Assembly: GCA_033065855.1 (NCBI GenBank)
Contig: JAVXUO010001132.1
Location: 330,109-394,108, forward strand
Direction: 5' to 3'
DNA length: 64,000 nucleotides
Origin: Escallonia rubra
Lineage: Eukaryota > Streptophyta > Magnoliopsida > Escalloniales > Escalloniaceae
Shown piece after piece: positions 1-64,000 of the stretch. A program made the translations under genes and the position numbers. The notes below the pieces were generated by a model, which did no database searches, was not told the origin of the DNA, and saw only the letters and a list, made by a program, of their open reading frames with translations. The number at the start of each line of letters is the position of its first letter. Position 1 is the first letter of the stretch.

Positions 1-133
1 CAACAGAGAGAGTCGACTGGAGGAGCTGGTGTCTGCCGTCGACCATCTGCTGTTTGGGGGGTGAGCCTGTGAGAGACAAGTCGCAGACCCAGACATGGTG
101 AAATGTTAATTTCTGCGAGATTCACTCAGTCGC

Positions 134-157
134 AGAGAGAGAGAGAGAGAGAGAGAG
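134..157. repeat. (AG)n microsatellite
   Basis: Twelve uninterrupted AG dinucleotides, seen directly. No coding meaning; the short open frame across it is low-complexity. Confidence 0.9.
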
Positions 158-196
158 TCGCGATTCGATCTGTTTCCAATTTGAAGCAGCACAAAT

Positions 197-264
197 GGCC
201 ACGGTGTAATAAAAACCGTAGGTGTACAGAACTTGTACCTACGGTTCCTTGTACACCGTGGGCC
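197..264. repeat. short hairpin-forming inverted repeat
   Basis: Two arms run inward from GGCCACGGTGTA (197-208) and its complement TACACCGTGGGCC (252-264). An inner pair, ACCGTAGGTGTAC and GTACCTACGGT, meets at a 6-7 nt loop. The whole 68-nt block can fold on itself with one internal bulge region. It could be a tiny MITE or deletion relic, or a small-RNA hairpin; nothing decides between them. Confidence 0.6.
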
Positions 265-394
265 TTTTCGTCACCACAGAGCAATTCTGTTGTAGTGAGA
301 CCCGCAGGGTCTCATTTATTTAGCATATGCCATACATACTTTAAAAACTACGAAAATTTCATCACACATTTGTCACTAAAAAATTAAGCAACTA

Positions 395-421
395 CTCCCT
401 CCGTCCCTTTTTAAGTGATCA
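395..421 (+). repeat. mariner left terminal inverted repeat
   Basis: 27 bp, exact complement of 10165-10191, preceded by the TA target duplication at 393-394. The next ~60 bp (T-rich, with a GGGTGTCCCATAAAA stretch) also looks like typical plant mariner subterminal DNA. Confidence 0.95.
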
Positions 422-1410
422 GATTTCCTTTTTTGGGTGTCCCATAAAAAATGATAATTTCTATTTTGAGATATAAATTTTCTTAATCTTCCAACTTTGC
501 CCTTTCATTCATTTATGTAAAATCAATTCACAACCTTTATTTATCATTTAACAAAGCCAAATAAATAAGTATGAAAATCAGATACTCCAAACTTTTTCAG
601 TCTTTCTACCTCGTCACCGGCGACAGCAACGTCATCTGCAATTTTGCACCGCCAACCGGAGTATCAAGGAAATGCCGTCAACCATGAAGGACTATAAAGA
701 GCACCCACCACCGTAGTCTTTCTTCTTCGTCATCGCCAATGGCAAGAGCATCCCCCACTATAATCTTTCTTCTTCATCATCGCCAACGGCAAAGCACCCA
801 CCACCGTCTTTCTTCTTCGTCATCACTAATGGCAAGATTACCTTTCACTTTGTAGCATCTACCACAAACCTGCAAATTAACCCAGTTGTACCATTCCAAT
901 TTTGGTGGAAGTAGAACCTGTGGTGCCGACTAAAAAATTCAGAACCCACAATTGCAGAACTGCTACTTCGAACATTGTTGCGTGGCTATTAGTTTTTTCC
1001 CCTTCATGATCTTTTCCAGGTGAGGTTCTCCTCTCTATTCTTCTTATCACCATGTCCAGCTGTCCTTCTCTTTGATTTATCTTTAGGCTTTCTTTTAGGG
1101 ATTCTTACGTTGGTTTCTGCAATTGGTGTTTACATACATTTAAGGGAGTGGATTTCTTTTTTCAATGATTTCCTTTTTAATTGAAGGGAAAAGTGAAGAT
1201 TATGCTGCATATATGTAAGCTGGTATGTCAATGATATTGCACATAATTGAAGGGAGTATTAGACCTATGATTTTTGAGTGTATTCACACTGAGATACGAT
1301 TGAAAATGTGGTTTGTACAGTATGCTTAAACTGTCATCTTTGTTTTCATAGTTATAAATAACATGGCTTAACTTAATGCTGTAAAAGATAAAAACTTTGG
1401 TTTTTGACAG
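422..1410. other. mariner left interior, upstream of the cargo gene
   Basis: No coding sequence recognised. Roughly 690-840 holds about three imperfect direct repeats of some 50 bp built on CACCCACCACCGT...CTTTCTTCTTCGTCATCGCCAATGGCAAG (split here for brevity). Beyond it is AT-rich DNA ending in a T-rich tract and CAG before the first coding exon, consistent with a 5' leader and intron of the BED-DUF659 gene. Confidence 0.4.
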
Positions 1411-1431
1411 GCTTTGACAGGCCGTGTTGAA

Positions 1432-4400
1432 ATGTCTTACAGCCGGCCTGATTCAAGTGATCCCGCTTGGAAGTATTCATTTTGGCCAAAGACAAACGAT
1501 AAGAAATGTCTTGAATGTAAATTATGTGGCCATCGATATAATGGTGGGATAAGGAGAATGAAGGTACATCTTACTGGGATTGGAACTGATGCAAGAAAGT
1601 GTGGATTAGCCACTAATGATATACAATATGAAATTATAGAGTACATGAAAAAGAAAAAAAGGAAAGGACTTGAGAAGGATGATGATTCATTGTCAAGTGG
1701 GGCTTCCTCCAAAAAATTGCCACGCGTAGGGATTTCAGTAGATGCAAATGTTGTTTTTTTCTCCTGCCAAGGTGCAGTGTCAAACTAATGTTGATGATCA
1801 TAACCTCGAAAAGATTGAGGAAAGAAATATAGCTATCCAACACTTTGCAAAATGGATGTACCAAGCAGGGATATCTTTTAATGCAGTTAAATTGAGGAGC
1901 TTTGCCCAAGCACTAGAAGTTGTTGGATGTTATGGGGTGGGTTTGAGCCCTCCGACCTATCACGAGGTGAGGGATCTATGCCTTATAAAAGAAGTTGAAA
2001 ACACGAAGGATTTGTTCTTATTACAACAAACCTCATGGAGGAAGTATGGTTGTACTATTATGTTGGACGACTTGGGTAACGTTAATGGCAAGAGAATAAT
2101 AATCTTTTTAGCTAATTGCCCTGGTGGAACTTTTTTCTTGAAGTCTATTGATGCGTCTTGTAAGATTCATGATCATGATTTTATTTATTCGGAGTTGGAT
2201 AAAGTGGTGGAAGAAGTAGGAGAAGAACATGTGGTTCAAGTTGTTTCCCAGAATGGAGAGGCTTATATGAAAGCTGGCAAATTGCTGATGGAAAATAGAA
2301 AATGCTTGATCTATGCACCGTGTGTTAGCCATAGCATCAACCTTATCTTAACAGACTTTTCAGAAACGCCAGTGACAAAATCCGTTATTATGGATGCAAG
2401 AGAAGTCACTTCATTTATTTATAGCCATAAACTTATCCTTGTTTTCATTAGGAAAGAAACGGGGGGTAAAGAATTGGTAAGGGCTGGTTTGACTCAATCT
2501 GTATCTGCATTCTTAACTCTTCAAAGGCTTTACACACATAAGCAAAGCCTTAAGGCATGGTTTGTCTCAGAAAAATGGACCCAGAATCCATTGTCAAGAA
2601 AATCTTTTGGACAAAGAGTTTCAAATTTGATCTTAAGTTCTAACTTCTGGAGAGGCATTTGTCATGGTCTCAGGGTTGGGCAACCATTGCTTCAAGTGTT
2701 GAGGTTAGTTCATGGCGACGAAAAGCCTCCAATGGGCTACGTCTATGCTGCCATTAGATATGCAACGGAGGAGATTCGCTCTTTTTTTGGTGATAAGCAC
2801 AACTATTGTGAAAATGTCTTGAAGGTAGTCTCTAAGAGATGGGCTGAACAGTGTAATCAACCTCTTCATGGTGCTGGCTACTTCCTTAACCCAGGCTATT
2901 ACTATGATAGGAAAGAAGTTGAGTGCGATTATGAAGTTGCATTCCTTGCTTGTGTCGAAATTATGACGAGGAGTCCAAATGAGGAAGATGAGATTCTTAC
3001 ACAGGTAGATTCTGACAAGAATGCTAAAGATTTGTTTGGGAAAGGTTCAGCAATAAGATTGAGATCAAAGAAGCAGCCAAGTAATCATCTAACTTGATTT
3101 TTTGTCATATTCTGAATTTCACGTTACTATGAAATGTCTTACCCTATCTATATTGCACTTTGTCCTTAATAGCTGAATGGTGGGACACCTTTGGCAATGG
3201 AACTCCAGAATTGAAACGCATGGCATTGCGTATTTTGGGCCTTTGTTGCAGTTCATCAGCCGGTGATAGAAAATGGGTCGATTTTGAACTTGTAAGCTCA
3301 AAGCCTTTCAAATTTTTATGTTTTAATCTTATTGAAATTGTAGGCATGCAATTTCATTTATCCTTCTACCACATTCATCCTCATGGAAATAAGCACAAAA
3401 TATTCTCATAAAAGGTTCTTCAAAGGTTCTTCAATCGTTAAGTTGCCTGGTAAAATTTGTTAATTTGCGACAACTTTCTATCCTATCTCTATGCTTTCAA
3501 ATTGAAGATTAATTTTTGCCTTAGCATTGTTATTTCTATACTCGAGTACTATAGACTCCTTTTTGCATCTTATTTGTGTTCCCTGTGAGTAGGGGTTGCC
3601 CAAATCGCCTATTAAGTGCTCCTGTATACTGTATAATGTCTTATGCTGCTTAACTACGCATATTGGTATTTAAGTTTACCAAGGAATGTCCCTGATGAGT
3701 AGGATATATTGCAAAACTATGCATGATTTTCCTGTACACTGCCTGATGCGCGCTGCTGCCTGCATATTGCAAATTATTTGCTCGATACATAATGGAGTAC
3801 TTGTTTCTTTTTGTTTTTTCAACTGAAAACTTGTTTCATGTTCTTCGGCTTGTTGCTCAAATCTGCATATTTCATCCTTCGACTCTGTAACCTTCATATG
3901 ACATTAGATTCTACATGCACGCTAACCGGAAGAACCTTGTTATATGCATGAAGTATTACAGTCACAACTTATCTTAACTGCACATGTGCTAATATATGGC
4001 TTATGATTATGCCTAACCCAGTGTTATGAAAAGCGCGCCTAGGCGCAAGGTGCAGATAGGCTCACACAACGCGCCTCGCATAGGCTAGGCTCAGCGCGTT
4101 CAAGAAGGCGAGCGCCTCTTGCGCCTAGGCGCCCAAGAGCGCCTAGTGAAGCGGCGGTGGAGGCACAAGGATGAGCGCTTCTTGACTGTTGCCATTCGAT
4201 TTTCTTCACATGGGGATGGGCCGTTGATTTTCCTTTTCCTTTTTGTCTTTACCAAGTCAAAACCCCCAAATCAGTTCCTGATTCACGAGTCACGACCCAA
4301 GACGGCAAGACCCAAGCTCTCAATCTCTCACAGTCACCTCGCGAGTCCCGACCTTCCATCGCCGTCGTATCTCTTATCTCCGCTCGCCGTCGCATCTCCC

Positions 4401-5866
4401 ATATCCTCCGGTGCCGCAGGCGATGGAGCTTACGCGGCGAGAGGCTGCGGCGGTGCCGGCGGCGGAGCTTACGCGGCCGCCGATCTCCTCAGCGACCAAG
4501 TAGTACTTGTCGGTGCCGAGATCCTCGATGTCGATGCGGAGGGAGCGGAGGTGGGCGACGGTGGCGTCCTTGACGGCCGTGCGGAAGCTGTCTGCTCTGG
4601 CTATGAGCTTGAGGTGGCGGTCGGTCGTGGCGTCTTGAGCCATAAGCCGGCGGTGGTGTGGTGTGGACTGTGGACTGTAAGGTCGGTACTTGGTTGTTTG
4701 AGGTTTGGAAGTTGGTCTACAAAAGACTCTTGGTCTTTCGTGACGTTTGCTTTGTCCGAATACTGCACTGTTATCATGCACAAAACCAAATATTAACGGT
4801 CATATTTAACGGGAGTTAACCGGAATACCATTAATTTTGTTTCCGAAATTTGTAACTGTAATTTTTTTGTTTATCGTTTTTGAAAACAATATAAACAAAA
4901 GTTGTAGCAGTCTTGCAAAAAACTTAGCCTCAAAGTATTGGTTATGAGTGACATAACATATTTTCTAAACAAAAGCCCTACTCAAAAAGAGGTAAATAAA
5001 AGGGGAAGTGATATTTGAATTTCTCTTTTATCGCTAAAAATCTTAAAAATCACATGTACAACTTTTAGAGACAAAAAAGAGCATAAATATTATCATCTTC
5101 CCCTTTCCAAATAAGTACTCCACTTCCCAAATATCAACAATTCTGACCCATCATGATTTATTTTACTTAATTTTATTGTTTTAATGCACTATTATTTATT
5201 TATTTTAATATTGCGCCTTGCTTCGAAAAGGCGCGCGCCTGCGCCTTGCGCCTAGGCTCCAGGGACCTTTTGCGCCTTAGGTGCGCCTGCGCCTTTAATA
5301 ACACTGGCCTAACCTAATTTACTTGCCACATTCAGATTCACTCAAAGAATATTAACCGACTTGAGCAAAAGAGGTTGAATGATCTTGTGTTTGTCCAGTA
5401 TAACCAACGTCTCCATGAAAGGTTTCTAATAAGACAGTCAAGCCCGGGGGCTTATGACGCTATATCATATGATGAGGTCAATGAATCGAGTGAATGGCTG
5501 ACTGGATTAGTGCCTGCTGAAGATAAGTTTCATTTTCTTAGAAACCTTCGATGGTCCGAAGTTAACTCACAATTTGAGGAGTCAGGGTCCTTGGCAACTT
5601 GTTTAAGGAACAAGACCGGAGACAGATATGCAATCTTTGATGACGATAAAACTCAACCCCCGGATCCGGAATCATGTAAGGAAGCAGAAGCAGAATTTGC
5701 TGAACTAAATCAGGACAGTGACATTAATGAGGAAGACTTCTCTTATGGAGAAAGTGGTGTTGAGTTAGTGTTTGCCACAGCTGGTGATGGGCTTGCTGGT
5801 GCGCAATTGTTGGACGAGGATTTGAACTTTATCCCACTTGATGACCTTGTTTACGATTGTTTCTAA
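1432..5866 (+). CDS. BED zinc finger / DUF659 / hAT-dimerisation protein
   Basis: hAT-transposase-derived gene of the plant BED-DUF659 type, probably nuclear DNA-binding. Exons by eye: 1432 to about 3080, 3173-3291 and 5336-5866, with GT-AG junctions. The first exon has a BED finger (CKLC about residue 30, then a His-containing helix) and a Lys-rich stretch. DUF659 follows (motifs HFAKWMYQAGISFNAV, FLKSIDAS). The second exon has the dimerisation core (EWWDTFGNGTPELKRMALRI). The last exon has the acidic C-terminal tail after INRLEQKRLNDLV. A T-run near 1752-1758 puts BED and DUF659 in different frames; one T fewer would join them. The usual catalytic TDN reads SQN and the usual DGW reads DDL, so transposase activity is unlikely. 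It is either a decaying copy or an exapted-type gene carried by the mariner. Confidence 0.8.
4019..5306. mobile_element. non-autonomous hAT element
   Basis: Flanked by identical 8-bp duplications GCCTAACC (4011-4018 and 5307-5314), the hAT hallmark. Ends begin CAGTGTTATGAAAAGCGC and, in complement, CAGTGTTATTAAAGGCGC. Subterminal DNA is packed with repeats of the GCGCCTAGGCGC/TGCGCCTTGCGC kind. No transposase. The GC-rich core (about 4150-4800) contains a possible captured gene piece (next entry). Confidence 0.93.
4374..4643 (-). CDS. reading frame inside hAT, possible captured gene fragment
   Basis: Starts MAQDATTDRHLKLIARADSF and stays open for 89 codons. The first ~57 residues look like normal soluble protein (charged helix-like, then LRSLRIDIEDLGTDKYYL). 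The remainder is Ala/Gly/Ser-rich and may be intron or low-complexity DNA. The GC content contrasts with the AT-rich surroundings. I do not recognise the family. It may be a host 5' exon carried off by the hAT, or chance. Confidence 0.35.
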   Translation of the reverse strand: MAQDATTDRHLKLIARADSFRTAVKDATVAHLRSLRIDIEDLGTDKYYLVAEEIGGRVSSAAGTAAASRRVSSIACGTGGYGRCDGERR

Positions 5867-7783
5867 ACTGAGATCCAATTGAGTACTTTAACAAGTTGTC
5901 ATTTGCGTATACAAATATGTTCTACTGTATTTCGTTTTGGAACAATTACTTTTGCTAGTAATGACAACTACTTTCCTCTTTTTCCCCTTAATCTTGTCGG
6001 ATAATGTTGACAACATATACTTTGTCCTTAACAATACTGGAGAAATTTGATGATGGCAATTGGTGTTTGTAACTTCCCTCACCAAATTGTAGTTCTTAAA
6101 GTTTAAAAACATTTACTTTTGCTCATTTTTGTTGGTAAGTAGAGTTCCTATACAGTGGCTTGGACATACTCTTTCAAGTGTTCATTTACTCCATAAATAA
6201 CAACCTGGAGTGTTCATTTCCCTCACCAACCTTGAGTATATCATAAAGAAAAAAAGGAAGCATCTCTTAAAATTTAGAAATGTTCATTTTTGCTCACTTT
6301 TGCTGGTAAATAGAGTATCTCATGTACATCGGCTTGGACAACTTTTTCAAGTGTTCATTTAGTCCATAAATAACAACCACCTGGAGTGTTCATTTCCCTC
6401 ACCAACCAGGAGTATATTGCAGAGCAAAAAAAGAAGCATTCCAGAAATAACAACGGTTTATATTGCAAAAAAATATGTAGTCACTTGCAATAGAACATGT
6501 TCACAATTTCTAGTTGGTATGCATTTGCACATATTACATGAGAAAAAGAAGGCATTTCGTTAAAATGGTGAACAAAACACAGGTTGAGAGCTGAAATTTT
6601 CTAAATCTCGGCAAGCAACCCGCTACACATCTGCCTTGTGACAACAAAAGGAGACTTTGGCATTTGCTAAATCTTGACAGCATCTAAGCAGTCATCCATA
6701 AGGTGTTTGATCAGACAACCTACATAATTAAATTAGACATGTAAGCATATGAACTTTGTGAGTACTAAATGAAGTTTCAATTATTTTGAAACCTTTAGGA
6801 TACTAACGTAGTGCCCTTGTGCGCTATACAACCAATATGTGAATCAAAACTTAAAGTCAATGTCTACATATCTAAACTTGCAACCTAGTTTGTGTGGTCT
6901 TTTTTGAAACTAGAACATAAAGAAGAGGTTGATCGAAGATAACATAAAGATGAAAAATTACCTTGTTCTTAATCTTGATCTTCTTTAGCAAAAGAGAAGC
7001 ACAAAAGTAAGGAAAGGCTCAAGCTTAGGTCCTGTCACATTGTCACATAACATTCCATGAGCAAAGAGGGGCAAAAGGAGAAGGGGGAGAACAAAGATTT
7101 TTGGGAACACCGGTAACAAGCTTGGGTTTCCGCAGCTTAATAAGCATTGAATTCAGAGTTATTAATGCCATCAAACTAATTCAAGTTTCAAACCAGAACA
7201 CATCATCAGTGTTATATGCCATGAAAACAATCTGAAAATTGTTCAAGGCATGAAAATGGATACATATAATTGTCCCACATATATACCTGAAAAATAGACT
7301 CAACATATATACTTGTCCCAGCATATCAAATCCTACTCCACATACTCAATTACCTTCTATTACTTTCTTTCCATATTTTGTCTCATGAGGAAGCCTAAAG
7401 GAAGTTTGTGAGTACTAAATGAAGTTTCATTTATTTTGAAACCTTTAAGATACTAACGTAATGCCCTTGTGCGCTATACAACCAAGATCCAACAAATACA
7501 CAACTATCAAAGGTTGCACAATAAAGATAAAATTTAGTCGAATACTTTTGTAGTTGTTTATAGATACCACTCCAGCAGTTTCTAAAAGACAGGAGTGAAA
7601 AAAAGCAAGAGCCCTATCAAAATATATAAGTTAGAGAAATTGAGAAATGAAACTAAGACCACAAACATACATACATAGAACTGGTAAAAAAAATTAGAGT
7701 TCAAAAGCATACCTTGCAAAAGTATCTACCTACACCACTATATCCAAAAAGAAGGGAACAAAAGTAGAGGGTAGCAGCTGATC
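5867..7783. other. mariner interior between cargo gene and transposase
   Basis: No gene recognised. It holds two direct duplications: a tandem one of about 170 bp (roughly 6092-6280 against 6262-6441, with CAAGTGTTCATTTA and GGAGTGTTCATTTCCCTC), and a separated ~83-bp pair (about 6755-6838 and 7404-7487, with TGTGAGTACTAAATGAAG). The region just left of 7784 would be the transposase 3' flank. Confidence 0.55.
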
Positions 7784-9067
7784 TTAGGTCTCTATCAAAT
7801 GATTCAGGTGATGAATCGCTTGATTAAGAAGATCCGGTTCACATGAAATCTGGAAAGGCAGGACTCCTCGTCTCTCCAAACTATCCTTACCAATATGTGG
7901 TATCTTATAACGATTGCTTCCACAAACTTTCATTGTCTCCAACATGCATAGTTGTAATGTTAAGAAAACATGACTGAGGCTATGGGGTAGCAACTTATCA
8001 AACGATTTATGTACAGCATCAATTAACTCATCAACAGTATTAGGAGCCTCTTGATATTGAAGTGATTGAATTGCTCGAAAGAAACCAAGATCTAACACGT
8101 TGAAGTCCGGGCTGTTTGGAGGTTGATAAGTAAGTTGTCTATCAAATCCATCCTTAGATGCTGCTTCCAGAAAATCGGAGTCATGAGGTTCGATATGTGG
8201 CTTAGCATTGTCTTGCTGAATAAAAATTGTACGTGAACTAGAACTAGGCCATTTACAGCGAATTGCAGGCAAGACTTTCTCAATTAAAAACGAGCGGTAT
8301 GTATCTTTATTGACTGATAGAATTGGTTTAGTTTCCATTGTTCCCGCCTCACGATTCTTACTACCACGCTTAGCAAGCTCCTTAAAGATAAAAGGAAAGA
8401 TGCCAATTTTTTCAAAGACTTCTTCGTTATGTGATGCATCAAATCGAGGGCGAGCTACTGCAGCTAGAAACATGATTTTCGTGATAAATTTTTTGCTTTT
8501 GCATGAACGTTCAGGCCCAATTTCATGAGGGAGAAGGTAATACTTTTCTGCAACTTTAGACATGTAAAACCATTTTTCATCTACATGTACAAAATCAAGC
8601 ATATCCCGAAAAGCTGGACTACTATCAAGGCTAGCTGCGTCAAGCATATTGATAGAGAACTCTAACCTTGATTTCTTATTTTCCTCGGTCAAATACGGTT
8701 TAATGGCATTTGAATGCCGCCGAATCTGTCCAGCCTTTACCAACCTATGTAAACAGGACTTTGGCACGCTTAAAGCTTCTGCCAAGGACCTGATATTTGT
8801 TCGTTTACGCAGTGTAACATCTGAGACATGACTTATATCGATTTCAATTTGTTTACGTCCTACTCTTCCCTTCTTCTTAGATGAAACATCAGTTGCAAAC
8901 CCAATAGAAGAACTTGATTTTCCTTGCCGCCATATTCTTCAGATAGTGCAGCTTGACACGGAGAAAACTGTTGCAATAGCACGAACTACTGCATTGTTCA
9001 GCTTTCCATTTTGACTTTGCTCCAATAAGGTTTCAAAAATGGCTTGTCGTTGGTCATTGGTCAAGTT
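7784..9067 (-). pseudogene. plant mariner (DD39D) transposase, one stop
   Basis: Cut-and-paste transposase of the plant mariner-like family. The N-terminal helix-turn-helix part begins NLTNDQRQAIFETLLEQ (from 9067), continues past the basic KKKGRVGRKQ linker and joins LAEALSVPKSCLHRLVKAG. Catalytic Asp residues are visible in VHVDEKWFY, IFIQQDNAKPH and SPDFNVLDLGFF, with 39 residues between the second and third, the family signature. One in-frame TGA (complement of 8939-8941, a likely CGA-to-TGA change) interrupts the HTH region. No other break is seen down to HLNHLIET. The true start lies upstream, probably behind an intron, and is unresolved. An internal TTG downstream of the stop opens 333 codons but lacks the DNA-binding domain. 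It lies 1.1 kb from the right end of its element. Confidence 0.9.
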
Positions 9068-10164
9068 TTTCCCTCATATGGTCATTGGCTCAATATACTG
9101 GAAAAGAAGCAAGGTGGAAATACAGAGCCCTTTCATGGCTAAAATGCTCTTAATACTCGGGAGAACAAAGGAAGTTTGAAAAAAAAAACTATTGTTTCTA
9201 AAATCTACCGCCAATAACAAAGAGGGAAACAAACAATTGAAAAGAATGAAAGATAAGCATAAATGCTTAGTTGGTGAACAGGGTGAACAGGTGACGCCTA
9301 GTCGGTGATTGGCGACGCCTAGTCGGTGCAGAAGGGACGATTTTGCATAAGCATAAGGCAGCATAAGGCGTAAAGCATAAGGCGATCAAATTGGCAAAAT
9401 CTATTAGCCTTAAAAAGGGTGTTTGACACCATGCGCCTTATGTCTCACCCATCGCCATTCAACGACTTACGCCTTAGGATCGAAAAGGCATAAGCAGCCT
9501 TAACCAGAGAAGCCCGAACTGGAACGGTGAACGAACAAATTAAAAAGCTCAAACTAGTAGAGGATCGAAAAGGATAAATGAATAAAAAATGAGAAGAAAC
9601 ATAAAGTTCAAACTAACCTGGAGAAGCTTGTTGATCTGTTTCGGAGCCCAAGCTTTTGTTCTCTCTGTTCTCATAAGTTCCATCTTGCCCTAATTTGCAA
9701 ACTGAACTTGTTTGGGCAATTAGTTTGACAAAATTTCAGGAACTTCAAGGAATTTTTTTTTCAATTTACGAAACATACGAGGAGATGGCAGATTTGGAGA
9801 AAGAGGATGGGGACGGTGAGAATTGATTTAGCGTAAAATGGCGGTGGGTGCGTGATTTACCTCTCCTAATGAGACTGCTATGTCCAGCTGTGGAGTGAAA
9901 GTTTGCTATTTCTCCGGTCTTTGTTTGAGAAGAGGATAGCCATGGATGGAGAAGGAAAAGAAAAAGAAAACAGTGGCGAGAGAAAGGAGAGGACAGGAGA
10001 TATGACTAAGTCAAGAAGCCAGTGAGGAAAATAATAGGAAAAGGAAAAGATAAAATAAAATAAAAATAGTGGATATAATGGTAAAGGGATTATTTGTAAC
10101 TGAGGGTAACTTTGGAAAGAAGAGTTTATTGGACTTTTTCCTTCAAATTTGTGCAAGTCAAACG
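9068..10164. other. mariner right subterminal region
   Basis: No gene recognised. Presumed promoter and leader of the minus-strand transposase. At 9285-9510 is a cluster of GCATAAGGCG/ACGCCTAGTCGGTG repeats in both orientations, perhaps a relic of a small repeat-ended element. At 9940-10080 is purine-rich DNA. Confidence 0.45.
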
Positions 10165-10191
10165 TGATCACTTAAAAAGGGACGGAGGGAG
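10165..10191 (-). repeat. mariner right terminal inverted repeat
   Basis: Exact complement of 395-421, ending GGGACGGAGGGAG and followed by TA at 10192-10193. Confidence 0.95.
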
Positions 10192-10193
10192 TA

Positions 10194-12256
10194 CAATTTT
10201 AGACGCTATTAAGCCTCCCAAATGTTGTTTCATCTGCACCTTTATTGCGTAGATCTATTTAATTTTTGGTCTAGCATTATGCAATTACGTTAATTGGCAC
10301 AAGCACATTACCTGTCGGGTCTTTCAAGTGCTTTTTTTGAGCTAACTCGCGTCACGCAGTGCAACACGCTCCCGTTGTCTAACCGACAAAAGCCCTAATG
10401 AAGCCACGGAGTATGAACATTGCTCCTATTTTTATGTTAAAAACATAGTTGCACTTGTATGTTCATATGCTTCATTACTCTTAAAGATATATGTTCAATC
10501 ACGTGTTTTTCTTGTTGAAGGGCTTAAACCATGCATCAACACTAATGTATAAACCGCGTCATAAGCGAGGAACAAATTCATAGCACCCTGCAACTTGAAC
10601 TCATACCTACAATTTCTGTTACAGCATTCTACCAACTTGGCCTTACATATCTGGTGGTACTTTGGTCATACAGTGGTCTCTATCAGTTGTGAAGTATTCA
10701 CACAACACATTGAGCGCTAAGTCTATAGAGACGGAGGCATGCGCGCTGCCAGTAACTAGTGAATCATAACACCAGCCTCTGCTGATAGGATCACTAGTAT
10801 GTCTGGTACAACTACAAGCTCAAGCTCATGCAACCAACAAATCGAATTTAGTTCCTATACAGTATATCGACAAATGGCAGCAACATCTTTTATTTCCAAC
10901 TGACATCTTGCTCAAACAGGCTCCTCGTACTTTAGCTCCATATGCTCGTCCAATCGAGCGGACAGATTATGGTCCTTTACATTTATATTGCTCACACAAG
11001 TCTTCTTGTGACCATGCCTTACATATAGGCTGAGAAGCCATCTTTATTTTCTTATTTTCTCAGACAGGGGGACTTTATATCTTATGACATCATCAATATT
11101 ACGGGCTTAATGCCTTGTGCCCTCTCAGACATGGGGGCTTCATAACAGCGGCCATATTACGGGCTCAATGCCCCGCACCTTCTTATTTAGCATCACGACA
11201 ACAAGTACTCATTACTTCGACCGCAACCCCCAAGGGCATTTATGTGAGTTTTATGCTCCATTAGCCCTCAAGGGCGCATACGAGAACTCTAAGTTCCATC
11301 AAACCCTCAAGGGTACTTACATGAGCTTTGCGCTCCATAAGCCCTCAAGGGCGCGTACGACAACTCCAAGTTCCATCAAACCCCCAAGGGTATTTACATG
11401 AGCTTTGTGCTCCATTAGCCCTTAAAGGCACATGCGAGAACTTTAACTTCCATCAAACCCCCAAGGGCATTTACATGAGCTTCGTGCTCCCTCAGCCCTC
11501 AAAGGCCCTTACTAGAATTATATATTTCACTAGCCTCCAAGAGCGGTACCTCAAAAGATGAACAGCCCCAAAGGTGACAGGATAGAACCCAAGTTCTCTC
11601 CCCAACAGTTTAGCTACAGTTCTAACCCTTGAAACGGCAAAGCACTATGTGGGACTTCATCACCCCACCACTCTTTGTCAATTCAAATCCCAGCCAAGCG
11701 TGAGTGCAAGGGTTATTTGCCAGCTCTTAGCTGACAATGAGAGTTAGCATCAAAATAAAATGCAAGCATGTACTGGTCAGCCCAAGCTATAGAACACACA
11801 CTTGCACAAAACAAACACCCTCCAACGGATAGGTGAAAACTACAATGTCAAGTGAAACCGCTCAAGGGGTCATTTAAACAGTTAGGCAAATATGTATAAG
11901 CACATGCAACAACTTGCATGCACGGCTTTGTGTCCTCTCCCCAGAGAGGCTACCATGGGCACACCCTCTAAAGGATCTCAAGATTCCATGATTCGTCTTC
12001 TCAAAAACGATTCTGAATAGCCTGCTTGGGCAAAATTCTAAGACGTAGCTCTCAAGAGCTATAAGTTTTAACACGCTACTTGCACAAAGTTCCATGGATT
12101 AAGCTCCCAAGAGTTAAGGTCTGAGCACATGCAGTAGAAAAATATTATTTATCCCTACAAGCGGATGAAAGATCCCTTATGAATCTGATGCGTGTCTCAA
12201 GACACCTTGTATAACTTCTTCAGCCAAACATTTTGACTAAGAAAGTGAGGGGCTTA
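10194..12256 (+). repeat. non-coding LTR-element interior, copy A
   Basis: Near-copy of 22788-24772 and 46258-48242. No retroviral-type protein is encoded. At 11230-11560 are repeated 60-80 bp blocks built on CCCTCAAGGGC and TCCATCAAACCC with CGAGAACT and CATGAGCTTTG. The stretch ends in a purine-rich tract (AAGAAAGTGAGGGG) just before the LTR, as expected of a polypurine tract. Treated as a fossil of a large non-autonomous LTR element. Confidence 0.7.
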
Positions 12257-12691
12257 TGATATAGCTCAAACATAAACTCCCAATAATTTGGGGATACCCG
12301 GCATTCCCAGTCAAGCTGGGTCAAATTAAAAAGTTAGTAATTATCTTATTGAGAAATAGGTTTCTCAAAGGACCCTAACGGGATCCTTAAAGATGTTGAT
12401 GTGATTCTCAAGGATCCTAACGCAATCATAACGATCTCGCCCAAGGCTCAGTCGTCAGAATCTTAGACCTACTAGGATTCTCCTACCTACAGCTATATAA
12501 AAGGACTACCCAAGGTACGCAAACAACTACACACAGACACACAATCTTTTCCTACTTTCTCAGAGTTCGACCATTTTGACTTAAGTATCGGAGAGTTCTC
12601 CTCCTAGAACCTCATCCGGCGGTCACTCGTTTTCTGTCTTCCAGGTCATCATTCTCGACTAGGGTTTCGAAAAATATTTTTAGCGGCAAAA
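12257..12691 (+). repeat. LTR of non-autonomous element, copy A
   Basis: Begins TGATATAGCTCAAACAT and is about 435 bp. It carries a TATA-like CTATATAAAAGG near 12493. It matches the LTRs at 24773 and 48243 and, more distantly, the one at 20153. No internal coding. Part of the triplicated segment. Confidence 0.7.
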
Positions 12692-13835
12692 GATTTAGAA
12701 AGAAAAACGATGTCATAATTGATATAAATTTGTCTCATTTGTTGTGTTTGTATAAATCTATTATGACTAGTGAATAGATTATCAACAGAATATATTAGTT
12801 TTCATTATCGTTTTGGTAAACAAAATACGTGTTGCTCAAATCAAGGTTGTGGCAAAGTTGCAACTCCTCGTTTAGCGAGAAAATAACATCACTAATTAGA
12901 GATAGTGACATTTTTGCATATTAAAAGGGTTGATTTTTCGCCACAATATTTCATCACTAACAATATCTTTGTCATTTAGTTTTGCGCATTTCAGTGTTAA
13001 TATAGTGTTGAAAACAATAAGTAAATTAAAGTCCACAATCGTGATGAATTTTAGACTTTACCACTAAGAATAAAATGGAAATATGGTGGTAAGGAACGTA
13101 TGCTTTAGGGATTGCATTGCTACTAGTACTGATGTAGCAGTTTTAGAGGGGGGGAAATGTCGCTTGAAGTGTTTTATTACTCTTACTAAAATTTATAGCG
13201 ACGAAGCACATTTAGCAACGCTTTAATGATAGAGGGTTCATTTGCTACTTCTTAATTGATTACCTAGTGCTTGACCTCCCTACGGACTATGAATAAACAA
13301 AACGTGCCAAAAAACTCGACGGTAGGGAATATCTTTCGGCGACCGACTACTTTATGTTATCAATAAATTAAAGAAAGTGTTCACTGATAGCTAGCATGAT
13401 ACTCCTGCAATCTTTAAACATTTAAATCGGTAGTTAGGAAGTGCAGAAGGGTTTGTTCAACATTGGCAACTTGGCCCAATATCATCGGGTAACATCATGG
13501 GTTTATTTCAGGGCAGCTGCAGGAATGAGACCTTGACGCTCGGTAGCTGAAATATAGGCGTGGTTGAAAACATATCTTGACCATCGTCTTGATGCCTTTT
13601 CGCATGACGGCATCAATGCCTCCAAATTTCTAATCAGAAAATTGGTAAAACCTATCCTTCAGGATGTCTAGTTGAGCAGATGAACTAACAAGTACTTCTC
13701 CAGACTTCAAACCAACCACAACCCATCAATCCCTTGGAACCTTTACCTTGTTATTCCCAATAAATAGCCATATGGCACTTCTTGTTCTTCCACAGCAAAC
13801 ACAAGATTTTGTCACACTCTTGTCAACAAGGAAAG
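12692..13835 (+). promoter_or_regulatory. conserved upstream region of proline-rich gene, copy A
   Basis: About 1.1 kb shared with 25242-26371 and 48691-49821, lying between the LTR and the gene. An AATAAATAG box about 75 bp before the ATG may be the TATA element. A partial antisense open frame (about 13500-13735) is not kept open in all copies. I see no other gene. It is probably the native promoter, now next to an LTR. Confidence 0.5.
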
Positions 13836-14261
13836 ATGGCCTTATACTCCCATTCTTCCGTCCTTGCTTTGATCGTGTTTTTATCACTTACGAGCGTTCA
13901 TATGAGCTTTGCAGCTCGTCAACTTCTGCAGATTGCGGGTTCTCCCCCGCTGCCAACACTTCCCATCATTCCAGCCTTGCCTAAGGCCACGTTGCCTCCA
14001 TTACCGGCCATGCCAACACTGCCTACAGCCGTATTGCCACCGTTGCCAGCTACTTCTTTGCCAACGCTGCCAACTACTCCAGCGACTTTGCCAAAGCCAA
14101 CATTGCCACCTCTGCCAAGCACCCAAATTCCGTCTCTGCCAAATCCAACACTGCCAACCATGCCCACCATCCCAACCACAATCCCTTCGATTCCAAGCAT
14201 TCCGACTACCCTGCCCAAGATTCCATTCTTCTCTCCACCTCCGTCAACCACCAGCCCATGA
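13836..14261 (+). CDS. secreted proline-rich protein, PELPK1-like, copy A
   Basis: Predicted 141-residue secreted, cell-wall type protein. Residues 1-26 (MALYSHSSVLALIVFLSLTS...) form a signal peptide ending near SFA, followed by ARQLLQ. The rest is built of Pro-Leu/Ile/Thr repeats of the TLPPLP and PTLPTIP kind, ending FFSPPPSTTSP. This resembles plant PELPK1-like proline-rich proteins, which sit in the wall; function here is inferred only. I chose the ATG at 13836 because it starts the signal peptide; an upstream in-frame ATG (13782) adds an unlikely tail. Single exon with paralogues in B and C. The long antisense Gly-rich frame is its shadow. Confidence 0.85.
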   Translation: MALYSHSSVLALIVFLSLTSVHMSFAARQLLQIAGSPPLPTLPIIPALPKATLPPLPAMPTLPTAVLPPLPATSLPTLPTTPATLPKPTLPPLPSTQIPSLPNPTLPTMPTIPTTIPSIPSIPTTLPKIPFFSPPPSTTSP

Positions 14262-15411
14262 GATGCCAGCGATTCCATCTATTCACATCATATCCAGGGT
14301 TTCATCATTTTTTTAGATCGGTTGTTATTGATTGTATTCGATTAGTTCGAGTGCTTAATATTCATGTATCGCTGCATTGTAATATTGCTTACTGAGTGTT
14401 TATTTGATGAATTGGATTGTCTTATTTGAGGTACTGGTACTGCCAAATGCCATGCTTTATTTGATGAATTGGATTGATCATTATGTCTTATTCACGGGTC
14501 CAAGTCTCTCGCTATTTCCCATGGAAAAGATGGAGACAAAATTTCTAGTCTTTGAGTTTGCTTTGCCAGACTAGAAGGCTTTCTTTATCCAGATATTTTG
14601 GTCACCGATCATCAAACCTTTTATCGTTTTTATCTTCCGAGGAAGTAGGTAAGAAAATGGGAGACAAATAGAGTACTGCGCACTGTCGAGAAACCAACAC
14701 CTTGATGAACATATTTTGGTTTGATAGCAAACAATTCTTTTCTGCAAATAACCACAATGCTAACTTGCCATTCCGAACATATAACTGACCATCTTAAGTT
14801 TTGCAAATGAGACACAGACAATTACAAACAGAAACTCTTAAAAACCTCGATGTCCATGGAAGTTTGGTCGAAACTTCCCCTAGATACAGTGGAAGCTAGT
14901 ATACAGTGATGTTGAACTTACCTCGTTAGAGCCGTCGTGCGGTGCACCACCATCTGCAAATTATGGTACTCTCCCGTCACAAAAGAATGATTTCATTTCA
15001 CGCAGTCACAGCATCCAATCTAACAGCAGCAATCACCAAACTCTGATGAGTTCATGGAATTGAAGGTACATATTCATTAGCAAACACTTACTTCAGGATT
15101 GTGCCATAGAAGAGTTCCATTATTTTATTTTATTTTATTTTAAATAGTCAGAATTATAATTTATATGACACGTCGGTACGGAAATTCGAATTCGAAACCT
15201 TAAGACCGTTTGCCATTCCACCACCCCTTGGGGTTGAGTTCCATCTTTTTGGAATGGATCAATAAAAATAACTAGTCAATTAATTTATATCCTAAACCCC
15301 AGATTTAACTTTCATTTCTTTTTCTTATAATATTGGTTTTGTTACCATTCTAAGAACTATTTTTGAGGATATAATAATCAAAATTAAGTCATGATGCTAA
15401 TAATTACTACA
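14262..15411 (+). other. 3' flank of copy A proline-rich gene
   Basis: Similar to 26798-27735 in copy B but more diverged. It keeps a shortened trace of the RNase-H-like fragment found intact in B and C (around 14697-14800). No independent gene seen. At 15120-15140 is a TTTTATTTTATTTTA tract. Confidence 0.5.
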
Positions 15412-18185
15412 ATTTTTATTTTTTTCGAAAGTCCATTTTATTCCATAAAGTGCAAACATATACAATCTCAATGATTATGTACAAATCCTAGAAAGTACAA
15501 TTGAATCCGTAGCTATTGCTTATGCTATTCTATCTACCTCTCCTATAAGCATCACTTTGGTATCAATTCCCCAGGCTTGGCAGAGATCTTAACTCATTCT
15601 TGAAGGAGGAATCCTCTTCTAACTCTAAACCTTATCCACTGTTGTATCACATACATGCATCCTTAAGCATTTGTTTGTTTCTTATGAAAAAATCCTAGTA
15701 TTCCTTTCTTGCCATATTGCATAGATGACTGCAGCCATAATAAGTTTACCAAGTCTAGCTCTAAACCTCTTACGTCTGAATTGCCTTGCAGAGCTTGATT
15801 ACACACTTGATGCCAGGTATTATCACCTTCATTCTATCCAAAGTTAATCTTCAAATTTCATTTGCAAAAGGACATTGTCTAAACAAATTATTCTCAGTTT
15901 CTGGCTTATTAGAGCAAATGACACAATTGTCCTCTTGGATTATATTCCATGCCTTAAGTTTTACCCTTTTCATAGTACCCCTTTGCACAAAAGCCATAAT
16001 ATCAGCGAGCACCTGTGAATATGCCGATTCAACCAGATTAGCTTCCACACAGGATCAGTGGTGACTCTGGTTCTTATCCCTTCCCATGCACTTTTTATAG
16101 TGAAATTATCACTTGGATGCAGAGTCCAAATGACTTTATCAGGTACCTCTGTGTTAGGTTGAGGTACAGTTGTCAACATAAGTTAACTGCTCTTAAGTCA
16201 CTAGGTCTGTTCAATAGCCTAGTCCATTCACTCACCTGAATAATTTCAATAACTTTAGCATTGTTATCCAACCCTAAATCATATATGACTCTCAGACCAA
16301 ACTACCCAACTATAGATCTCCCATTCAACCATCTATTCAGCCATGACCATGGTTTGAATGTCCACAGGTGTTGCTCTTTAATTATGTAGACATGACACCA
16401 TTTAACCCAAAGTAAATCTCTCTTATGAGCCAAGTCCCACAGATGCTTGCATATTACTGCTTTGTTCCATTCCTTCAGTCTTTTTAATGCCCAACCACCC
16501 TCTGTTTTTTGGAATACATACATCTTTCCAAGCTACTTTTGCTCAAGTGAATCTCCCATCATCGCCATGCCAAATAAAAGCCCTTATTTTCCTTCCAAGT
16601 TGTTTTATGATCCTTTTAGCAAGGATGGAAATAGAGCACCAGTATAATTTCATACTGCATAGTACAGAGAGAGCCAGCTACAATCTCCCAGCATATGAAA
16701 GGACCTTTGTAGTCCAACTTGCAATTTTCTTGGTGATTCTCTCAACTAGGCCTTCACAATCTTTAAATTCCGACTTTGTTGATATTAGAGGCAAACTAAG
16801 GTAGGTTACTGGAAATTTACCCACTTGAATGCCTACTATCTCTGCCAAAGTCACAGCAGTTGTTGTGCTTTTACCAGCCAAAAAAATTGAGCTCTTAGTC
16901 AAGTTAGGAGATAAATCTGATAGCACTTGAAACACATCCAAAGCATGTTTAACCAACCTGATAGTGGATTGATCAGCTTGGGCCAACAAGAACAAATCAT
17001 CTACAAGATATAAATGTTGTTTTTTGCAAATCCTTGCACTTCCTGATGTTGAGCATAGCTAGCCATCAGGTAAGAGAAAGCTTCCATTAAAAATAAGAAA
17101 AGATATGGAGAGATAGGATCTTTTTGTCTTAATCCCTTGGAGCTTGCAAAATAGTCATCCATACTCCCATTGAGGTCTATTACAACCTAGCAGTTGACAT
17201 GCACTGCCTAATCCATGCCACAAAGATAGGAGGAAATTCATGGTTTCCATAACAATCCTTGGTAAATCCCAACCAACAAAGTCATAAGCTTTTTGTAAGT
17301 CAATGACACATCTAGGTGGACCTCCCTCTCTGTGATAGTTTTTAACTAATCCTGCATTAGGAGTATGTTATCAACTATGTTTTTGTAGCCACAAAGGCTG
17401 GCTGATTCCAGCTGATCAAGATTGGCAGTATTTTCTTGATTCTAGCACACAAGATCTTAGAAACACATTTGTATATTACATTACAACATGATATAGGTCT
17501 GAAGTCCTTCATTGTTGTTAGGACAATGTATCTTTGGTATTAGTGTGAGGACAGTACAGTAGAAAATTTTGATACCTTTGATTTTATTTAGCATTTCCAG
17601 CACTGCTGCATTCACAGATATGCCTACTATATACCATTTCTTCAAAAAACAAAATCAGCACTGTATCCATCATGCCCAGGGGCTTTGTTAGGTTTGATTG
17701 CAAACATAACTTCTTTTACTTATTCCTCTTTTTTACAGGGGAACATAGCATCAATTGATCCTCCACTAAGACAAGTTTAGTGATTACCCCCTTGTAGTCT
17801 ATCCCTTGTGGTTGTGAGGGAACATGAATTTCCCAAGAATTCATAAAAGTGTTTGATTGCAACTCGATGTACCTCCGTTGCTCCATTCACTTGCATTCCA
17901 TCTTCATTATTTATGGCAATGAGTCTGTTATTTGCTCTATGCAGTTCCATTTTCTTATGAAAAATGCCTATATTTTTGTATTGCTGTCTCCAAGGCTTAT
18001 ATTTTGTATCCTTTCATTTGATAGTAAAATGCCTCATTTGCTTGAATCAAGTGATAATACTGTCTACGGAACTTTTTTTCCTTTTGTACCAGAGTTGGGT
18101 CTTGGTGCGTCAATATTTGAGCATGTGTGCCCATTAATCTTATCATTCCTGTGAATCTCATTGATTGTGGAAGCAAGGAACACTT
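15412..18185 (-). mobile_element. L1-type LINE fragment, 5'-truncated
   Basis: Non-LTR retrotransposon in minus orientation. A T-rich run at 15412-15425 marks the poly(A) end. Reading leftward from about 17700: KAPGHDGYSADF, FRPISCCNVIYKCVSKIL, CVIDLQKAYDFVGWD and VDDLFLLAQAD (reverse transcriptase; catalytic box VDD near 17000). Then come SLPLISTKSEFKDCEGLVER...WTTKVLSYAGRL, and a zinc-binding C-terminal region with WTLHPSDNFTIKSAWEGI and CVICSNKPETENNLFRQCPF. No endonuclease domain is seen, so the 5' end is missing. Several stops and frame changes make it dead. Copy B lacks it at 27735-27780, so it entered copy A only. The right limit (about 18185) comes from that comparison. Confidence 0.85.
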
Positions 18186-18546
18186 TATTTTCGGCCGATG
18201 CACATAAAGAAAAGTGTTGGTTCATATTTGTTTACCACAAGTTTTGTAAGATGTACATGTTAAATATATATTTTTCTGCATTGAGGAAGCTATAGTTGTT
18301 CTCAAATATTATAAGATTTTCCTTCTGCTCGAAATTTAAAATATTTCTTCTAAATCTATAAACTAGGATATAATCAATATAGTTAAATTTAAGTTTTAAT
18401 GCTTACTAAACTATAGACTTTGATCGGCATCTCAACGTAAGACTTCACTCGGGAACTATGTTTCTTAACCCAGCCCAAAGAAACTCGATCGGCAAACCAG
18501 AGACGGAATATAGCGCTTACTAATTAATCTCATTGTTCTTGCCAAT

Positions 18547-19875
18547 TTAGTCCTTAAACACTACGCCGTTTGCCATCGTGATCCTTTTCTCTATTTCCGT
18601 CCAAAAAAATCCGTTTGTGAACCCCACAAGAGGAGCACTGGAGTCATTTCACAATCCTCAAGAAGCAAAAGCTCCTTTATGGTCCCTGAACTATTAATGA
18701 ACTATTAATAACATGTTGCTAAATTCGTCACTTAACTAATTTTTGTACTTTTGGTCTTTTAACATTGCATCATTAGCCAATTTCATCATTTTAATCGCTT
18801 CAACAACGGTTTCGTACATTAATGAAGAAAGTCAATAAGTCACCACCATGACCATGGTATTTTATTGTCGTAACCACAAATCTCTTAACAAGGTGACTTT
18901 TTTCTTGCGATACACTACCAACACCCACTATCTAGGGATGTAAGTTGGATTTAGTTTTTATGGGTTTAACCAATTAAATTCAAGAAAATGTTGACTTTTA
19001 CCTAGTCCAGTCCACTTAATTAAATGGGTTAGTATGAGTTTACTCAATATTATAGTAGGTTATGTTGGATTTGGCATCATAACACACTCATAGTGGTCAC
19101 TACTTGGCACCGTCATCTTCCAACCACCACAATCGATGCTCGTTGCAGGCAATCCCTAGCTCTACGTTGTAGACGACTTTTGGTAGTTACAGTCGTCGGT
19201 TGCCACTTTTGGTAGTTACAACTACCGACCATCGATCGCAACCACTACCGCCGACTGCCGCCAGCCCCTAACCTCCAGCCGCCACCACCCTTCCGTCAAT
19301 TAGCAATGGACTGCCGGAGGCAGGGGAGATTACAGTCGATCGCTAGTTTATGGTAGAGTGGTGGCAGTTGGAGGTTTGGGGCTGGTGGCAACCAGGCTAC
19401 AGTCAGCTATTGATGGTGGCAGGTAATGGCACGCTGACAGTTGAGGCAACGGCGAAGTGGAGCTGGGGACGAGATGTCGTGGTGTTTGTTGTGTTTCGGT
19501 GGCGGGGGGAGAGGATGTAGATGGTGCATAGCAAAGACAACGCCACCTCATATAAAGATCCATATTCATAGTGGCGACTTATTTTGATGGGGTACACAAT
19601 GACTTTTTAATCATCGTACAAAACCTAATTAAAGTTATCAAAATGACAAAATTGGCTAATGATGCAATGTTAAAGGACCAAGAGTGCGAGAATTAGTTAA
19701 GGGATTAAATTAAAAACATGTTAATAGTTCAAGGACCTTAAGGGGACTTCTCTTCTTGAGTATTGTGAAATGACTCTACTGCCCCTCTTGTAGGGTCCAC
19801 AAGCATTTTTTTTTTTTTTGGACGAAAATGGAGAAAAGGATCACGATAGCAAACGACAAAGTGTTTAAGGACTAA
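18547..19875. mobile_element. long-TIR non-autonomous element (MULE-like)
   Basis: Arms of about 255 bp (18547-18800 and 19620-19875) are inverted copies, both starting TTAGTCCTTAAACAC and continuing CGTTTGC(C/T)ATCGTGATCC. The core (about 19080-19570) is GC-richer, with short inverted repeats of the GTAGTTACAACTACC kind, and encodes nothing recognisable. Long arms and lack of coding fit a Mutator-like MITE. No target duplication could be fixed. Absent from copy B. Confidence 0.7.
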
Positions 19876-20152
19876 TATGACCAAAAAAAATGTTTAAAAA
19901 CTAAGATGGCAAAACGCTTATAGTTGACAAATCACCCCAGTAGTTGTCGCAAAGTTATATATAATTAAGCATGCTAGTAAGTAGTAACCCTTATGAAAGT
20001 TGAAAACTAATTCAAAACAATATGTTAATCTACCTAACCAATTTACTTACTTTTAAGAGTTAATTTTGACTATTGTAACCTTAAAATAATTATTTCTAAC
20101 ATAAAGATAAAATTCCATATATAGAAAAAAACAAAATTAACATATAAGAATT
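19876..20152. other. remnant DNA between TIR element and LTR
   Basis: AT-rich. The piece 20000-20110 (TTTTAAGAGTTAATTTTGAC) resembles a repeat family seen many times inside the inner Helitron (35.65-36.5 kb) and, inverted, at 28200-28330. No gene. Confidence 0.4.
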
Positions 20153-21221
20153 TGATATAACTCAAATAGAAACTCTCAATAATTAGGGGACACCCGGCAT
20201 TCTCAATCAAACCGGGTCAAATTACAAAGTTCGTAATTACCTTATTGGAAAATAGGATTCTCAAAGGACCCTAATGGGATCCTCAAAGATCTTAATGTGG
20301 TCTTCAAGGATCCCAACACGATCCTCCTGGATATGGCCCCAAGGCCCAGTCGTCAGAATCTTAGACATACTATTATTATCCTATCTACACTCAGGGGAGG
20401 AGCACAAGCATGACCAGGGGGGCCATGGCACCCCCCCCCACCCCCCCCCAAAAAAAAAAATTGAGATTTTTTTTTTGTTGTTTTAAAATATGGGTAATTA
20501 TGTTTAAAATATTTACTAAAATGACACTATATTATAAATGAATGTAATAGAATTTCATTTTGTTATATTTTTTACTTTTTATGCCACCGGCCGACGTAGT
20601 CTTTATCTTCACCGTTCCTTTGTCCATCTTCATTCTTTCAAATTATAAATCTCCAGATTATAAAGAAAACACTAATAGATCAAGGTTAGTTATTTTTTTT
20701 CTTTTTTAGTTTAAATTCTTATAATATGTTATACGTGACTATTGTCATCATACAATTGGTAATCGCACTAGTAATACATATATATACAATAAAAGTTAAG
20801 TTTCTTTCATGCAAGATTAGTGGTTTGTTGTTGACTAACTTTATCAAGTTAAATAAATCACTACGAATAGTGATATTATATGATTATTAGTCAAATTGAG
20901 CAATCTATTTTGCATTTAACATATTCAATCGTGACGCGAATTCGTTTATGTTAGCCGTCAATTTTTTTTATAACTTTTTGGTCCCCCCCCGGTTGAACTT
21001 CCTGGATCCGCCCGTCTACACTGACTACCCTAGGTACGCAAATAACTACATGCGCGGACACACAGTCTTCTCCTGCTTTCTCAGACTTCTACCATGTAAC
21101 TGCGCTCTGACTTAAGCATCGGAGAGTCTTCACCGGGAACCCTACCCGGCAGTCACTCGTTTTCTGTCTTACAGGTCATTGTTTTCGGGTAAGGTTCCGG
21201 AGAATATTTCTAGCAGCAACA
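20153..21221 (+). repeat. left LTR of LARD-like element
   Basis: About 440 bp once the hAT insertion and its duplicated target are set aside. Starts TGATATAACTCAAATAG and ends TTTCTAGCAGCAACA. Most distant of the four related LTRs in the window. Confidence 0.65.
20392..21014. mobile_element. small hAT element inside the LTR
   Basis: Flanked by the 8-bp duplication TCTACACT (20384-20391 and 21015-21022). Ends read CAGGGGAGGAGC and, in complement, CGGGCGGATCC, the common plant hAT 'CAGGGGCGGA' type. 623 bp, no coding. It contains poly-C and poly-A runs near 20430-20460. The uninterrupted LTR at 25020-25040 shows the empty target. Confidence 0.88.
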
Positions 21222-22691
21222 GATTGATGACATCCATGTGACCTGTCAGTCTAGCCGATTGACCTTAACAAAACTCAACAGTCATATCACAAGCTATCGG
21301 CAGCAGCGCTTCGGAACCACTGAGAGAACAATTCAATTGCCGTAAAAATTTTAATCAATCGTAACTATGGGACGTCAACAAGGAATTGGCAAGTGGGATG
21401 GCTTTGCATGCAGTAACCTAACAATTTACTGCCGCCACAGGTCAACAATCCGATCACACAAAAACTTAGTGGAAGAAGGCACCACAGCGCCTCTCCACTC
21501 CCATGGGCAAAACCCTAAACAGCAGTGGCCCAACCGCCATCAACGGCACTTACATGGGCAGCCTCACTCCCGCACAACCATCAAGCCACTGGAGACACAA
21601 ACCGCCGCTGCAAAGCTGCTGGAGCAGCGATAATAACCCAAAAAAATAAAGAAAAGAAAAGAAAAAAAGAGGAAGAAGTAACAACGCCGCTAGAACGCCA
21701 GTCCCAATCGGCTCAACCGTTGCTAGCACAAGAAGGCGCCATCACAACTGCTGCTGCTCAAAGTTCGCAACAGATTACGAATGCCATCGCCGCTCTCCTG
21801 TCCTGATCTGCACCACCAAGGACATCCCTATCCAAATCTACACCACTGCGACGACAAAAAAACACCGCGAACATTGCAACCATGGCCTCCACGATCAGCT
21901 GCACAGCCATGGCGTGATGCCATATCAACAAAACAAAAAAAAGAACATCTTAGACAGGAGCAGAACCACCATTGCCAAGAATAATTGGTAAGAACACTGT
22001 TGTCGTCCTCCACCATCAGTAGCCACCTTGCCAAATCCACGCAACGCCACCAGTCCTGACAAAGCTTGTCGTCACGGCCCGTAGCAATGCTACCGCCACA
22101 ATCCCGATCAGGCACATGCAATCGATGGCAGGCCACTACCATCTGTTCGAATCTGCTCCACGGCGGCCGGCGGCAGCCGTATAGTCATCAAAAGCCCCGA
22201 CATCCTGATGATTGGCGCCGCCTTTGGTCTAGATTTTAACCGCAATAGCTTTTCTATGGCCACAACCTCACCTTCCATTAGCCAGAGTCGCATCGAGTGG
22301 CGGCACCGACGCTCCCTCATCTTCATTCGGGTTGAGAGGAATGCGCAGAATGGAAACAAGGTGCATTCCTTCTTTTTAGAAAATTCTAAAATGCCCCCTT
22401 AAAATTGCATATTCATATTTTAGACCTAAAAGATCTTCTTTATGCAACATATGCCATATTTTTTAAAAATCATTAGACTTTGCACCTATGAAAAATGCAT
22501 ATTTATACTTAAGACCCAAAAGGTATCCCTTATTCGACATAGGTCATACGCTTTTTAAAGCATTAGAATTTTCACCCCATGCAAATGCATATTTGTATAT
22601 TAGACCCGCAGGTCTTATTTATTTGACATATGCCACAAACACTTTAAAGCATTAAGCTTTCAACCCCAAAAAAATGCCAATTTAAGTTCAA
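21222..22691 (+). other. left interior of LARD-like element, copy B
   Basis: No recognised gene. About 21430-22350 is GC-richer with short open frames on both strands; none shows protein-family features. A fragment (21434-21590) recurs at 46055-46200. At 22390-22760 about four diverged repeats of some 100 bp carry ATTTAGACCCGCAGG and CATATGCCATA. Confidence 0.45.
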
Positions 22692-24772
22692 GACCCGCAG
22701 GGTCTCATTTATTTAGCATATGCCATACATACTTTAAAATTTGCGTAAATTTCATCGCACATTTTTCACTAAAAAATTAAGCGACTGCAATTTTAAACGC
22801 TATCAAGCCTCCCAAATGTTGTTTCTTCTGCACCTTTATTGCATATACGATCTGTTTAATTTTTTGTCTAGCATTATGCAGTTACGTTAATTGGCGCAAG
22901 CACGTTACATGTCGGGTCTTTCAAGTGCTACGACTTTTTTCAGCTAACTCGCGTCACGCAGTGCAACATGCTCCCGTCGTCTAACCGACAAAAGCCCTAA
23001 TGAAGCCATGGAGTATGAACATTGCTTCTATTTTTATGTTAAAAATATAGTTGCACTTGTATGTTCATATGCTTCATTACTTTAAAAGATATATGTTCAA
23101 TCACGTATTTTTCTTGTTGAAGGGCTTAAACTGCGCCCATAAGCATCAACACTGATGTATAAACCGCGTCATAAGCGAGGAACAAATTCATAGCACCCTG
23201 CAACTTGAAGTAATACCTACGGTTTCTGTTACAGCATCCTACCAACTTGACCTTACAAATCTGATGGTACTTTGGTCATACAGTGGTCTCTATCAGTTGT
23301 GAAGTATTCACACAACATATTGAGCGCTAAGTCTATAGCGACGGAGGCATGCGCGCTGCCAATAACTAGTGAATCGGAACACCAACCTCTGCTGATAGAC
23401 TTGTTAATATGTCTAGTACAACTACATGCTCAAGCTCACTCCTCGTACTCTAACTCCATATGCTTGTCCAGTTGAGCAGACAGATTATGGTCCTTTACAT
23501 TTATATTGCTCACATAAGTCTTCTTGTGACCATGCCTTACATATAGGCCGAGAAGCCATCTTTATATTCATGTTTTCTCGGACATGGGGGCTTTATATCT
23601 TATGACATCATCAATATTACGGGCTTAATGCCATGTGCCCTCTCAGACAAGGGGGCTTCATAACAGCAGCCATATTACGGGCTCAATGCCCCGCACCTTC
23701 TCATTTAGCATCACGACAACAAGTACTCATTACTTCGACCGCAACCCCCAAGGGCATTTATGTGAGTTTTACGCTCCATTAGCCCTCAAGGGCGCGTACA
23801 AGAATTCTAAGTTCCATCAAACCCTCAAGGGTACTTACATGAGCTTTGTGTTCCATTAGCCCTCAAGGGCACGTACGAGAAATCTAAGTTTCATCAAACC
23901 CCCAAGGGTATTTACACGATCTTTGTGCTCCATTAGCCCTTAAGGGCGCTTGCGAGAACTCTAAGTTCCATCAAACCCCCAAGGGCATTTACATGAGCTT
24001 CGTGCTCCCTCAGCCCTCAAAGGCACTTACTAGAACTATACATTCCACTAGCCTCCAAGAGCGGTCCCTCAAACAATGAACACCTCCAAGGGTGACAGGA
24101 TAGAGCTCAAGTTCTGTCCAACAGTTTAGCTACAGCTCTAACCCGTGGAACGACAAAGCACTATGTGGGACTTCATCACCCCACCACTCGTCGTCAATTC
24201 AAATCCCAGCCAAGCGTGAGTGCAAGGCTTCTTTGTCAGCTCTTAGCTAACAATGAGAGTTAGCATCAAAATAAAATACAAGCATGTTGTGGTCAGCCCA
24301 AGCTAAAGAACACACACTTACACAAATCAAACACCCTCCAACGAATAGGTGAAAACTACGCTGTCAAGTGAAACCCCTCAAAGGGTCATTCAAACAATTA
24401 GGCAAATATGTATAAGCACATGTAACAACTTGCATGCACAGCTTTGTGTCCTCTCCCCAGAGAGGCTACCATGGGCACACCCTCTAAAGGATCTCAAGAT
24501 CCCATGATTCGTCTTCTCAAAAACGATTCTAAATAGCATGCTTGGGCAAAATTCTAAGACGTAGCTCTCAACAGTTATAAGTTCTACCACCCTACTTGCA
24601 CAAAGTTCCATGGATTAAGCTCCCAAGAGTTAAGGTCCGAGCTCATGCAGTAGAAAATTATTATTTATCCCTACAAACGGATGAAAGATCCCTTATGAAT
24701 TTGATGCGTGTCTCAAGATACCTAGTATAACTTCATCAGCCAAACATTTTGGCTAAGAAAGTGGGGGGCTTA

Positions 24773-25241
24773 TGATATAGCTCAAACATAAACTCCCAAT
24801 AATTAGGGGATACCCGGCATTCCCAGTCAAGCTGGGTCAAATTACAAAGTTGGTAATTACCTTATTGAGAATAGGATTCTCAAAGGACCCTAACGGGATT
24901 CTCAAAGGACCCTAACGGGATCCTCAAAGATGTTGACGTGATCCTCAAGAATCCTAACGCGATCCTAACGATCTGGCCTCAAGGCTCAGTCGTCAGAATC
25001 TTAGACCTACTAGGATTCTCCTACCTACAGCTATATAAAAAGACTACCCAAGGTACGCAAACAACTACACACACAGACACACAATCTTTTCCTACTTTCT
25101 CAAAGTTCTACCCTGTAGTTGTACTCTGACTTAAGTATCGGAGAGTTCTCCTCCTGAAACCTCATCTAGCGGTTACTCATTTTCTGTCTTGCAAATCATC
25201 ATTCTCGGCTAGGGTTTCGAAAAATATTTTTAGCAGCAAAA
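24773..25241 (+). repeat. right LTR of LARD-like element, copy B
   Basis: Starts TGATATAGCTCAAACAT after a purine tract. It has a TATA-like CTATATAAAAAG near 25031 and a small internal duplication of TTCTCAAAGGACCCTAACGG. Partner of 48243-48690. Confidence 0.7.
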
Positions 25242-26371
25242 GATTTAGAAAGAAAAACGATGTCATAATTGATATAAATTTGTCTCATTTGTTGTGTTTG
25301 TATAAATCTATTATGACTAGTGAATAGATTATCAACAGAATATATTAGTTTTCATTATCGTTTTGGTAAACAAAATACGTGTTGCTCAAATCAAGGTTGT
25401 GGCAAAGTTGCAACTCCTCGTTTAGCGAGAAAATAACATCACTAATTAGAGATAGTGACATTTTTGCATATTAAAAGCGTTGATTTTTCGCCACAATATC
25501 TTTGTCATTTAGTTTTGCGCATTTCAGTGCTAATATAGTGTTGAAAACAATAAGTAAATTAAAGTCCACAATCGTGATGAATTTTAGACTTTACCACTAA
25601 GAATAAAATGGAAATATGGTGGTAAGGGACGTATGCTTTCGTTACAAGGGATTGCATTGCTACTAGTACTGCTGTAGCAGTTTAGAGGGGGGAAATGTCG
25701 CTTGAAGTGTTAAATTACTCTTACTAAAATTTATAGCGACAAAGCACATTTAGCAACGCTTTAATGATAGAGGGTTCGTTTGCTACTTCTTAATTGATTA
25801 CCTAGTGCTTGGCCTCCCTACGGACTATGAATAAACAAAACGTGCCAAAAAACTCGACGGTAAGGAATATCTTTTGCGACCGACTACTTTTTGTTATCAA
25901 TAAATTAAAGAAAGTGTTAACTGATAGCTAGCATGATACTCCTGCAATCTTTAAACATTTAAATCGGTAGTTAGGAAGTGCAGAAGGGTTTGTTCAACAT
26001 TGGCAACTTGGCCCAATATTATCGGGTAACATCATGGGTTTATTTCAGGGCAGCTGCAGGAATGAGACCTTGACGCTCGGTAGCTGAAATATAGGCGTGG
26101 TTGAAAACAAATCTTGACCATCGTCTTGATGCCTTTTCGCATGACGGCATCAATGCCTCCAAATTCCTAATGAGAAATTGGTAAAGCCTATCCTTCAGGA
26201 TGTCTAGTTGAGCAGATGAACTAACAAGTTCTCCTCCAGACTTCAAACCAACCACAACCCATCAATCCCTTGGAACCTTTACCTTGTTATTCCCAATAAA
26301 TAGCCATATGGCACTTCTTGTTCTTCCACAGCAAACACAAGATTTTGTCACACTCTTGTCAACAAGGAAAG
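25242..26371 (+). promoter_or_regulatory. conserved upstream region, copy B
   Basis: Counterpart of 12692-13835 and 48691-49821. An antisense frame (26040-26255) is open here, but A has small length differences at the same place, so it is not a shared gene. AATAAATAG lies about 75 bp before the ATG. Confidence 0.5.
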
Positions 26372-26797
26372 ATGGCCTTATACTCCCATTCTTCCGTCCT
26401 TGCTTTGATCGTGTTTTTATCACTTACAAGCGTTCATATGAGCTTTGCAGCTCGTCAACTTCTGCAGATTGCCGGTTCTCCCCCGCTGCCAACATTTCCC
26501 ATCATTCCAGCCATGCCTAAGGCCACGTTACCTCCATTACCGGCCATGCCAACACTGCCCACAGCCGTACTGCCACCGTTGCCAGCTACTTCTTTGCCAA
26601 CGCTGCCAACTATTCCAGCGACTTTGATAAAGCCAACATTGCCACCTTTGCCAAGCACCCAAATTCCGTCTCTGCCAAATCCAACACTGCCAACCATGCC
26701 CACCATCCCAACCATCATCCCTTCGATTCCAAGCATTCCGACTACCCTGCCCAATATTCCGTTCTTCTCTCCACCTCCGTCAACCACCAGCCCATGA
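26372..26797 (+). CDS. secreted proline-rich protein, PELPK1-like, copy B
   Basis: 141 residues with the same signal peptide and repeat layout as copy A. It differs by a few substitutions, such as TLIKPTLPPLP in place of TLPKPTLPPLP, and IIPSIPSI in place of TIPSIPSI. Frame fully open, start and stop conserved, so probably functional or only recently redundant. Its 3' flank carries a RNase-H-like fragment about 0.5 kb downstream on the other strand. Shared promoter-like DNA predicts similar expression to copy C; not tested. Confidence 0.85.
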   Translation: MALYSHSSVLALIVFLSLTSVHMSFAARQLLQIAGSPPLPTFPIIPAMPKATLPPLPAMPTLPTAVLPPLPATSLPTLPTIPATLIKPTLPPLPSTQIPSLPNPTLPTMPTIPTIIPSIPSIPTTLPNIPFFSPPPSTTSP

Positions 26798-27284
26798 GAT
26801 GCCAGCGATTCCATGTATTCACATCATTTCCAGGGTTTTATCATTTCTCTAGATTGATTGTTATTGCTTGTATTAGTTCGAGTGGTGAGTTTTCATGTAC
26901 CCCTGCATTGTAATATTGCTTATTATCGTTAGCGAGTGTTTGTTTGATGAATTGGATTGTCTTATTTGAGGACTACTGGCTACTCCCAAATGGCATGCTT
27001 TGAATATGATCTTCATGTCTTGTTCCTAAGTCTACGTCTGTGGCCATTTCCCATGCAAAAGAGAGGGAGACCAATTTTTAGTCTTTTGAGTTTGCTTTGC
27101 CAGACTAGAATGTTGTGCTTTTATCCAGATTTTTTTGTCACCGATCATCAAGCCTTTTATCTTTTTTCATCTTCCGGAAGAAGTAGACAATAAAATGGAA
27201 GGCATTTAGAGTACTGCACTGGCGGGAAACCGTCGGTGATGGCACTTTTATGCACATTTTTTTTTCTTCTTAAGCAACTCGTAT

Positions 27285-27309
27285 AATATATATATATATA
27301 TATATATAA
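27285..27309. repeat. (TA)n microsatellite, copy B
   Basis: About twelve TA units. The counterpart at 50738-50750 is shorter, one of the clearest differences between B and C. Confidence 0.85.
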
Positions 27310-27331
27310 AGAAAGAGAGGGTTACAGAGAG

Positions 27332-27667
27332 CTAGTTCCTTTCTTCTTCCAAAGACAAAAAGGGGAAGGAGGATGAAGGAGGAACTAGGCTAAAATAATT
27401 ATTTACATCAGCCCATCTAACCAAATTAAGTGCCCATATGTTTTTAATTCTAGAAACTTTAGCAAAGGTCCAGTACTCAAGAGATTTCAGCTTCTCCTTT
27501 GTTTCTTCAACAGCAACAAAGCTAGTCCAGCTTGGGGTAGAATTTGTGTTCTTCATCCAATCGATGATCACTGCCGCATCTCCTTCAAATATTACATGAG
27601 AACATATATTGGTTTGATAGCAAACAACTCTTTTGTGCAAATAACCACGATGCTTATAAAATGCCAC
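27332..27667 (-). pseudogene. RNase-H-like (RVT_3 type) fragment, copy B
   Basis: 111 codons. The middle (HVIFEGDAAVIIDWMKN, then WTFAKVSRIKNIWALNLVRWAD) resembles the C-terminal half of plant RNase-H-like domains of the kind found beside LINE reverse transcriptases (EGD...VI.W..., F..V.R..N..A..LA.WA). No start domain and no upstream reverse transcriptase, so it is a fragment. Its twin is 50774-51109. Confidence 0.55.
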
Positions 27668-28758
27668 TTTGTAAAAACTATTTTTATAGATATAATGGTC
27701 AAAATTAAATTGTAATGCTAATAATTACTACAAGGTTTAATTGTTAATCGTATCATTCTTTTGAATTTAATTGATTATATTCCGCAGGTGCGCATAGAAA
27801 AAAGTATTGGTTCTATTTGTTTAACATAAGTTTTATAAAATTTACATGTTAGATGTATACTTTTCTGCATTGAGAAAGCTATAGTTGTTCTCAAACATTA
27901 TAAGGTTTTTATTATATCTTCTAAATTTTATGAATGGAATATAATAGTTACACTTAAGTTTTAATGTTTTACAATTACTTTCTAAATTATACTATAGCAC
28001 TTACTAATTGACCTCGTTATTGTCGTCAATTTAGCTTTTGTCGTGGGTCCCATCAAAAAAAATGTGGCCTCTATTTTCTTTGCTATACGACAATGAAAAT
28101 TTATGTTCTATTACGAATTAATTGACTAATTATAGCAAATATATATCAGTCATAACACCATTTTCCTTTCCAAAGCTTCTATGTTAATTTTTTCAAGATT
28201 TATGTTTATTTTCAAGAGTGTGATTTTAAGGTTAAAATAAACAAAACTAACTCTTAAAAAGTTAGTGTATCGGTTGGGTAGAGTTTCAGAATAATATAAA
28301 TTAGTTTTTAGATTTACATAAGGCTTACTTATAATATAGTGCTTATTATTCTTGCAAATTCAACAAAATCTCAAACTACGGACCCATCCAAAATAATAAT
28401 TGGAGACCTTTAGAGACACTTATATGTTTACTTTATTACTTTAGATCCTTTGAGGTAACTATAGGATTAAGTATTTTATTAGTCTTGCAAATATAATTGA
28501 TCACAAAACTATAGCACTTTTCTTGTCATAAGGTCCCATCAAAAAATGGCCTATCTACAGATACTTTTTATATACAGGTTTGTTGTCTTCTAAATCACGA
28601 AGGTTCTTTGTGTTTTTTGGATCCACGGATTTTTCTACTTGTTAACAGGAAAGAAAAAGTATTCTCAAGAATTGTGCTTTTATTTTCTTCTGCACTCCTC
28701 TTGTAATATTTTAAAATTTTGCTGGCCTAACGTAGAAAACCTAATTCTGCAAGATTAA
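27668..28758 (+). other. right part of copy B and its border
   Basis: AT-rich, no gene. Up to 28592 it matches 51110-52053; 28593-28758 is unique DNA before the MITE. Confidence 0.6.
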
Positions 28759-29070
28759 GGTAGCATTTGAAATCACTTAATGAAAACTCTCATTTTGGAG
28801 TTTTGGGTTTCCAGTTTTGATTTTTATTTTGAGATCAACACAACCACCAACCCCCCCCCCCCCCCCCCCCACTGCTACCTCCACTTGCCGCTGCCACCCT
28901 CGCCACCCGCCACTCGCCGCCGCCGCCGCCACCACCACCAAAGGAAAAACTCAAAATAAAAACTGGGTAATCAAACACCCATTTGTTTTTGTAAAGAATA
29001 AAAACTAAACTGGTTTTTGTTTTCTGAAAACTGATGAAAACCAAAACTATAAGTGATTTCACACAGACCC
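28759..29070. mobile_element. Tourist-like (PIF/Harbinger) MITE
   Basis: 312 bp between TAA duplications (28756-28758 and 29071-29073). Ends GGTAGCATTTGAAATCAC and, in complement, GGGTCTGTGTGAAATCAC. The centre has a C homopolymer of about 20 (28851-28870) followed by CCGCCGCCG-type DNA, and short arms of AAAACTCAAAATAAAAACT matching inverted sequence on the left side. No coding. Confidence 0.75.
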
Positions 29071-29073
29071 TAA

Positions 29074-29500
29074 GTTTTTGTCGCGTTCCTTACACTAACG
29101 CTTTTTCTCATAGTTGCATATTACTCTGATCAATGACTACATAGAACAATGGATCCCTGGGCACTCGTAAGTATTCACGATCAGATGACAATCCCTTTGT
29201 AGGCGTGACTTGCTGTTCTATGAGGGTGTCTGGAGATTTGAATTATGAAATAGTGCAATCTCAAAGGGAATACTCTGTCCAAGGACACACAGAAATCACA
29301 CCAAGTGTATTATATTTGGCAAGGGCAGAGCACACATTCTCAAAAGTCTTGCTAATGATTCAAATTTTCATGCATGGAGGACAAATTTAAAACTTGAAGT
29401 GTTAACATCCAACTGTTACAGGGAAATGCAGAAGAACATGAGCACAAAAAGTGAGTTCATTAAGAAGCAAGCTCAAATTTGAGTCTATTAGCCACTTACC
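29074..29500 (-). other. 3' flank of the F-box gene
   Basis: No gene recognised. Likely holds the 3' untranslated region of the minus-strand F-box gene. Confidence 0.5.
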
Positions 29501-30598
29501 CTAAACTGGGATATCAATCCAATTGAAGCTTCCCGTGTGGAGAATCGTTCGGAACAGATTAGGCATCCCCTGAAAACTCAGATTCTTAAAATATCTGCTC
29601 TTTGGATCATATGAAGCTAATGTTGTACCTTCGTACTCTACCAAAATCTCGTCATTCTTCAGAAGGCATATAATTCGAACTGGTCCTCGGAAGTAGGATT
29701 GCTCCAAGCTAGGACTCTCTAAGTTTGGTGCGTATCCTCGAATGTTGAACTCCTTCATCCAAGACTCCTTCACATTGTATTCTTTCATAACCCAAATCTC
29801 AGAATCCCCATTGCTGCAATAAGCTGCTGCAGCAAGACACCCTCTTAGAACTGCCAAAGGATACCGATGATACCCTATGGCTGCACAATCATCAGGTTTT
29901 GGGACCTCTCGAAACTGTTCATCTGCTAGGTCAAAAGAAATGAACTTCCGGCCACCAAAAAAAGGGGCCGTAACCCAATGAAGCCTCCCATCGACCAAAG
30001 GAGATTCTGATGATTGCAGGTCAAGAAGATAAGGTACTTTCCCAGCGCTTCTCCACGTATTGCCACCAAGACCGAATACTTGAATTTCACAATGGAAGGA
30101 ACCTAGTGAAGCGGCTCCATTAGAAAGTCTACATCCATCATTCTTTGTACGGTAGACCATTTTAACCACCTTGTATTCATTGATAATCGGATGGAATCCA
30201 AAACCAACGATAGTTTCTCCGTTTTGAGACGGCTCTGGTGTTGGCAGTTCCTTGTAGTTACTAGTGAAAGGGTTGTATATGTACGCAGACTTTTTGCTGG
30301 AGGAGTCCGCTATGCATAGCAAGCCATCACACGAGCATACCACTTTATACTTGGGCATGGAAGCGCAAAAAGGTGGATGAAACTTTCTCACCCTCCCTCC
30401 TCCATTGTCATCAGGAAATTCTATAAAGTAGAGCTCGTCACAGGCAAAAACGAGGCAACGATTGGATTCTTTTGGGCGGGAGAGGTATGAATCTTGTGAC
30501 AAAGTGTGCCAGCCTCGGCATACACATCCAAATTGGATCAGAGATGTTATTGGTAACCTTGACAGTATGTTATGGACGATATCACGAGGTAAATCCAT
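29501..30598 (-). CDS. F-box protein with F-box-associated domain
   Basis: 365-residue, single-exon F-box protein, expected to bind SKP1 in an SCF ubiquitin ligase and choose substrates with its C-terminal part. F-box at residues 1-45 (DLPRDIVHNILSRLPITSL, then CVCRGWHTL). Typical associated-domain motifs follow: CSCDGLLCI (88-96), YNPFTSNYKELP (108-119) and GFGFHPIINEYKVVKM (132-147). The remainder is beta-rich and ends FNWIDIPV. Length and frame are normal for this large plant family, with no breaks. It is flanked by a MITE downstream and a Helitron 0.5 kb upstream. Substrate unknown. Confidence 0.9.
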   Translation of the reverse strand: MDLPRDIVHNILSRLPITSLIQFGCVCRGWHTLSQDSYLSRPKESNRCLVFACDELYFIEFPDDNGGGRVRKFHPPFCASMPKYKVVCSCDGLLCIADSSSKKSAYIYNPFTSNYKELPTPEPSQNGETIVGFGFHPIINEYKVVKMVYRTKNDGCRLSNGAASLGSFHCEIQVFGLGGNTWRSAGKVPYLLDLQSSESPLVDGRLHWVTAPFFGGRKFISFDLADEQFREVPKPDDCAAIGYHRYPLAVLRGCLAAAAYCSNGDSEIWVMKEYNVKESWMKEFNIRGYAPNLESPSLEQSYFRGPVRIICLLKNDEILVEYEGTTLASYDPKSRYFKNLSFQGMPNLFRTILHTGSFNWIDIPV

Positions 30599-31096
30599 AC
30601 CACTTCTTGAATGACCTTCTCCTACCTTGCGCTACGGATCGGTGCTTGAAGATGGGCATGCTTTAGTAAATATGAACTGATGATCGAGCACAATACATGT
30701 TTTAATAAGCATGAAGTGATGAGCACAATACAAAATACGGAGACTACAACACCACTCTGATTTACACTTGGTAAATTTAACAACTAGTGGTGAACCGGTC
30801 ATGAAGAAAGAAGAAGTTACAATAAAGAAAGCAGTCCCTGTTGTTTCCCCTACATACAAGCTACCTAGTAGATATCATCCAATTGTGCAAAGATTCCAGA
30901 TTGTCCAGAAAACAACAATGCCGGCATAGTAATCATCAGTTCAAGTTTATATGACCTTTTGTCTTTTGCATAAGAATTCACATGGTCATAGAAGAGGACG
31001 ATCTGCAACAAGCAACTAAAGAACCTGCCCAAGTGTTTGTGTGTCTAATCTCGAGTCTCAAGTGGAAGTCTAAGCGAGTAGGTGCGTTTGTTTGGA
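30599..31096 (-). promoter_or_regulatory. upstream region of the F-box gene
   Basis: About 500 bp to the Helitron border; no coding seen. Presumed leader and proximal promoter of the F-box gene. No clear TATA element could be chosen. Confidence 0.4.
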
Positions 31097-31101
31097 CTAG
31101 T

Positions 31102-31125
31102 AAGGATCACGTGCTTTGCACGATA
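31102..31125 (-). terminator. 3' hairpin of outer Helitron
   Basis: Complement reads ATCGTGC-AAA-GCACGTGAT, a short stem with loop AAA, 9 nt before the CTAG terminus. This is the standard Helitron 3' signal. Confidence 0.75.
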
Positions 31126-32702
31126 TATAGTGATTTGAAATAAAAATATTCTAAATCTTAAAATTAATCAATATATACGACTATTATTATTAAACGATTA
31201 TAACAAATCAGTTATTAACTACTAATCAAATACTCAAAATATGAAAAGTTCATTACCCAAAACATGGTCTTACTTTCAAACCCGAATTTTTCACTCCAAT
31301 TATCACCAATATTTTTCACTATTTATCATACTTATTTCTTTCGTCACATCAAGTTGCCACTAAACAGAATTCTGTAGTCCTGTATTAGAGTTGTCTATTG
31401 TCATGTATTATGTTTTTATGGCATATATTTTTCTAACAAGTGAAATTGAGAAGAAGTTTGAATTATAATTAAGTTGTATTAGAAAGTTCAATAATCAACC
31501 CGATAAGGATTGTCGAAAATAAAGTGTCTAACATGAAGAAGTGATTATTGATAAATGTATAACAACGTTTGTAAGATGAAATGGGGTAGGAGCTTAAATG
31601 TTGCATCTTTAAAGTCAAAAATTAATCAAGCTCAAGAGATCTATCAGGACACATAGAGAAACTGAACTGTTTAATTTAGTTGTAGATGTAATTTATGACC
31701 TTGTTCACCGTAGTAGTAAAATAAAGTTATTGATTCAGTTGTAGATGTAATTTAACATATATTTACCTTACGATTTTTATTTTTAACACAGACTTTACCT
31801 ACTCATCTAAAAAGTATATATACATGTGTCAGTGGGTGTCCTTTTGAAATCCATACTACAAAATGTATGTGCGAAATTGATATCAGATAGTGGTAATGAA
31901 CTAAGTAACTTCGATAATGTTCACAAACCTACATTTTCACCCTGCATTTATATATACGCATTACAGTTTTAATATAGAAACAAATTCAACAAAAGTTCAT
32001 CAAGAATAATTTGTAACCCAAATCGTTCATTAAATAAAGACATGTATGAACAAAATAAAAAGAAAAAAAAACATATTACCTATGGCATAAGGTTTTGAGA
32101 GTTAAGAAAATTATAAGGCTAATTACATCCATGACCTTGAGGTTAGGGTAAAATTACAAGTATACCCATTAGTTGGAACAAATAACACTTCTATCCATTG
32201 ATTGAACGAAAATACTGAAAGGATGTAAAGATCAAAATGCCCGTCATTTAAGAATGTAATTCTTCAAATGATGCATTAATGAACCTCTTCAGCATCAAAA
32301 TATTTAAAGTTAGCCAAAACAGTAGTAATTTAGCCTCACCTTCTAAAAAGTCAAAATATGTAGAGAACTTTTTAACTTAAATATAATTTTTTCAGAAAAA
32401 ATAATTAGTTATTTAACCCCTTGCATATAAAAACTTGAGAGTTTTCAAGCTATAAAAAGTTATTAATCATTTGAGCCGAAATAAAATTGGAGTCGTTATT
32501 AATTGGGGTTCATCTAATCCTATCACTTTATAAGAGTGAAATATGTGAAGACAATAGCCATCTAAAACATGTTATCATGTAAATATATGATACATCGGGA
32601 TACAACACATCATAGAAAGACAATAACCATATATAAAGATATGTTGTCATGAAATAAGAATATTCCAATAACTCTAATACGAATATAGGATTATGTACTT
32701 GC

Positions 32703-33569
32703 CATGAACTCAAATTATAATTAGGAACAAAATTGTATGATAAAATCAATTCTTGTGCATTTAAATTTTTTTAAAGAAACTCCAATTTTACTATAGTTTT
32801 CTCACACCAATATGTCTGTAATTGAAATCTAGAATTAAATTTCAATTTGATGATAGTTTCAATGTACAAAAATGTTTACATTGAAATATATATACATGCA
32901 CAATAATTAAAATTTGTAGCATACACATCAACATACAAATCTGAAATACTAAATTTTTAAAAAAAAAATTTGTTTCTGATAAAATATTCAATCTAGTTTA
33001 AGTAGATTATGTTTATATTTTTTAAAGCAATAGAAAGCATTGTTCTCTGCAAGTTGTTTTCATTAATCGAAACTGATGGAGAAGATGTAGTAGTTTGAGG
33101 TAGTTTAGCTTTAACGTGAATGAAAGCAGTAGGTTTTGATAGAAATTTTTTCGGTGATAAAAAAACACGCAGGAGTTCAAGGGTGGTTTTATAGGTTTTC
33201 ATAATGTTTTTTTTTCTAAAAGACAAAAGAACCCTTCGCTTTAACTAAAGCAAATATTCCTATAAGGATATTCTAAGGAAAGATGCTTGATGCCCTAAAA
33301 GAAGCCAAATACACTCTTATTTTTTAACAACACTCTAATTCAAAATGAGTATTTGATAGGAAAAAAAGTTTTAAGTGAAGATTTCAGTTTAAAAAGGGCA
33401 TCTTAAGGGAAAAAAAAGAATTAGCCATTTAACCCCAGTCAAGATTACATATGCATTTAGAAAATCTTAAAAAACCTCTAACTTTATCTAACTTTATGAT
33501 ACCTTCCTTACGTCAATATGTCCGTATTAAATATCTAGAATCAAACTTAATTCAGGTTTACGACAGTTT
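32703..33569. repeat. direct repeat 1 in outer Helitron
   Basis: About 860 bp repeated at 33889-34747, nearly identical by eye, starting CATGAACTCAAATTATAA and ending TTTACGACAGTTTC. A tandem duplication with the 319 bp between them included in the unit. Short frames inside are not genes. Confidence 0.85.
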
Positions 33570-33888
33570 CAATGTATTAATATGTTTCTATCGAAATCTA
33601 TGTACATGCTAAATAATTTAAATCTGTGGCATACACATCAACATATACATATGAAATACAAAATTAAAAAGGATTGAATTTCTGACAAAATATTGAATTT
33701 TGCTTAGGTATATTATATTTTTTTCAAAAAAGGCTTTAGAAACTATGTTCTCTACAAGTTGTTTTCTTTAATCAAATTTGACGGAGAAGATATAGTAACT
33801 CTATTGTAGTTTAAGTCAAAACATCCATTTACTTTGATAAAAACATATATTCCAATAAATATAATTTAACAAAAGAGACTTGATATTA

Positions 33889-34747
33889 CATGAACTCAAA
33901 TTATAATTAGGAACAAAATTGTATGATAAAATCAATTCTTGTGCATTTAATGTTTTTTAAAGAAACTCCAATTTTACTATAGTTTTCTCACACCAATATG
34001 TCTGTAATTGAAATCTAGAATTAAATTTCAATTTGATGATAGTTTCAATGTACAAAAATGTTTACATTGAAATATATATACATGCACAATAATTAAAATT
34101 TGTAGCATACACATCAACATACAAATCTGAAATACAAATTTCTAAAAAAAAATTTGTTTCTGATAAAATATTCAATCTAGTTTAAGTAGATTATGTTTAT
34201 ATTTTTGAAAGCAATAGAAAGCATTGTTCTCTACAAGTTATTTTCATTAATCGAAACTGATGGAGAAGATGTAGTAGTTTGAGGTAGTTTAGCTTTAACG
34301 TGAATGGAAGCAGTAGGTTTTGATAGAAATTTTTTCGGTGATAAAAAAACACGCATGAGTTCAAGGGTGGTTTTATAGGTTTTCATAATATTTCTTTTTC
34401 TAAAAGACAAAAGAACCCTTCACTTTAACTAAAGAATATATTCCTATAAGGATATTCTAAGGAAAGATGCTTGATGCCCTAAAAGAAGCCAAATACACTC
34501 TTATTTTTTAACAACACTCTAATTCAAAATGAGTATTTGATAGGAAAAAAAGTTTTAAGTGAAGATTTCAGTTTAAAAATGGCATCTTAAGGGAAAAAAA
34601 AAAAGAATTAGCCATTTAACCCCAGTCAAGATTACATATGCATTTAGAAAATCCTAAAAAACCTCTAGCTTTATGATACCTTCCTTACGTCAATATGTCT
34701 GTATTAAATATCTAGAATCAAACTTAATTCAGGTTTACGACAGTTTC
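33889..34747. repeat. direct repeat 2 in outer Helitron
   Basis: Second copy of 32703-33569, truncated at TTTACGACAGTTTC, where it meets TAAATTAGAG. Confidence 0.85.
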
Positions 34748-35498
34748 TAAATTAGAGTTTTATTTTAAAAAGGAGTGTGTTTTGGACTTCTCATAGAATA
34801 TCAAGCATCTTTCCTTAAAATATTATTATTGGAATATATGTTTTTGTTAGAGTGAAGGATTGTTTTGACTTTTGATTAAAATCTTTTCTTTTCATTAAAT
34901 ATCTATTTTTAATAAGTATTTTAAAAATATATGTTTTTATCAGGATAAATGGATGTTTTGACTTAAACTACAATAGAGTTACTATATCTTCTCCGTCAAA
35001 TTTGATTAAAGAAAACAACTTGTAGAGAACATAGTTTCTAAAGCCTTTTTTGAAAAACATATAATATACCTAAGCAAAATTCAATATTTTGTCAGAAATT
35101 CAATCCTTTTTAATTTTGTATTTCAGATGCATATGTTGATGTGTATGCCACAGATTTAAATTATTTAGCATGTACATAGATTTCGATAGAAACATATTAA
35201 TACATTGAAACTGTCGTAAACCTGAATTAAGTTTGATTCTAGATATTTAATACGGACATATTGACGTAAGGAAGGTATCATAAAGTTAGAGGTTTTTTAA
35301 GATTTTCTAAATGCATATGTAATCTTGACTGGGGTTAAATGGCTAATTCCTTTTTTTTTTCCTTAAGATGCCCTTTTTAAACTGAAATCTTCACTTAAAA
35401 CTTTTTTTCCTATCAAATACTCATTTTGAATTAGAGTGTTGTTAAAAAATAAGAGTGTATTTGGCTTCTTTTAGGGCATCAAGCATCTTTCCTTAGAA

Positions 35499-38400
35499 TC
35501 TATATAATATATAATAAGCGAAGCGAGAAAGACATTGATAGCTTCTTTGCGCGACACATCATCGCTTCTTTATATGACACGTCATCAGATTCTTATTTTA
35601 AAATTAATTAACTTCTATCAAAGTAAGTCTTTTTTAATTTAAAAGCAATTTTAATCATTCTAAAACTCAACCTAATCAACATACTAATCTATTAAGAGTT
35701 CTTTTTGATAATTATGTCCTTAAAATTCGAATAATAATTTTAATCATTCTAAAACTCTACATTATCATTATACTAACTTATTAGGAGTTAATATTGACTA
35801 TTATATCTTTAAATCTACTATCTAATATGAATATAATAACTCATATATATAAAAAAACGAAAATAATACTTTCGATTTAGAAGAAAAAAATTAATTTAAA
35901 AACTAATTCTAAACATTTTAAAACTCTACCTAATCAATATACTAATCTATTAAGACTTAATTTTGACAATTATGTCCTTAAAAGTGTTTTCTAATATGAA
36001 AATTAAAATTCATAGACCCAAAAAATGACTTATGAGATTTAGAATAAAAAACATGATCAATCATTCTAAAATTCTACCTAATCTATTAAGGCTTCTTTCT
36101 AACAACTATGTGCTTAAAATTCAAAACTAATTCTATTTATTTTAAAACTTAACCTTATCATTATATTANCTTATTACGACTTAACATTGACAATTGTATC
36201 TTTAAAACTACTCTCTAATATAAATATAAAAATTCATATATGTAAAAAAACGAAAATAATACTTTTGATTTAGAAAAAAAAATAATGTTACACTTAAGAT
36301 TAAACAACTTACGAGACTTAAGAAAAAAATGATCTAAACATAATTTTGATAGGTGCCTTTCAATTTAAATTTGATTAATTTTGCAAGAATAATAAGGGTT
36401 GTATAATTTAAAATTTAATTCTAAATATGTTAGAACTCAACTTAATCCATACACTAACTTATTATGACTTAATTTTAACTATTGTATTTTTAAAATTACT
36501 CTTTAATGTGAATATAAAAATTCATATATCGAAAAAAGATGAAAATAACATATTAGATCTGGAAGAGGGGAAAATGACGTTCTAATTAAGTCAAATGTTC
36601 TATATAACACACACACGCGCGCGCGCACACACACACACATAAGATAGTCATCTTTAATAATGTGATATATATAGATTTAATAAATGAGTTATAAGTAAGT
36701 ATTTTTAAATAAGACCTCACGACCACCAAACTGATTATATCCCATATTTAAGAATTTAGAAAACAAATAAAACTCTTTACTACGATTTATTGTTGAAAAA
36801 TTCGTGGTCTAATTGTCGCGATATTTGTAAACCTTATAAATATCAATTGTAAAACATTTAAACTCTATGCTACAGACATATTTACGTATTAGGCTCTGAT
36901 TTTGACTATTAAAACCTTGATTAGATTGTTATGCAATTCTTGTGTAATATTTGCAAACGCATACATATTTGATTTGGTTCCTTTGAACTGTAAGTTGAAA
37001 CAAAAATGAGTAAATTGTGTTACAGAACTGCCTGATGATGTAAAAAAAAAACTTAAAGAACGTAAAAATCTAGCCATGACATTGTAACACAATCTACTTA
37101 TTATTCTTTAAACTTACAGTTCAGAGGAACTAAAGCAAACATATATACCTAGAAAATATTTTGCAACAATTGCATGACCATTTAATTAATCAAGACTATA
37201 ATTTTAGAAGTGTATGAGACGAAAAAATATTCTACTGGATATCATGTTTGTATCTTAATAAATTGGTAATTTTTTTGAAGCAATGATTCATGAAAAAGAT
37301 AAGATCGAACCTTGACATTTATGATTCCAAAGATTAAGAACTCTTAACCTAACTTTTGAAGTTAAGAGACTTGGTTTTAAGATGTTACATGTTGAACCAC
37401 TAAAAGAGCTTAATAAATATAGTCTTAACAAGTTACTTAAAACTTTTACAAATGAAGTATTAAAAACTTCTTACTAACAATTATAGTTTTAGTAAAAGTA
37501 TAAGATAATCTCTTTTTGTTTCTTGAATGTGGTATGCATTGATACACTTTTTGTAACTTTTAAAATATTTTATTAATTTACTCGAACTAGATTCAGGATC
37601 CCAAATTATAATATCTCATAAATGAGGCGAGAAATGCAATTATAGCTCATGACACGTCTTTGCATTGTGTTTCTAATATAATAAGAGTTATAAAAACTAA
37701 GCTTAAACATATTAATGTTACGAAAGATCTCCAAACATTACTTTAAACTGATTCTTAATTTTGCAATTAATTAAATCGGCAAATATAGTAAACATTTAAA
37801 TAATAAGCCTTATGCAATTCGAAAAAACAATTCAAAAACATTCAAAATATTCTAACCAATATAGTAAACTATTATGACTTTATTTAAATATTATATATCG
37901 AAAGCTCTCTAGCATGAAATATTAACCTGCAAAACAAAAATTACTTTAAATATTTAATAAGAAAAAATAGGTACTATTTCAAATTCATATCTAAGTTTCC
38001 CGTAAATTCAAATATGAATATAACTAAATATGTTGGTTAAAAGTTTTGGTCAATAATTTTCTTACTCTAAGGTTTTGCGCTATCCTATTTTGTCACAATG
38101 GTTAAATGCATATTTACCATAATATGCAGATTCTATACGAGATAAATTAAATAAATAGTCCTAAATTTAAAACATTAATTATGTGAGCATTTCTTAAATT
38201 CAACTAATTTTATGTTGGAAAAGTTTTGAACCAATTTTTTTCTATGGTACTTTTATTGTGAGTAATTAAACTCTTAAGCATTCTAAATTCTATATTAGCA
38301 TAATACCATTTATGATTTTATGTTAACTTTTATACTTTTGAATAGAATTACATATAAAATCTAAAAAGATATTAGTTATGTTGTGATGAATGTAAATTAA

Positions 38401-39137
38401 AACTTAGATTAAAAACCTTATTATCTCTGAAGAGAAATCTTATTTAGTAAGCATGCTTATTGTATGCTTTGTGAAATCTTGGTTAAATTTTATTCAACAA
38501 TTTTCTTACTACGAGGTTTTTGAGCTATCCTATGTAGTCATGTTAGTTAAACTTATATAATTACCTCATGCAGTTATTACTATATTCTCTGTATACTTTG
38601 TTGGTAGATTACATTTACTTTTGAAAGTGGCACATCATCCTTACTTAATTAGTTTATGCTATAAACAAATATATGGACCAAATTCTTCTCTATCAAAATT
38701 AAACTAATATGTAATTAACGTTATGGGTAACACATTCAAGGTACAAATTATTTTTAAAAAGTTCTTAGAAAATAATAAAAATGTCTTGGGCAATAGTAAA
38801 TTGATTTCAATATGTTCTCCGCATATATTTATCACTAGAGAATTTACTTTTACTTTTTTGTTTATTAAGTGAACTTTTAATTTTTGTTCAACTACATAAT
38901 TACCAAATCAGAATTAAGAAATATGCACAAGGACATTGCTTAATGATATTTCACCATAAGGATTAATTTATTTTATTACAAGAGAGTTCAAGACAAAAAT
39001 TGAAGTAACCATCTTTGATGAAATAACCATAATAAAATAATAAAATTGTGCAATATATTTTATTATGCATTTTAAAACTACTAAAATAAGTTAATGTTAA
39101 TAAACAGTCCCGTGCTTGGCACGGGATTCTGGGCTAG
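35499..39137 (+). mobile_element. inner Helitron, non-autonomous
   Basis: Starts TCTATATAATATATAATAAG and ends with hairpin CCCGTGC-TTG-GCACGGG (39109-39125), then ATTCTGGGCTAG. It is inserted between A (35498) and T (39138). The intact left arm of the inverted repeat shows the empty target (A33270/T33271 on the complement, CCTTAGAATATCCTTATAGG). 3.6 kb, AT-rich, no Rep/helicase. About 35650-36490 carries several diverged copies of a repeat with CTAATCTATTAAGAGTTAAT and TATGTCCTTAAA. A CA/CG microsatellite lies at 36607-36641 and an ambiguous base (n) at 36169. Confidence 0.9.
39109..39125 (+). terminator. 3' hairpin of inner Helitron
   Basis: Perfect 7-bp stem with loop TTG, 12 nt before the CTAG end. 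Confidence 0.9.
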
Positions 39138-39342
39138 TATCCTTATAGGAATATTTGCTTTAGTTAAAGCGAAGGGTTCTTTTGTCTTTTAGAAAAAAAA
39201 ATATTATGAAAACCTATAAACCCACCCTTGAACTCCTGCGTGTTTTTTTATCACCGAAAAAATTTCTATCAAAACCTACTGCTTCCATTCACGTTAAAGC
39301 TAAACTACCTCAAACTACTACATCTTCTCCATCAGTTTCGAT

Positions 39343-39775
39343 TTAGAAAGGGTATTTGATGGGAAAGAAATGTTATAAGTCAAAAACACCCTTACTCACC
39401 CTTAATCTTTTATGGAAATATCAATTAGAAAAGGGTACTTTAAGGAAAGAAAAAATTAGTCATTTAGAAGTCCAAAACACCCTCCTTTTTAAATAAAACT
39501 CTAATTTAGAAAGGGTATTTAATGGGAAAGAAATGTTATAAGTCAAAAACACCCTTACTCACCCTTAATCTAATATGAAAATATCAATTAGAAAAGGGTA
39601 CTTTATGGAAAGAAAAGATTAGCTCCTTTTTAAATAAAACTCTAATTTAGAAAGGGTATTTAATGGGAAAGAAATGTTATAAGTCAAAAACACCCTTACT
39701 CACCCTTAATCTAATATGAAAATATCAATTAGAAAAGGGTACTTTAAGGAAAGAAAAGATTAGTCATTTAAGCCC
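39343..39775. repeat. three tandem units in outer Helitron 5' region
   Basis: Units of roughly 140-163 bp. GGGAAAGAAATGTTATAAGT recurs at 39361, 39524 and 39665. They resemble, more distantly, the blocks around 33300-33420. Confidence 0.85.
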
Positions 39776-39800
39776 ATACGTGCTTTTATATATGTATAGA

Positions 39801-40564
39801 TATAGATATAGATATAGATATAGATGAATGAATAAGGTGATCATAGTATTAATCGCACAATTTTATTCGCCTAACGATTTCCCGGACATTGTTTGGATCA
39901 CTAAGATGCTGTCGCTAATATGCCACCATGAGCAGGGCCGGAGCAGAGTAGCATGGATAACATGGCGGCCATATGGGCGGAGTATGCCAATATTGATCCC
40001 AATCAATTTGTTGACTAATCATGTCATATAAGATTCGTAATAATTGTGTAATTTAAGTTAATTATAGTTATTGGCATCACTCGTGTAATTCACGACGCTA
40101 TTTTCTTTTGATAATCGTTCACAAGTATTTCATCTGCGAAACTATCCGTTGATTTTTGCAAATCTACTTTTTTTTAAGTGCAGTTTTATTTTATTTTGCT
40201 ACCAAAAATGTGTGCACTTTTATGTATCGGTAAAATTCTACCTGGCCCAACACCCTGAAGGCGCTAATTTGACGAATGCTCCAAAAAATTTGGACCATTC
40301 AATATGCTCTATCTGTGGTTATAATTTGAACCAAATTGCAGATATGCCAAGTAATTCTTCTTCAGATCCAGTCTCAAAATGAAAGCTTAAATACAAGGCT
40401 GCAGAAGGGAAACAGATCCTCTTTTATTTTCTTCTCTTGTTCTATCAACTCCGGATAACAAATCTAGGACTTCTTATAAACCTGTATGCGCTAGAACTAT
40501 ACTGTCTCTTTTGATATTAAAACTCTCACTGCCAATTAAAAGAGACACCCGGCCAGCTCAACTC
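39801..40564. other. unassigned stretch between Helitron and UBC pseudogene
   Basis: Begins with TATAGA repeats. No convincing gene; short open frames show no family features. Confidence 0.45.
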
Positions 40565-40897
40565 CTATGCACACTCTTGTGAACGCCTCACGCAACGAAC
40601 AACTTTCATCTTGGACTCGTCCCTCTTGTCTCGCCATTCTATGGCGGCATCCACATTGGCAGGAGACTCGTCGTTGGGACACGAAAGCATCGATATAATG
40701 CTCAAGATTATGCTCTCCACGGTGTGAACCGGCATCCAGCGCTCACTCGAGTGCCCATAGCCCATAGGATCATCACCGGGTGGGTGAAGGATCGAAATGC
40801 AGACTCTTCCATCGGTAGGGTAAACGTTGGGATGCCACATCTCGGAGGTGAACCTAACAGTTGGAGGGCTGCTCGGATAGTCTTGTGGGAAGTCCAT
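40565..40897 (-). pseudogene. UBC7-like ubiquitin-conjugating enzyme, C-terminal part
   Basis: Encodes the second half of a UBC7/UBE2G2-type E2: [23 protein letters not shown], the active-site region [15 protein letters not shown] with its Cys, [12 protein letters not shown], and [14 protein letters not shown] down to the C-terminal SQEC. The N-terminal half (start to the residue before FPQ) is absent, replaced by unrelated in-frame sequence reaching 41284. One extra residue (VYPTDGRV) lies near the active site. Plant UBC7 genes have introns in this part and none is seen here, so it is probably a truncated processed copy. Fold and activity are unlikely without the first half. Confidence 0.8.
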
Positions 40898-41150
40898 GTT
40901 GGGAAAATTGTCGGGAAATGAAAACAGAAAAGGCTTTGAGGCGTATCTAAAGACATTTTCTTTATAACGTTTGTTGCACCCACTCAAGATAGAGTTTGCT
41001 AATGGGTTGCAGGCAAATTCGTTCCCAGGATACGACAAAGCCTGAGAAGAACTGCGATTAGCAATATCGAAGATCTCCGAAAAATCTTTTGGAAACAATA
41101 GTAGATAGACTTTTTGGAGATTATGAGAGCAAAGTGAATTTTTTTTTTCA
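40898..41150. other. unassigned DNA between UBC pseudogene and Copia LTR
   Basis: Open on the minus strand together with the UBC part but without recognised similarity. It may belong to the Copia LTR or to the host. Confidence 0.35.
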
Positions 41151-41616
41151 GCAAAAGGCTTTAGCAAAAACTTCTTCTTCTTGGCCAAACATGAGATATG
41201 TACAGATACCACAGGCACGACAAGAGATAACACCTCTTCTAAGAGGTAGATGCACTGCAGTGACCGTTGCACAACAACGGTCATGAACTCCCTGTTCGGC
41301 CTCTCGCGCGGTACTGTAATTTAAGTGAAACGGCATAGCACCGTTCCATGTCACAACGGTAGTTAACCGTTGTTCTTGTAGCCGTATACCGCCAAAACGT
41401 TGGCAATACATTGAAGAACAAAAACCACCGCCTCAAATACAAAGTTGGCGGATGCAAGCAAGCACCATCGACTCATGCGTTTGTATTAAGATGGAAAGGC
41501 CACTCATGTACATGTTCTGCCAAAGAAGAAGACAATGGCTAATATGTTAAACATTTAGGCTCTCTATTTGATTAAATAATCAAACAACCCTTGAGATTTA
41601 TGTATAAATCTCAACA
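41150..41616 (-). repeat. Copia 3' LTR (inner border clear, outer border not)
   Basis: Begins TGTTGAGATTTATACATAAA right after the polypurine tract. The outer end could not be fixed without the partner LTR; about 41150-41200 is a guess from usual length. Confidence 0.6.
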
Positions 41617-42169
41617 ATCCCCCACTTTGATTATTTAATCACAAGTCTCCTCAAAGTCTATTATTCGATCTTATTATGTTTTCAAGAAGGTGTTTTTCAA
41701 CTTAAACCTTCAATAAGTATAAGTAACTCAAAGTATAAGTAACTTTTTATAGCAAATGAATTTAGGGTACTCTAGAGATAATTCCAGAATTACCATGCGC
41801 ATAATAAAATCTTGTTTCGGTAAAGAATTATATAAACTCGCTCGGCACGTTTATGGCCATGTGCTCGATCCTAGATTCATGAATGCTCTCGAGAGTAAAC
41901 CCAAATAACTCTCTTAAGAAGCGGCACCACTTTTACATTCATATAGGTGAAGTTCTCTTGCGTCTCCGTTACTAAGAACGCATTTAAACAACTTCATTAA
42001 GAGATGTACTCAACCTTGTTTAGCATAACGGACAACACTAATTTATTAATTATTCTAGAGAGACACGCAAAATTAGTGCTAACAGTCACATTCAATAACT
42101 TGTTCTTATCCATTAAAACTCAGGGATTAGCTTTGGACTAGTAATGAGTTGGGATACCATTATTGGTGA
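41617..42169 (-). other. Copia 3' untranslated region
   Basis: Between RNase H and the polypurine tract; no coding recognised. Confidence 0.6.
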
Positions 42170-45100
42170 CTAATGAATGGGTTTTAATCCCATCTCTCTA
42201 AAAGTTATTCTAACCAACTCTTGAGATAAACTCTTGGTTAGAGGGTCAGCCAAATTTTTATTTGACTTCACATAGATGATAGTAATGATATCATCTTTAA
42301 TTAGTTGTCTTTCAAAGTCATGCCTCAGACTGATATGTCTGATATGTCTGGACTTACCATTGTAAGTACTACTATAAGCCATTGATAAAGTAGCTTCACT
42401 ATCACAATATATTGTGATAGGCGGCATAGGATTAGGCCACAAATCTATATCTAACAACAGATTCCTTATCCATTCAACCTCCTTGCCTGTAGCTACTAGT
42501 GCTAAAAATTCGGATTCCATAGTAGAGTGAGATATACAAGTCTGTTTCTTAGAAGCCCATGAAACAGCTCCGCCGCCAAGGGTAAAAACCCACCCTGATG
42601 TGGACTTGCTATCCCCTGTACTTGTAATCCAACTAGCATCGGTGTACCCCTTAAGTGTACTCGGTTCTTCACTATAAAACAAACCAAGTTCTATAGTTCT
42701 CTTTATGTATCCGAAAATTCTACTAATTCATTTCCAGTGCTCTACACTAGGGTTACTTGTAAATCTACTCAATTTACAAACAGCAAATGCTATTTCAGGT
42801 CGTGTGCAATGCATTAAATACATTAAACAACCTATAGCACTAGCATACTCTAGTTGTGCCACCGGTCTTCCAACATTTTTAGTCAACTTAATGCTAGAAT
42901 CATAAGGAGTACTAAAATCTTTGAAACCAAGATGTTGGAATTTAGATAGAATTTTCTCAACATAATGTGATTGGCAAAGAGCAAAACCCCAACTATGTTT
43001 TGTCACTCTAATACCTAAGATAGTATCAACCTCTCCTAAATCTTTCATTTTAAACTTAGAAGAAAGATACTGCTTAGTCTCATTTATGTCAATCATATTA
43101 GTCCCAATAATAAGCATGTCGTCAACATACAAACATACAATAACACCATAATCCTTAATAAATTTAGAATAGATGCACTTATCTGCACTATTATGCTTAA
43201 AACCATATGACAACACACATGAGTCAAACTTCTCGTGCCACTTCTTAGGTGCTTGTTTTAAGCCATACAAGGATTTCACTAACTTGCATACTTTATTTTT
43301 ATTGCCTGGTAGAACGAACCCTTCTGGTTGTTCCATATAAATCTCTTCACCTAAATTACCATTTAAAATGCAGTTTTAACATCCATTTGATGGATGTAAA
43401 GATGATATATAGATGATAAGGCAAACAAAATTCTAATAGAAGTAATTCTAGCTACAGGAGCATACGTATCAAAATAGTCTACTTCTTCTTTCTGCTTAAA
43501 ACCTTTAGCTACTAATAATCTAGCTTTGAAGGTTTGTACAGAACCATCATAATTATACTTCCTTCTAAATACCCATTTACAACCTATAGGCTTTGACCCT
43601 GGAGGTAAGTCAACTAGTGTCCAAGTTCCATTCGACGTGATAGAGTCCATTTCATCGTTAATGGCCTCTTTCCAGAATGCAGCATCTCTTGAAGTTACTG
43701 CTTCCGTATAGGTCATTGGATCACTGTCAACATTAAGGACAATAGGAGTCTGATTTAAAACTATTTCTCGACTTCCTTCAACTAGGAAAACTATAGAATC
43801 AGGTGAGATAAAATCTTTACCTAAATCTTTTCCTTTCTTATGCCTTTGACTCCTCCTAGGTTCCTCAGTAGGAACCATTGAAAAATCTACGTCAACGTTA
43901 GGTTCAGTTCTTGAATTAGATACTAAATCTGATTTAGAACTTTCACCTCTAAAATCTGTGATGAACTTACATTTAAAGAATGTTACATATCTAGATTCAA
44001 CTATCACATTAGATTCCCAATCAAGAATCCTAAAGGCTTTACTGTGTTGTGCATATCCAACAAACACTCCTTTAAGAGCTCTCGGTCCTAATTTAGTTCT
44101 TTTAGGATCCGGAACTCTATAGTATGCTAAGCACCCCCACACTTTTAGATATTCTAGATTAGGTTTTCTACCTTTCCAAAATTCATAGGGAGTCTTGGTA
44201 AGCCCGCATTCATAATCATACAATTAGTCATTTCAACTAGCGTACGATTTTTCCTTTCAGTTAAACCATTCTGTTGAGGTGTATAAAAGGCAGTCTTTTG
44301 ATGTATAATGCCGTGCTCTTCACAGTAGGCATTAAACTCATTTGGAAAATATTCTAAACCTCTATCAGTTCGGAAAATCTTAATCTTTTTATTGAGTTGA
44401 TTTTTTACCTCCGACTTATAGGTTTTGAACATACTAAACGCCTCATCTTTAGTTCTCATAAGATACACGTAAGTATATCTAGAGCAATCATCAATAAACC
44501 TGATGAAATACCTCATACCACCTCTAGTTATTAAACCATTTAATTCACATATATCTGAATGTACCAAATCTAAAAGTTTGGATTTCCTTTCAACACTTTT
44601 AAAAGGTTTCTTCGTCATTTTAGATTTAATACATACTTCACATTTATCAGTACTAACATGAGAACAAGAAATTAAACCTAGATGCATCATGTTTCTAATG
44701 TACTTGTAATTTAAATGTGCTAGTCTACTATGCCAAAGATTAAAAGGCTCAACAATATAAGAAGAAGCAACATTTATTTCATTAAGACTGAGTTTGAACA
44801 TCCATCACAACCATATCCCTTTCCAACAAAGTTTCTGTTCGTAGACAAAATTAACTTGTCGGACTCAAAAAGAACACGAAAACCTTTCTTACAAACAAGG
44901 TTAACGGAAACTAAATTCTTTCTAATATCAGGGACATGAAGAACATTAAGAAGAGTCAACGTCTTTCCGGATGTGAAGTTTAACTCCACGCTGCCTTTGC
45001 CAACAACCTTTGCCCTTGCTAGATTTCTCATTTAGACCTTTTGATTATTTGGCAATTCTTCGTAGGTCTTGAAAAGAGATCTGTCCTTGCAAATGTGGTT

Positions 45101-46050
45101 GGTGGCTCCCGAATCAAACCACCATCCGGAACTAGAAGATGAATCGGCCATATTGATTTCAGTAACCATGGCTACTAGATTCTCCTCGACCATGTTTGCG
45201 GACTCACCGGTGGCTCCTTTTCCACTCTTTCGATGTCGGCATTCTCGTGCATAATGCCCCTTCTTTCCGCAAACATGACATTTACTCTTCGATCTTTTTG
45301 TTCTTATTGTGATTGGTGTTCCTCTTAATCATGTTGTCTTCTTTCTTAACTTGAAGAGCATGAAATGATTTTCCATTAGCGGCATCAACGTAATTCACTT
45401 TGGAATTAAATTCAGCTTTTTCCTTTTTATCTCTATTACAAGATTCCTCTTCTATACGAAGATGTTTATGAATTTTCTCCAAAGTAAACTTCTTCTCTCT
45501 ATGCAACAATTTCTTCCTATAATCTTTCCATGATGGTGGTAACTTTGCAATTATCATACCAACTTGAAAAGATTATGGAAGTTTTCCATTAAGTTCCCAA
45601 ATTTTATTTGCAATATCTTGCAATTCATGAACTTGGTGGAGAATTGGTATGCCATCTACCATGGTAAAATCATTATACTTAGAAATTAAGAACTTATTCG
45701 TACCTTCTTCTTGAACTTCATATTTGTACTCCAACGCCTTCCAAATTTCTTTAGCGGAATCAAATGATTTGTAGAAGTTGTAAAGACGATCCGAAAGTGC
45801 GTTGAGAATATGGCCGCGACACATAACTTCGTCATCGTTCCTCCTTTGCCATTCCTTCTTTTCATTCTCACTAGCATTATCACCGGGCTCCGAAAGTGGC
45901 TCGCAATTTAAAATGTAGACGATCCTTAACGCCGTGAGTAAGAATTTGACTTTGTCTTGCCAACGGCCAAAATTGCTACCATCGAATTGATGAGGTCTTG
46001 ATTCATCATCTTGATAGAGGCACTAGTTTCCGCTTCCACGCCCAAAATTG

Positions 46051-46269
46051 CCACAGGTCAACAATCCGATCACACAAAAACTTAGTGGAAGAAGGCACCA
46101 CAGCGCCTCTCCACTCCCATGGGCAAAACCCTAAACAGCAGTGGCCCAACCGCCATCAACAGCACTTACATGGGCAGCCCCACTCCCGCACAACCAGCAG
46201 TGGCCCAACCGTTTAAAATTGTAGTCGCACATTTTTCACTAAAAAATTAAGCGACTACAATTTTAAACG
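46051..46269. repeat. patchwork junction between Copia and copy C
   Basis: 46055-46200 matches LARD interior 21434-21590. Then a 17-bp stretch CAGCAGTGGCCCAACCG (46136-46152) is repeated at 46195-46211, running into a 19-bp inverted pair (CGTTTAAAATTGTAGTCGC at 46210-46228 against 46251-46269). In copy B the same positions are separated by about 1.2 kb of extra DNA. The structure suggests a deletion repaired with templated filler. Confidence 0.85.
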
Positions 46270-48242
46270 CTATCAAGCCTTCCAAATGTTGTTTCTTCTG
46301 CACCTTTATTGCATATACGATCTGTTTAATTTTTTGTCTAGCATTATGCAGTTACGTTAATTGGGGCAAGCACGTTACATGTCGGGTCTTTCAAGTGCTA
46401 CGACTTTTTTGAGCTAACTCGCGTCATGCAGTGCAACATGCTCCCGTCGTCTAACCGACAAAAGCCCTAATGAAGCCATGGAGTATGAACATTGCTTCTA
46501 TTTTTATGTTAAAAATATAGTTGCACTTGTATGTTCATATGCTTCATTACTTTAAAAGATATATGTTCAATCACGTATTTTTCTTGTTGAAGGGCTTAAA
46601 CTGCGCCCATAAGCATCAACACTGATGTATAAACCGCGTCATAAGCGAGGAACAAATTCATAGCACCCTGCAACTTGAAGTCATACCTACGGTTTCTGTT
46701 ACAGCATCCTACCAACTTGACCTTACAAATCTGATGGTACTTTGGTCATACAGTGATCTCTATCAGTTGTGAAGTATTCACACAACATATTGAGCGCTAA
46801 GTCTATAGCGACGGAGGCATGCGCGCTGCCAATAACTAGTGAATCAGAACACCAACCTCTGCTGATAGACTTGATAATATGTCTGGTACAACTACAAGCT
46901 CAAGCTCACTCCTCGTACTCTAACTCCATATGCTTGTCCAGTTGAGCGGACAGATTATGGTCCTTTACATTTATATTGCTCACACAAGTCTTCTTGTGAC
47001 CATGCCTTACATATAGGCCGAGAAGCCATCTTTATATTCATGTTTTCTCGGACAGGGGGGCTTTATATCTTATGACATCATCAATATTACGGGCTTAATG
47101 CCATGTGCCCTCTCAGACAAGGGGGCTTCATAACAGCAGCCATATTACGGGCTCAATGCCCCGCACCTTCTCATTTAGCATCATGACAACAAGTACTCAT
47201 TACTTCGACCGCAACCCCCAAGGGCATTTATGTGAGTTTTACGCTCCATTAGCCCTCACGGGCGCGTACAAAAATTCTAAGTTCCATCAAACCCTCAAGG
47301 GTACTTACATGAGCTTTGTGTTCCATTAGCCCTCAAGGGCACGTACGAGAACTCTAAGTTTCATCAAACCCCCAAGGGTATTTACACGATCTTTGTGCTC
47401 CATTAGCCCTTAAGGGCGCTTGCGAGAACTCTAAGTTCCATCAAACCCCCAAGGGCATTTACATGAGCTTCGTGCTTACTCAGCCCTCAAAGGCACTTAC
47501 TAGAACTATACATTCCACTAGCCTCCAAGAGCGGTCCCTCAAACAATGAACACCTCCAAGGGTGACAGGATAGAGCTCAAGTTCTGTCCAACAGTATAGC
47601 TACAGCTCTAACCCGTGAAACGACAAAGCACTATGTGGGACTTCATCACCCCACCACTCGTCGTCAATTCAAATCCCAGCCAAGCGTGAGTGCAAGGCTT
47701 CTTTGTCAGCTCTTAGCTAACAATAAGAGTTAGCATCAAAATAAAATGCAAGCATGTTGTGGTCAGCCCAAGCTAAAGAACACACACTTACACAAAACAA
47801 ACACCCTCCAACGAATAGGTGAAAACTACAATGTCAAATGAAACCCCTCAAGGGGTCATTCAAACAGTTAGGCAAATATGTATAAGCACATGTAACAACT
47901 TGCATGCACAGCTTTGTGTCCTCTCCCCAGAGAGGCTACCATGGGCACACCCTCTAAAGGATCTCAAGATCCCATGATTCGTCTTCTCAAAAACGATTCT
48001 AAATAGCATGCTTGGGCAAAATTCTAAGACGTAGCTCTCAACAGCTATAAGTTCTACCACCCTACTTGCACAAAGTTCCATGGATTAAGCTCCCAAGAGT
48101 TAAGGTCCGAGCTCATGCAGTAGAAAAATATTATTTATCCCTACAAGCGGATGAAAGATCCCTTATGAATTTGATGTGTGTCTCAAGATACCTGGTATAA
48201 CTTCATCAGCCAAACATTTTGGCTAAGAAAGTAGGGGGCTTA

Positions 48243-48690
48243 TGATATAGCTCAAACATAAACTCCCAATAATTAGGGGATACCCGGCATTCCCAATCAA
48301 GCTGGGTCAAATTACAAAGTTGGTAATTACCTTATTGAGAAATAGGATTCTCAAAGGACCCTAACGGGATCCTCAAAGATGTTGACGTGATCCTCAAGAA
48401 TCCTAACGCGATCCTAACGATCTGGCCTCAAGGCTCAGTCGTCAGAATCTTAGACCTACTAGGATTCTCCTACCTACAGCTATATAAAAAGACTACCCAA
48501 GGTACGCAAACAACTACACACACAGACACACAATCTTTTCCTGCTTTCTCAAAGTTCTACCCTGTAGTTGTACTCTGACTTAAGTATCGGAGAGTTCTCC
48601 TCCTGGAACCTCATCTGGCGGTTACTCATTTTCTGTCTTGCAAATCATCATTCTCGGCTAGGGTTTCGAAAAATATTTTTAGCAGCAAAA
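48243..48690 (+). repeat. LTR of LARD-like element, copy C
   Basis: Matches 24773-25241 but without the small internal duplication seen there. TATA-like CTATATAAAAAG near 48479. Confidence 0.7.
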
Positions 48691-49821
48691 GATTTAGAAA
48701 GAAAAACGATGTCATAATTGATATAAATTTGTCTCATTTGTTGTGTTTGTATAAATCTATTATGACTAGTGAATAGATTATCAACAGAATATATTAGTTT
48801 TCATTATCGTTTTGGTAAACAAAATACGTGTTGCTCAAATCAAGGTTGTGGCAAAGTTGCAACTCCTCGTTTAGCGAGAAAATAACATCACTAATTAGAG
48901 ATAGTGACATTTTTGCATATTAAAAGAGTTGATTTTTCGCCACAATATCTTTGTCATTTAGTTTTGCGCATTTCAGTGTTAATATAGTGTTGAAAACAAT
49001 AAGTAAATTAAAGTCCACAATCGTGATGAATTTTAGACTTTACCACTAAGAATAAAATGGAAATATGGTGGTAAGGGACGTATGCTTTCGTTACAAGGGA
49101 TTGCATTGCTACTAGTACTGCTGTAGCAGTTTAGAGGGGGGAAATGTCGCTTGAAGTGTTTTATTACTCTTACTAAAATTTATAGCGACAAAGCACATTT
49201 AGCAACGCTTTAATGATAGAGGGTTCGTTTGCTACTTCTTAATTGATTACCTAGTGCTTGGCCTCCCTACGGACTATGAATAAACAAAACGTGCCAAAAA
49301 ACTCGACGGTAGGGAATATCTTTTGCGACCGACTACTTTTTGTTATCAATAAATTAAAGAAAGTGTTCACTGATAGCTAGCATGATACTCCTGCAATCTT
49401 TAAACATTTAAATCGGTAGTTAGGAAGTGCAGAAGGGTTTGTTCAACATTGGCAACTTGGCCCAATATTATCGGGTAACATCATGGGTTTATTTCAGGGC
49501 AGCTGCAGGAATGAGCCCTTGACGCTCGGTAGCTGAAATATAGGCGTGGTTGAAAACAAATCTTGACCATCGTCTTGATGCCTTTTCGCATGACGGCATC
49601 AATGCCTCCAAATTTCTAATCAGAAAATTGGTAAAGCCTATCCTTCAGGACGTCTAGTTGAGCAGATGAACTAACAAGTTCTCCTCCAGACTTCAAACCA
49701 ACCACAACCCATCAATCCCTTGGAACCTTTACCTTGTTATTCCCAATAAATAGCCATATGGCACTTCTTGTTCTTCCACAGCAAACGCAAGATTTTGTCA
49801 CACTCTTGTCAACAAGGAAAG
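48691..49821 (+). promoter_or_regulatory. conserved upstream region, copy C
   Basis: Counterpart of the spacers in A and B, with the same AATAAATAG box before the gene. Nothing else recognised. Confidence 0.5.
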
Positions 49822-50247
49822 ATGGCCTTATACTCCCATTCTTCCGTCCTTGCTTTGATCGTGTTTTTATCACTTACAAGCGTTCATATGAGCTTTGCAG
49901 CTCGTCAACTTCTGCAGATTGCCGGTTCTCCCCCGCTGCCAACACTTCCCATCATTCCAGCCATTCCTAAGGCCACGTTACCTCCATTACCGGCCATGCC
50001 AACACTGCCCACAGCCGTACTGCCACCGTTGCCAGCTACTTCTTTGCCAACGCTGCCAACTATTCCAGCGACTTTGCCAATGCCAACATTGCCACCTTTG
50101 CCAAGCACCCAAATTCCGTCTCTGCCAAATCCAACACTGCCAACCATGCCCACCATCCCAACCATCATCCCTTCGATTCCAAGCATTCCGACTACCCTGC
50201 CCAATATTCCGTTCTTCTCTCCACCTCCGTCAACCACCAGCCCATGA
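49822..50247 (+). CDS. secreted proline-rich protein, PELPK1-like, copy C
   Basis: 141 residues with the signal peptide of A and B. It differs from B by few residues (PIIPAIPKAT against PIIPAMPKAT, TLPMPTLPPLP against TLIKPTLPPLP) and is fully open. The Pro-rich frame is read in the same phase in all three copies, and differences keep the hydrophobic/Pro pattern, which suggests coding constraint. Predicted role is wall-associated, from family resemblance only. The antisense Gly/Val-rich frame is a shadow of the repeats. Confidence 0.85.
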   Translation: MALYSHSSVLALIVFLSLTSVHMSFAARQLLQIAGSPPLPTLPIIPAIPKATLPPLPAMPTLPTAVLPPLPATSLPTLPTIPATLPMPTLPPLPSTQIPSLPNPTLPTMPTIPTIIPSIPSIPTTLPNIPFFSPPPSTTSP

Positions 50248-50773
50248 GATGCCAGCGATTCCATGTATTCACATCATTTCCAGGGTTTTATCATTTCTCT
50301 AGATTGATTGTTATTGCTTGTATTAGTTCGAGTGGTGAGTTTTCATGTACCCCTGCATTGTAATATTGCTTATTATCGTTAGCGAGTGTTTGTTTGATGA
50401 ATTGGATTGTCTTATTTGAGGACTACTGGCTACTCCCAAATGGCATGCTTTGAATATGATCTTCATGTCTTGTTCCTAAGTCTACGTCTGTGGCCATTTC
50501 CCATGCAAAAGAGAGGGAGACCAATTTTTTGTCTTTTGAGTTTGCTTTGCCAGACTAGAATGTTGTGCTTTTATCCAGATTTTTTTGTCACCGATCATCA
50601 AGCCTTTTATCTTTTTTCATCTTCCGGAAGAAGTAGACAATAAAATGGGAGGCATTTAGAGTACTGCACTGGCGGGAAACCGTCGGTGATGGCACTTTGA
50701 TGCACATTTTTATTTTTTCTTAAGCAACTCGTATAAAATATATATATATAAAGAAAGAGAAGGTTACAGAGAG

Positions 50774-51109
50774 CTAGTTCCTTTCTTCTTCCAAAGACAA
50801 AAAGGGGAAGGAGGATGAAGGAGGAACTAGGCCAAAATAATTATTTACATCAGCCCATCTAACCAAATTAAGTGCCCATATGTTTTCAATTCTAGAAACT
50901 TTAGCAAAGGTCCAGTACTCAAGAGATTTCAGCTTCTCCTTTGTTTCTTCAACAGCAGCAAAGCTAGTCCAGCTTGGGGTAGAATTTGTGTTCTTCATCC
51001 AATCGATGATCACTGTCGCATCTCCTTCAAATATTACATGAGAACATATATTGGTTTGATAGCAAACAACTCTTTTGTGCAAATAACCACAATGCTTATA
51101 ACATGCCAC
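50774..51109 (-). pseudogene. RNase-H-like (RVT_3 type) fragment, copy C
   Basis: Twin of 27332-27667 with a few substitutions, open over 111 codons. Same motifs (EGDATVIIDWMKN, FAKVSRIENIWALNLVRWAD). Its openness in both copies reflects recent duplication rather than proven function. Confidence 0.55.
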
Positions 51110-52053
51110 TTTGTAAAAACTATTTTTATAGATATAATGGTCAAAATTAAATTGTAATGCTAATAATTACTACAAGGTTTAATAGTTAATCGTATCATTC
51201 TTTTGAATTTAATTGATTATATTCCGCAGGTGCGCATAGAAAAAAGTGTTGGTTCTATTTGTTTAACATAAGTTTTATAAAATTTACATGTTAGATGTAT
51301 ACTTTTCTGCATTGAGAAAGCTATAGTTGTTCTCAAACATTATAAGGTTTTTATTATATCTTCTAAATTTTATGAATGGAATATAATAGTTACACTTAAG
51401 TTTTAATGTTTACAATTACTTTCTAAATTATACTATAGCACTTACTAATTGACCTCGTTATTGTCGTCAATTTAGCTTTTGTCGTGGGTCCCATCAAAAA
51501 AAATGTGGCCTCTATTTTCTTTGCTATACAACAATGAAAATTTATGTTCTGTTACGAATTAATTGACTAATTATAGCAAATATATTTCAGTCATAACACC
51601 ATTTTCCTTTCCAAAGCTTCTATGTTAATTTTTTCAAGATTTATGTTTATTTTCAAGAGTGTGATTTTAAGGTTAAAATAGACAAAACTAACTCTTCAAA
51701 AGTTAGTGTATCGGTTGGGTAGAGTTTCAGAATAATATAAATTAGTTTTCAGATTTACATAAGGCTTACTTATAATATAGTGCTTGTTATTCTTGCAAAT
51801 TCAACAAAATCTCAAACTAAGGACCCATCCAAAATAATAATTGGAGACCTTTAGAGACATTTATATGTTTACTTTATTACTTTAGATCCTTTGAGGTAAC
51901 TATAGGATTAAGTATTTTATTAGTCTTGCAAATATAATTGATCACAAAACTATAGCACTTTTCTTGTCATGAGGTCCCATCAAAAAATGGCCTATCTACA
52001 GATACTTTTTGTTTTATATACAGATACTTTTTTATATACAGGTTTGTTGTCTG

Positions 52054-52816
52054 AGTTTTTTCCCTAAATAATATAAATTAAAAACTTAATAACATGTTTA
52101 CCCCATTTTCAAACTTATTTACCCGCATACCACATTTTGGGAAATCATGGTTCCAAACCGCGCCTTCTAAGTTGAAAACGTTCTTTGAAAACACGTTTTC
52201 AAATTGAAATTTTTTCCGTTTTAGCCTCATTTCTGAAAATCCAACAAAACTTAACAAAATAAAACAAACGGTTAAAAAAACAGGCGCGCTGTGAGTTCTC
52301 TTCTCTTTTTCCCTCCTTCGTCTTCCTTCCTTGTTCCTCCTTCATCAGCCCTTGCTCGCGGCTGGGCCACACCTGTGAGTTCTCTTCTCTATCCTTTCTT
52401 TCTGTTTTCTTCCAATTTACTTTTTGCTTCTGCGTCTTCCATTAACATCAGTGCTGGGTATTCCGATTTTCGGATTAGGGCAAAAGTTCAAGCTCATTGC
52501 GCAATTAGGGCAAAATTTGGGAGGTCCAGTCAAGCAACATCTGTGGATTCTCCCAATTTAGCAACGTGAGTCCTCCTCTCTGTTTTTCTTTGTACGAATT
52601 TTACAGGTTGTTACTGTCATGGTTATTGAAATTTGGATTTTGTTATTCAATTAGTTCCTGAGCTGGTATGGTGTAGGAGAAGATGGTTTGATAAGGTCTA
52701 TTGAAACGGGATCAATCTTAATTTTGGTTCTAAGTATAAGACCATGTGTATAGGATTCCTTATATGATATGCCCTGTGTGTGTAAGATGATAGGCAAGTG
52801 TGTTTTTTTATATATA
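52054..52816 (+). other. unassigned DNA right of copy C
   Basis: The pyrimidine-rich stretch at 52285-52420 with GTGAGTTCTC repeated (52290 and 52376) could be a 5' leader with donor-like sites. The frame 52291-52569 shows no protein-family features. No gene called. Confidence 0.35.
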
Positions 52817-52850
52817 CTAGTGGTTGTTCACGTGCGTTGCACGTGGATGG
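52817..52850 (-). mobile_element. 3' end of a third Helitron
   Basis: Complement reads hairpin CACGTGC-AAC-GCACGTG, then AACAACCACTAG with host T next (A52816 on the plus strand). The body would extend rightward; its 5' TC end was not found and may lie beyond the MULE-like element or outside the window. Confidence 0.7.
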
Positions 52851-54846
52851 TTTCTAAAGTAATTGGTAAGCAATTTATCAAATATAAAAATTGTCTCAAA
52901 ATATTGGTGATTCATAACAAAATATTGGTGATTGATAGAAAACTCAATAAAATACGTTGCTATATAGAGAAGTCTGAGATCCAGGAATTGGTAATCTGGG
53001 TTCATGCTTCATCAAGTTGACTAAGTCTTTCATTATACTGTATTAACTTAAGTCAAACACTCAAGATATTGCTATCAAAGTGTTGGTCCATAAATTAGAG
53101 TAAAAAACCTCAACGTAATAAGTAAATAACGAAAGGCAAACACTTACTTCATCCTTTGCGTGGAAGAGCTTTTCTCATCCCTCACAATCACATAGGAGCT
53201 TGTTACCGATTCAATATCAAAGCTAGTCAATAGTTGCCACTAGAGACCATCTCTTCTTTGCAGATTTGACTCCCTCAGCTTCCTTAAGATTACTAAGAAT
53301 GCTTGAAACCTCTGGTAGCAACTCTTACATAGTCCTCTCTTACTTTTTCCCCGATAAACTCAGTGGTATCTTCAGAATCTACAAAGGACATCGTTGGTAT
53401 CACTGTGGGCAAAGATTTCAAAAAAAAAAATCTTTGGCTGTATAACTTCTGTTATGTCTTCCTTTTTCATTGTGCAGCTTGTTACATTTATTTTTCTGTA
53501 AATCATAGCGCTGAACTTGTCATTGTTGGCCAGATTATCTATATGGATTCCTCTTATTATAAAAAATTAACATTAGGAATTAACTATAAAAGAGATTCAA
53601 TACTTTTTACTTCCACTTTATCCTTATGCGTGTTTAGTTACCCTTTCTTACTAATATATTTACATTTCTTGGAGCTCTTAGATTTAGTTCGGCTATATAT
53701 TACCTCCCAAAGCCAAACGATTGATGTGGTACAACAGCCATTTGCATACCGATTGGCTCACACTGCAATCACATATATCAGAATTTTCACTGCCTTAACC
53801 CCCACATAAGAGCAACCACTATTTTCAAGAGCATCATACCTAAACTCAGTCACTCACCTTACGCCTCAACCCCGCCGTTACTACCACCTTGGAAAAAGCT
53901 TGCGATTGTTGTTATGCCTTATTCTACAAATGCATCTCAAAGGAGGAACACTATAAACATGAAGCATATATTCTTTTAAACGGGAAGCAAGAGAATTGAA
54001 AAGGGACATATCACCTTTCTGTCCTTGGCTGAAGATATCTTCAGCGAGCTTGACATTATGTCGGTACATACTCTTTTGTTTAACCGCCAAAAAGGAAATT
54101 CATAAACAGATAGAATAGCTTAAGGACAAACTCTAATGACAGTTGAGTGATACACTAACCCCTCACTGGCTCTTCAATTGATTCTCTTAATCTCTAAACA
54201 TTTAAAATCCATCTCTAAGGAAACTCAAAAGAGTTTATGCGTGTGTATCACATAGAATACTCTTAATAGTAGTAACTCAATGGCTTCATTCTATTTCACC
54301 ATAACAGCAAGTCAAAGGTTTCTACTTTCTTACTAAATCATTATCATTTCTTTACATATCATTTATGAACTATGGTTTCTTGGAGAGCTCTCTCGCGAAT
54401 CTTAGTGATTGAGTTCAACAAAATATAACCACCTCCACCAAAACACCTAATGTCATAATCTCCTGTACATCAAAAGCATCATTCAACTAACCAAATGACC
54501 TGTAGATTTGGTCATCCTACTGTCACTTATCTCAGAATCTAAACTACCAAATCCCCCACGAAGACCAGCCACTGTCGTCAAGTGCACAAGCAATATGCAT
54601 ATCATCTTAGTTCAAATACAGCATCCATGCAGTTGCACCCACACATGCGTATACAGATGCATATACAAGTTTTGAATGACGAAAATGATCATGCAGCAAA
54701 GTATCCTCCAATGAACTCAGTATCCTATAGTCGTAGTGATGCCATAAGGTTGAACAATAGTTATGGAAAAAGTAAGCAAAAAAGGCACAAAATTCATAAC
54801 CTCGCTTTCTAAGTGTTACATGGCATGCACTTACAATTAGTGCTTC

Positions 54847-54848
<2 letters not shown>
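52851..54848. other. probable Helitron body with unassigned open pieces
   Basis: No recognised gene. The minus frame 53881-54090 (AVKQKSMYRHNVKLAEDIFS) and the plus frame 53363-53809 look more protein-like than average but match nothing I know. They could be exons captured by the Helitron whose 3' end is at 52817. Confidence 0.35.

Positions 54849-54906
<58 letters not shown>
54849..54906. repeat. (TA)n microsatellite, left of MULE-like element
   Basis: 29 TA units, abutting the terminal repeat at 54907. With 63231-63264 it is the probable target. Confidence 0.95.
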
Positions 54907-54913
<7 letters not shown>

Positions 54914-55844
54914 CGACCGGTGGGAGAAAAAAAAGTTCCCACCCATGCGATTGGCCCAAAACGGAAAAACCCAATCGCAAGACTTTCTTGCGGTTGGAAT
55001 TATTGAAAAAAATTCCCATCGCAAGAAAGTCTTGCATTGGAATTTTTAGGGCAAAAATCCCAATCGCAAGAAAGTCTTGCGATTGGGTTTGTCCTTTTTT
55101 TGTCCTTTTTTTTCTCCCCCTTCTCCCCCAGGTCAACAATCACGGCCTCATGGCCCCCACCCCTCCTCCCCCCCCCCCCACCCCTCCTCCGGTCAACCTT
55201 CCTCCCCCCCCCCTGGCCCCCACCCCTCCTTTCTTTATTTATTTGTCACTTAATTAGACAGTTTTTCACGAATTTATAAAAAATATCTAGAGCTAGATTT
55301 TCCCAAAGTACAAAAAAGAGACCCTAGTTATTTTTAAAAGATCTGTATCAGGTAAAAATTTCAGATTTTTCCAAATACTGGAGACGGGTAAACTGATACA
55401 CGCAACCTTGTAACTTTGCAGTGTAATTTAAAATATCAAGCTAACGCGATTTCGCGCAAAACTTTTTTGAGAACCCTAGGATGTTGGGAAGTTCCATTTC
55501 CCAGGAATTCGGGCCATTCCAAAGCCGTTAGCAATTTTTTTGCCGAACGGGCTTTTAAGCGCTCGATCCGGACACCGGTTCGGGATTTTTGGGCGAAAAA
55601 TCCGTAAAATACTTTTTAGATCAAGAATGAACTCAGGAAGCTTAAAATAACATTTTAAAGCAATTTTGAGATTTTTCCTGATGCCAGGGGCATTTTGGTA
55701 ATTTGTCACCCCGAGAGGGGTATTTTGGTAATTTTACGGTGTCAAGTTTTTCGAAGGACTTCTCAGTCCATAAATGTAAGCACAGCACCTGAAAGGCTGA
55801 TTTGAAGCCGATTCGCGGGGATTAAATGTCGCTAAAGGTGAAAA
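54907..55844 (+). repeat. left terminal inverted repeat of MULE-like element
   Basis: Contains three palindromes of about 27 bp (54971-54997, 55015-55040, 55060-55086; core CAATCGCAAGA-AAG-TCTTGCGATTG), a C-rich stretch (55140-55230), then the first 596-bp unit (55249-55844). Complement of 62269-63230. Confidence 0.88.
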
Positions 55845-56067
55845 CTTAATTAGACAGTTTTTCACGAATTTATAAAAAATAGCTAGAGCTAGATTTTGCC
55901 AAAGTGCAAACAAGAGACCCTGGTTATTTCTAAAAGATCCGTATCAGGTAAAAATTTCAGATTTTTCCAAACTCTGGAAACGGGTTAACTGATACGCACA
56001 ATCTTGTAACTTCGCAGTGTAATTTAAAATATCAAGCTAGCGCGATTTCGCGCGAAACTTTTTTGAG

Positions 56068-56371
56068 AAACAAGCTGGCTGTCTACAAGGGATACCAAAA
56101 CCCGCTGTAGACATGCGGCCATACAGGAGCGGTCGAGGTCCGAATTTTGAGGTGCCTGATGCCTTAAATTTGCTGAGCGACGAGGTGCAACAGTGGAATA
56201 CTTGGCAAGAAATGTATGGTAGCCTTGTATCGCTCAAGGACGACGGCACCAGTACTGAGGAGTACCTGCAGTGGTTTCTCAAGGTGACGCGCACGAGGGT
56301 GAATCGCCCTTCCCAAGTGAGGACCAAATCGTATGCGCCACGCGAGGTCTATGACCAGTTCTGGGCATTGA
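56068..56371 (+). pseudogene. duplicate of PMD exon 2 piece
   Basis: 304 bp identical by eye to 58521-58824 of the element's own gene (AAACAAGCTGG to GGGCATTGA). Open over its length but without start, splice site or the rest of the domain. Confidence 0.93.
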
Positions 56372-56628
56372 CCAGAGTCACCTCTTAATGTTTCTATTTC
56401 AGCAGAGCTTCTTTCTCCAAAGAACCCAGGCTGCTTAGGTTGAACCAACCTCACACCCTCGTTGATCAACATGAAAAGTACTGATGACATTGTTGGCCTT
56501 TCTTTTGGAAATTTTTGAACGCACAATAGACCAACTTGGACACATCTCACCACTTGAGATTCGACATATGTATCTTTCAGACAGGAATCCAGAAGCTCCA
56601 ATGCTTTGCCTTCACTCCACAACAGCCA
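56372..56628 (-). pseudogene. captured S-receptor-like kinase fragment
   Basis: The minus strand encodes the C-terminal lobe of a G-type lectin S-receptor-like Ser/Thr kinase: LLWSEGKALELLDSCL, VVRCVQVGLLCVQKFPKERP, TMSSVLFMLINE, QPKQPGFF. It lacks the catalytic core, signal peptide and lectin domains. It lies between two broken ends of the element's subterminal units, so it was acquired as filler or by transduplication and is not a working gene. Confidence 0.88.
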
Positions 56629-57150
56629 GGGGCATTTTGGTAATTTGTCACCCCGAGAGGGGTATTTTGGTAATTTTACGGTGTCAAGTTTTTCGAAGGA
56701 CTTCTCAGTCCATAAGTGTAAGCACAGCACCTGAAAGGCTGATTTGAAGCCGATTCGCGGGGATTAAATGTCGCTAAAGGTGAAAACTTAATTAGACAGT
56801 TTTTCACGAATTTATAAAAAATAGCTAGAGCTAGATTTTGCCAAAGTACAAACAAGAGACCCTGGTTATTTCTAAAAGATCCGTATCAGGTAAAAATTTC
56901 AGATTTTTCCAAACTCTGGAAACGGGTTAACTGATACGCACAATCTTGTAACTTCGCAGTGTAATTTAAAATATCAAGCTAGCGCGATTTCGCGCGAAAC
57001 TTTTTTGAGAACCCTAGGATGTTGGGAAGTTCCATTTCCCAGGAATTCGGGCCATTCCGAAGCCGTTACCAATTTTTTTGCCGAACGGGCTTTTAAGCGC
57101 TCGATCCGGACACCGGTTCGGGATTTTTGGGCGAAAAATCCAGTAAATCG

Positions 57151-57382
57151 GGGGGGGGGGGGATATTGCTAAATAACCACGTTGGTGCTAAATTTTAGGG
57201 AACTAGCGTTATTAAGCGTTCGAAGTGGTGGGAAGTGAGGAATGATTTTAATACATTAAAATAATGATTTAATGACTATTGCTAATGCGTTGGTAAGCTA
57301 GGTTAACGATTCAGTTACAGTTTTGGAATGTAAATATTATGGACGCTAAGTTGGTTTACGATTATATTTTGTTCTTACAGAT
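57151..57382 (+). promoter_or_regulatory. region upstream of the PMD-Ulp1 gene
   Basis: Starts with a run of 13 G. AT-rich, ending TTCTTACAG just before the candidate ATG at 57383, so part of it may be an intron with an upstream leader exon. Confidence 0.4.
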
Positions 57383-60258
57383 ATGGATTTCAACCCTGGA
57401 CCTCATGATACATCAATCCTATACGATGACGATGACCACGTACGTCGCGAGGCACGTATTTGACGGTGTCGATAGGAGTGTTTTGGAAACAATTCAAAGC
57501 ACAAGTCACCTCGACGAGTGGGTACTGAACGAGGAACAAATACAACTATTACACCGTCAAAATTTGACCGTGTTCACCGATTGCGGGATTTGGTCTTGGC
57601 ACGACGATTGCCTTATATCCGCTCTAGTTGAACGATGGAGGGGCGAGACGAACTCATTTCACTTCCGGTTTGGTGAAATGACTATTACATTAGAGGACGT
57701 CGGATTTATACTTGGAATCCCATGTCACGGCAGACCCATTACTTCGAGTAAAACGTCTGCATCCATAGCGAAGATGGCTATGCAGTATTTTCCGGGAATT
57801 CCGAGGGACGCTCTTACAACCAACGGCATAAAACTTAAATGGCTGAGAGAGCAGTACGGCGAGCTACCGGATGAATACACTCCTCATGATTTGGTGACGT
57901 ATACGAAGGCATTCCTTTTGTATATTACTGGATCTATATTACTTCCGACGCAAAAAAAAAACACGGTGCATCCGAAGTATATGGTGTTCTTGGAGGATCT
58001 TGAGGAGGTATACTCGTATTCGTGGGGTTCAGCTGTCCTTGCGCACCTATATCGAGCATTGCACAAAGCTACGAGAAAGGCTGCCAAGTCCATTGCCGCC
58101 TGCATCACTCTGTTACAGGTTTGAGCATTTATATTCTTGGTTGACGTGTCAATATATTCGTGATTAATTACTAATTCCATATAATGTTTGCGTTCACAGG
58201 TTTGGTCTTACGAGAGGCTACCCACGGGTCGTCCACAGCCCGTAGCTGATTCCGATGAGACGTGGCCTAGGGTGTGGGCCTGGGGGCCTACGACCAAACG
58301 GAGGAGACGGGTAGACCCTCACCACCATCTAATGTTCTATCGGGGGGAACTAGATATGATGGATGCATCCCAGGTGACGTGGCAGCCATATGGGAAGGTG
58401 ATGCATCGGTTGGATGAGTTGTGTTGGCAACTTCCGGTGTCGTACGTGCTGGCATGTTTTGTTCGGGTGCCACTTATTCACTTCGAAGTATGTGAGTTTC
58501 AGATGCCCGATCGAGCTATGAAACAAGCTGGCTGTCTACAAGGGATACCAAAACCCGCTGTAGACATGCGGCCATACAGGAGCGGTCGAGGTCCGAATTT
58601 TGAGGTGCCTGATGCCTTAAATTTGCTGAGCGACGAGGTGCAACAGTGGAATACTTGGCAAGAAATGTATGGTAGCCTTGTATCGCTCAAGGACGACGGC
58701 ACCAGTACTGAGGAGTACCTGCAGTGGTTTCTCAAGGTGACGCGCACGAGGGTGAATCGCCCTTCCCAAGTGAGGACCAAATCGTATGCGCCACGCGAGG
58801 TCTATGACCAGTTCTGGGCATTGAGCATTGTAAGTCAACCTAGTGTTGTTTCAATATTTATTTGCGCACCTTCTCGACCATGCCTGAAATGATGACGGTG
58901 ATTTTTCTATGCATGTTTTTTAGGTTGACCAGGGCACTGAGGTGTTCAAGCAGCTCGAGCGGTTTGACTGGTATGTCGCGCATGCGCCTGACAGTCTCAA
59001 GAGCTCCATTGAGAGGTACAAGACTGATCTTCACAACTTTAGTGTTGCGTACCGGGGTTACCAAGGGGAGCCGTCTAGTCGCTTGCCTCCTGACGCGTAC
59101 GGCTCTCAGCCCCAGAGTCAGGGCCTGGGGGAGCCGTCTAGTCGCTTGCCTCCTGACGCGTACGATTCTGTGCCCCAGAGTGTGGTGTGGGAGCTGTCAA
59201 GTCGCTTGCCTCCTGACGCGTCTTTGCCCCAGAGGGAATTCTGGGAGCCGTCTAGTCGCTTGCCTCCTGACACGTACGACTCTCAGCGCCAGAGTCAGGT
59301 GACCCAAGTAGGAATCCAGGCCTCGCGCCCAAGTATCCGGTCGGATAAAGGACAAGCGACAAAGCCATTGAGGCCGAACAAGCGGGATTGGATCGACCGG
59401 CACTACTTCGGGCCTGAGCCTGTCGATTCAACAGACTTTCCTCTTGGAACATTGCTAGGTCACGCGGATGTGAGAATGTTGGCACCGGAGACATATATTT
59501 CAAATTTCTTCATGAACGCTTATATAGATCTGCTCCGGATTAGAGAGCTACGTTATAACCAGTGCGAAGATTTGAAGCTTAACATGCATCCCACTTACTT
59601 TGTCACATTAATGGTGACCAGCATGAGGGAGTTAACAGAATGGAGGAGGCGAGGGGCAGGCAAGGGTAAGTGGAAACCATCTGGAAACGTATTAGGCCTG
59701 TTGAACGCAGACTATCAATGTCACGCTGCTCATGCGAACCTTGTCATGATACCTTGCCATCATGAAAACCACTGGTTCCTATTAGTTCTCCATCCAGCGA
59801 ACAAACATGTCAACATATACGATAGCCTAAGGGAGGACTCTCCTGGGCGGTCGCTGGCACAGATGTATAGCGAGTACATCACTGCAGTGGTTAGTTTTTA
59901 TCGGTTGACCTTGGCTCATAGTATATTCTTATTGTAACATAGGCTTGATGACCTTTTTAATTGTTGGATGCAGACTACTATCTTCTCGCTAGCGTGCCGA
60001 GATTATTCGGGGGAATCCATCACCAGGAATTCGACGGTAGAGCCTTGGACGGTCGTGATGATACAGGACCGACCAAAGCAATATAACAGTCACGATTGCG
60101 GGATTTACGTCCTCAAGTACATGGACTACATTGCTCGCTCGGAGGTGCTCAGATATACGTCGTGGACTAGGAAGGCTGCCTTGACGTTTAGGTATAGGAT
60201 AGCCTGGGAGCTGAAAAAGAATGAAGCTAGATGCCTTCATTACCATTATCCTAACTAG
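57383..60258 (+). CDS. plant mobile domain - Ulp1 (C48) protease fusion
   Basis: Four exons by GT-AG sites: 57383-58118, 58200-58829, 58924-59889, 59974-60258, about 870 codons. Exons 1-2 are a plant mobile domain (GIWSWHDDCLISALVERW, MTITLEDVGFILGIPCHG, RPYRSGRGPNFEVPDALN). Exon 3 starts with a linker holding four repeats of EPSSRLPPDAY type, then the Ulp1 fold (HENHWFLLVLHP for His, NIYDSL for Asp). Exon 4 has the active Cys (QYNSHDCGIYVLKYMDYIA). The His-Asp-Cys set is present, so SUMO- or ubiquitin-like-directed proteolysis is possible. The ATG at 57383 gives MDFNPGPHDTSILYDDDD, a usual PMD start, but it meets TGA at 57461 while the rest of exon 1 reads in another frame: a small indel near 57450 is likely. 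Otherwise open. Host PMD genes are MAIN/MAIL-type. Confidence 0.82.
59066..59300 (+). repeat. coding minisatellite in the PMD-Ulp1 linker
   Basis: Four units of about 55-65 bp built on GAGCCGTCTAGTCGCTTGCC, each encoding (E/L)PSSRLPPD followed by a variable Gln/Ser-rich tail. All stay in frame, so length changes have been tolerated only in multiples of three. Confidence 0.9.
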
Positions 60259-61345
60259 CGTGACTAAGGTGCAATGAGAAAAGAACCCCTTAAACAAAAT
60301 GTACATGTATTTTCGTAAGCTATGAATTTGGCGATAAAGTGTGCGCGAATATGCCTTTTATAGGAAAACCAAATATATTATTTGTCTCCATTTTCGCCGA
60401 AATTCTTACGAATGGGCTAACTAGCGTGCCTGAGGTGCAATGAGCGAAAAAAAGTGACAAAAAAAATTACAAGATTTTTCGGAAGTTATGAATTGGGCCC
60501 TAAAGTGTGCACGAATAGGCCCTTCATAGGAAAACCCAAAAAATAACGTGTCTCGTTTTTCGCCGAAATTCTTACGAATGGGCTAACTAGCGTGCCTGAG
60601 GTGCAATGAGCGAAAAAAAGTGACAAAAAAAATTACAAGATTTTTCGGAAGTTATGAATTGGGCCCTAAAGTGTGCCCGAATAGGCCCTTCATAGGAAAA
60701 CCCAAAAAATAACGTGTCTCGTTTTTCGCCGAAATTCTTACGAATGGGCTAACTAGCGTGCCTGAGATGCAATGAGCGAAAAAAAGTGACAAAAAAAATT
60801 ACAAGATTTTTCGGAAGTTATGAATTGGGCCCTAAAGTGTGCCCGAATAGGCCCTTCATAGGAAAACCCAAAAAATAACGTGTCTCGTTTTTCGCCAAAA
60901 TTCTTACGAATGGGCTAACTAGCGTGCCTGAGGTGCAATGAGCGAAAAAAAGTGAAAAAAAAAATTACAAGATTTTTCGGAAGCTATGAATTGGGCCCTA
61001 AAGTGTGCCCGAATAGGCCCTTCATAGGAAAACCCAAAAAATAACGTGTCTCGTTTTTCGCCGAAATTCTTACGAATGGGCTAACTAGCGTGCCTGAGGT
61101 GCAATGAGCGAAAAAAAAGTGACAAAAAAAATTACAAGATTTTTCGGAAGCTATGAATTCGGCCCTAAAGTGTACCCGAATAGGCCCTTCATAGGAAAAC
61201 CCAAAAAATAACGTGTCTCGTTTTTCGCCGAAATTCTTACGAATGGGCTAACTAGCGTGCCTGAGGTGCAATGAACCAAAAAATTTACAAGATTTTTCGG
61301 AAGCTATGAATTGGGCGCTAAAGTGTGCGCGAATAGGCCCTTCCA
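60251..61345 (+). repeat. 166-bp tandem array, about 6.6 units
   Basis: CTAACTAGCGTG recurs at 60251, 60417, 60583, 60749, 60915, 61081 and 61248: a constant 166-167 bp. The first unit begins in the last codons of the PMD-Ulp1 gene (CCTAACTAG contains its stop). Units 3-6 are nearly identical, the first and last more diverged. No coding. Confidence 0.97.
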
Positions 61346-62268
61346 AAAATATAATTCTCAACAAGGCATAGAATTAAATAAAAGAAGAATAAAAATTATT
61401 TGCAGTGTAATTGTTGGAAATTTTGTATAATGTAAAATTACCAAAATAGCCTCCGATGAGCGGCAAATTACCGAAATGCCCCCGGGGGTTCATTATCACC
61501 CTAACGCCCCAAATCAGCTTCGAAACAACCTTTCAGGTGCTTTGCTTACATTTCTGGACTAAGCAGTCATTTGAAAAACAACCTTTCAGGGGTTCATTAT
61601 CTCTTGTTTGCACTTTGGCAAAATCTAGCTCTAGCTATTTTTTATAAATTCGTGAAAAACTGTCTAATTAAGTTTTCACCTTTAGCGACATTTAATCCCC
61701 GCGAATCGGCTTCAAATCAGCCTTTCAGGTGCTGTGCTTACATTTATGGACTGAGAAGTCCTTCGAAAAACTTGACACCGTAAAATTACCAAAATACCCC
61801 TCTCGGGGTGACAAATTACCAAAATGCCCCTGGCATCAGGAAAAATCTCAAAATTGCTTTAAAATGTTATTTTAAGCTTCCTGAGTTCATTCTTGATCTA
61901 AAAAGTATTTACTGGATTTTTCGCCCAAAAATCCCGAACCGGTGTCCGGATCGAGCGCTTAAAAGCCCGTTCGGCAAAAAAATTGGTAACGGCTTCGGAA
62001 TGGCCCGAATTCCTGGGAAATGGAACTTCCCAACATCCTAGGGTTCTCAAAAAAGTTTCGCGCGAAATCGCGCTAGCTTGATATTTTAAATTACACTGCG
62101 AAGTTACAAGATTGCGCGTATCAGTTAACCCGTTTCCAGAGTTTGGAAAAATCTGAAATTTTTACCTGATACGGAGCTTTTAGAAATAACCAGGGTCTCT
62201 TGTTTGCACTTTGGCAAAATCTAGCTCTAGCTATTTTTTATAAATTTGTGAAAAACTGTCTAATTAAG
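61346..62268 (-). repeat. inner copies of the 596-bp end unit (right)
   Basis: 61673-62268 is a full unit. About 61430-61672 is a degraded partial unit with GCAAATTACCGAAATGCCCC. Mirror of the left inner units but without captured DNA. Confidence 0.85.
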
Positions 62269-63227
62269 TTTTCACCTTTAGCGACATTTAATCCCCGCGA
62301 ATCGGCTTCAAATCAGCCTTTCAGGTGCTGTGCTTACATTTATGGACTGAGAAGTCCTTCGAAAAACTTGACACCGTAAAATTACCAAAATACCCCTCTC
62401 GGGGTGACAAATTACCAAAATACCCCTGGCATCAGGAAAAATCTCAAAATTGCTTTAAAATGTTATTTTAAGCTTCCTGAGTTCATTCTTGATCTAAAAA
62501 GTATTTTACGGATTTTTCGCCCAAAAATCCCGAACCGGTGTCCGGATCGAGCGCTTAAAAGCCCGTTCGGCAAAAAAATTGCTAACGGCTTCGGAATGGC
62601 CCGAATTCCTGGGAAATGGAACTTCCCAACATCCTAGGGTTCTCAAAAAAGTTTCGCGCGAAATCGCGTTAGCTTGATATTTTAAATTACACTGTAAAGT
62701 TACAAGGTTGCGCGTATCAGTTTACCCGTCTCCAGTATTTGGAAAAATCTGAAATTTTTACCTGATACAGATCTTTTAAAAATAACTAGGGTCTCTTTTT
62801 TGCACTTTGGGAAAATCTAGCTCTAGATATTTTTATAAATTCGTGAAAAACTGTCTAATTAAGTGACAATTTAATAAAGAAAGGAGGGGTGGGGGCCAAG
62901 GGGGGGGGGGGGAAGGTTGACCGGAGGAGGGGTGGGGGGGGAGGGAGGATGGGTGGGGGCCATGAGGCCGTGATTGTTGACCGGGGGGAGAAGGGGGAGA
63001 AAAAAAGGACAAAAAAAGGACAAACCCAATCGCAAGACTTTCTTGCGATTGGGATTTTTGCCCTAAAAATTCCAATCGCAAGACTTTCTTGCGATTGGAA
63101 TTTTTTTCAATAATTCCAATCGCAAGAAAGTCTTGCGATTGGGTTTTTCCTTTTTGGGCCAATCACATGACTGAGCAGCGATTGGGTGGGAAAATTTTTT
63201 TTTCCCACCGGTCGATGTGTATCGAAC

Positions 63228-63230
<3 letters not shown>
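62269..63230 (-). repeat. right terminal inverted repeat of MULE-like element
   Basis: Complement of 54907-55844: unit 62269-62863, G-rich stretch (62884-62995) and three palindromes (about 63024-63053, 63070-63097, 63117-63145). It differs from the left end by small indels, including a short extra piece near 63160-63180. Confidence 0.88.

Positions 63231-63264
<34 letters not shown>
63231..63264. repeat. (TA)n microsatellite, right of MULE-like element
   Basis: 17 TA units directly after ...GATGTGTATCGAACCCC. Confidence 0.95.
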
Positions 63265-63266
<2 letters not shown>

Positions 63267-64000
63267 ATTCATTCAATGGTATGACTAAGTAGAACTAATA
63301 TAAAAGAAATTTTAAGTAACAGTTAATGAACTAACCAAAAAAATCAGTATCTTAAAGTAACTGATGAAAGGATTAAAACTACAATGAATACCACTTTGGC
63401 ATCAATTATTGTTAAGAAAATAAATGCCCTTTCAGATAGTGCATTCCTTTTCTTTCCTTCATTGTTTATACTATTGGCTTATGATATGTAACTCCACATG
63501 GTGTTAAAAACTTTCAACTAAAGACACATTTTCACAGGTCCTTCCCTTAAGCTACTATGTGTCATTTAACTTAGTTTGGCAGCATCCCAACAAGTGATGG
63601 TTCTCTGCTGCAACAAAATCTTCTTTTCAAGGATTACATACATGGCATGCACCTAGAATTCCCTTCCATACACTATTTTCTAATTGACCTGTCATTTGAT
63701 AATTATATAATATGTAATGACAACATGAATACAACGGATATCTAAAAGAACTATCATGTAATGACAACATGAATACAACGAATATTTAAAAGAAGTACCT
63801 TAAAAGTAACTAAAGTTTGTGAGTCGCGGGGAATGAAAAGATATACGTGCTTTGGGATCTTTTGTTCGTATTTTTCTCATCTAGTTTATATCTATGTAAC
63901 CCCTCTTTGTCCTTTCTTTAAGGCTAATAATGAGTCTGCTACCATTGTAGGGTGTAGGGATAGTAAGATGAACGCCAAAAGGCTTTCTCGCATTTTACTT
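63265..64000. other. unassigned right edge of window
   Basis: No gene recognised. A 44-bp tandem duplication (GTAATGACAACATGAATACA at 63714 and 63758) is the only structure seen. It may continue the body of the third Helitron. Confidence 0.45.

Follow-up and report, generated by a model that had tools for sequence, protein, structure and literature searches.

The window analysed here is a 64,000-nucleotide stretch of the Escallonia rubra genome (positions 330109-394108 of contig JAVXUO010001132.1, hereafter C1448). Its positions 395-10191 are a single mariner insertion of 9,797 bp, bounded by inverted ends that match at 27/27 bp (395-421 against 10165-10191) and abutted by a TA on either side. 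Between the ends lie a mariner transposase gene and a second, hAT-type gene, which we call the cargo. The features are as follows (L009-L013 are further copies and A-D are subfamilies, described below):

395-421, plus strand: left terminal inverted repeat, 27 bp, reading CTCCCTCCGTCCC...; TA at 393-394 just before it
395-1431, no strand: left subterminal non-coding region, 95.5% identity among A copies and 79% to subfamily B (measured over 395-1400)
1432-3080, plus strand: cargo exon 1 (BED-like finger and DUF659, the hAT RNase H-like domain), frameshifted in the window copy, open in L009, L010 and L012
3081-3172, plus strand: first cargo intron (GT-AG), whose donor coincides in place and phase with a GT of the DUF659 homologues read; their acceptors were not seen
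3173-3291, plus strand: cargo exon 2, start of the hAT dimerisation domain (TEWWDTFG...)
3292-5335, plus strand: second cargo intron (GT-AG), larger here than in L009, L010 and L012, where it measures about 0.7-0.9 kb
4019-5306, no strand: nested non-autonomous hAT-like element, 1,288 bp, with CAGTGTTAT inverted ends and the 8-bp target duplication GCCTAACC
5336-5866, plus strand: cargo exon 3, remainder of the hAT dimerisation domain and acidic tail
7784-9085, minus strand: DD39D plant-mariner transposase region, running convergently to the cargo, with two in-frame stops close to its N-terminus; open in L009
9100-10191, no strand: right subterminal region, non-coding
10165-10191, minus strand: right terminal inverted repeat, 27 bp, perfect; TA at 10192-10193 just after it
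22786-22787, plus strand: paralogous target without the element, reads TG (CTGCA at 22786)
46256-46257, plus strand: paralogous target without the element, reads TA (CTACA at 46256)

Two stretches of the window, 22691-23438 and 46215-46908, each align at 91% identity with the joined flanks of the element, across the point of insertion. An earlier sequence-only reading had taken the whole block for one mariner insertion, and the perfect 27-bp ends, the TA on both sides and the element-free paralogous targets bear this out. Two of its details needed correction: both targets that it called unoccupied align across the site, but the one at 22786-22787 reads TG and has no TA; and the ends do enclose 9,797 bp, as its 9.8-kb mariner-like element requires, but 1,288 bp of this length are a later nested element. 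The three paralogous stretches of the window extend over 10192-11500, 22691-24018 and 46215-47488, and a short tandem repeat near 11225-11544 has counterparts in the other two.

The nested element at 4019-5306 is a later hAT-like insertion into cargo intron 2 of the window copy, which accounts for the enlarged intron. Its empty site is seen in L009 and L010, where GCCTAACC occurs once, and it is absent inside the element in all other copies read. In L011, a 142-bp match (79%) to the nested element lies outside that copy's mariner element.

The transposase, which had been read as a DD39D enzyme lying between the ends, indeed has 39 residues between D2 and D3 on the minus strand, on our placement of the D motifs. 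Pfam DDE_3 and Tc3 HTH matches to it were weak and below cutoff, and a search of solved structures returned one chance-like match at 0.039. Both genes are broken in the window copy: the transposase by its stops, the cargo by a frameshift due to an extra T in a T-run near 1754-1760. In L009, the transposase frame and the cargo frame are both open.

The cargo had been described as a spliced BED-DUF659-hATC gene. The DUF659 and hATC assignments and the GT-AG introns stood, but the BED finger fell below cutoff and splicing is predicted. In the window frame, Pfam recognised DUF659 at E 3e-46 and zf-BED at 0.0011, just below the Pfam cutoff; in the spliced protein of L010, DUF659 (2.7e-46) and the hAT dimerisation domain (8e-8) were both above it and zf-BED (0.0078) below. 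Both introns have their GT donor and AG acceptor in the seven A copies and in C. The spliced frame runs to 780 aa in L009 and L010 and ends at 596 aa in L012; in the open exon 1 of L009, a short stretch differs from L010 in the way that two mutually compensating shifts would produce. Searching solved structures with a 4-row profile gave no match and with the single spliced cargo protein just the hATC part of Hermes (E 0.11-0.16). A single-sequence AlphaFold model had a mean pLDDT of 33 and was not used.

Where did the cargo come from? The intron 1 donor has a counterpart in homologues L030-L033, whose DUF659 frame runs up to a GT in the same position and phase; L034 has a GT there as well. This agreement in intron position, a comparison that the sequence-only reading had suggested, indicates that the cargo gene was probably taken up as DNA with its intron. 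No donor gene was recognisable when we looked for one, since outside-family matches are just 28-43% identical over the matched stretches (best 94 of 419 candidates scored); on the same grounds we rejected a recent capture from a gene still present in the genome. A hAT-type border pair was not found around the cargo of L010 (in the 649 bp preceding the gene and the 1.9 kb following it), where four inverted 12-mers (one mismatch allowed) compare with 2-7 in five shuffles and none has an 8-bp duplication within two mismatches.

Could the cargo protein still cut DNA? Going by hAT work, the D of the TDN motif in DUF659 is presumably catalytic. TDN is read in homologues L030-L032, which are close relatives of one another; at this position six of seven A copies and subfamily B read SQN, L014 reads SHN, and the DNA of subfamily C is TCCCAGAAT, the same bases as in the SQN copies. 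The first D is kept in the cargo protein, which has LDD where the homologues have SDG. Homologue L034 reads TET at the TDN position, the D being lost there as well. DUF659 is reported as a hAT transposase domain with a conserved active site (excerpt of PMC3985635). Because the TDN motif is lost, the cargo protein is probably not a working hAT transposase.

We searched this single genome (566 Mb, 3,222 contigs) for related DNA. The left end matched at least 53 pieces (best 40 of 341 candidates scored), the right end at least 46 (best 40 of 58 candidates scored), the transposase 22 (19/19 candidates scored) and part of cargo exon 1 ten (10/10 candidates scored); the viral contigs searched gave no match. 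Twenty stretches from these searches were mapped onto the window element. Five are collinear with it, at 90-95% identity in long segments and 81-83% in some short ones: L009 (C679, 8,716 bp), L010 (C2708, 8,527 bp), L011 (C1698, 8,555 bp), L012 (C727, 8,522 bp) and L013 (C1226, about 10,000 bp, with additional DNA in its right part). Together with the window copy, all six have both ends, a TA on each side and differing flanks, and all six carry the BED-DUF659-hATC cargo at the identical place; the two genes have moved as one unit. The sequence-only reading had held that cargo-less members, together with the borders of a separate element, would make the cargo a secondary insertion. What we found instead was the gene in all six near-complete copies with both ends and no hAT border pair in L010.

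All ten loci that match cargo exon 1 DNA belong to the mariner family, two of them being one insertion on two contigs. Subfamily B (L017, L018) is one insertion on two contigs, 98% identical including flanks, and is compact: cargo exon 1 adjoins the transposase directly and exons 2 and 3 are missing. Subfamily C (C1441; L020, L021) has the three cargo exons and the transposase, plus more inserted DNA. Subfamily D (L027, L028, with a common right flank) has the transposase and cargo exon 3 at about 67-89% DNA identity; cargo exon 1 was not found in the two stretches read.

Viewed from the transposase, DNA matches fell on 17 contigs, of which 16 were read for cargo and C291 was left out. Cargo exon 1 is present on nine of the 17 (C1448, C679, C1698, C2708, C1226, C727, C2607, C2606 and C1441), exon 3 only on two (C1937, C443), and no cargo was found in the stretches read of five (C1654, C47, C1806, C2273 and C904). 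On C1654, C47 and C1806 the element is cut off at window position 7331, C1654 and C1806 being one place on two contigs (99.5% identical), and C2273 is a 1.7-kb derivative. C904 was considered as a candidate sister family without the cargo, which would give polarity; in the 5 kb around its transposase piece (L035), cargo matches reached E 0.20 at best, and convincing paired ends were not found. The exon-1-less copies read are deletion or truncation derivatives, except the remote relative on C904, which could not be judged; L016 and L019 are also deletion derivatives or fragments. Conversely, transposase DNA is present on nine of the ten cargo contigs, intact in few, and the tenth (C1240, L014) has the left end and cargo with no transposase match.

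The contig pairs C2606/C2607, C1654/C1806 and C3123/C2261 agree at 98-99.5%, flanks included: some places are present twice in the assembly, so that counting contigs gives too many insertions. A candidate second subfamily with a different interior (L015 and L024, both ending at window position 1140) was rejected as a single place on two contigs: the two agree at 99.2% across 9.2 kb, the place is interrupted by other DNA, and neither cargo nor transposase was matched in it. Genome-wide, the 29-base end plus TA is found in exact form at 51 places, against 0 in a reversed control; 15 of these belong to copies read, and the other 36 may be short Stowaway-type derivatives. L010, a full copy, and L025, a 1.7-kb derivative, occupy the same TA of a repeated target in opposite orientation, with one flank matching at 84% across 304 bp; this suggests that the spot was hit twice, independently.

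Between subfamilies, the cargo exons are better preserved than the DNA around them: the A copies average 91.8, 91.6 and 92.2% identity to C in exons 1, 2 and 3, compared with 80.8 and 59.7% in introns 1 and 2 and 81.8% in the right non-coding region. The dS ranges of cargo (0.10-0.32) and transposase (0.16-0.29) are similar in the comparisons to B, C and D. For cargo exon 1, dS was 0.110 and omega 0.43 against B, and 0.141 and 0.44 against C; exon 3 against D gave dS 0.25-0.32 and omega 0.34-0.35. In these four comparisons the 95% omega intervals all lie below 0.7, and coding constraint is thus evident between subfamilies. The transposase gave dS 0.162 and omega 0.39 against B, 0.165 and 0.44 against C (C-terminal part), and 0.24-0.29 and 0.60-0.63 against D (parts), where one interval reaches 1.06. 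The similar dS and omega of the two genes point to a shared history, with the cargo constrained about as much as the transposase. Between A and C, no constraint was seen in exon 3 (dS 0.100, omega 0.64, interval 0.30-1.62; 13 non-synonymous and 6 synonymous fixed changes) or in exon 2 (4 non-synonymous, 2 synonymous). The association of the two genes is old; taking some 7e-9 substitutions per site per year, dS of 0.1-0.32 would correspond, only as a guide, to roughly 7-23 million years.

The changes in exon 1 differ with their place in the family. At the 24 two-state sites that split all A copies from B and C, 15 changes are synonymous and 9 non-synonymous, versus 38 and 99, plus 7 stops, at sites private to single copies (Fisher p 0.0017). 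For the split, omega comes to 0.24 with a computed neutral ratio of 2.53 and 0.26-0.29 with assumed ratios of 2.3 and 2.1 (binomial p against neutrality 0.0005-0.002); a whole-codon count gave 12 synonymous and 6 non-synonymous changes, omega 0.20, and an omega of about 0.9 for private changes. Sites common to several A copies only (A1, A2, within) hold 3 synonymous and 9 non-synonymous changes (p 1.0 against A singletons), and pooling them with the split gave 18:18 versus 38:99 (p 0.016). This test leaves out 20 sites with more than two states, homoplastic sites (6 synonymous, 9 non-synonymous) and the B stem (12 synonymous, 22 non-synonymous, 4 stops). It was used in place of a Fitch parsimony count, which over all internal branches gave no contrast (33:67 versus 85:171, p 1.0), a result that we tentatively attribute to the rooting, which would have put C terminal-branch changes on an internal branch. 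Among the three intact exon 1 copies (L009, L010, L012), mutual omega was 0.70-1.84. In the transposase, the A-B split counts 32:40 and the A singletons 16:34, a difference with p 0.19; tested against neutrality, the split has a binomial p of 0.005. The counts provide modest evidence that cargo exon 1 was under purifying selection on the subfamily split, with none apparent among single-copy changes.

What does a hAT-derived protein do in a mariner element? The element is probably a two-gene plant mariner in which a degenerate hAT protein was recruited as an accessory factor. An ancestral mariner would have acquired an intron-containing hAT-type gene (BED-DUF659-hATC), most simply once and before the subfamilies split. 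The cargo lies by the left end, read toward the transposase, and the transposase by the right end in the opposite direction; the mariner transposase would cut the Stowaway-type ends and so mobilise the entire unit, inserting it at TA. Probably without cutting DNA any more, the hAT-derived protein would probably still bind DNA and dimerise, and may have been kept because it aids the spread of the element, for example by binding the ends or promoter, by assembling or importing the transposase, or by counteracting silencing. An accessory role, argued from selection rather than from activity, is the best-supported reading, and the loss of catalysis and the DNA binding that go with it are predicted from the protein's motifs and domains. 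More tentatively, and at somewhat less than even chances, the catalytically dead hAT transposase may be a required partner of the mariner, in a stable two-superfamily transposon that leaves the cutting to the mariner transposase and DNA binding or defence against silencing to the borrowed protein.

The gene might instead be a passenger, captured once and amplified with the element to no benefit of the latter, as in Pack-TYPE elements. Pack-Mariner elements with gene fragments exist in rice (excerpt of PMC8903248), and the private changes of single copies (omega about 0.9) and the changes shared within A (3 synonymous, 9 non-synonymous) both look neutral. This absence of constraint within A somewhat lowers the accessory reading and raises the passenger one. 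Between subfamilies, however, exons are more alike than introns, omega stays below 1 for the split as well as against D, and a full-length spliceable 780-aa frame persists in two copies; we therefore consider a pure passenger unlikely.

A hAT element that landed in the mariner after the family had formed, and whose borders were lost, would explain the hAT origin of the cargo, and hAT-like elements do land here, as the one at 4019-5306 did. We hold this to be improbable, because the cargo sits in the same place in the six two-ended copies and in B and C, with exon 3 in D, and the inverted 12-mers of L010 are within the shuffle range and lack an 8-bp duplication. The sequence-only reading had left the choice between one capture event and a later insertion whose borders had disappeared; a late insertion is ruled out by the shared position in 6/6 two-ended copies and the lack of hAT borders in L010, and the cargo emerges as an old, family-wide gene with signs of selection. 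An old hAT insertion in the common ancestor, its borders since decayed, is a possible route of capture. Finally, the hAT-derived protein could be a working transposase for a second set of ends, making the unit a fusion of two active transposons. Its DUF659 and hAT dimerisation domains are kept, but TDN is changed in A, B and the DNA of C, and the six two-ended copies have mariner ends and TA, so that such a fusion seems very improbable. The recruited accessory factor remains the reading that we prefer.

Its ends, target duplication and catalytic spacing make the element a plant mariner, of which its size and gene content make it a new variant. It resembles the PlantMar or DD39D elements (Osmar, Soymar1, Ppmar) in its CTCCCTCCGTCCC Stowaway-type ends, TA duplication and 39 residues between D2 and D3; plant mariners have CTCCCTC ends and TA (excerpt of PMC4423477). 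PlantMar elements are described as 2-6 kb long with a typical Tc1/mariner structure (excerpt of PMC7325037) and mariners as usually encoding a single transposase (excerpt of PMC4423477), whereas L009-L012 measure 8.5-8.7 kb and L013 about 10.0 kb, with a second gene. Like Pack-Mariner elements, the family has gene-derived DNA within mariner ends. The rice Pack-Mariner cluster carries a 260-280 bp gene piece, in a class described as non-autonomous (excerpt of PMC8903248); here a whole spliceable gene lies beside a transposase, and transposase DNA is found on nine of the ten cargo contigs, unlike in a Pack-TYPE element that has no transposase of its own. The ciliate TBE and Tec elements, which belong to the Tc1/mariner superfamily, likewise have additional genes; TBE encodes a zinc finger protein, and its ORFs are under purifying selection (excerpt of PMC7325037). 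They differ in being ciliate and DD34E, with other extra genes that are not hAT-derived. MuDR (mudrA/mudrB), whose gene layout is convergent, and PIF/Harbinger likewise pair a transposase with a second protein, but belong to other superfamilies with other ends and duplications, and their second proteins are not known to be hAT transposases. Harbinger and CACTA have a second ORF whose function is given as yet unknown (excerpt of PMC4423477). The cargo shares with DUF659 hAT transposases the BED-DUF659-hATC order and, with L030-L033, the place of the intron 1 donor, but it lies inside a mariner and is 28-43% identical to outside matches (best 94 of 419 candidates scored). Whereas an autonomous hAT element would have an 8-bp duplication at its ends and an intact TDN in DUF659, here TA is at the ends, no such duplication was found round the L010 cargo, and the motif reads SQN. 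We recognised no description of a plant mariner with a hAT-derived gene in the open-access literature, most subscription papers and Repbase lying outside this search.

If the cargo is co-inherited and selected, mariners too can gain accessory genes, as MuDR, Harbinger and CACTA did. Such a mariner family would be a natural test of what accessory proteins do, and L009, with both frames open, makes the accessory question testable.
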